Shown piece after piece: positions 1-33,504 of a stretch of 33,504 nucleotides of DNA. Each line of letters opens with the position of its first letter. Position 1 is the first letter of the stretch. Both the position numbers and the translations under genes were made by a program. The stretch covers positions 1 through 33,504 of the forward strand of contig QHYK01000104.1 in NCBI GenBank assembly GCA_003224085.1, written 5' to 3'. Under the pieces are notes generated by a model. It saw nothing but the letters and a program-made list of their open reading frames with translations, did not search any database and was not told the DNA's origin. This DNA is from Acidobacteriota bacterium (lineage in GTDB: Bacteria; Acidobacteriota; Terriglobia; Acidiferrales; UBA7541).

Positions 1-90
1 GCTGTTTATCGCCAGCGGGGACTCGCGGAAAAAGCCAAATCAGAATACGATCGCTGCGCCGCCCTCTCCGGCACCCACTCTACGTCGTAG
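1..90 (+). CDS. C-terminal end of a TPR protein (cut by window edge)
   Basis: Frame 1 is open from the first base to a TAG at 88-90 and gives 29 residues ending in SGTHSTS. It is nearly the same as the C-terminus of the TPR protein that ends at 8615: both share the stretch GLAEKAK, then EYDRCAAL, then GTHS. It is therefore the last helix of a TPR repeat and the tail of a paralogue lying mostly outside the window. TPR proteins of this type act as secreted or periplasmic protein-protein scaffolds; no more specific role can be given. The next gene is convergent. Confidence 0.75.
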   Translation, partial: AVYRQRGLAEKAKSEYDRCAALSGTHSTS

Positions 91-132
91 TCCCTTCGGC
101 TTTGCTTTGTGGAATCTGGTATCCAGCCGTGG

Positions 133-149
133 GGCTGCGCGCTGCAGCC
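133..149. terminator. Inverted repeat between convergent genes
   Basis: GGCTGC and GCAGCC form a perfect 6-bp stem around a 5-nt loop, midway between the stop codon at 90 and the convergent stop at 184. There is no T-run on either side, so it is only a possible weak or Rho-assisted terminator. Confidence 0.25.
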
Positions 150-183
150 TAAGACGTTCTAGCGCAACATGCTGCTGAAGGAT

Positions 184-1920
184 TCATTGCACCGTGAAAT
201 TTGCCGTTCGCCAGGCCGTGCTTCTTCCCATTGAACCCGTCGCCTGCATTTCGAGGCGGTAACTCCCTTTCGGGAGTTGGTCGATCGGGATCTTCCGTCC
301 AATACGAAGCACGGAACTTCCCGCTTGCTTGTAGGACGCGGCGTCGATAGGCGCGAAATCCTCTTTGATCTTGCCTGTGTTCGAATCGAGAATTCTCATA
401 TGCACCGACACGGGCGCGGCTGGGTTTTCCGCGAGCTGCGGCTCGTACACTTCAAAGTAGGCAAACAGTGGTTCGCCTTTTGCGAAGCTTCTGTCGCCGG
501 AGGGGCTAAACAAAATGTCCTTGCTCACCAACGGAACGTACTGTGGAGCAAAATTTGCTTGCGCATTTTCTTTGGCGGCGACGGCTGCGCTCCGAAGGCT
601 CTTGCACAAAGCCACCGAACTCAGCGCCAGTTGCTTGCCATCGTAGGGTTCAACCGTGAGTGGCATTTTAGCTCGGCCGATATTCCACCCGTCGTTGAGA
701 ACCACCTCGAGATTGTAATTGCCAGCGGGAAGGTCAACCTGCGTTTCGTAGCGAGTTGGGAGCCAGAACGGGTCAGAACTGTCTAAAGCCGTTTTGATGG
801 CCGCCTCATCCGGGGTAATTTCATTTGCTACATTCGGGAAGGCCAGGGCCAGAGTGCTATTTCCCGTGCCGCTATCGCTGACAGCCACCTTCCCGCCGGT
901 ACTCGGCGTGACCAAGCGCGGGACACCGGTCGAAAGATTCGCCGTACCCTTTTCCCACTCTATATACTTGGCTCCGCCTTGATCAAAGGTAGGCCAGTAA
1001 GAGGGATAGAGGAGATCGCTGAAGCGCACTGCAACCGTTCCGTCTTCCCTGCGAATCACGCCCATCACTCCAATCCTGGCGTAGAGCGTCCAGTTGGACG
1101 GGTCCCACTTGCGGTATAGATCATTCCACGGGAAATGGAGACATAGGTCCACGAAGGACTGGTTTCCTTTAGTGTAGAAAGTTGCTAGTTGAAGCGACAG
1201 CGGAATCTTCCCGCGCTTATCCGAAGCCAAAATCCGCTCCAACTCTTTTCCATGACGGGTTCCCAACAAAGGATCGGAGGGAGACTGTCCCGTGCAGTAT
1301 TCATCGCGGGCTAAGACAAGCAAATTCGGGCGATCCACCTCCACTCGAATTTTGTGACACCCTTCCTTTGCGTCGCGCGGCACATACGCCAGAGTGTGAA
1401 AATCCGTGGTCACGAACGGCACCTTTTTAAGACCGCTCAGTTCGCTCAAACTCCATACTCCCCTCGGCGTGTCCGAGGCTTGCAGGTGCCACCCAAGATT
1501 ATCCCGAACCACAGTTCGCCAGGCAGCTGCCTCGAAACTCCCAATCTGCTGTTCGGCACCGTCCTCAAAAATGCGAAAATCCTCGGCTTTGAGGCCTTGA
1601 ACTTCCGTCACATCGCAGTCCTTCGGCAAATAGGGTTGTGTGGGCGTCAGCTTGAAGAAGGTAACCACCATCTCGCGCGCGCACGGCATCTCCCCCTTGG
1701 GAGCTTGAGCCATCCGCGCTGGGTCGTAAACGAATACAGGAACCAGAACCAGATTAGTCTGGACGGTAAGGTGTGCTTCGGGCGAAGTGGCCTGCGTGGA
1801 TGCATCAGGCGAGCCTTTGGTCTGTACGACCGCAGCGAGAGCCGCTGCATAGAGCAGCGCAGCAACCGCCAAGAGCATCGCGCGCGCAACATTTCCTCTG
1901 CCCATTTTGCTTACCATCAT
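184..1920 (-). CDS. Secreted VWFA-related protein lacking the VWA core
   Basis: This 578-residue protein has an N-terminal signal sequence with hydrophobic core at about 14-31. Residues 50-65 (LTVQTNLVLVPVFVYD) and 109-130 (GLKAEDFRIFEDG, then IGSFE) match the opening of the acidobacterial VWFA-related family. A later YVPRDAKEGCHKIRVEVDRP segment resembles the part that normally follows the VWA domain in that family. The VWA domain with its DxSxS metal site is not visible between them, so the protein appears to be a VWA-less variant. The C-terminal half is beta-rich and unassigned. The start was placed at the ATG at 1920 because the signal peptide follows directly. An upstream in-frame ATG at 2073 has a GAGGAG about 10 nt before it but would add an arginine-rich stretch that looks non-coding. 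The gene is divergent from the next one. Confidence 0.7.
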   Translation of the reverse strand: MMVSKMGRGNVARAMLLAVAALLYAAALAAVVQTKGSPDASTQATSPEAHLTVQTNLVLVPVFVYDPARMAQAPKGEMPCAREMVVTFFKLTPTQPYLPKDCDVTEVQGLKAEDFRIFEDGAEQQIGSFEAAAWRTVVRDNLGWHLQASDTPRGVWSLSELSGLKKVPFVTTDFHTLAYVPRDAKEGCHKIRVEVDRPNLLVLARDEYCTGQSPSDPLLGTRHGKELERILASDKRGKIPLSLQLATFYTKGNQSFVDLCLHFPWNDLYRKWDPSNWTLYARIGVMGVIRREDGTVAVRFSDLLYPSYWPTFDQGGAKYIEWEKGTANLSTGVPRLVTPSTGGKVAVSDSGTGNSTLALAFPNVANEITPDEAAIKTALDSSDPFWLPTRYETQVDLPAGNYNLEVVLNDGWNIGRAKMPLTVEPYDGKQLALSSVALCKSLRSAAVAAKENAQANFAPQYVPLVSKDILFSPSGDRSFAKGEPLFAYFEVYEPQLAENPAAPVSVHMRILDSNTGKIKEDFAPIDAASYKQAGSSVLRIGRKIPIDQLPKGSYRLEMQATGSMGRSTAWRTANFTVQ

Positions 1921-2256
1921 TGCCCGCGACCTACGGATCCCCTCAGTTCTTCTCCTTCGTCTCCGTTGAACTGCATCACAATCCCTTCCAGAGAGCGGGC
2001 GTGACAGGATTAGGAGCAGCGCCAATTCGCCGGCCTGCATAAGCAAATCGGCCCATGGGAATTCACCTTCCATATGCGATAGGCTCCTCGCGGGCATTAT
2101 GTCGCAAACTGCCTTGTTCGGCCAGCGGGATCCACAGTCCATTTTGAAGCACCTGAGGCAGGCAATTGGCCAAGACGATGCTCTGGTGGGCCCTGCGAAA
2201 ACTCTTCCGTGGATGGTATAGTTTTTGCTCCTAGGCGTTTTTTACCCAGTGAAGCG
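1921..2256. promoter_or_regulatory. Divergent intergenic region with a possible -10 box
   Basis: This 336-nt stretch separates two divergent genes and should hold both promoters. The best visible element is TATAGT at 2217-2222, about 34 nt before the ATG at 2257 on the plus strand. The matching -35 region (around 2194) is poor. No stem-loop or repeat stands out. Open frames here have unnatural composition and were not called. Confidence 0.25.
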
Positions 2257-5004
2257 ATGACGAAATCGACGGGACCTGCGCCTCCCTCGCGACGGACGGA
2301 ATTGCCCGAGCGAAAACCAACACGATTGGTCCCGCTAATCATTTTTCTCGTTGTTATGCTTCTTTCCTATGCTGGATTTCGCTCCTTGCTGGCGCAAGAA
2401 ACGGCTCCGCGCACAGTAGTGAACCTCCAAGTCATCGTGGTGGACACCGAATCCAAGGCGCAGGAGGCTCTTGAACGCCTAAAGAAAGGAGAAAAGTTCT
2501 CTACGGTTGCGGCACAAATGTCCATCGATCCAACCGCGAGCAACGGCGGCTACGTCGGCGAAGCGGAAGTTGCGTCGCTGCGCCCGGAATTGCGCGCCGC
2601 GGTCGAATCGCTCCAGCCGGAACAGGTCAGCGGCGTCGTGCGGGTGCCGACGGGCTTTGTCATCTTGAAGTTGTTGGGCAGGAAACAGGAACCGAAGGCG
2701 CAAAGCAATACACTTGCCCCTGCTTCTGCGGAGCAGGGCGCGACAGGGCAGGGCATGGGTCCGAACCGCGACCTTCATCTGGCTGGGAAAGGCGCGATTC
2801 AATACCCCGTGGATGTGGCGGGGCAAGTCTTGGCCGATATGCTTTTCCAGAAGTTTCCCAAGCCCTCTGGGTGGGAACAGGATCTGCAAGAAGTGTGCAC
2901 GGTTAGAAAACAGTCGCTTGCTGACGGGATTAAAGCGCTCGAGAAAATGCTGGCCGATACGGCGAAGATGGCGGCTACCACGCCTTTCGACGCAATTCAA
3001 ACGCACTACGGATTAGCGCAACTCGAGGCCTATCAGGGCAACATGGATCCAGCCATGAGAGAGTGGCAAGCCGCCTACAAACTCGCGGTCACCGATGTGC
3101 CGGCAGGGATTCCGCAATTGACAGAAGCTCTCGGTGTCGCTTACTTGCACAAATCGGAAATGGAAAACGACGTTTATCGTAACCCGGTCGACCGATGCAC
3201 TTTTCCGCCGCGCGCGAGCTTCTGTTACCAGCAGACTAGCGATTCGGAAAAGGCTATCGAGTACTTCACGAAATATCTGGAGCTCCTACCCGAACGGCCG
3301 GATGCCGTCCAGGTGAAGTGGCTGCTGAATCTGGCTTATATGACCCTGGGAAAGTATCCCGACGGCGTCCCGCAAAAATACTTGATTTCGCGGTCTGTCT
3401 TTGCCTCAAAGGAGAATTTCGGAAGATTCATCGATGTGGCGCCCGTAGCAGGCTTAAATTTCATTTCCATGGCCGGCGGCGTGGTTGCGGATGATTTCGA
3501 GAACAACGGTCTCTTGGACGTCGCGGTGTCCAGCTACGACGTGTGCCAGCCTCTGCGGTTCTTTCACAATAATGGCGACGGAACATTTACCGACCGCGCG
3601 GCGCAGGCGGGTCTCTCCGACCAGCTCGGCGGCCTGAACATGGTTCAGGCGGATTACAACAACGACGGCTGCATAGACATTCTCGTTCTGCGCGGCGCCT
3701 GGGAATTTCCCGTGCGTAAATCGCTCTTGCGGAATAATTGCGACGGAACCTTTACCGACGTCACGCGCGAAGCGGGCCTGGCCGAGCCTGCCACGCGCAC
3801 CCAGGCTGCCGTTTGGGCGGACATCAACAACGACGGCCTCCTCGACCTTCTTGTCGGCAACGAAAACGGGCCGAGCCAGCTTTTCCTCAATAAGGGAGAC
3901 GGAACCTTTCAGGACATTTCCGCCGCTTCCGGCGTCAACAAGGTTGCCTTCACCAAAGGCGTCACCGCCGCCGATTATGACAACGACGGCTACGTAGACT
4001 TCTACGTCTCCAACCTCTACGGCGGCAACTTCCTGTTCCACAACAATCACAACAACACGTTTACCGAAGTTTCCGAGCAGGCAGGCGTGCACCAGCCGCA
4101 ATCTCAAACCTTTGCCACTTGGTTCTTCGACTACGACAACGACGGCTGGCCCGACATTTTCGTCACCACCTACTTTTTTTCCGCCGACGAAACTCTTCGC
4201 AGTTACCTCGCGCTTCCCGCGAACGCCGAAACACTCAAGCTGTACCGCAATCTGTGCAATGGGACTTTCAAAGACGTGACCGTCGAAGTTGGCCTGAACA
4301 AAATCAACATGCCCATGGGCGCCAATTTCGGCGACGTGGACAACGACGGCTATCTCGACATTTATTTGGCCACCGGAGGCCCCGAGTACGGCGCGATGGC
4401 TCCCAAAATGCTCCTTCACAACCGCGAAGGAAAATATTTCACCGACATCACCGCTTCTTCAGGCACGGGGGACTTGCACAAGGGCCACGCAGTCTCTTTC
4501 GCCGATCTCGCCAACAACGGACGCGAAGATTTATTGGTATCAATCGGTGGGCCGACTCCCGGCGACGCCCATCAGTTCCGCGTGTTTGCGAATCCCGGGA
4601 GCGCCAATGATTCGATCACCGTCAAATTGGTGGGCGTCAAATCGAACCGCGCGGGAATCGGCGCGCGCATCCAGGTGACCGTGGAAAATGAAGGACACGG
4701 CACCCGCTCGATTTACCGCACTGTCGGCAGTGGCGGCTCCTTCGGCGCCAATCCCATCCAGCAGCACATCGGTCTCGGGAAATCGGCGAAGATTGTGCGC
4801 TTGGAAGTTTGGTGGCCCGCCTCCAACTCGCGTCAGAGCTTCGCGAGTGTAGACAAGAACCAGTTCCTCGAGATCAAAGAGTTTGCCAAGCATTATACGA
4901 AGCTTTCGCGGAAACCGTTTCGACTTGGAGCTTCGAATCCCGCCAAAACGGACAAAACGGGCAAAACGGGAGATATGCAACCATCCGCGCCCAATCCGCG
5001 TTAG
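2257..5004 (+). CDS. Parvulin-TPR-FG-GAP (CRTAC1-type) fusion protein
   Basis: The protein has 915 residues if started at the ATG at 2257, just before the basic stretch and the membrane anchor/signal at about 24-46. An upstream ATG at 2209 is possible. Residues 55-141 form a parvulin (PPIC) peptidyl-prolyl isomerase-like domain, with the family features A-x-x-x-L-x-x-G-E-x-F, S-x-D-P-x-A-x-N-G-G and a closing GFVILKLL. A TPR region follows (about 215-370), then a long FG-GAP/VCBS beta-propeller (about 400-770). The propeller has at least five calcium-binding DxDxDG-type loops: DYNNDG, DINNDG, DYDNDG twice and DVDNDG. The end (about 795-880) matches the ASPIC/UnbV domain of CRTAC1-like proteins. 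It is an envelope or secreted protein. The substrate is unknown; adhesion or folding of extracytoplasmic proteins is an inference. The SCO-like gene starts 36 nt downstream and may be co-transcribed. Confidence 0.8.
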   Translation: MTKSTGPAPPSRRTELPERKPTRLVPLIIFLVVMLLSYAGFRSLLAQETAPRTVVNLQVIVVDTESKAQEALERLKKGEKFSTVAAQMSIDPTASNGGYVGEAEVASLRPELRAAVESLQPEQVSGVVRVPTGFVILKLLGRKQEPKAQSNTLAPASAEQGATGQGMGPNRDLHLAGKGAIQYPVDVAGQVLADMLFQKFPKPSGWEQDLQEVCTVRKQSLADGIKALEKMLADTAKMAATTPFDAIQTHYGLAQLEAYQGNMDPAMREWQAAYKLAVTDVPAGIPQLTEALGVAYLHKSEMENDVYRNPVDRCTFPPRASFCYQQTSDSEKAIEYFTKYLELLPERPDAVQVKWLLNLAYMTLGKYPDGVPQKYLISRSVFASKENFGRFIDVAPVAGLNFISMAGGVVADDFENNGLLDVAVSSYDVCQPLRFFHNNGDGTFTDRAAQAGLSDQLGGLNMVQADYNNDGCIDILVLRGAWEFPVRKSLLRNNCDGTFTDVTREAGLAEPATRTQAAVWADINNDGLLDLLVGNENGPSQLFLNKGDGTFQDISAASGVNKVAFTKGVTAADYDNDGYVDFYVSNLYGGNFLFHNNHNNTFTEVSEQAGVHQPQSQTFATWFFDYDNDGWPDIFVTTYFFSADETLRSYLALPANAETLKLYRNLCNGTFKDVTVEVGLNKINMPMGANFGDVDNDGYLDIYLATGGPEYGAMAPKMLLHNREGKYFTDITASSGTGDLHKGHAVSFADLANNGREDLLVSIGGPTPGDAHQFRVFANPGSANDSITVKLVGVKSNRAGIGARIQVTVENEGHGTRSIYRTVGSGGSFGANPIQQHIGLGKSAKIVRLEVWWPASNSRQSFASVDKNQFLEIKEFAKHYTKLSRKPFRLGASNPAKTDKTGKTGDMQPSAPNPR
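4944..4970 (+). repeat. Three tandem 9-nt units inside a coding end
   Basis: CAAAACGGA, CAAAACGGG and CAAAACGGG lie head to tail near the 3' end of the FG-GAP gene. They are in frame and encode K-T-D, K-T-G, K-T-G. Copy-number change would keep the frame. Confidence 0.85.
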
Positions 5005-5040
5005 AATGGCGCGAATTAGCGAAGAAACGGGAATGCAACC

Positions 5041-5916
5041 ATGAAGTGCCGTCCCTCTCTGCTGCTTTTGCTGCTCATTGCCGCCCCCCTCCTCTCCGCT
5101 GAAACGTATTCGGCTTCCGGTTTAGTCCTTCGCGCCGACAGCGAGCATCTTTCTATCGAAGTCTCCTGTCAGGCTATCCCCGGCTACATGGATGCCATGG
5201 TGATGACCTTCCCCGTGCACAGTGCCGCCGCGATGGATGGCTTGAAGCCCGGCATGATGATCGATTTCAAGCTGGACGTAAGGAAAGACGCGGCCTACGT
5301 CGAGCAAATTCGCGTTCATCGACATGAAAACACCGCACAGGAGCCCATGGCCGCGCGGCAATTGGAAATTCTCGATGCCGCGACCGCTCCGCCCTCGCGT
5401 GCCTCCCCGACTTTGGTCATCGGGCAGGCCGTTCCGGATTTCACTTTGATCGACCAGAGGCGAAAGAGCGTCGCGGTCTCCGCCTTCAAAGGCAAAGTCC
5501 TGGCAATCACCTTTATCTACACCAGATGCCCCCTTCCGAATTTCTGCTTTCGCATGTCCAACAATTTCGGCGTTCTCCATCAGCGTTTTGCCGATCGCAT
5601 GGACAAAGACCTGGTCCTGCTCAGCATCACCTTCGATCCCGAGCACGACCAGCCGGAGACCTTGGCCGACTATGCCCGCACCTGGGCGAAGGACGACAGG
5701 GGTTGGCACTTCCTGACCGGACGCGCCGATGAAGTGAAGAATATCTGCCGCGAATTCGGCGTGAATGCCTGGCAGGATGAAGGCTTCTTGACGCATTCCC
5801 TGCATACCGTGATCGTGGATCGGCAGGGACGAGTCGCAGCAAACCTTGAGGGGAACGAATACACCTCGAAGCAGTTGGGCGACATGGTCGAAGCCGTGCT
5901 GCATCGAACTCGGTAG
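5041..5916 (+). CDS. SCO1/SenC-family protein with N-terminal CusF-like domain
   Basis: This 291-residue exported protein has a signal peptide (1-20, cut after LLSA). Residues 24-95 match the CusF/copper-binding domain: a beta-barrel with AIPGYMDAMVMTFPV and GLKPG, where family metal ligands are Met, His and Trp. Residues 125-291 are a thioredoxin-fold SCO domain. SCO proteins bind Cu(I/II) through two cysteines and a histidine and help assemble the CuA site of cytochrome oxidase or act in thiol redox. The cysteines are C163 and C169 (CPLPNFC, a CX5C spacing instead of the common CX3C); H252 or H255 is the likely histidine ligand. A purine-rich stretch (GAAACGGGAA) precedes the ATG. No cytochrome oxidase genes are in the window. 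Confidence 0.85.
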   Translation: MKCRPSLLLLLLIAAPLLSAETYSASGLVLRADSEHLSIEVSCQAIPGYMDAMVMTFPVHSAAAMDGLKPGMMIDFKLDVRKDAAYVEQIRVHRHENTAQEPMAARQLEILDAATAPPSRASPTLVIGQAVPDFTLIDQRRKSVAVSAFKGKVLAITFIYTRCPLPNFCFRMSNNFGVLHQRFADRMDKDLVLLSITFDPEHDQPETLADYARTWAKDDRGWHFLTGRADEVKNICREFGVNAWQDEGFLTHSLHTVIVDRQGRVAANLEGNEYTSKQLGDMVEAVLHRTR

Positions 5917-5962
5917 CACGCCTCGGCCCTGAGCCCGGAAGAATTGCGCTCTTAGGATGGCC

Positions 5963-6157
5963 ATGACACGCTTCAAAGAACTACGGCGAATTCAAGAGGC
6001 CATTGAGCACAAAAATCAAACAGAACTTGAATGGGCGTTGGGCTATTGCCAGATGCGATGCAAAACAGCCAGGGAAGTCTACTCGATGAGAATGCAGGAA
6101 AAGTATTGGCATCAAATGGGGCAGAAGGTCCGTGCTGCTACGGAAAATTCAAAATGA
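5963..6157 (+). CDS. Small basic, helical hypothetical protein
   Basis: It encodes 64 residues, rich in Lys, Arg, Glu, Gln and Met, predicted by eye to be almost entirely helical, with two cysteines (C29 and C33 in GYCQMRCK). The ATG at 5963 was chosen over the one at 5957 because AGGATGG at 5954-5960 then sits at proper ribosome-binding distance. Its stop overlaps the start of the next small reading frame (ATGA at 6154-6157), which suggests translational coupling. There is no signal peptide and the function is unknown. Confidence 0.5.
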   Translation: MTRFKELRRIQEAIEHKNQTELEWALGYCQMRCKTAREVYSMRMQEKYWHQMGQKVRAATENSK

Positions 6158-6270
6158 GACTGGCTGGCCGCTGGAAGCCCTTAGTTATGGCGTTGGCTCT
6201 GTTGGCCTCTCGTCTTGAGAGCGCATCGGCCCAACCTGTCATCCCGAATCCCCGCGGCTTTTGCGGGTGA
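6154..6270 (+). pseudogene. Signal-peptide stub ending in a dispersed repeat
   Basis: The frame encodes 38 residues. The first 27 form a good signal peptide (MRLAGRWK, then a hydrophobic VMALALLA core, cut near ESASA/Q). The remaining eleven (PVIPNPRGFCG) are encoded by the dispersed repeat that begins at 6237, and the frame stops inside it. The simplest reading is an exported protein whose body was lost when the repeat arrived or after a deletion there. A true micro-protein cannot be excluded. Confidence 0.45.
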
Positions 6271-6285
6271 GGGATCTGCTTTTCG
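6237..6285 (+). repeat. Dispersed 'GTCATCCCGA...GAGGGATCTGC' element
   Basis: TGTCATCCCGA at 6237 and GAGGGATCTGCTTTTCGG at its end frame a short stem, CCCGC/GCGGG. I recognise this as the type of short interspersed intergenic repeat common in Acidobacteriota genomes. It lies at the end of the signal-peptide stub and could also fold as RNA. Confidence 0.5.
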
Positions 6286-6385
6286 GCTTATGCGAGAGTT
6301 CTCATCGCGGACGTCAAGAGAACCATGACTTAGTGGATTTTGGTTTAGTCGGTTAAACTGAACGCTCTGCAAAAGGAGTCTTCCC

Positions 6386-7111
6386 ATGAAAACGGCCTTC
6401 CGGAAAGCCTCAATTCCATTCTTCACCTTCTTGATCGCCGCCTCGCTCGCTTTGGCCAGCGACCCGCCCTGGAAGGGCAAACCCTATCCGGAGTGGAACG
6501 ACAAGGACATCCAGCGCGTCTTCTCCGACTCCCCTTGGGCGCGCAAAGCCACAATTACTCGCACTTGGGCCGCGGTTACGCAAAAGGAGCTCCCCAACAA
6601 TCCACAGCTCTCCGGTGCTGGTAGAGGGACGCCTACTCCGGGATCCGCAAACGATAATGCAGGAAACGACTTGACCTTTGATATTTATTGGGCATCTTCC
6701 CGCGTCGTGCGTGCGGCCACGGCGCGTAAGGCGATCCTGCACGGGGGAAAGAACGATCTGGATGTCGGTAAGTACGCGAGCCAGCCGCAGGAGGAGTATC
6801 AGGTCGTCGTACAGTCTGAGGACATGACTCCTTTCGTTCGCCACGACGAAAAGTCTTTCCAGGCCGGCGCTTTCCTGGAGCCCAAAAAATCCAAGCAGAA
6901 AATCGCGGCCAGCCATGTCGTTTACGAGCACGATGAAAAAGGCCAGGTCACCGCGGCCGTCTTCTTCTTCCCTAAGAAAACCGCCTCCGGTGAGCCCACG
7001 ATTGGCACCGACGAAAAGAGCGTCGAGTTCAACTGCAAGCTTGAAGGCCCCAACTTGCGCGTCAATTTCGAGCCCCAAAAAATGGTCGACAACCAGGGCC
7101 CCGCCCTGTGA
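6386..7111 (+). CDS. Secreted hypothetical protein (PPWKGKPYPEW type)
   Basis: The 241-residue protein has a clear signal peptide (1-24, ending SLALA) and a well placed AAAAGGAG ribosome-binding site before the ATG. The mature start, with PPWKGKPYPEWNDKD and then FSDSPWA, resembles an acidobacterial family of exported proteins of unknown function that I know only by its N-terminal W-x-x-x-D and SPWA signature. The rest is a beta-rich domain with FDIYWASSR and a Lys-rich middle. No catalytic motif was recognised. The gene stands alone, with the dispersed repeat upstream. Confidence 0.7.
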   Translation: MKTAFRKASIPFFTFLIAASLALASDPPWKGKPYPEWNDKDIQRVFSDSPWARKATITRTWAAVTQKELPNNPQLSGAGRGTPTPGSANDNAGNDLTFDIYWASSRVVRAATARKAILHGGKNDLDVGKYASQPQEEYQVVVQSEDMTPFVRHDEKSFQAGAFLEPKKSKQKIAASHVVYEHDEKGQVTAAVFFFPKKTASGEPTIGTDEKSVEFNCKLEGPNLRVNFEPQKMVDNQGPAL

Positions 7112-7165
7112 CCTTGGCAGTGGTCTCTGACGTGTCAACTTCTGACTCTCGAAGCGGAGGCTTTG

Positions 7166-7525
7166 ATGGTCCATATCCGACCCGCCGGCCGAATCCTGAC
7201 CTGTTCCATTCTCGCTCTCATATGGTGCCAAACATGGCTTTGGGCCAAGCCAAAACCCGATCATTACCGCTTTGTCTTACCGTCAGGGTACATTGGCTGG
7301 GTCCAAGTCGTATTTGGCGTCCCCCCAAGGCCGCGCCCTACCCATCACTGAAGAAGGCAAAGAACTTGTGGTAAGAGTTGATGATTCGGGTGTGGCTCAA
7401 ACAGGCCACTTGTGGGTTCACTTCCGCAATCCACGCGATGAGTTCTTCTACCAAATCAATAATCCCAGTGGAGATGAAACAAAACAAAGGACTTTAACTC
7501 CCTTTAGAATCAACACTTACGCAAA
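7166..7525 (+). pseudogene. Frameshifted DUF6843-like secreted protein
   Basis: The ATG at 7166 follows a strong GGAGG (7156-7160) and starts a signal peptide (about 1-28). Next comes YRFVLPSGYIGWVQVVFGVP, which looks like the opening of DUF6843-type proteins ('LP.GY.GW....G'). The frame then stops at 7349-7351. In the next frame the domain continues from QGRALPITEEG through LWVHFRNPRDEFFY. Removing one C from the six-C run at 7321-7326 joins the two halves, so a single-base insertion or sequencing error there explains the break. After about 7525 the frame runs on into the TPR gene. Confidence 0.5.
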
Positions 7526-8615
7526 ACCCGGGAGGGGGGCCTTCAGCAAAGCTGGAAGACTCATCGCTCTTATTCCCGACCTGCTCTGCTTTTTCCTTTT
7601 CGTGACCTCATTCGCAGCACTGGCTCATGCCCAATCTCCGGTCCAAGGGGACCTTCTCGCCGAGGCGAAGTCCCTTTTCCAGCAAGCTAAGTTCGCCGAA
7701 GCCGACCATTCCGTCCGCCAATACCTCAAAGACCATCCAGACTCCGCGGAAGGCCACTTCCTCCTCGGACACATTCTTTTCCGCGAAATTCAGGCGCAAG
7801 CTGTTTTGGAAGGTCAGTTCCAGTCCCAGGCTCACGGCTCGATGGGAAGCGCGCGGGCCGCTGCTTCCAGTCCTCAAGCCCCGCCTGTCTCAACAACAGC
7901 CCAGGAAATGGCCAAGTCCTCTTTGGATGAATTCACCGCCGGCGCAAGATTCCACGATCCTTCCGCCGCTGACTTGAAGGTGGTCGCTTTCGACTATGTC
8001 TTGCTCGGGGATTATCCCGACGCCGACAAGTGGCTGGCGAAGATGCTCGAGTGGGCTCCCAACGATTCCGAAGGCTGGTATTACTTCGGACGCACCAAAT
8101 ACAACCAGAACCGCTTCGCGGAGGCGATCAGTGCGTTTCAGCGATGCCTGAGGCTCGATCCCCAAAATGTGAAAGCGGAAGACAATCTCGGCTTGTCTTT
8201 TGCCGGCCTAGGCCGCAACGACGAAGCCGCCGCCGCTTACAAGCAGGCGATTGCCTGGCAGGAGCAATCCCTCGAGAAAAATCCCGGCCCTTATATTGAT
8301 CTGGGCAGTCTTCTGATTGACGGGAGCCGTCCGCAGGAAGCGGTGCCGTTTCTTGTTCGCGCCATTGAAATCGCCCCGCGCGAATCCCGCGCGCATGAAC
8401 TGCTCGGGAAAGCCTATCTGCGCATGGATGATTTTCCCAAGGCGCAAACGGAATTAGAAAAAGCCATCGAGCTTTCGCCGCAAACTCCGAATCTCCACTG
8501 CATGCTCGCGCCCGTTTATCGCAAACAAGGACTTGCCGAAAAAGCCAAAGCGGAATACGACCGCTGCGCCGCCCTCACCGGCACCCACTCCATCCCGGAG
8601 ACCCCTCGCCAATGA
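7272..8615 (+). CDS. Secreted TPR-repeat protein, start unresolved
   Basis: The frame is open from a TTG at 7272, but residues before about 7525 belong to the DUF6843-like domain. The TPR protein itself appears to begin at a hydrophobic signal (ALIPDLLCFFLFV, then SFAALAHAQ) around 7565-7630. There is no ATG in frame there; either the start is non-standard or an indel in the six-G run at 7534-7539 has separated the true start. From about 7640 the protein has at least six TPR units, for example WYYFGRTKYNQNRFAEAISAF and LDPQNVKAEDNLGLSFAGLG, with a proline/alanine-rich linker near 7850-7900. The C-terminus is paralogous to the fragment at 1-90. It is probably a periplasmic scaffold protein. 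Confidence 0.65.
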   Translation: MSYRQGTLAGSKSYLASPQGRALPITEEGKELVVRVDDSGVAQTGHLWVHFRNPRDEFFYQINNPSGDETKQRTLTPFRINTYAKPGRGAFSKAGRLIALIPDLLCFFLFVTSFAALAHAQSPVQGDLLAEAKSLFQQAKFAEADHSVRQYLKDHPDSAEGHFLLGHILFREIQAQAVLEGQFQSQAHGSMGSARAAASSPQAPPVSTTAQEMAKSSLDEFTAGARFHDPSAADLKVVAFDYVLLGDYPDADKWLAKMLEWAPNDSEGWYYFGRTKYNQNRFAEAISAFQRCLRLDPQNVKAEDNLGLSFAGLGRNDEAAAAYKQAIAWQEQSLEKNPGPYIDLGSLLIDGSRPQEAVPFLVRAIEIAPRESRAHELLGKAYLRMDDFPKAQTELEKAIELSPQTPNLHCMLAPVYRKQGLAEKAKAEYDRCAALTGTHSIPETPRQ

Positions 8616-8642
8616 ACCTCTCCCACCAATCCCATCGCGGAC

Positions 8643-8700
8643 GTGTCATTTCGACCGGAGGGACGCCGCTTTTTGCCGTCTCGCAGCGAGAGAAATCTCC
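8643..8700 (+). repeat. Dispersed 'GTCATTTCGACC...GAGAAATCT' element
   Basis: GTGTCATTTCGACCGGAGG at one end and GCAGCGAGAGAAATCTCC at the other are typical of a second class of short interspersed repeat found in acidobacterial intergenic DNA. It lies in the convergent gap between the TPR genes ending at 8615 and 8783. Confidence 0.5.
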
Positions 8701-8782
8701 CTTCAGTTTTGGAGCGCAAGCCAGAACAATCGTTGCCGAAAATCGAATAGGGTTCTGGCAGGAACATCGACTTGGAGAATTT

Positions 8783-9985
8783 CTACGGCTCTTTGCTCTT
8801 TTCCTGCAACAATTCTTTCGCCCGCTCTGCGGTCTTGGCCCGTGCGCTTTCTTCCAGCTTGCTGAATACTTTCATTTCCGCTTGCGCTTCTTGGGTGCGC
8901 CCAAGCGCGCGATACGTTTGCGCTAGCAAAAAGTGTGTGGAAGCTTCGCCAGGATCGGTCTTCACGGCTGCCTCCAAATCCTTCACGGCTTCCGCGTGCC
9001 GGTCCAGCTTGATCAACGCCCGAGCGCGGTCCACTCGCGCCCCCATCAGGTCGGGACACGCAGCCAAAGCCTTCTGCAGTTCCGCCAGCGCTTGCGCGGA
9101 ATCGCCGTGCTGCTCCAGAATAATGTTCCCGATTTTCCACTGTGCATCGCAATTCGAAGAATCGTTCACCAGCTCCGCGCGAAACTGCTCCGTTGCCGCA
9201 TCCCACATGTTCAGCGCCCAATACGCATTTCCGAGATGGTAGTGCGTGCCCGCCTGCTGCGGCGCAACCTCCACTGCTTTTTTGTACTCGAGCAGTGCGC
9301 CGTCGTAATTCTTCATGCTTTCCATCACTTCGCCGGAGATTTCATGGACCCAGACGGAATTGGGATCCAGCCCGTTGAGTTTCGAAAGCGCTTCCTCCGA
9401 CAATTTCATGTGCACCTTGCCGAGCAAATACCACACTTCCTCATTCTCCGGCTGGCGCTGGGAAAGTTGACGCAAATGCTCCGCCGCGCGCTCGAATTTC
9501 CCCAGCTTGATCAAGTCATTCGCGAGGAAGAGTTCGGCGTTGTTGTCCTTGGGGTTGGCGCGCAGCGCGGACTCCAGATTGCGCTCAGCCGCGGCGTAGT
9601 CTCCCATTTCATAAAGCGCTATGCCCAACAGCGCTGAAGCCGAAGTCATTTTCGGGTCGAGCTTCAGCGCCTTTTCGAGCACCGCGACGGCTTTCTTGTA
9701 TTCGCGTAGCCGCACGTAAAGTGAGCCGAGATTGTTGTAGGCAGGAGCGAGGCGCGGCGCAATTTGCAGCAGAGATTCATAACTCGCCGCGGCGCCGGCA
9801 AGGTCGCCGTGCGCTTCTGCGGCCTTCGCTTCACCGTAAAGCTTCTGCACGCGCGCATCCTCGGGAGTGGCTTCCGATTGCGCCTTCAGCACGGAACAAA
9901 AGCAAACCGTCGCCACCAGGAAGGCAAGAGTGGCAGGAAGACGGAGCCCACAGAAGGAAGCCTTTGCAAGGATTCGGGATAGCAC
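8783..9985 (-). CDS. Secreted TPR-repeat protein
   Basis: The start was placed at the GTG at 9985, which gives a 400-residue protein with a signal peptide (MLSRILAKASF, hydrophobic core ATLAFLVATVCFC, cut near LKAQ). The frame is open further upstream to 10801, but that part is antisense to the regulator gene and has poor composition. The mature protein is a run of about nine TPR units, e.g. APAYNNLGSLYVRLREYKKA and AGTHYHLGNAYWALNMWDAA. It ends in a charged helix (AERAKELLQEKSKEP). It is likely a periplasmic or outer-membrane-associated scaffold. It is transcribed divergently from the CadC-like regulator with about 150 nt between them. Confidence 0.75.
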   Translation of the reverse strand: MLSRILAKASFCGLRLPATLAFLVATVCFCSVLKAQSEATPEDARVQKLYGEAKAAEAHGDLAGAAASYESLLQIAPRLAPAYNNLGSLYVRLREYKKAVAVLEKALKLDPKMTSASALLGIALYEMGDYAAAERNLESALRANPKDNNAELFLANDLIKLGKFERAAEHLRQLSQRQPENEEVWYLLGKVHMKLSEEALSKLNGLDPNSVWVHEISGEVMESMKNYDGALLEYKKAVEVAPQQAGTHYHLGNAYWALNMWDAATEQFRAELVNDSSNCDAQWKIGNIILEQHGDSAQALAELQKALAACPDLMGARVDRARALIKLDRHAEAVKDLEAAVKTDPGEASTHFLLAQTYRALGRTQEAQAEMKVFSKLEESARAKTAERAKELLQEKSKEP

Positions 9986-10135
9986 AATGGGTGCAATCTT
10001 ACATTGGCATGGGTTAAACGCAAGGGATTGCAAACGCTTCCAAATTGGGCGCGCTTGTGCATAGGTAGGGCGAGGGCCGTATTGATTAGGGCATGACGCC
10101 GTGCTACGCTCGCGGAACTGCAGGGGTGAACGGTC

Positions 10136-12847
10136 ATGCGAGCGGCGGAGAGTCCCTTTCGAACCCGGGGTTTTGGTGTTTTTGAAGTCGATCTCAAGGC
10201 CGCCGAGCTGCGCAAGCACGGCGTGCGCATCAAACTGCAAGAACAGCCCTTCCAGATTCTCTCGCTCCTTTTGGAACATCCCGGGGAAGTGGTGACCCGC
10301 GAAGAGTTGCGGCGAAAGCTTTGGCCGGCGCACACGTTTGTGGATTTTGATCGCAGCTTGAACAAAGCGATGACGAAATTGCGGGCGGCGCTGGGAGATT
10401 CCGCAGACAATCCCCGGTATGTGGAAACGATTCCGCGGCATGGCTACCGGTTCCTCGCTCCGGTTTATGTGCCGCAGTCGGAGCTTGCGCATGAACATGC
10501 GGCGGGACGCGAACTCGCGAAGGAACCTTTTGCAGGCAACGGAAAGCCAGCCGTCCACCCGCCATCGAGGAAGCGGCGGTTTTACGGTTTGATCGCTGTG
10601 GGCGCCGTGGCTACCGCAGCGGTTTTGGTGGCCATCCGCGTCTTGCAGCCAGTGACGCTGAGCGGCTCGTCGAGCGTGGTCAATCCACGGCGGTCGGTGG
10701 CCGTGCTGGGCTTCACGAACCTTTCGGGGCAACCGCATGAAGCGTGGCTTTCCACCGCGTTTTCGGATTGGCTCACGACGGAGCTTTCCGCGGGCGGCCA
10801 ACTGCGGACTGTGCCGGCGGAAAATATCGCGCGAATGAAAGCGGAACTTTCTTTGAAGGATTTGGAGAGCTTAGGGCGGGGAAGCCTGGAGCAGATTCAC
10901 CGGGACCTGGGCACAGACCTTGTGGTTGCAGGTTCCTACGCGACGCTGGGCACAAATCCTCAGATTCGCCTGGACGTACGCCTTTTTGATACGCAGAGCG
11001 GGGAAACTTTGTATGCGGATTCCGAGACGGGCTCGCAGGAAGGCCTTTTCGACCTGGTTTCGCGGGCCGGCGAGAAGTTGCGGGCCAATCTGGGCGTTCG
11101 AAAGATCACCAAGGAGGAAGCGGTGGAAGTAGCGACCGCGCTTCCTTCGAACGCGGAAGCCGCACGACTCTACGCGGAAGGGCTTTCGAAATTGCGCGCC
11201 TTTGACGCGCTTCAGGCCAGGGACCTTTTGCAGAAAGCGGTTGAGGCCGAGCCCGGTTACGGGCTCGCCCATGCAACTCTGGCGACCGCGTGGACGCAAC
11301 TAGGCTATGACGAAAACGGGAGGGCAGAAGCGAAGAAAGCCTTCGACCTGTCTTCAAATCTCTCGCGTGCGGATAGGCTTTTGGTAGAGGCCCGATATCA
11401 TGAAAGTTCGCGGGAATGGGAGAAAGCCGCGGAAATCTATCGGGCGCTCTTCCAGTTTTTCCCCGACAACCTGGATTACGGGCTCGCGCTCGCCAATGCC
11501 GAATACAAAGCCAATAAATGGAAAGACGCGCTGGAAACATTGGCGGCCTTGAAAACGTTGCCGGCTCCACTGAGGGATGATCCGCGGATTGAGCTTGTGG
11601 AGGGAGACGCGGCGATGCCTTTAGGCGATACCAAACGCGCCGAGGCTGCTTACGTAAGCGCGGTGCAGAAGGCTCGAACCTCGGGGGCGTCGCTGCTGGT
11701 AGCCAAAGCATTATTTGCCCGCGCGTGGTTGCTGGAAAAAATGGGACGGCTGGATGAGGCGGACAAAGCGATTCAGGGGGCGAGGGACCTCTATCTCGCC
11801 GCTCATGACCAAAGGGGAGTGGCCGACGCCGAAACGGGGGAAGCCATAGCCATGATGTTTCGAGGCGACTATTTCTCGGCGCGCCAGCGGTATCAGGAGG
11901 CACTGGGAATCCATCAAAACATCGGCAACATGCACAGCGTAGCCGGAGAATTCCATAACCTTGCCGAGATTGCTCTTCTCCTGGGAGATGTTCGCGGGGC
12001 TTTGCAGAAATCTCACGAAGCTCTCCAGATGTACCAGGAAGTTCGGGATGATAACGGAATGGCGCTGGCCAAGATCGGTTTAGGCGATGCGTTGTTTGCA
12101 CAAGGAAAACTCTTCGAAGCGCGCAAGATGTATGAAGAGTCTCTGGATACTTGCCGGCAGAATGGCGACAGAGATCGTGAAGCAGATGCTTTGATGAGAC
12201 TCGGGCAAGTTCTACGAGCGCAGGGGGATTCCCATGGGGCGTGGGACAGTGAGATACAGGCCAAGGAAGTATTTCAGGAAATTGGCGACAAAACGCCGGA
12301 AGCGCAGGCGGAACTGCGCTTAGCACAATTGCTTCTTGACCGGGGTGAAGACAATGAGGCGTTGAAGTCCATTCACCGAGCAGAAGACCTCCTGGCAAAG
12401 ACGACGTCCCCGAGGGATGATGCGGAGGCCCGCATCCTATTGGCGCACACTCTTATGGCGTCAGGCAAAATCAGCGAGGCGAAAGAAAACGTCTCGCGAG
12501 CCATCCAGTTTGCCGAGCGTTCCCACGACGTGGACATTTCCCTCATGTCCCGACTGATGGCCGCGCGAATCGATTCGGTGGCGGGAAGCCCTGCGCAACG
12601 AAGAGAGGCCGCAAAACGACTGAATGCAGTTGCGCAGCAGGCAAAAACTGCCGAATTCATGTACGCTGCTCTGGAAGCTCGCCTGGCTCTGGGCGAGATG
12701 GAGCTGAAATCCGGGAACCCAAAAGCCGGGCGTGCGCACCTGGAAACCTTGGAGGAAGAGGCGTCAGGCCAGGGATTCCAGCTCATCGTACAAAAGGCAA
12801 CCGCGGTGCTGGGGGCATTGGAAAATCAGGCGCATGTGCGAAACTAG
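10136..12847 (+). CDS. CadC-like winged-helix regulator with TM, TolB-like and TPR domains
   Basis: The 903-residue protein starts at an ATG after AGGGGTGA. Residues 8-109 are an OmpR/PhoB-type winged helix: EVVTREELRRKLWP, FDRSLNKAMTKLRAALGD and the closing ETIPRHGYRFLAPV are diagnostic. One membrane segment lies at about 150-170. It is followed by a TolB/FlgO-like domain (about 187-310, VAVLGFTNLSG) and a long TPR array to the end. CadC-type proteins sense a signal outside the cytoplasmic membrane and bind DNA inside; this large TPR version is common in Acidobacteriota. The target is unknown, but the divergent TPR gene is an obvious candidate. Confidence 0.85.
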   Translation: MRAAESPFRTRGFGVFEVDLKAAELRKHGVRIKLQEQPFQILSLLLEHPGEVVTREELRRKLWPAHTFVDFDRSLNKAMTKLRAALGDSADNPRYVETIPRHGYRFLAPVYVPQSELAHEHAAGRELAKEPFAGNGKPAVHPPSRKRRFYGLIAVGAVATAAVLVAIRVLQPVTLSGSSSVVNPRRSVAVLGFTNLSGQPHEAWLSTAFSDWLTTELSAGGQLRTVPAENIARMKAELSLKDLESLGRGSLEQIHRDLGTDLVVAGSYATLGTNPQIRLDVRLFDTQSGETLYADSETGSQEGLFDLVSRAGEKLRANLGVRKITKEEAVEVATALPSNAEAARLYAEGLSKLRAFDALQARDLLQKAVEAEPGYGLAHATLATAWTQLGYDENGRAEAKKAFDLSSNLSRADRLLVEARYHESSREWEKAAEIYRALFQFFPDNLDYGLALANAEYKANKWKDALETLAALKTLPAPLRDDPRIELVEGDAAMPLGDTKRAEAAYVSAVQKARTSGASLLVAKALFARAWLLEKMGRLDEADKAIQGARDLYLAAHDQRGVADAETGEAIAMMFRGDYFSARQRYQEALGIHQNIGNMHSVAGEFHNLAEIALLLGDVRGALQKSHEALQMYQEVRDDNGMALAKIGLGDALFAQGKLFEARKMYEESLDTCRQNGDRDREADALMRLGQVLRAQGDSHGAWDSEIQAKEVFQEIGDKTPEAQAELRLAQLLLDRGEDNEALKSIHRAEDLLAKTTSPRDDAEARILLAHTLMASGKISEAKENVSRAIQFAERSHDVDISLMSRLMAARIDSVAGSPAQRREAAKRLNAVAQQAKTAEFMYAALEARLALGEMELKSGNPKAGRAHLETLEEEASGQGFQLIVQKATAVLGALENQAHVRN

Positions 12848-13101
12848 GCAAGCCCAATTGCCTTTTTGCGGTTTCCCGGTAACGGCAGCTCGCTCCTGAG
12901 GAACCGATTGTAGAGGTTTCACCAGCCCAAGAAGGTAAGCCAGAAATATTTTTAAGCGTTTTAGAATCATTGTCTTAGTTGGGAAGACGGGGAGTACAAC
13001 CGAGTACCTTGACTTACTCGGCGTGGTTTGAAAAGACTCTTCCCCCAGGTCGGCGCTCCAAGGCAAGGTTCTTTGCACTGCTTTCCAGAGAGAGGGTCAC
13101 C

Positions 13102-14238
13102 ATGAAAAAACGCCTAACCGCAAGTCCATTCGCCCGAGTTCCAGCTCTGACTGTTCTGTTCCTGTTGGTCTCCTGCGCGCCAATGCATGGCCAATCCGGC
13201 GCACCAAATGGAAAGACGAGGCTGGCCGTAATTGGCTTGGACCACGATCACGTGTGGGGATTGCTCAAAGACTTGGCGGCGGAGCCGAACGCTGAGCTGG
13301 TGGCCATAGCCGACAACCACCCCGAGCTGGCAGACCGAGCCAAGGCGAAAGTGCCCGCGAGCGTGAAGTTTTACTCCGAATATGTGCCGATGCTCAACGA
13401 AATGAAGCCGGACGGGGTTATCGTAACAACGGAAAACGACCGGCACCTGGAGATTTTGCGCGAATGTGCCAAGCGGCATATTCATTATTCAACGGAGAAG
13501 CCGATGGCGACGACGGAAGCGGACGCGCGCGAGATGGAACGGCTGGCAAATCAGGCGGGCATCAAGGTGATGGTGAATTACTGGAACGCGTGGGTTGTGC
13601 CGACGCACGAACTGTATCATCGCGTGAAAGACAACCAAGTCGGACCCGTTCAGAGGATTATCGTGCAATACGGGCACCAGGGCCCGAAGGAAATCGGCGT
13701 ATCGAAATATTTTGCCGACTGGCTTTATGATCCGGTGAAGAACGGCGGCGGGGCCATCATGGATTTCGGGTGCTATGGCGCGGAGTGGGCGGTGTGGCTG
13801 AAAGGACGGCCGGCGCGCGTTTCCGCCGTCACCCAGAAGCTGAAAGTGGACCAGCACAACGCAGTAGATGACGACGCCACGATCGTTTTGGATTATCCGG
13901 ATGGAACGGCGATTATCGAGGCTTCCTGGGATTGGCCCTACAACATGGGACAGGTCCAGGTGTTTGGGCCAAAGGGCAGCTTGCTTGCGACCGCGAAAGA
14001 TTTGTTCTCCCGGCCGACAGGTCGGCAAGAGGCCAACATTCCGCTGGAGGGGGAGCGCGTGGCGCTAGACCCGCCGGCGCGCGAAGCGAGCAATCCTGTT
14101 TCTTATTTTGTGGACTGCATTCGAAACAACAAGCTTATCGAGGATCCACTCTCCATGAAGCTGAATGTTCAAGTGATGGAAATCCTGGACGCCGCGCGCG
14201 AGTCTGTTCGAACGGGGAGGCAGCAAGAGCTGCACTGA
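13102..14238 (+). CDS. Exported Gfo/Idh/MocA-family oxidoreductase
   Basis: The 378-residue protein carries an N-terminal export signal (1-32). A lipobox-like LVSC ending at C25 makes a lipoprotein possible, though cleavage after MHGQS is also plausible. The Rossmann domain follows (LAVIGLDHDHVWG replaces the usual GxGxxG-type loop), and the EKPMA motif carries the catalytic Lys133. The C-terminal alpha/beta domain has GGGAIMDFGCYG. Family members oxidise or epimerise sugars using bound NAD(P); exported members keep a tightly bound cofactor. The neighbouring GH31 gene starts 89 nt downstream on the same strand. Together with the GMC and TIM-barrel genes downstream, this suggests sugar or glycoside processing in the envelope. 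Confidence 0.85.
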   Translation: MKKRLTASPFARVPALTVLFLLVSCAPMHGQSGAPNGKTRLAVIGLDHDHVWGLLKDLAAEPNAELVAIADNHPELADRAKAKVPASVKFYSEYVPMLNEMKPDGVIVTTENDRHLEILRECAKRHIHYSTEKPMATTEADAREMERLANQAGIKVMVNYWNAWVVPTHELYHRVKDNQVGPVQRIIVQYGHQGPKEIGVSKYFADWLYDPVKNGGGAIMDFGCYGAEWAVWLKGRPARVSAVTQKLKVDQHNAVDDDATIVLDYPDGTAIIEASWDWPYNMGQVQVFGPKGSLLATAKDLFSRPTGRQEANIPLEGERVALDPPAREASNPVSYFVDCIRNNKLIEDPLSMKLNVQVMEILDAARESVRTGRQQELH

Positions 14239-14326
14239 ACCCGATCGCCTCACTCTAATAGCCTGATCGAAGGTACACTCTCTCCGGTACGCTTGCCCCC
14301 ATGCCGGGGATAGGGGAGTGAGGATT

Positions 14327-16708
14327 ATGATCGTGCGCGCGGGTGTTGTTTTTCGAATCGAAGCACTCCGCTCTCGTCGTTCGATTCCTTCCCTTGGGTT
14401 TCTCCTTGCATGTTTCCCCGCTGTTGCCACGGCGCAATGGAATCCACTGAATCCCGTTGTTGGCGTGCAAAAAGAGCCGGATGGAGTGCGCCTCACGCTA
14501 GAGAAAGGAGTCCTGCGCCTTCAGGTTTGCTCCGACTCGATTCTCAGAATGCGTTATTCAGCGGCGGAAAATGTTCCTGCACACCCTGACCTCGTAGTGA
14601 TCAAGAGCGACTGGCCGGCAACAAAATGGGAGATGCAAACTTCCGATGAGCAAGTCGTTTTGCATGCGGCGCAAATCAAAGCGGTTGTCTCGCGCAAAGA
14701 TAGTAGCGTTACGTTTCAGGACTCCAGCGGCAAGACGCTCTTCCAACAAACGGAAGTCACCATGACGCCCGTTGTCGTGAATGGCGAGTCGACCTACCAC
14801 GTAGAACTCTTCTCGAAACTGTGGGGTTCTTACGAATCGTTTTATGGGCTTGGCCAGCACCAGGCAGGAGTATGGAATTATCGCGGGGAAGCGGTGGATA
14901 TTTCGCAGGACAACACCAACATTAGCATTCCTTTCTTTTTGTCGAGCAACGGCTATGGCATTTTCTGGAACCATGCCTCGCGGAGCCGCTTCAACAACCG
15001 CTTTCTTGGCGCGCTCTATCTCAGCTCGGAAGTAGCCGATGAGATGGACTACTACTTTCTTTACGGACCCGAGTTCGACCGCATCATCGTGGGATATCGC
15101 GAACTGACCGGGGCGCCGCCGCTTTTCGGCAAGTGGGCGTACGGCTTTTGGCAGTGCAAAAACAAATACAACACGCAGGAAGAGTTGCTTGGCGTGGCGC
15201 ACAGATACCGCGAACTGCACATCCCCGTTGACAACATCGTGCAGGATTGGTTTTGGTGGAACACCATGGGCGAGCCGGTGTTTGACAAGGCGCGTTATCC
15301 CGACCCTCCGGGGATGGCGGAAGACCTTCACAAGAACAATTTTCACTTGATGATTTCGGTGTGGCCTTACTTCCGTCCCGGATCGAAAACCTACGACGAC
15401 ATGGACAGACGTGGGTTTTTCATCGACAGGACAAAAGTGCCGTCCTTTCATCCCCCTCGGATGGCCCTCTATGACGCGTTTAACCCACAAGCGAGGAAAT
15501 ACTATTGGAACCTGATGGACGAGGCGCTCTTCAAGATTGGCGTGGACGCCTGGTGGCTGGACACGACGGAGCCGGAAACCGAGGATCGCGAGACGAATAT
15601 TCTGGAAACCAACAAAACTTACCTCGGGAATGGCGCGAGATACGCGAATGCGTTTCCGCTTATGACCACGCAGGGCGTTTATCAAGGCCAGCGGAACGAA
15701 TCGGACAAGAAGCGTGTGTTCATTCTTTCGCGTTCGGCGTTTGCCGGGACGCAGCGAAATGCAGCGGCCGTGTGGTCCGGGGATGTGAATTCGGACTGGG
15801 TATTTTTCAAGAAGCAAATTCCCGCGGGGCTGAACTATTCTATCTCCGGGCTGCCGTATTGGACGACGGATATTGGAGGATTTGTTTCGGGCAATCCTGA
15901 TGATCCGGGTTATCGCGAGCTATTTATTCGCTGGTTCCAGTTTGGGGCGTTCAACCCGATTGTGCGCGTGCATGGAACGCGTTCCACGAATCAAAATGAA
16001 TTCTGGTCCTATGGACCGGAAGCGCAGAAGATTCTTACAAGCTACGATACGCTGCGTTATCGCTTGCTTCCATACATCTACTCACTGGCTTGGATGACCA
16101 CGAGCCAAGGCTACACACCGATGCGCGGATTGATTATGGATTTCCGCACCGATGCGCACTCGGCGACCATCGGCGATCAATTCATGTTTGGTCCGGCATT
16201 TCTGGTGAACCCAGTCACCGATCCTCGTGTAAATTCCCGGCGCGTCTATCTGCCCAAAGCGAAGTGGTACGACTTCTGGAGCGGCAGTTCTGTGGATGGA
16301 CCGCGCATGATGGACGCGGCCGCGCCTATCGAAAAGCTGCCGCTGTTTGCGCGCGCGGGTTCGATTTTGCCGATGGGGCCGGAAAAGGAGTGGGCCACGG
16401 AGAAACCCGAAGACCCCATCGAGTTGCGCATCTATCGCGGCGCGGATGGAGATTTCACGCTCTACGAAGACGAGAACGACGGCTACAACTATGAAAAGGG
16501 AATGTACGCCACGATTCCCTTTCACTGGGATGACGCGAAGCAGGCATTGACGATCGCTGAGCGCAAAGGAGCCTTTCCTGGAATGCTCACCGAGCGCCGC
16601 TTTCAAATCGTGTTTGTCGGCCAGAACCACGGCGTCGGCATATCTGCGGAGAACAAGCCAGATAAAATGGTGACTTACTCGGGCAAATTGATAGTGGTGA
16701 CACCCTAG
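14327..16708 (+). CDS. Glycoside hydrolase family 31 (alpha-xylosidase/alpha-glucosidase type)
   Basis: The ATG at 14327 has GGGGAG upstream; a GTG at 14318 is an alternative. A signal peptide ends near VATAQ. The N-terminal beta-sandwich contains YGLGQHQAGVWNYRG. The catalytic barrel shows the GH31 nucleophile motif DAWWLDTTEPE (Asp412) and the acid/base motif AAVWSGDVNSDW (Asp486). The C-terminus has the LYEDENDGYNYEKG stretch of the DUF5110 beta domain. The WWLDTTEPE form is closer to exported alpha-xylosidases than to classical alpha-glucosidases, but the substrate cannot be fixed from sequence alone. It likely cleaves an alpha-linked sugar from an oligo- or polysaccharide in the periplasm. 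The LacI repressor gene is convergent, 54 nt away. Confidence 0.88.
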   Translation: MIVRAGVVFRIEALRSRRSIPSLGFLLACFPAVATAQWNPLNPVVGVQKEPDGVRLTLEKGVLRLQVCSDSILRMRYSAAENVPAHPDLVVIKSDWPATKWEMQTSDEQVVLHAAQIKAVVSRKDSSVTFQDSSGKTLFQQTEVTMTPVVVNGESTYHVELFSKLWGSYESFYGLGQHQAGVWNYRGEAVDISQDNTNISIPFFLSSNGYGIFWNHASRSRFNNRFLGALYLSSEVADEMDYYFLYGPEFDRIIVGYRELTGAPPLFGKWAYGFWQCKNKYNTQEELLGVAHRYRELHIPVDNIVQDWFWWNTMGEPVFDKARYPDPPGMAEDLHKNNFHLMISVWPYFRPGSKTYDDMDRRGFFIDRTKVPSFHPPRMALYDAFNPQARKYYWNLMDEALFKIGVDAWWLDTTEPETEDRETNILETNKTYLGNGARYANAFPLMTTQGVYQGQRNESDKKRVFILSRSAFAGTQRNAAAVWSGDVNSDWVFFKKQIPAGLNYSISGLPYWTTDIGGFVSGNPDDPGYRELFIRWFQFGAFNPIVRVHGTRSTNQNEFWSYGPEAQKILTSYDTLRYRLLPYIYSLAWMTTSQGYTPMRGLIMDFRTDAHSATIGDQFMFGPAFLVNPVTDPRVNSRRVYLPKAKWYDFWSGSSVDGPRMMDAAAPIEKLPLFARAGSILPMGPEKEWATEKPEDPIELRIYRGADGDFTLYEDENDGYNYEKGMYATIPFHWDDAKQALTIAERKGAFPGMLTERRFQIVFVGQNHGVGISAENKPDKMVTYSGKLIVVTP

Positions 16709-16762
16709 CCCAGGCTTTTCGGATCGAGCCCAAGGCCAGTTTGAAATCATTACTCAATGAAC

Positions 16763-17872
16763 TCAATGAGAGAAAGCCCTGCCCGCCTGCAAGGATTGGC
16801 CGTCTCCTATGGGGCTGCTCTCGCCTCGCGAAGGAGCCGGACCGGTGGACTGGCGAACGACAAGTTCGGGCTCGATGGCGATTTCGGGAATATATTCGCC
16901 GCGTTCTTCGATAAGATCTACGACGGTTTGCGCGGCAATTTGCCCCATGCGCAGAAGTGGCTGCCTCACCGTAGTCAACGGAGGATTTGCGAAGGCAGCT
17001 CCCGGAGTGTCATCGAACCCCACCACGGAAATGTCTTCTGGCACACGAAGGCCGGCTTCGTGGAAAGCCCACAACGACCCAATCGCGGAAATATCGTTGT
17101 AAGCGAAAAGGGCGGTGAAGGGTACCTTCCTTGCCAGCAATTCCTTGGCGAAGGGGTAGCCAATGGCGGGCGTGGAGTCGGTTCCTTCCAACTGGATGGT
17201 CAATTCCGGGCGAATAGGGATGTTGAGTTCCTGAGCCACTTCGCGGATGGCGTTCCAGCGGGGCAAAGAATCCGAGCTCAAGCTTTGTCCCTTGATAAAG
17301 GCGATGTCTTCGTGCCCCTGGTTTTGCAGATGTTCGAGGGCTAAGTGAGCGGCGCGCTTGTGGTCCAGCACGATATTGGTTACGCCCTCCAGTTGCCGGT
17401 GACCAGCAACGGCTACGGTTGGCAATGCCAGTTTTTCGGTAAGGGATGTGTCAGTAGTGATGAAGCCCTCAACGCCTCGCGTCAGGAGCATTTGCGCGTA
17501 GGTCTGAAGCAATTTCGGGTCGTGCCGGTGGATTACCGTCAAGAAGAAGTAGTTGTTCCTTCGCAGGTATTCTTCAATGCCACTGATCACCATGGCGCCG
17601 TAGGCGTCGCCAATCTCTTCAGCGATGACCCCAATCGTGTAAGTTCTCTTGAGTCGCAGGGTTCGCGCGAAGAAGTTGGGCCGGTAGTTGAGAGCCTGCG
17701 CCGCTTGGATAATGCGATTCTTGGTGTGTTCGGGAATCGAGCGGGCAGCCGGCGAGTTATTTAACGCCGCGGAAACCGTTCCAGGAGTAAGACCGAGGTG
17801 ATCGGCTATGGTCTTGAGGGTGACTCTAGGTTCGGAGCGAACGAGTTGCTTCTTTCCGGGCGGCTGCATCAT
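16763..17872 (-). CDS. LacI-family transcriptional repressor
   Basis: The 369-residue protein has an AGAGG seven nt before the ATG. Residues 17-37 are the LacI-type helix-turn-helix (VTLKTIADHLGLTPGTVSAA) and 61-73 the hinge (LNYRPNFFARTLR). The rest is a periplasmic-binding-protein-like sugar sensor ending with FDDTPGAAFANPPLTTVRQP, a typical family signature. Such repressors release DNA, or bind it, on contact with a sugar. It sits between the GH31 locus and the GMC/TIM-barrel cluster and probably controls one or both. A CG-centred palindrome fitting this family (AAATCGATTT) lies at 19580. Confidence 0.92.
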   Translation of the reverse strand: MMQPPGKKQLVRSEPRVTLKTIADHLGLTPGTVSAALNNSPAARSIPEHTKNRIIQAAQALNYRPNFFARTLRLKRTYTIGVIAEEIGDAYGAMVISGIEEYLRRNNYFFLTVIHRHDPKLLQTYAQMLLTRGVEGFITTDTSLTEKLALPTVAVAGHRQLEGVTNIVLDHKRAAHLALEHLQNQGHEDIAFIKGQSLSSDSLPRWNAIREVAQELNIPIRPELTIQLEGTDSTPAIGYPFAKELLARKVPFTALFAYNDISAIGSLWAFHEAGLRVPEDISVVGFDDTPGAAFANPPLTTVRQPLLRMGQIAAQTVVDLIEERGEYIPEIAIEPELVVRQSTGPAPSRGESSPIGDGQSLQAGRAFSH

Positions 17873-18126
17873 CTAGGAGCCTCTGTGAAGATACAAAGAT
17901 CGGGGTAGGGCCAAACATAGCCGACCGCAAAGGAAATGCACGCCCTCGACTCCCGGCTGCTCAACTAGGCGTGATTCTACCGCAATTTGAATGACTACTG
18001 CTAAACCTCTCGACGACGTGCCGGTCCATCTCTCATGAAGGCACATCCTCTTTTCCGCCGGGTGATCGCCCTTGCCGTTGCAACGCTGCATTTGTCGCGT
18101 GGTCATCATACACCATTGGACGAATT

Positions 18127-18142
18127 AGAATAATGATATTCT
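18127..18142. promoter_or_regulatory. Perfect inverted repeat upstream of the LacI gene and GH116 remnant
   Basis: AGAATAATGATATTCT has 6-bp perfect arms around ATGA. It lies in the gap (17873-18226) between the repressor gene and the divergent glycosidase remnant, where an operator would be expected. The half-site TATTCTA recurs at 18581-18587, before the binding-protein gene. The rest of the gap shows no convincing gene. Confidence 0.3.
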
Positions 18143-18226
18143 ATGGTGCTATGGTGCTTTGCCCAAATCGGACCGGCGCATCCCGATCAGGCCTGGGCCC
18201 CTCTTCGTGCCGTCGAGCGGCATTCC

Positions 18227-18491
18227 ATGCAAGTGCGCAGGGCCGTCCTCTCTGCTTCTTTTCACTCTAACTTCTCTCTTCCTTGCTCCTCCCGAGGTGG
18301 CAATGATATTCCCAAAGCCGCCTGGAAGCGCCCCATCGGCCAGCTGCTCGAACATCCCGGAACAAAGAAGCCTTCCCTCGATTCCGGCCACATGGATGAC
18401 GGCTTCTGGCAAGCCGCGCCCGTATCCCGGCGATTTGGGCCCTGAAGATGACTCGCCCACCTGCCAAATGAATCTCTCAAAACTCCTATGA
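18227..18491 (+). pseudogene. Remnant of a GH116-type glycosidase N-terminus
   Basis: One frame reads DIPKAAWKRPIGQLLEHPG and then TKKPSLDSGHMDDGFWQAAPV, which I match to the start of bacterial GH116 (glucosylceramidase-like) proteins ('AWKRPIG.PLE..G', 'IDDG.WQGAPVGGFG'). The expected GGFGAGTFSRTYRGDF appears, degraded, in the next frame as GDLGPEDDSPTCQMNL, after a shift near 18421-18427. A signal-peptide-like stretch (SSLLLFTLTSLFLAPP) precedes the first part, also in the other frame. Two frame changes and the absence of the remaining protein mean this is a decayed 5' fragment. It is divergent from the LacI gene, so it was probably once a target of that repressor. Confidence 0.5.
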
Positions 18492-18620
18492 ACTTTGCCT
18501 AACCGTTCCTCCAACGGCAGGGATTTCCTTTGACGAGACGTTTCTGATAGTTTCTCCGTTGCAACGCATGTTCCAGGCGGTATTCTAAATTCTAAAAAAC
18601 GGCCGGGTCACAAACCAGTA

Positions 18621-19523
18621 ATGAAGAAACTGCGCTTTCTCGTTTCCCTCACGACCAACGACAACGATTATCAGATCGAGCAGGCACAGTCCGCCGAAGA
18701 AGCGGCTCGCAAATTCGGCGTCGAGCTCCGGGTGATTTACGCGGACAATGACGCCATCACCCAGAGCACCCAGCTCCTCAAAGCCATCCAGGCCGAGGAA
18801 GCCCACCGCCCCGACGCCATTATCTTTGAGCCCGTCGGCGGCACCGCTCTGCCTCAAGTCGCTCGCGCCGCCGCCTCTTCAGGCATCGGCTGGGCGGTTC
18901 TCAACCGCGATGCCAGTTATATCCCCGAACTTCGCAAGTCCTCGTCCGCTCCCGTTTTTGTCCTCACTTCCGACCATCTCGAAATCGGCCGCATCCAGGG
19001 GCGCCAAATTGCCACGCTCGTCCCTCGCGGCGGGTCCATTCTCTGCATTCAAGGACCCGCCGAGAATTCCGCCGCCAAAGATCGCACTGCCGGCAGGCAG
19101 GAAACCAAGCCCGCTAATGTCCATCCCACTCTTCTTCGCGGCCAATGGACAGAGGAAAGCTCGCAAAAAGCCGTCCGCTCCTGGTTGAAGCTCACAACCT
19201 CGCGCAAAGCTGCCATGGACCTCGTTGCTGCCCAGGACGATTCCATGGCCATCGGCGCGCGCAAAGCCTTCGAAGAATTGCCCGAGGAAACCGAGAAAGA
19301 GCGCTGGCTCAGCTTGCCGTTTCTCGGCTGCGACGGCCTTCCCAAGACCGGCCAGGCTTGGGTCAAAAGCGGCCTTCTCGCGGCCACCATTTTTGTCCCG
19401 CCCAACACCGGCCAGGCCATCGAAATGTTTGTGGACGCTTTCCAGCGCGGCAAGCAGCCGCCCGAGCGCGCCCTCACCGTTCCCGTGTCCATTCCCTCCC
19501 TGAGCGAACTCAAGCGCCGCTGA
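18621..19523 (+). CDS. Sugar-binding protein, periplasmic-binding fold, no signal peptide
   Basis: The 300-residue protein has the type-1 periplasmic sugar-binding fold (Peripla_BP_4-like): FLVSLTTNDNDYQIEQAQSA at the first strand, PDAIIFEPVGG, and a late FLGCDGLPKTGQ. No signal peptide or lipobox is visible at the ATG, and no helix-turn-helix, so it is neither a standard ABC-transport receptor nor a LacI protein. No permease or ATPase lies nearby. It may be a cytoplasmic sugar sensor or may have lost its export signal. A weak promoter (TTGCAA at 18559, TATTCT at 18581) precedes it. Confidence 0.7.
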   Translation: MKKLRFLVSLTTNDNDYQIEQAQSAEEAARKFGVELRVIYADNDAITQSTQLLKAIQAEEAHRPDAIIFEPVGGTALPQVARAAASSGIGWAVLNRDASYIPELRKSSSAPVFVLTSDHLEIGRIQGRQIATLVPRGGSILCIQGPAENSAAKDRTAGRQETKPANVHPTLLRGQWTEESSQKAVRSWLKLTTSRKAAMDLVAAQDDSMAIGARKAFEELPEETEKERWLSLPFLGCDGLPKTGQAWVKSGLLAATIFVPPNTGQAIEMFVDAFQRGKQPPERALTVPVSIPSLSELKRR

Positions 19524-19579
19524 CAATTTGAATTTTCTCAATCCCGACTTTGGCCTCCCATAACAAAGCAAACCCTAGA

Positions 19580-19589
19580 AAATCGATTT
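19580..19589. promoter_or_regulatory. CG-centred palindrome, candidate LacI-type operator
   Basis: AAATCGATTT is a perfect 10-bp palindrome with the central CG and AANCGNTT pattern typical of LacI-family operators. It lies 7 nt upstream of the candidate -35 box of the TIM-barrel/GMC genes. The surrounding 17-mer recurs with one mismatch at 24126-24142. Confidence 0.35.
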
Positions 19590-19596
19590 GCGGTGC

Positions 19597-19625
19597 TTGT
19601 TTGCGAGTCACGCCGTTCGTATAAT
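19597..19625 (+). promoter_or_regulatory. Candidate sigma-70-type promoter for the TIM-barrel/GMC cluster
   Basis: TTGTTT (19597-19602), a 17-nt spacer and a perfect TATAAT (19620-19625) precede the ATG at 19751. The leader would be about 120 nt. Confidence 0.45.
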
Positions 19626-19750
19626 GCCGCAGAACAAACGATGGTTTATTCCGGTGTGCGTTTGCCGAGGTGACGCGCATGAGGTCTGTTCCCCAAGACT
19701 CGTGGCCCCTGGATTTGTCGCCCAACAAGTCATCACCCCGCAGTTCGTCA

Positions 19751-20851
19751 ATGGACCGCAGACAGTTTCTCGCTGCTTCCGGCGGCCTCCTCGCGGCCAC
19801 CGTTCCTGGCCGCTCCATCGCGGCGCACTCCTCGGAGGCAACCACCTCCTCCGCTAATCGTGCACCTGCTCCCGCCGGCGACCTGCGCAAGATCCCCATT
19901 GGCGTCTTCGATCCCGTTTACGACGATTTTTCTCTCGACGCCATGCTCGACAAGGTCTCAGCCCTGGGTCTCGAAGCTATGGAGATCGGCACGGGCGGCT
20001 ATCCCAACAATCGTCATTGTCCTCTCGATGACCTCATCAAGGACCGCGCCGCTGCCAAGGCTTGGCAGAAAAAATTTGAAGACCGCGGTATTCGCGTGGC
20101 CACTCTTAGTTGTCACGGCAATCCCATTCATCCCGATGCCAGCCTCGCCAAAAAGGACATCGATACCTTCCGCAAGACCGTCCTTCTCGCGGAAATGCTC
20201 GACGTCAAAGTCATCGTCGGCTTTTCCGGCTGCCCCGGCGGCACTCCGCAGGACACCCAGCCGAACTGGATCACCTACCGCTGGCCTCCCGAATACGCCA
20301 AAATGCAGGACTGGCAGTGGAAAGAAAAGATTATCCCTTACTGGAAAGAAGCCGCCAAATACGCCCGCGACCACGGCGTGAAGCGCCTCGCTCTCGAGAT
20401 GCATCCCAACTTTGCGGTCTACAACCCGCGCACGCTCCTCAAGCTCCGTGAAGCCGTTGGCGAAGAAATCGGCGCCAACAACGACCTCAGCCATCTCTTC
20501 TGGCAAGGCTGCGATCCCGTCGAAGTCATCCATTTCCTCGGCAAGCAGGGCGCCATCTATCACGCACACATGAAGGACACCGTTTTCTTTCCAGAAAACC
20601 GCGACAAATACGGCGTCCTCAATTTCGCTTTCGGGAAAAGCGATCTCGACTCGGCCTCGGAAACCTTTCGCGCCGTTGGCTACGGCCATGGGGCCAGCCT
20701 TTGGAAATCCATCATCAAGGCTTATATGGAGGTCGGTTACGACGGCATCCTCAGCATTGAAAATGAGGATCCGATCCTTCCCGGGGAAGTTGGCGTTGAG
20801 CGCGCCGCCTACGTTTTGAAAAACATTCGCAATGAAATCCTAGGAGCTTGA
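19751..20851 (+). CDS. Tat-exported sugar isomerase/epimerase-like TIM barrel
   Basis: The 366-residue protein starts with a Tat-type signal (MDRRQFLAASGG, ending near SIAA). Upstream in-frame starts exist, but the twin-arginine position favours this ATG. The rest is an AP-endonuclease-2/xylose-isomerase-like barrel. Likely metal ligands are E216 (ALEMHPN), D245 (NNDLSHLFWQG), H271/H273 (HAHMKD) and E337 (SIENED). Family members isomerise or epimerise sugars; some cleave 3-keto-glycosides. Export through Tat implies a metal-loaded enzyme working outside the cytoplasm. The next gene starts 2 nt after its stop. Confidence 0.85.
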   Translation: MDRRQFLAASGGLLAATVPGRSIAAHSSEATTSSANRAPAPAGDLRKIPIGVFDPVYDDFSLDAMLDKVSALGLEAMEIGTGGYPNNRHCPLDDLIKDRAAAKAWQKKFEDRGIRVATLSCHGNPIHPDASLAKKDIDTFRKTVLLAEMLDVKVIVGFSGCPGGTPQDTQPNWITYRWPPEYAKMQDWQWKEKIIPYWKEAAKYARDHGVKRLALEMHPNFAVYNPRTLLKLREAVGEEIGANNDLSHLFWQGCDPVEVIHFLGKQGAIYHAHMKDTVFFPENRDKYGVLNFAFGKSDLDSASETFRAVGYGHGASLWKSIIKAYMEVGYDGILSIENEDPILPGEVGVERAAYVLKNIRNEILGA

Positions 20852-20853
20852 AA

Positions 20854-21801
20854 ATGCATCGCCGTGAATTCATGGGAGCCTGTGCTGGAGCCGCTTTGAC
20901 CGCCGCCGCGCGTTCCTCCGTTGCCGCACCTTCCGTTTCTTCGGCCTCGGAAGCTGACGGCGTGCCCTTCTCTCTAAGCATCATGCTCTGGACTGTCTAC
21001 CGCGAACTTCCGTTTCCGCAGCGCCTCGAAAAAGTGGCCGCGGCCGGCTACCACGCCGTCGAGCTCGTCAACGAGTTCAAAGACTGGAAGCCGCAGGATT
21101 TTGCCGAAGCGCGCCGCAAAAAGCGCGAGTTGGGAATCGAGATCGACGGCACCTGCGGCGTCTGGGTTCCTCTCTCCGATCCTTCCAAGCGCGATGCCTT
21201 TTTGAAATCCCTTCGCGACGTCATCCCGACCATGCACGAACTCGAATGCTCTCGCCTCATCATGCAGGTTGGCGACAAAATCCCCGGGCTCTCCCAGGCT
21301 GACATGCACGCCGGCTGCATCGAGACTCTCAAGCGCGGCGCCGATATCGCCGCCGAAAACAATATCGAGCTGCTCATCGAAAACATTGACCCCGAAGAAA
21401 ATCCCAAATATTTTCTTACCAGCTCCGCCGAAGGTTTTGACATCGTCCGCTCCGTCGGCAATCCCCACGTCAAATTTCTCTACGATTTTTTCCACGAGCA
21501 AATTGCCGAAGGCAACCTCATCGAAAAGCTCGAGAAAAACATCGATCTCGTCGGCCTTGTCCACATTGCCGACGTTCCTGGTCGCCATCATCCCGGCACC
21601 GGCGAAATCAATTACGCCAATATTTATCGCAAGCTCGCCGAACTACATTATTCCCGTTACGTGGCCATGGAATTCCATCCCTTGGGCGATCCCGTCAAGG
21701 AATTGCGCGAGGCTCGCGAGCTTGCCATTTCGAGCGCCCGCTCCGCGCGTGCGGCGCGTTCATTCGAATCAGAATCCGGCAGGAAGTATGAATCGGCGTG
21801 A
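20854..21801 (+). CDS. Tat-exported hydroxypyruvate-isomerase-like TIM barrel
   Basis: AGGAG at 20842-20846 precedes this ATG, giving 315 residues; a TTG at 20848 is less likely. The Tat signal is MHRREFMGACAG. The barrel carries the Hyi-family signature: LIENID (E176), YDFFHEQ (D211), HIADVPGRHHPGTGEINY (H237) and AMEFHP (E273). Classical Hyi is a cytoplasmic hydroxypyruvate isomerase of glyoxylate metabolism. An exported copy next to sugar oxidases more likely acts on an oxidised sugar. Its 3' end overlaps the start of the subunit-3 gene by 14 nt, indicating one operon. Confidence 0.85.
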   Translation: MHRREFMGACAGAALTAAARSSVAAPSVSSASEADGVPFSLSIMLWTVYRELPFPQRLEKVAAAGYHAVELVNEFKDWKPQDFAEARRKKRELGIEIDGTCGVWVPLSDPSKRDAFLKSLRDVIPTMHELECSRLIMQVGDKIPGLSQADMHAGCIETLKRGADIAAENNIELLIENIDPEENPKYFLTSSAEGFDIVRSVGNPHVKFLYDFFHEQIAEGNLIEKLEKNIDLVGLVHIADVPGRHHPGTGEINYANIYRKLAELHYSRYVAMEFHPLGDPVKELREARELAISSARSARAARSFESESGRKYESA

Positions 21802-22401
21802 TGTGCTTCGAATGCTTACCGCGGGAGCGGTTCTGCCCGCATTAACTCCGGAACTTTTTGCTTTCTATCAACAGGCGCAACCCGGAGCCTCTTACGCGCT
21901 CCGCACCCTCGATCCTCACCAAAACGAGACCGTTGTTTCCATGATCGACCAAATCATTCCTGCCACCGACACTCCCGGCGCAAAGGCCGCCCGCGTCAAC
22001 GAATTCATTGACGTCATCCTCACCGAATGGGCTAACGACGAGGAGCGCCGCAACTTCCTCGATGGCCTCGCCGATGTGGACAAAACAAGCGGCGCGCTCT
22101 TCGGCAAAGACTTCGCTTCCGCCTCTCCCGCCCAGCAGCTTGTTCTTCTCGGTTCCTGGACGAGGCCGCCGAGCGAGCCCGCTCTCGGGAACAGGAAAAA
22201 GAACCTCCGCCCTTTTGGGAGCCCGGTGGCCGCCACACGCGGATGCAGGGCGACTTCTTCACCGTGTTCAAGAGCATGACCCTCCACGGCTACTACACTT
22301 CGGAAATCGGATTCACGCAGGAGTTGAAGCTGTCAATCATCCCGGGTGCGTTCCGTGGTTGCGCACCGCTAGGCCCCGGCCTTGGTAATGCGGACTTTTA
22401 G
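21788..22401 (+). pseudogene. Gluconate 2-dehydrogenase subunit 3-like gene with a frameshift
   Basis: The ATG at 21788 (AGGAAG upstream) opens a Tat signal (MNRRDVLRMLTAG) and the subunit-3 domain (VVSMIDQIIPATDTPGA). Near 22156-22160 the frame changes. The rest continues one base out of register as LDEAAERAR, FFTVFKSMTLHGYYTSEIG and PGAFRGCAPLG, a normal family C-terminus ending at the TAG at 22399. One missing base in 'TTCCTGG' accounts for it. In this family the small subunit carries the Tat signal and exports the GMC catalytic subunit. The GMC gene starts 9 nt later. It could be a sequencing error, programmed shift or real loss. Confidence 0.75.
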
Positions 22402-22410
22402 GGGAAAGCC

Positions 22411-24096
22411 ATGGCGACGCCAAACTACGACGCAATCATTGTGGGTTCCGGAATCACTGGCGGCTGGGCCGCCAAGGAACTCACCGAAAAACGTCTCCAC
22501 ACCTTGGTGCTGGAGGCCGGCCGCCCCATTGTTCCCGAGCGCGACTACGTCGAGCACGTTCCCGTTTGGGAACTCAAGCATCGTTACTGGGATGATCGCT
22601 TCGCCCGCGAGCGCACTCAGCCCATTCAGCGCGAGGTCTACTATGCTTGTGACGAATACTCCCACCAGATTTTCGTCAACGATCAGGAGAATCCCTATTC
22701 CTTCGAGCCCGGCAAGCATTTTTCCTGGATTCGCGGCCGCCAGGTTGGCGGAAAATCCATCACTTGGGGCCGCCAGAGCTATCGCTGGAGCGATCTCGAT
22801 TTCGAAGCCTACTTGAAAGACGGCGTCGCCGTGGATTGGCCGATCCGTTATGCCGACATTGCTCCCTGGTATGACCACGTCGAGGAATTTGCTGGCATCA
22901 GCGGCCAAGCCGAAGGCTTGCCGCAGCTCCCCGACGGCAAGTTCCTTCCTCCCATGGAAATGACCTGCGTCGAACTGGATTTCAAAGATGCGCTCGCCAA
23001 ACATTTTGACGGTCGCATCATGACCATCGGCCGCTCGGCGGTCCTCACTCGCGTCCATAAAGGCCGCGCCGCCTGCCACTATTGCGGTGTTTGTCATCGC
23101 GGCTGCATCACGCAGTCCTATTTCAGCAGCCTGAATTCCACGCTGCCCGCCGCGCAGAAAACCGGTCGCCTCACCATTCGCCCTTACAGGGTTGTGCACA
23201 GCCTCAACTTCGATTCGAAAACGCGCCGCGTCAGCAGTGTTCGCGTCCTCGATGCGCAATCAAAAGCCCGGCTCGAACTCAAGGCGCGCCTCTTTTTCCT
23301 TTGCGCCTCGACTTTGGAGTCCAGGCGCATCCTTCTCAATTCCGCGACTGCCGAATTCCCTAACGGTCTCGCCAATTCCAGCGGCGAACTCGGCCACAAT
23401 CTCATGGACCACCACATGGGCAGCGGCGCTAGTGTCATCATGCCCGGCCACGAAGACAAAATGCCTTTCGGCAATCGTCCCAACGGTTTTTACATTCCCC
23501 GTTTCCGCAACGTGGATAAAAAACACAAGGATTTTATCCGCGGCTATGGCTATCAGGGCGGCGGCAGCCGCGAAGGCTGGTCCCGCGGCCTCAACAGCGT
23601 CGGTCTTGGCGCGGATTTCAAAAACTCTCTCAAGGGCCCGGGCAAATGGCGCTTGGGCATGGAGGGCTTTGGCGAATGCCTGCCGAATCACAACAATTAC
23701 GTGGAAGTGCATAAGGAAAAACTCGACACCTGGGGCATCCCTACTCTGAAAATCCACTGTTCCTGGGGCGACACCGAACTCGCCATGTCCAAGGACATTG
23801 CCGTTCAGGCCGGCGAAATGCTCGCTGCTGCCGGCGCAAAAGACATCCAGATTTTTCAGCAGATCAACCCTCCGGGCCTCGCCATTCATGAGATGGGCAC
23901 CGCGCGCATGGGCCGCGATCCGAAGACTTCCGTGCTCAACGCGCACAATCAGGCGCACGACATCAAAAACCTCTTCCTGCCCGACGGCGCTTGCATGGTT
24001 TCTTCCTCTTGCGTGAATCCGTCGCTGACGTACATGGCGCTCACCGCCCGCGCCTGCGATTTCGCCGTCTCCGAGATGAGGGAAAACAATTTGTAG
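22411..24096 (+). CDS. GMC oxidoreductase, catalytic subunit (first copy)
   Basis: The 561-residue protein starts after AGGGGAA. It has the FAD-binding Rossmann start (YDAIIVGSGITGGWAAKEL, about 6-24), the second FAD region RQVGGKSITWG, and the C-terminal active-site block HEMGTARMG with SCVNPSLTYMAL supplying the usual His and Asn. It has no signal peptide, so export would depend on a Tat-bearing partner such as the subunit 3 just upstream. C222, C225, C228 and C232 (CHYCGVCHRGC) form a CX2CX2CX3C set resembling a ferredoxin cluster motif. FAD-glucose, gluconate and glucoside-3-dehydrogenase complexes are the closest known relatives. Substrate unknown. Confidence 0.88.
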   Translation: MATPNYDAIIVGSGITGGWAAKELTEKRLHTLVLEAGRPIVPERDYVEHVPVWELKHRYWDDRFARERTQPIQREVYYACDEYSHQIFVNDQENPYSFEPGKHFSWIRGRQVGGKSITWGRQSYRWSDLDFEAYLKDGVAVDWPIRYADIAPWYDHVEEFAGISGQAEGLPQLPDGKFLPPMEMTCVELDFKDALAKHFDGRIMTIGRSAVLTRVHKGRAACHYCGVCHRGCITQSYFSSLNSTLPAAQKTGRLTIRPYRVVHSLNFDSKTRRVSSVRVLDAQSKARLELKARLFFLCASTLESRRILLNSATAEFPNGLANSSGELGHNLMDHHMGSGASVIMPGHEDKMPFGNRPNGFYIPRFRNVDKKHKDFIRGYGYQGGGSREGWSRGLNSVGLGADFKNSLKGPGKWRLGMEGFGECLPNHNNYVEVHKEKLDTWGIPTLKIHCSWGDTELAMSKDIAVQAGEMLAAAGAKDIQIFQQINPPGLAIHEMGTARMGRDPKTSVLNAHNQAHDIKNLFLPDGACMVSSSCVNPSLTYMALTARACDFAVSEMRENNL

Positions 24097-24125
24097 GGCA
24101 ACGCTTGTTTGCTTTGGGCCAAGAT

Positions 24126-24142
24126 TAGAAAATGGATTTGCG
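24126..24142 (+). repeat. Second copy of a 17-bp motif shared with 19576-19592
   Basis: TAGAAAATGGATTTGCG matches TAGAAAATCGATTTGCG at 16 of 17 positions. Both copies lie just before genes of the same cluster. Here the central CG is GG, so the palindrome is broken. Confidence 0.4.
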
Positions 24143-24261
24143 CGACAAGCGATCCCGGAGCGTGATTTTCGAGTTTCGAACTTCGAGTTTTCATGCACTG
24201 GAGCCGTCAGCAACTCTTTTTTACTGAGAACTTAAAATTTAAGAAGGCTGAGAACTCACAA

Positions 24262-25968
24262 ATGTTCCAGGTAATCCGCTCTCCCAAACAGTACGACGTT
24301 TGCATCATCGGCTCCGGCGCAGGCGGAGGCACGGCTGCAAAAGTCCTTACCGAAGGTGGCCTCAATTGCGTCATGCTCGAAGCTGGGCCGGACGTTCATC
24401 CCGAAAAGGATTTCAAAATGTTCATGTGGCCGTACGAATCGGCGCATCGCGGCGCAGGCGTTGGCGGCCACGCGCGCGAAAATTTCGGCGAATTCCTGGC
24501 GCCCAACGGCGCTTGGCATATTGAGGGCGAGCCCTACACTTCCGCCCCCGGCTCCGATTTTCAATGGTTCCGCTCGCGCATTGTGGGCGGCCGCACGAAT
24601 CATTGGGGCCGCATCGCCCTGCGCTTTGCACCCATCGATTTCAAATCGAAAACGCGCGACGGCCTGGGCGACGATTGGCCCATCACTTACGACGATCTCG
24701 CACCGTACTACGACAAAGTCGAATCCTATATCGGCGTCTTCGGTACCAAAGAAAACGTTCCCAGCGCGCCCGACGGTGTTTTTCTTCCGCCGCCCAAGCC
24801 TCGCTGCACCGAGCTGGTGGTCAAGAAAGCTTGCGACAAGTTGGGCATCCTTTGCATTCCCTCGCGTCTCGCCATTCTCACGAAATCCATCAACGGCCGC
24901 CTTCCTTGCCACTACTGCGGGCAATGCGGACGCGGCTGTATCACCGCCTCCAACTTCAGCTCAAGTCAAGTCTTCATTCCTCCGGCGATGAAAACGGGAA
25001 AGCTCACTCTTATCCCGAACGCCATGGCACGCGAAATCCTTGTCGACAAAGACGGTAAAGTCACTGCCGTCTCTTACATTGATAAGACCACACGCTCCGA
25101 AAAACGCATCAACGCCCGCGCCATTGTTGTTGCCGCCAGCGCTTGTGAATCAGCGCGCCTGCTGTTCAATTCCAAATCGTCGTCGTTGTTTCCCGCTGGC
25201 CTCGCCAACTCTTCCGGCACTGTCGGCAAGTATCTAACCGATTCTGTGGGAAGCAATGGCTACGGCTATTTTCCGCAACTCGAGAAAATGCCTCCCCACA
25301 ATCACGACGGCGTCGGCGGCATGCACATGTACATGCCCTGGTGGAAATTCGACCGCAAGAATGATTTTCCCCGCGGCTATCACATCGAATTCGGCGGCGG
25401 CCGCGAAATGCCCGGGCTCGGCATGTTCAACGCGCTGAATCGAGAAGAAGAAGGCTATGGCGTGTCGCTAAAGCAGCGCGCTCGCAAAGTGTATGGCTGC
25501 CACATTGGCTTTGCGGGCCGCGGTGAAATGATCCCCAACCCCGACACCTACTGCGAAATCGATCCCGAGGTCGTCGATCAGTGGGGCATTCCAGTTCTTC
25601 GCTTCCACTTCAAATGGTCCGATTACGAGTTGCTCCAGGCCAAGGACATGCAGGAAACATTCAAAGCCATCGTCGAAACCATGGGCGGCGAATACCAAAC
25701 CAGAACTTCCATCCATGGCGACCTGCCTTTCGGCATCGAGCCCGGCGGCAGAATCATTCACGAAGTCGGCACCGCGCGCATGGGCGCCGATCCCAAAACT
25801 TCCGTGCTCAACGGCTTTTGCCAGGCACACGATGTCAAAAATCTTTTTGTCACCGATGGCGCGCCGCTCGTCACCAATCCGGACAAAAATCCCACATTGA
25901 CAATCATGGCTCTCTCCTGGCGCGCTTCCGAATATCTCCTTGACGAAGCCAGAAAGGGCAACATTTAA
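24262..25968 (+). CDS. GMC oxidoreductase, catalytic subunit (second copy)
   Basis: The ATG at 24262 ([12 protein letters not shown]) was preferred over an ATG at 24193 whose extension looks non-coding; 568 residues result. The FAD motif is [16 protein letters not shown], followed by [11 protein letters not shown] and the C-terminal HEVGTARMG and [14 protein letters not shown]216, C219, C222 and C226 ([11 protein letters not shown]) repeat the CX2CX2CX3C arrangement of the first copy. There is no signal peptide. Its stop TAA is followed at once by the ATG of a Tat-bearing subunit 3, so the order of partners is reversed relative to the first pair. It probably oxidises a different sugar, or a different position, from the first enzyme. 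Confidence 0.88.
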
Positions 25969-26565
25969 ATGGCAAACGAATCCATCTCTCGTCGCGATAT
26001 CCTTCGGACTCTCGCAGTCGGTGCTGCCGCTGGCTCTGTCCTGCAAGTCATCCCCGCCGAGGCCGCCGAATATGTCCATCAGATGGTCCACAAAGAAAAG
26101 TCCGCCTCTCCCGCAGGGAACTACACTCCAAAATACTTTTCCGCCGCGCAATACGCCACGCTCCTTGCTCTCTGCGACATGATTATTCCCAAGGACGAAA
26201 AATCCGGGGGTGCCGTCGAAGCCGGCGCCCCCGAATTCATCGATCTCCTCACCAGCGAAAACGATAAATTCCAACTGCGCCTGGGCGGCGGCCTTTTCTG
26301 GCTCGATGGCTACTGCACTGACCATTACGGCAAGGTGTTTCTCGAATGCACTCCGGAGCAAAAGAAGGAAGTCCTTGACCTCATCGCCTTTCGCAAGAAC
26401 GCGAAGCAGGATCCTTCGCTCAGCCAGGGCGTTTCTTTCTTCGCGTTTCTTCGCAACATGACCTGCGACGGCTACTATACCAGCAAAACCGGCATCGCCG
26501 ACCTCGGGTACATCGGCAATACTTCGCTGCGCGAATTCCCCGGCTGCCCGCCCCTCCCGGAATGA
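25969..26565 (+). CDS. Gluconate 2-dehydrogenase subunit 3-family protein, Tat-exported
   Basis: The 198-residue protein starts directly after the stop of the GMC gene. The Tat signal SISRRDILRTLAVGAAAGS is followed by the subunit-3 domain: YATLLALCDMIIPKDEKSGG and the late FLRNMTCDGYYTSKTGIADLG. It should fold with the upstream GMC subunit and carry it through the Tat channel. The cytochrome c subunit that completes many such dehydrogenases is not in the window, so the electron acceptor is unknown. Confidence 0.88.
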   Translation: MANESISRRDILRTLAVGAAAGSVLQVIPAEAAEYVHQMVHKEKSASPAGNYTPKYFSAAQYATLLALCDMIIPKDEKSGGAVEAGAPEFIDLLTSENDKFQLRLGGGLFWLDGYCTDHYGKVFLECTPEQKKEVLDLIAFRKNAKQDPSLSQGVSFFAFLRNMTCDGYYTSKTGIADLGYIGNTSLREFPGCPPLPE

Positions 26566-26678
26566 CGTCCGCCTAAGGCGCGTGTAGCACCTGCTTTCGC
26601 TGCTGTGGAAGTCGGTAAGGACGATCACGTAGCATCCGCTTTACGCAGCTGCCGCTCCCGCGCGCTACTCTCGAAGTT

Positions 26679-27128
26679 TCAAACAGCTGAGCGATGCGAC
26701 GCCGCAGCCTTCCATTTCCCGTTTTTCCGGACAAACGTATCCGTGAAGATGATTCTGGCTGTGACCGGCTGGCCTTTAAAGTTTCCTGCCTGCTCGGCGC
26801 CGCCCGTCACGACAGCGGAGTTCCCGTACTCGCAGACGTGCATATCAGAAAGCTTGATGGACTGTAGCTTCAGATGGCCTGATTTCACCACTGCAAGAAC
26901 TCCCTGTTTGTCAGTCCGCTGGCTGTGTTCGTCCGTATCCACATAAGTATCGACAAAAATGGAATCGAGCGCCGCAGAATCACCCTTCACCAGCGCACCT
27001 ACCCATTTGTTTTCGAGATCCATATGCGCCTGAGTAGTTCCAGTGGCTCCCTGTTCTGCCTTTTTGTTTGTTTGCGCCGATGCCAGGAGCCCCGACAACA
27101 CCATGGCGAAGACCATGAACTTTTTCAT
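26679..27128 (-). CDS. Secreted SnoaL/DUF4440-like (NTF2 fold) protein
   Basis: The 149-residue protein starts at the ATG at 27128, which has GGAGG seven nt before it. A signal peptide (MKKFMVFAMVLSGLLASAQ) is followed by an NTF2-like domain: LENKWVGALVKGDSAALDSIF, then VDTDEHSQRTDKQG and a closing FVRKNGKWKAAASH. This matches DUF4440/SnoaL-like proteins, small cone-shaped folds used as enzymes or ligand-binding proteins. Exported acidobacterial copies are common and mostly uncharacterised. It is divergent from the GT39 gene with 66 nt between them. Confidence 0.8.
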   Translation of the reverse strand: MKKFMVFAMVLSGLLASAQTNKKAEQGATGTTQAHMDLENKWVGALVKGDSAALDSIFVDTYVDTDEHSQRTDKQGVLAVVKSGHLKLQSIKLSDMHVCEYGNSAVVTGGAEQAGNFKGQPVTARIIFTDTFVRKNGKWKAAASHRSAV

Positions 27129-27194
27129 GTTTGTCGCCTCCGTGCCTGGATTCTCGGAGTTATCTCCATTGCAGTCAAGCCATCCGTTGTCGCC

Positions 27195-28880
27195 ATGCAC
27201 AATAGCGTGTCGGTTTCTTGCTTCCCTCGCTTCGTGCACCATTGCGATGAATCCGGCGTGTTGTTATTCTTGCTCGCCTTGTCCTCCACGCTCCTCGAGC
27301 ATGACTCCTCTTCCCGGCTTTCGTTGTGGCCGTGGGTTTACCTTATTTCGCTCGGCTATTTCGCTCTGCACATGACGACGGCCACGCGCTACGGCTACTT
27401 CCGCGACGCGCTGTACTACCTCGCCTGCGCCGACCATCTCGCGTTCGGCTACGTTGATCAGCCCCCGTTTTTTCCTTTCATTGCCTGGATCGCGCGACAT
27501 ACCCTCGGCACCTCGCTCCCCGCGCTGAGTTTTTGGCCCGCCCTGGCCGGAGCTGCACGCATCGTCTTGATCGCTGCATTCGCTCGTGAACTCGGCGCAA
27601 AGCGCTTTGGCGCCGCACTCGCCGCCGCGCTGGCGGCCACTCCCGCGGTGTGGTGGGTCATGGACCATCAGTTCGCCATGAACACCTTCGAAGCGTTGTT
27701 CTGGACGGGCTGCGCTTACGCGATCCTGCGAATGATTCAAACGCAAAATCCGAAACTCTGGCTCGCCTTCGGCGCCATCGCCGGCCTTGGACTAGAAAAC
27801 AAATATTCCATTGCGGTTTTTGGCTTCGCTCTGCTGCTCGGACTGCTTCTCACGCAACAGCGAAAATTGTTGTTCACGCCTTGGCTTTTCGCCGGCGGAG
27901 CCCTCGCTCTTCTGATTTTTCTTCCCAACTTGGTTTGGAACATCCGGCATCACTGGCCGTTTCTCGAGCTGATGCACAACATTGGCGTCACTGGCAAGGA
28001 CATCGCCTATCCGCCCGCCGCCTACATCGCGCAACAAATTGTTATGATGAATCCCCTCAGTTTTCCGTTTTGGTTCGGAGGCCTGCTCTTTTATTTTTTC
28101 TCTCGTGGCGCAAAACCGTATCGAGCGTTTGGCTGGACTTTCCTCGTCACCGTCGCGTTTTTCCTCATTTCCCACGGCAAAGATTATTATTCCGCTCCGG
28201 CGTATCCAATTTTGCTTGCCACAGGCGCGGCCGCTGCCGAGCTTCTGCTCTCGAGCATAGCAGTGCAGCAAGCAAAGGATCAGCAGACGCCTCCGCAGCC
28301 GTCCAAATGGCGCGCTGCCCTAAAACCGGTCTGTTTCACTTGGATTGCCATCGGCGTTGCGCTTCCTCTGCCCATCGTTCTTCCGGTGCTCCCGCTCGAT
28401 GCTCTCGTGCGCTACCTGTCGCATTCGCCGTTGCAGCCCAAACCCACCGAGCGCAGCTTCGTCGGCACGCCGCTGCCGCAGTATTTCGCCGACGAACTTC
28501 CCTGGGAGCGGCAGGTCGCCGCGGTCGCCCGCGTCTATCACTCGTTGTCGCCGGAAGAGCAGGCCAAAGCCGCCATTTTTTGCGACAACTACGGCCAGGC
28601 CGGCGCCATTGACTTTTTCGGACCGCGCTACGGCCTGCCGAAAGCCATCAGTGGCCATCAGAATTATTTTCTCTGGGGGCCGCGCAACTACACCGGTGAG
28701 ATGGTCATTCTGGTCGGCGTGCCGGAATCGGATGCGCGCAAGCAATTCGCCTCCGTCGAAGTCGCCGCAACTTTGAACATTCCTTACGCCTATGCTTACG
28801 AGACACGCCCGATTCTGCTCTGCCGCGGCTTGAAGGGGAACCTGCAAACGCTCTGGCCACGCGTCAAGTATTGGCGCTGA
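27195..28880 (+). CDS. GT39-type (ArnT/PMT-like) membrane glycosyltransferase
   Basis: The ATG at 27195 gives 561 residues; the true start may be nearer the first membrane segment (LWPWVYLISLGYFALHM), and the frame is open further upstream without support. About ten hydrophobic segments follow. The first outer loop reads YGYFRDALYYLACADHLAFGY and continues VDQPP, the hallmark of GT39/PMT_2 proteins. The usual Asp-Glu pair is here Asp-Ala. ENKYSIAVFG and GKDYYSAPAYPILLATGA are other family signatures. The soluble C-terminus has a conserved-looking FCDNYGQAGAIDFFGPRYGLP. These enzymes move a sugar from a polyprenyl-phosphate donor to lipid or protein on the outer face of the membrane. A strong terminator (29077-29118) follows. 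Confidence 0.82.
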   Translation: MHNSVSVSCFPRFVHHCDESGVLLFLLALSSTLLEHDSSSRLSLWPWVYLISLGYFALHMTTATRYGYFRDALYYLACADHLAFGYVDQPPFFPFIAWIARHTLGTSLPALSFWPALAGAARIVLIAAFARELGAKRFGAALAAALAATPAVWWVMDHQFAMNTFEALFWTGCAYAILRMIQTQNPKLWLAFGAIAGLGLENKYSIAVFGFALLLGLLLTQQRKLLFTPWLFAGGALALLIFLPNLVWNIRHHWPFLELMHNIGVTGKDIAYPPAAYIAQQIVMMNPLSFPFWFGGLLFYFFSRGAKPYRAFGWTFLVTVAFFLISHGKDYYSAPAYPILLATGAAAAELLLSSIAVQQAKDQQTPPQPSKWRAALKPVCFTWIAIGVALPLPIVLPVLPLDALVRYLSHSPLQPKPTERSFVGTPLPQYFADELPWERQVAAVARVYHSLSPEEQAKAAIFCDNYGQAGAIDFFGPRYGLPKAISGHQNYFLWGPRNYTGEMVILVGVPESDARKQFASVEVAATLNIPYAYAYETRPILLCRGLKGNLQTLWPRVKYWR

Positions 28881-28942
28881 CCGCTCCCCTCCGTGCTCGC
28901 CGTCTGTTGGCATGCGTTCCCACTCTCTTCCATTTTCTATGC

Positions 28943-29110
28943 CCGACTTTTGCACAGGCATGCACAGCTTTCCACAGTTGAAATTTCAGATTTCGCTTGC
29001 CAAGAAAAATCATCAGGCTTACTCTCCGACGCAGATTGAGCCGGGAAGCCTCAAAAACTTAACGGCACAATTGAAAGAGGGCGCAGCGGTCGCAAGGCCG
29101 TTGCGCCTTC
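28943..29110 (+). repeat. 168-nt direct repeat, copy 1
   Basis: It aligns without gaps to 30068-30235 with about eleven mismatches by eye, and two identical runs of about 65 nt. It contains the palindrome TGAAATTTCA (28979-28988), a possible promoter TTGCCA (28997-29002)-17 nt-TACTCT (29020-29025), and ends in the terminator hairpin. It lies between the GT39 gene and the 3' end of the MBL-fold gene. Confidence 0.9.
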
Positions 29111-29118
29111 AATCTTTT
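29077..29118 (+). terminator. Intrinsic terminator with GCAA tetraloop (repeat copy 1)
   Basis: Left arm GAGGGCGCAGCGGTC (29077-29091), loop GCAA, right arm GGCCGTTGCGCCTTC (29096-29110): all 15 positions pair if G-U is allowed. AATCTTTT follows. It fits termination of the GT39 transcript. The stop codon of the opposite-strand gene overlaps its tail. Confidence 0.75.
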
Positions 29119-30032
29119 AGGGCTCCCTTCTGGGTGTTCAGCTCCCGATAGACCTCCTGAACAAAGGCGTCCGGCGCGACCCGCCCGTGGCCCCACTTCG
29201 CGTCGAATTCGGCGGTCGGGCGCTCCGCAATCACTTCGCTCTCCTTGCGTCCGGCATCAACCGAACGCTGCACCTCCCGGCGAACCGCCCTAATCATGTC
29301 GCAAAACGCTTTCAGGGCTCCACCGTTCGTCACTTCGCCGCGCGCGGGCACCACGTGGAACCTGGGATCCGACCACCCGTCCAGCATTTTCACGATTCCA
29401 TCGAGCGTGCCGCCGTGAACCACATCCACGGCCGGATAGCCGTCTCCCGGAAACACTTCTCCCCAGTACACGAGTTTGGCCACGTGAAAATGCACCAGCG
29501 CGTCCGCGTCGCTGTAACCGGACTTTTGTTTCACCACGTGGACGGCCTCGCCGTTGAGGTCGAAGCTCATCACGTCCGAAAACGAAACTCGCGGGCGGTC
29601 CACCCCCAGGTTCACGAACCGTTCCGACAGCGGCTTCGGCGCCCCCATTACATGCCCGCCGATCCGCTCCAGCGCCTTTTCCTGCATGGCCACGAACGCT
29701 CCGCGCCGCCCCCAGCCTGCATCTCCTTCAGAAAGCCCGGGATCCTGTGGCGCAATCAGCACATATCGCGCGGGCGACTTCGTGCGGTTCGCCAGCTCGC
29801 GGCTGATTCGCTCCGTACTGTCTGCCGACGGTGTTCCAATGAGCAGCGCCCCGTCCGGTCCCACGGAAGCGATCGCGTTGCCAGTCCTGGTGGCAAAGAC
29901 GAGCACGTTCGGTGTGACCTCCGTGATGCCCACCGTCTCCTGCGCGCTGCTCGCGGATGGCCACGAGAGCACCAATACAAGGGCCGTTGGCGACGCTGCC
30001 AGAATCCTCGCGCCCCTTTGGAAAGCCTTCAT
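29109..30032 (-). CDS. Secreted metallo-beta-lactamase-fold protein without metal ligands
   Basis: The ATG at 30032 has GGAAGGAG upstream; 307 residues result, with a signal peptide ending at SASSAQ. The fold is recognisable: VTPNVLVFATRTGNAIASVG and DGALLIGTP at the start, GYPAVDVVHGGTLDG in the middle, and a C-terminal FVQEVYRELN like exported MBL hydrolases. Each ligand position I can align is changed: HxHxDH is APQDPG (94-99), the HTDGD histidine falls in GYSDAD (172-177), GD is GE (E192), and the final GHG is ARG (R231). It is therefore probably not a zinc hydrolase and may bind a ligand or protein instead. It is enclosed by the two 168-nt repeats. Confidence 0.75.
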   Translation of the reverse strand: MKAFQRGARILAASPTALVLVLSWPSASSAQETVGITEVTPNVLVFATRTGNAIASVGPDGALLIGTPSADSTERISRELANRTKSPARYVLIAPQDPGLSEGDAGWGRRGAFVAMQEKALERIGGHVMGAPKPLSERFVNLGVDRPRVSFSDVMSFDLNGEAVHVVKQKSGYSDADALVHFHVAKLVYWGEVFPGDGYPAVDVVHGGTLDGIVKMLDGWSDPRFHVVPARGEVTNGGALKAFCDMIRAVRREVQRSVDAGRKESEVIAERPTAEFDAKWGHGRVAPDAFVQEVYRELNTQKGALKD

Positions 30033-30067
30033 TTCATTCTCCTTCCCACGCGTCGGCCTGGTGGTCT

Positions 30068-30235
30068 CCGACTTTTGCACAATCGCGCACAGCTTTCCAC
30101 AGTTGAAATTTCAGATTTCGCTTGCCAAGAAAAATCATCAGGCTTACTCTCGACCACAGATTGAGCCGGGAAGCCTCAAAAACTTAACGGCACAATTGAA
30201 AGAGGGCGCAGCGGTCGCAAGACGGTTGCGCCCTC
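30068..30235 (+). repeat. 168-nt direct repeat, copy 2
   Basis: It matches 28943-29110. The palindrome TGAAATTTCA is at 30104-30113 and the promoter-like TTGCCA-17 nt-TACTCT at 30122-30150. It fills most of the 342-nt gap 30033-30374, upstream of the MBL-fold gene and downstream of the propeller gene, both of which run on the other strand. No reading frame in it is convincing. Confidence 0.9.
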
Positions 30236-30246
30236 AAATGTTTTTT
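30202..30246 (+). terminator. Intrinsic terminator with GCAA tetraloop (repeat copy 2)
   Basis: Left arm GAGGGCGCAGCGGTC (30202-30216), loop GCAA, right arm GACGGTTGCGCCCTC (30221-30235): 13 Watson-Crick pairs, one G-U and one G-G mismatch. AAATG and then six T follow. Its T-run is on the plus strand, where no upstream protein gene exists, so it points to a plus-strand RNA. Confidence 0.7.
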
Positions 30247-30374
30247 CGTCATCTTTTTGTTCGAGTTTTTTGCCCTCTGACATGGGCATATAATTCTTGC
30301 CAGCATCCGTAGCTTGAAGCTGCCCCGCAATCTACCGACTTATCCCATTTCTCTTTTCCTTTTTCCGCTTCTTC

Positions 30375-31949
30375 TCACTTCACTAGCCCGTAGACTTCCA
30401 CTTCGTCGCGCGCGCCATAATAGACGCGGCCGTTCACGACCAGAGGAATCACGAACCGCGTGGCCATTGCGGCGCGATCGCGCTTGCTGTTTTGTTCCGA
30501 GGCGTAGAGCGGCTGTTCGATATTGTTAGCGTCGAACGCATAGAGCACGGCCGGACGTTCGGCGCCATTCCAGGTTTTGGTCGAAATAGCCCACACGATG
30601 GCGTTTTTGTTTCCATCCGAGGAAACCGACGGAGTCGCCCCGGGATTCTCGAATTTAATGCTCGAGCGCGTTTTCAGCTTGAGCTGTCCGTTCTCGAGGG
30701 CATAATCGCGCAGATAATCATCGCTGCACGCGAAGTAGACATGCCCGTTCCAATACGCCATCGCGCCATAGCCGCCGCCAGTCATGTGCATCCTCTGCAC
30801 GATGGCATCGCCTTGTTCGTGAAACTTCCCCATATTGTCGCGGTCGATTACGTAAATCGTCCCGTCTTTCCCTGGTTGCAGCAGCAGGTGGCGATGCGGT
30901 CCCGGCAGGTCAGGCAGCAGCAGCGGCCCGCTTGAACCGAGGTCGGCGTCGGCGTCGTTCAGCTGCGCCTGATTAAACGGCGTGAAGTAATCGCGCACCA
31001 CGAGCGAAGAGTTTTCCAGTCCTAGCTTCAGCAACGTGTCGCCATAGTCGCGGCCACCCCTGGCGGCGTTGAACGTGCCGTTGCCGGTCGATACGTAGAC
31101 ATTGCCATTCGCGTCCGCGCCTGGGCCTGTATCGCTGGCCCAGATGCCGCCCTCGGTGCCGTCCGGCGTGACGTTGAGCACTGCCTTCTGCGCCAGCGTT
31201 TGCGGATCGTAGGCTATCACCCAGCCGTGATAAGGATCCACGTCGCAGGAGGAACCCCAGGTGAGAAAGAGAGTGTTGTTTGCAAGCAGCAACGCCGCGC
31301 GCGGATTTTCTTTCAACGGATCGAAGCTCACCTGTCCGTTGGCACCGCCGGCTCCTTTGCCCGGTACGGAAGCGGTGATCAGACGGGGTCCGCCGAATTT
31401 TTCCGCACCGGTGGTAATCGCCAGCGCGTGCAGGAATTGAAGGTAGTGGTTGTCGCTGAAGAGGTGGCCGACCATGGCGCGCGCCAGGACGTACAACGTG
31501 CCGGATTGCAGGTCGATCACCGGCGTGGAGGTGATGCCAACCTCGGGCTGCAGGAAGGGGCATTGCACGTCGCGTGCGGGAACGGTTTCCTCGCCGCGCT
31601 TCTTGTCGAGCAAACTCACGTGCCAGAGCGGCGGATCGTTGGGGCGCTCGGCGTCGAACGCGTACACGCTGTCGTGCTCCGTGGCCACAAAGAGGACGTT
31701 GTGCCTTCCCTTGCCGGGGATTTCGACCGAGGGAAGGAACAACGGCTGCGCGTACATCGCGCCATCCACCTGAAACGCGCCCAGCTTGCCGAACTGCTGC
31801 GCGTTCACATTCTGCGGAGTCAATGTCTTCTCGTTCGGCGTCGCGCCGGTGCGCAAATTGTCGTACTGCGACGTCGCGACCTGGGCTGTGGTGCCAGCCG
31901 CGCCTAGCGCCAATGCAACTACTCCCCATGCGACCCTGAGCCGTTTCAT
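30375..31949 (-). CDS. Secreted PQQ-type beta-propeller protein
   Basis: The 524-residue protein has a signal peptide (1-23, ending GTTAQ) and a possible GGGGTGA ribosome-binding site. The sequence is a beta-propeller with repeated blades such as HNVLFVATEHDSVYAFDAE, GTLYVLARAMVG, GNVYVSTGNGTFN and DGTIYVIDRDNMGKF. These are typical of the PQQ-like (quinoprotein) repeat family. No heme-binding CXXCH is present and I see no clear PQQ-dehydrogenase active site, so it may be a structural or binding propeller. It reads towards the MBL-fold gene, 342 nt away, with repeat copy 2 between them. Confidence 0.82.
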   Translation of the reverse strand: MKRLRVAWGVVALALGAAGTTAQVATSQYDNLRTGATPNEKTLTPQNVNAQQFGKLGAFQVDGAMYAQPLFLPSVEIPGKGRHNVLFVATEHDSVYAFDAERPNDPPLWHVSLLDKKRGEETVPARDVQCPFLQPEVGITSTPVIDLQSGTLYVLARAMVGHLFSDNHYLQFLHALAITTGAEKFGGPRLITASVPGKGAGGANGQVSFDPLKENPRAALLLANNTLFLTWGSSCDVDPYHGWVIAYDPQTLAQKAVLNVTPDGTEGGIWASDTGPGADANGNVYVSTGNGTFNAARGGRDYGDTLLKLGLENSSLVVRDYFTPFNQAQLNDADADLGSSGPLLLPDLPGPHRHLLLQPGKDGTIYVIDRDNMGKFHEQGDAIVQRMHMTGGGYGAMAYWNGHVYFACSDDYLRDYALENGQLKLKTRSSIKFENPGATPSVSSDGNKNAIVWAISTKTWNGAERPAVLYAFDANNIEQPLYASEQNSKRDRAAMATRFVIPLVVNGRVYYGARDEVEVYGLVK

Positions 31950-32114
31950 TGGTCACCCCATTTTTTGAGGGAGGCAAGCCGTTTCCCCCACGCGTGCGTT
32001 CCATTGGACCTAGAGAAGCGGCTTTTTGTGGCGGGGCATTCGATGTGAACGCACGGTGCCCCCGGGGCCCCCCCCCACCCCTTGTTGTAAGGAAGAAAGT
32101 TTGCGCGGCAGCCC

Positions 32115-32567
32115 GTGCTTACGGTGGGGGCGGGCGTCGACGGTGGGAAAACGCCGGAAGTCGTTTTCAAGCACATTCTTTTTCCCACGGATTTTGGCAC
32201 TGGCTGCACGCGGGAAGCGGCCTTCGCTTTCTCGATTGGGCAGGAGCACGATGCAACACTGACGCTGTTGCGCGTGGTTCGTCATCTCGAGCATTGCTCC
32301 GAGGACGGGTTGACGCTCAAGCGAGAGTCCGTCAAGCGGCAGTTACGGGACCTCGTTCCCAGCGGCGCGGAGGCCTGGTGCGAGACGAACTTTCGCCTGG
32401 CCGCCGGAGATCCTGCCGGGGAGATTCTACACTTTGTGGAAAAAACCAAGGCGGATTTGATGGTGATGAGCAAAGGCGCGGACTGGCTTGCGGGCCATGT
32501 GCCGGGAACGACGGCGTATAAAGTGGTCTCGAAGGCGCATTCTCCGGTGCTGACCGTGAGGTCTTGA
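32115..32567 (+). CDS. Universal stress protein, C-terminal domain of a tandem USP
   Basis: From the GTG at 32115 there are 150 residues; the frame is open back to 32091. VFKHILFPTDFGTGC begins a normal USP domain, and DLMVMSKGADWLAGHVPGTTA with SPVLTVRS ends it. The residues before it, RQPVLTVGAGVDGG, look like the end of a preceding USP domain plus linker, as in tandem USP proteins. The first domain is not present as an intact frame, so this is probably a 5'-truncated gene and the start codon is a guess. USPs bind nucleotides and act in stress survival. Confidence 0.7.
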   Translation: MLTVGAGVDGGKTPEVVFKHILFPTDFGTGCTREAAFAFSIGQEHDATLTLLRVVRHLEHCSEDGLTLKRESVKRQLRDLVPSGAEAWCETNFRLAAGDPAGEILHFVEKTKADLMVMSKGADWLAGHVPGTTAYKVVSKAHSPVLTVRS

Positions 32568-32602
32568 GGCAATCAGAAGCAGCCGGTAGGGCGACCAGCA
32601 AT

Positions 32603-32658
32603 GTGCGTCACGCCGCCGGTGTTCCCCATTTCAGGAACTCGCTCCAGCACTGACGCAC
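32603..32658. repeat. Inverted repeat next to the transposon end
   Basis: GTGCGTCA (32603-32610) and TGACGCAC (32651-32658) are perfect 8-bp arms 40 nt apart, in the gap between the USP stop and the right end of the IS element. The role is unknown. Confidence 0.35.
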
Positions 32659-32660
32659 TA

Positions 32661-33504
32661 GTTGACGACTCCCACGCCAAAGGCGGGGGATTCCTCGGAG
32701 TTACTATGCGGCATGGCCACATACCTCCGACGATGTTTCCTGCTTCACGGGCCCACGCCTAAACTCGCGTTTAGGTCCTACTGTGCCTCCACAGGCTAAT
32801 ACCGAGCGTCCCTCGGCTAAGATTCTCAAACCTTCGACGAAAATGTTTACGACGGCATTCTCGTCCCGCTGGTGTTCGGTATGGCAACCCGAACACGTCC
32901 AACGGTCTTGGAGTTTGAGGTCTACATTCTTTTGGTGACAAATGCAGCACAACTTTGATGACGGGAAGAACCTAGCTACTTTGACGAGCGTTCTTCCATG
33001 CCACTTGCACTTGTATTCCAACATGCGAACGAACTCACCGAAGCCCGCATCCGAGATGGCTCTGGCTAAGCGGCGATTCTTAAGTATGTTCTTGGTGCCG
33101 AGCGTCTCAACCATAATCACTTGGTTTTTGTGAATCAGTTGCGTGCTCAATTTCTGAAGAAAATCCGTGCGCAGATCGGTTACTCGCTGACAAATATGAG
33201 CCACCCTGCTACGCGCCTTCTCGCGGTTCTTAGAACCCTGCTCACAACGGCTCAAACGCTTGTGGGCGGTGCGGAGCTTTGACAGTGCCGCCAACCAAGG
33301 ACGAGGCAACGACACCTGAGACCACCTTCTTCCATTGAAGAAGTTGAACGTCTTGGTGTTCATGTCCACCGATAGGCGATGGCTCGCGGGGCCTACAACA
33401 GGCAACGGCTGCTCTACTTGGAACGAAACATAATATCGACCTGCAGGCGTCATGCTCAGCACAACCGAGGATGGCTCGCCGCTTACACGACGGTGCCAAA
33501 CAAT
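32661..33504 (-). mobile_element. IS200/IS605-type element carrying tnpB (cut by window edge)
   Basis: Downstream of the tnpB stop the minus strand reads GAATCCCCCGCC-TTT-GGCGTGGG, then AGTCGTCAAC. This is the subterminal hairpin and end expected at the right end of tnpB-bearing IS605-family elements, placing the end near 32661. The left end is outside the window, so a tnpA transposase cannot be judged. Confidence 0.6.
32704..33504 (-). CDS. tnpB: TnpB-family RNA-guided nuclease, N-terminus outside window
   Basis: The frame is open from the window edge to a TAG at 32704. Visible family blocks, in order: VSMTPAGRYYVSF-like strand (as SMTPAGRYYVSFQVE), VDMNTKTF (first RuvC Asp), VETLGTKNILKNRRLARAIS (RuvC Glu), the zinc ribbon CCICH...CSGCH, and HQRDENAVVNI (last RuvC Asp). 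All three catalytic acids and four zinc cysteines are present. TnpB uses an RNA made from the element's right end to cut DNA and keep the element in place. The gene appears less GC-rich than its neighbours, as expected for a transposon gene. The N-terminal part is missing only because the window ends. Confidence 0.85.
   Translation of the reverse strand: MVWHRRVSGEPSSVVLSMTPAGRYYVSFQVEQPLPVVGPASHRLSVDMNTKTFNFFNGRRWSQVSLPRPWLAALSKLRTAHKRLSRCEQGSKNREKARSRVAHICQRVTDLRTDFLQKLSTQLIHKNQVIMVETLGTKNILKNRRLARAISDAGFGEFVRMLEYKCKWHGRTLVKVARFFPSSKLCCICHQKNVDLKLQDRWTCSGCHTEHQRDENAVVNIFVEGLRILAEGRSVLACGGTVGPKREFRRGPVKQETSSEVCGHAA

Follow-up and report, generated by a model that had tools for sequence, protein, structure and literature searches.

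The window analysed here, a 33,504-nt contig of an Acidobacteriota bacterium, carries two near-identical repeats, and the question is whether these are genes for a small RNA or traces of a mobile element or a duplication. The initial annotation had noticed a near-identical pair 1,125 nt apart, and this was borne out: the repeats are 170 nt each (28943-29112 and 30068-30237), lie in direct orientation at that distance and are 94% identical without gaps. The remaining direct-repeat families in 26000-33504 are 20-25 nt only. The promoter-like arrangement TTGCCA-17-TACTCT was found in copy 1 and in copy 2, and the 15-bp hairpin capped by GCAA is complete in copy 1 and carries one mismatch near the tip in copy 2. 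The first reading, in which each repeat encodes a small RNA with its own promoter and terminator, was correct in its observation and largely right in its interpretation, but too narrow; it overlooked an upstream triple CACA box and a 5' hairpin (H1), and did not recognise the unit as the monomer of a tandem-array RNA family. Conserved boundaries, fixed promoter spacing, covarying pairs in the terminator hairpin (H2) and syntenic inheritance now give strong support to an RNA of ∼88 nt with its own promoter and terminator. Each repeat can, with strong support, be read as a complete transcription unit made of a triple box, -35 and -10 elements, a two-hairpin RNA and a U-tract (Table 1), and the repeats almost certainly belong to a family of RNA genes.

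Table 1. Predicted elements of the two repeats, in window coordinates
Feature	Positions	Strand	Basis or remark
Upstream triple box, copy 1 (TGCACA-N4-TGCACA-N4-TCCACA, 10-bp steps)	28951..28976	+	box scans, promoter alignment
Palindrome TGAAATTTCA, copy 1	28979..28988	.	not conserved, probably incidental
-35 TTGCCA, copy 1	28997..29002	+	20 nt from box in 52/53 loci
-10 TACTCT, copy 1	29020..29025	+	17-nt spacer in 51/53 loci; script favoured values near 17
RNA, copy 1, ∼88 nt	29032..29119	+	start placed 6-7 nt after the -10; R1 and R2 matches; fold
Hairpin H1, copy 1 (outer stem, 2x2 internal loop, inner AAG/CUU stem, A-rich loop)	29034..29072	+	
Hairpin H2, copy 1 (15 bp, GCAA loop, terminator stem)	29077..29110	+	
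T-rich tail, copy 1 (meets stop codon, 29109-29111, of a convergent minus-strand ORF)	29111..29119	+	
Upstream triple box, copy 2	30076..30101	+	box scans
Palindrome TGAAATTTCA, copy 2	30104..30113	.	not conserved
-35 TTGCCA, copy 2	30122..30127	+	promoter alignment
-10 TACTCT, copy 2	30145..30150	+	promoter alignment
RNA, copy 2, ∼88 nt (duplicate absent from three relatives compared)	30157..30244	+	models, fold, synteny
Hairpin H1, copy 2 (identical to H1 of copy 1)	30159..30197	+	fold
Hairpin H2, copy 2 (one mismatch, terminator stem)	30202..30235	+	fold
T-rich tail, copy 2	30236..30244	+	

Both 88-nt RNAs were predicted to be far more stable than shuffled sequences (z -6.7 for copy 1 and -6.1 for copy 2; none of 200 shuffles was as stable). 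A plain consensus scan of 28800-30400 called no sigma-70 promoter, TACTCT being a weak -10, and the three terminator-like sites in the same stretch do not exceed what shuffles give (mean 2.4). The argument is carried by comparison with relatives. At the sequence level, this comparison established the gene boundaries, the promoter geometry, the covariation of H2, the homology of arrays and monomers, and inheritance at shared sites.

The search for further copies in relatives, which the initial annotation had proposed, was productive. A DNA search hit 19 of 61 genomes, every one belonging to the same genus, and the window's own genome (G000) holds four copies. Within the genus, 57 RNA loci were placed in 29 of 36 genomes, a count that leaves out L183 and two doubtful single units, L119 (G033) and L120 (G025, lacking a box); numerous antisense matches to these hairpins were removed from the locus lists. 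A covariance model built from single units (R1) matched in 30 of the 36 genus genomes at E 0.01, with at least one of them, G004, entering the tally through a chance match (L115). In G004 (C88, L183:1826-2230), a triple box and promoter are followed by a strongly diverged array-like RNA with a GC-rich hairpin and a T-tract, matched only at E 0.13 by R2, a model built from array units only. R2 recovered the window copies at E 1.3e-11 and 9.3e-11 and, family-wide, gave matches in 35 of 89 genomes and 5 of 13 genera at E 0.001. Neither box nor RNA was found by these searches in five of the 36 genus genomes (G035, G010, G007, G002 and G034), so the RNA is either dispensable there or has diverged past detection. 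Outside the family (f1), R1 matched in 8 of 299 genomes of the class; the sole one of the eight inspected, in G282 (L112), is a plain terminator without a box. Inside f1, loci L113, L115, L116, L117, L121 and L122 were read as chance terminators, and the R1 match in G277 was left uninspected.

Among public records, the core pattern was found in 25 stretches, all from Acidobacteria MAGs, of which 21 are titled gp2 and one 'Candidatus Acidiferrum typicum'. ARAGORN found no tRNA or tmRNA in the window, and Rfam 15 gave no family match to it at curated cut-offs. When the threshold for 28900-30300 was relaxed to E 5, nothing appeared beyond two weak matches to other families (E 1.1 and 1.5), and eight further loci, five of them with arrays, gave none up to E 1. 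Acido-1 (RF01686) and Acido-Lenti-1 (RF01687), named in passages of PMC2864571 as structured non-coding RNA candidates of Acidobacteria, share the host phylum with this RNA; they had been suggested as relatives, but neither the window nor the eight further loci matched in Rfam, and the suggestion is excluded as far as Rfam models go. No description of this RNA was found among the papers listed by searches of open-licence literature, and within the bounds of those searches and Rfam 15 the family, from uncultivated soil Acidobacteria, is apparently undescribed.

In the aligned copies a common order was observed, namely three TSCACA boxes in 10-bp steps, a less conserved spacer, TTGCCA or TTGACG, 17 nt and TANNNT, followed by CAGATTGA, two hairpins and T-rich DNA. 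A scan of the window that allowed up to 3 mismatches found the triple box three times, twice without any mismatch; shuffled sequence gave 0.18 matches on average. Within the stretch examined, the box was present at up to 3 mismatches in 56 of 64 loci; the 130-nt search stretch of the promoter script missed the boxes of L111 and L114, which the class-wide box search listed. Where box and promoter were both found (53 loci), the box-to--35 distance is 20 nt in 52, the -35 reads TTGCCA or TTGACG in 50, with a TANNNT -10 at fixed distance, and the -35/-10 spacer is 17 nt in 51, a value favoured by the script, which preferred spacers near 17 nt. Exceptions in the box steps are an 11-nt step in L048 and a 9-nt step between two boxes in L108 and L110, and one or two boxes are lost in both L034 copies, L042 and L037:5708.

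The triple box is largely confined to these genes. In the window's own genome (6.8 Mb), four sites were found at up to 2 mismatches, all at RNA copies, and the reversed control gave none; across the 36 genus genomes, 62 sites were found at up to 1 mismatch, compared with one in the control. Fifty-two of the 62 lie 55-66 nt upstream of an RNA, one of them an overlapping register. The other ten comprise two that look like decayed single units, one before the divergent array-like L183, three (in two genomes) that precede an 89-aa gene, L186, L187 and L188, where no such RNA was seen in the 650 nt read, and G033:C105, which was left uninspected. In the two decayed cases, L182 (G017:C14) and L185 (G011:C509), the box and the -35 are kept and the RNA body has decayed; these are possibly dead single units, in genomes that have a five-unit array. 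An exact triple-box site was present in 28 of the 299 genomes of the class sample, 25 of them in f1. Outside f1, the hits in G237 and G239 showed no such RNA in the 400 nt read. In G298 (L218:1500-2600), of another family of the class, a triple CACA box stands before an rRNA operon that has tandem promoters and a 133-nt internal repeat; the box belongs to the leader of that operon, is probably due to chance, and was dropped.

The palindrome TGAAATTTCA, to which the initial annotation had drawn attention, is present in both copies, but most of the 34 single-unit copies read GAAACTTTCA at this place. It is probably incidental, because conservation in the spacer around it is lower than in the box (mean majority fractions over these copies of 0.73 and 0.87, respectively), and its reading as an operator was rejected for lack of conservation among these copies. 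The rigid box spacing in front of a weak promoter would read as an activator site. The boxes might be DnaA boxes and the RNA a replication- or cell-cycle-coupled transcript: the DnaA box consensus is TTWTNCACA, which TTTTGCACA fits, the boxes of some relatives read TTTTTCCACA and ATCATCCACA, and in the window's own genome a TTTTCCACA is found ∼0.6 kb from the DnaA match, on its upstream side. We consider this unlikely, given that the middle and third boxes agree poorly with the complete 9-mer, that the 10-bp spacing in one orientation speaks against DnaA, and that the triple box, at up to 2 mismatches, occurs nowhere else in that genome. OmpR/PhoB-type regulators act on phased direct repeats, and by this analogy such a regulator is the other candidate for the triple box. 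The DnaA reading touches the regulator only and is compatible with the preferred explanation of the RNA itself.

A covariation check, also proposed at the outset, showed that H2 covaries both in single units (n = 34) and in array units (n = 48). In the single units, 92.9% of cells pair, seven pairs show a change on both sides, and the five pair measures were reached by 0 to 2 of 500 shuffles. In the array units, which are separate from the 34 but were found with R1 and had their columns fitted to the structure by eye, so that the result leans towards structure, 83.3% of cells pair; the percentage paired, the double-change cells and the covariation score exceeded all 500 shuffles, and the other two measures stayed within them (pairs changed on both sides, 74 of 500; further pair types, 295 of 500). 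This alignment (A4) holds 48 of the 75 sense array matches, with incomplete matches, the GGGUAAAACC-type arrays, L094, L095, the single-unit L118 and some matches of L097, L098, L099, L106, L108, L110, L111 and L114 excluded. Nine of the 11 double-changed pairs lie in H2, and RNAalifold on the array units alone gave eight pairs, all in H2; on this basis H2 is a firm prediction and H1 a likely one. Inner array units keep H2 with no T-tract behind it, so its conservation is not for termination alone. The H2 loop is of the UNAC kind in 57 of 82 units and of the GNRA kind in 17 (together 74 of 82), and UNAC loops resemble GNRA loops in fold. The lengths of the H1 loop differ by single nucleotides, which argues against a protein-coding role.

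In many relatives, the ∼76-nt unit is repeated two to seven times in one RNA behind the same promoter type. Arrays of contiguous units comprise two in G033, three in G024, G005, G009, G023 and G026, five in G011, G015, G017, G028, G029, G013 (where the fourth unit was placed by spacing) and G027, and about six in G014 and in other genera; longer irregular arrays occur in G025 and G006. The RNAs of G031, G003, G020 and G021, 444-524 nt long, contain six or seven GGGUAAAACC-like loops ∼75 nt apart and have the same kind of promoter. In G026 and G033 the arrays are accompanied by single units, and at least seven genomes (G000, G008, G012, G018, G019, G030 and G032) have monomer genes only. Such scattered one-module genes number three to five in the window's genome and its closest relatives, and dispersed copies keep the whole unit, from box through terminator.

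Neighbouring genes define three shared sites. At site A, that of the window, genes for a GMC oxidoreductase, a gluconate 2-dehydrogenase subunit 3-like protein and a PMT_2 glycosyltransferase are followed by the RNA, an arrangement common to G012, G018, G019, G030 and G032 as well. Site B precedes a gene for a ∼1,100-aa sortilin/BNR protein, and site C lies between gene clusters #0/#2/#3/#8 and #5/#10/#15. Between clusters #0 and #15/#19, a five-unit array occupies site C in G011, G015, G017 and G029, and one or two single units occupy it in G000, G018, G019, G030 and G032; G012 fits by a contig-end fragment only. Since both occupy this syntenic site, arrays and monomers are alternative forms of one gene. 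The genes adjoining different loci are unrelated, which argues for action in trans.

Synteny also separated the two copies of the window. Each of G018, G019 and G030 has a single RNA at site A. It sits where copy 1 lies in the window; the place of copy 2 holds no RNA in any of the three, being shorter by roughly 290-310 nt in G019 and G030 and filled in G018 by unrelated DNA of the same length. In the tree of single-unit copies the G000 pair groups together (98/87), although the tree is too poorly resolved to sort loci (same-site copies are 78-81% alike on average and different-site copies 78%). From the absence in these three relatives and the grouping of the pair, copy 1 is the older site and copy 2 a recent duplicate. 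Of the alternative raised at the outset, a mobile element or a duplication scar, duplication thus stands for copy 2 only, and a mobile element is unsupported. That the repeats are a mobile repeat (MITE/REP-like) or a mere duplication scar is very improbable. Such a reading could draw on the sharp ends of a multi-copy 170-nt unit, on copy 2 being extra in this genome and on a TnpB-like ORF ∼2.5 kb away at the contig end; it is opposed by copies at shared syntenic sites in several genomes, by functional conservation (fixed promoter spacing and a covarying H2), by searches of 72,556 plasmid and 50,697 phage records, neither of which gave a match, and by the absence of a transposase among the recurrent neighbour genes typed. 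MITE/REP elements would have varied insertion sites, terminal inverted repeats or target duplications, and a link to a transposase, whereas shared sites were found here, with only copy 2 extra and in one genome. The ORF itself (32704-33462, minus strand) is TnpB/OrfB_IS605-like, with a Cas12f1-like TNB domain. A reading of the repeats as TnpB guide RNA was set aside, as ∼2.5 kb separate the end of the ORF from copy 2 and no such ORF turned up repeatedly among the typed neighbours.

Based on these features, a mechanism can be proposed. A putative DNA-binding activator would bind the three TSCACA boxes on one helix face, 20 nt upstream of the weak -35/-10 elements, and its binding would switch transcription on, with the RNA starting near 29032 or 30157. 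The transcript would fold into H1, with its A-rich loop, and H2, with a GNRA/UNAC tetraloop, and would end with H2 plus the U-tract; H1 and H2 together would form a ∼76-nt binding module. Several modules per genome would be provided by scattered one-module genes or, alternatively, by a single RNA in which two to seven stand in tandem. One structured module supplied in several doses, with little conservation elsewhere, can be read as a platform for multivalent binding, and its most likely job would be to bind and titrate a putative RNA-binding protein much as CsrB/RsmZ do, though both the protein and the loop would be different ones. There is about an even chance that the family is a signal-induced multivalent RNA that titrates such a protein.

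The strongest competing reading is that the RNA base-pairs by way of its A-rich H1 loop. Qrr and LhrC RNAs exist in several near-identical copies that act on shared mRNA targets, and the present copies could form such a set, with the H1 loop CNUNAAAAA as the seed. Multiple copies of 88 nt with an intrinsic terminator and a U-tail would agree with this, the A-rich loop would also suit base pairing, and in single units this loop is little changed (CCUCAAAAA in 9 of 34, CCUUAAAAA in 6 of 34). In arrays, however, the H1 loops vary from unit to unit (GUUAGAAA, CUUAAGAA, CUCGAAGC and others), little is unpaired outside the loops, and up to seven tandem structured units would be unusual for a seed-pairing RNA, so that we regard a set of base-pairing RNAs as somewhat unlikely. 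It is less likely still that the family is a structural or ribonucleoprotein RNA (scaffold, storage or stability) in which the repeat number sets size and not titration. The array folds are indeed very stable (z -8.5 for a 389-nt array and -10.2 for a 452-nt array) and include predicted pairing between units, and tetraloops of the GNRA/UNAC kinds often make tertiary contacts. Nevertheless, at least seven genomes have the unit in monomer genes only, and at one syntenic site single units in some genomes stand in for an array in others, a pattern that suits dosage or valency better than it does a fixed architecture.

The titration reading was compared with known systems. CsrB has a repeat structure of similar hairpins, and RNAs of the CsrB/RsmZ type expose several GGA motifs in hairpin loops. 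The present family resembles CsrB/CsrC and RsmX/RsmY/RsmZ in having an array of similar hairpins or several one-copy paralogues, and Gac/Rsm RNAs, with their GacA UAS, in having a dedicated upstream activator-like sequence: one to seven units were found under their own triple box, a single dedicated predicted activator site at fixed distance. Unlike CsrB/Rsm RNAs, the unit here is a regular ∼76-nt two-hairpin module with H2 capped by UNAC or GNRA. GGA was seen in the H1 apical loop of none of the 34 single units and 2 of the 48 array units, and in the H2 loop region of neither set. CsrA (PF02599) gave no match in the window's own genome and 27 further genus genomes (28 of 36 searched; MAGs 63-99% complete); it was positive in 3 of the 46 genomes searched, all from other families, and in 3 of 14 control genomes. 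Membership in the CsrB/RsmZ type was rejected on two grounds, the lack of GGA loops and the failure to find CsrA in any of the 28 genus genomes covered. According to passages of PMC7911923, Gac/Rsm RNA genes have an upstream GacA UAS, and the number of Rsm paralogues grows by duplication (rsmX-1/rsmX-2), as the copy number does in the present family; the triple box (three TSCACA, 10 bp) differs from the GacA site quoted there. We would propose only tentatively, at less than even confidence, that this is an independently built second 'Csr-like' system without detectable CsrA, in which a dedicated activator drives a modular RNA and a putative new RNA-binding protein is titrated; equally tentative, within the same reading, is the proposal that valency was set by evolution, through tandem two-hairpin modules (two to seven) or scattered one-module genes.

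Qrr RNAs of Vibrio and other sibling sRNAs also comprise several near-identical short genes with upstream activator sites and intrinsic terminators, and the family, with its activator-like box and predicted terminator, shares these traits. It differs from Qrr in that the unit also occurs in tandem arrays inside one RNA and in that the promoters are sigma-70-like (the TTGCCA/TTGACG -35 of 50/53 loci, with its TANNNT -10) instead of containing sigma-54 elements.

Two protein-coding features near these loci were also recorded. A family of 89-aa basic proteins (MLFATVSRGKK...RYHVxLGKxGPYIP...SYLANGYSL), without a Pfam or NCBIfam match, occurs in 17 of the 36 genus genomes, for example at G020:C9:49400-49666 (L189), G001:C282 (L194) and G003:C3 (L191), and in the window's own genome at C120:13227-13490 and C110:368-592. 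Upstream of the gene, several relatives have two or three of these same CACA boxes at 10-bp steps; in the window's own genome, the C120 copy has one TTTTCCACA and the C110 copy none. In G014 and G023 the gene lies 3-5 kb from the RNA. The protein is a possible partner or co-regulated gene of the RNA. Between the two copies in the window, a minus-strand ORF (29109-30080) shows weak similarity to TIGR04559 (quinoprotein-relay zinc metallohydrolases; E 5e-6, far below the cut-off) and matches no Pfam family above cut-off.

The analysis adds an apparently undescribed RNA family, with its promoter and a likely regulator site, to soil bacteria known here only from MAGs. Because one syntenic site holds either an array or single units, RNA valency and gene dosage can replace each other in this family. 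If the titration reading is true, the RNA would be part of a Csr-type circuit without CsrA, and a tagged RNA would serve as a direct bait for the RNA-binding protein.
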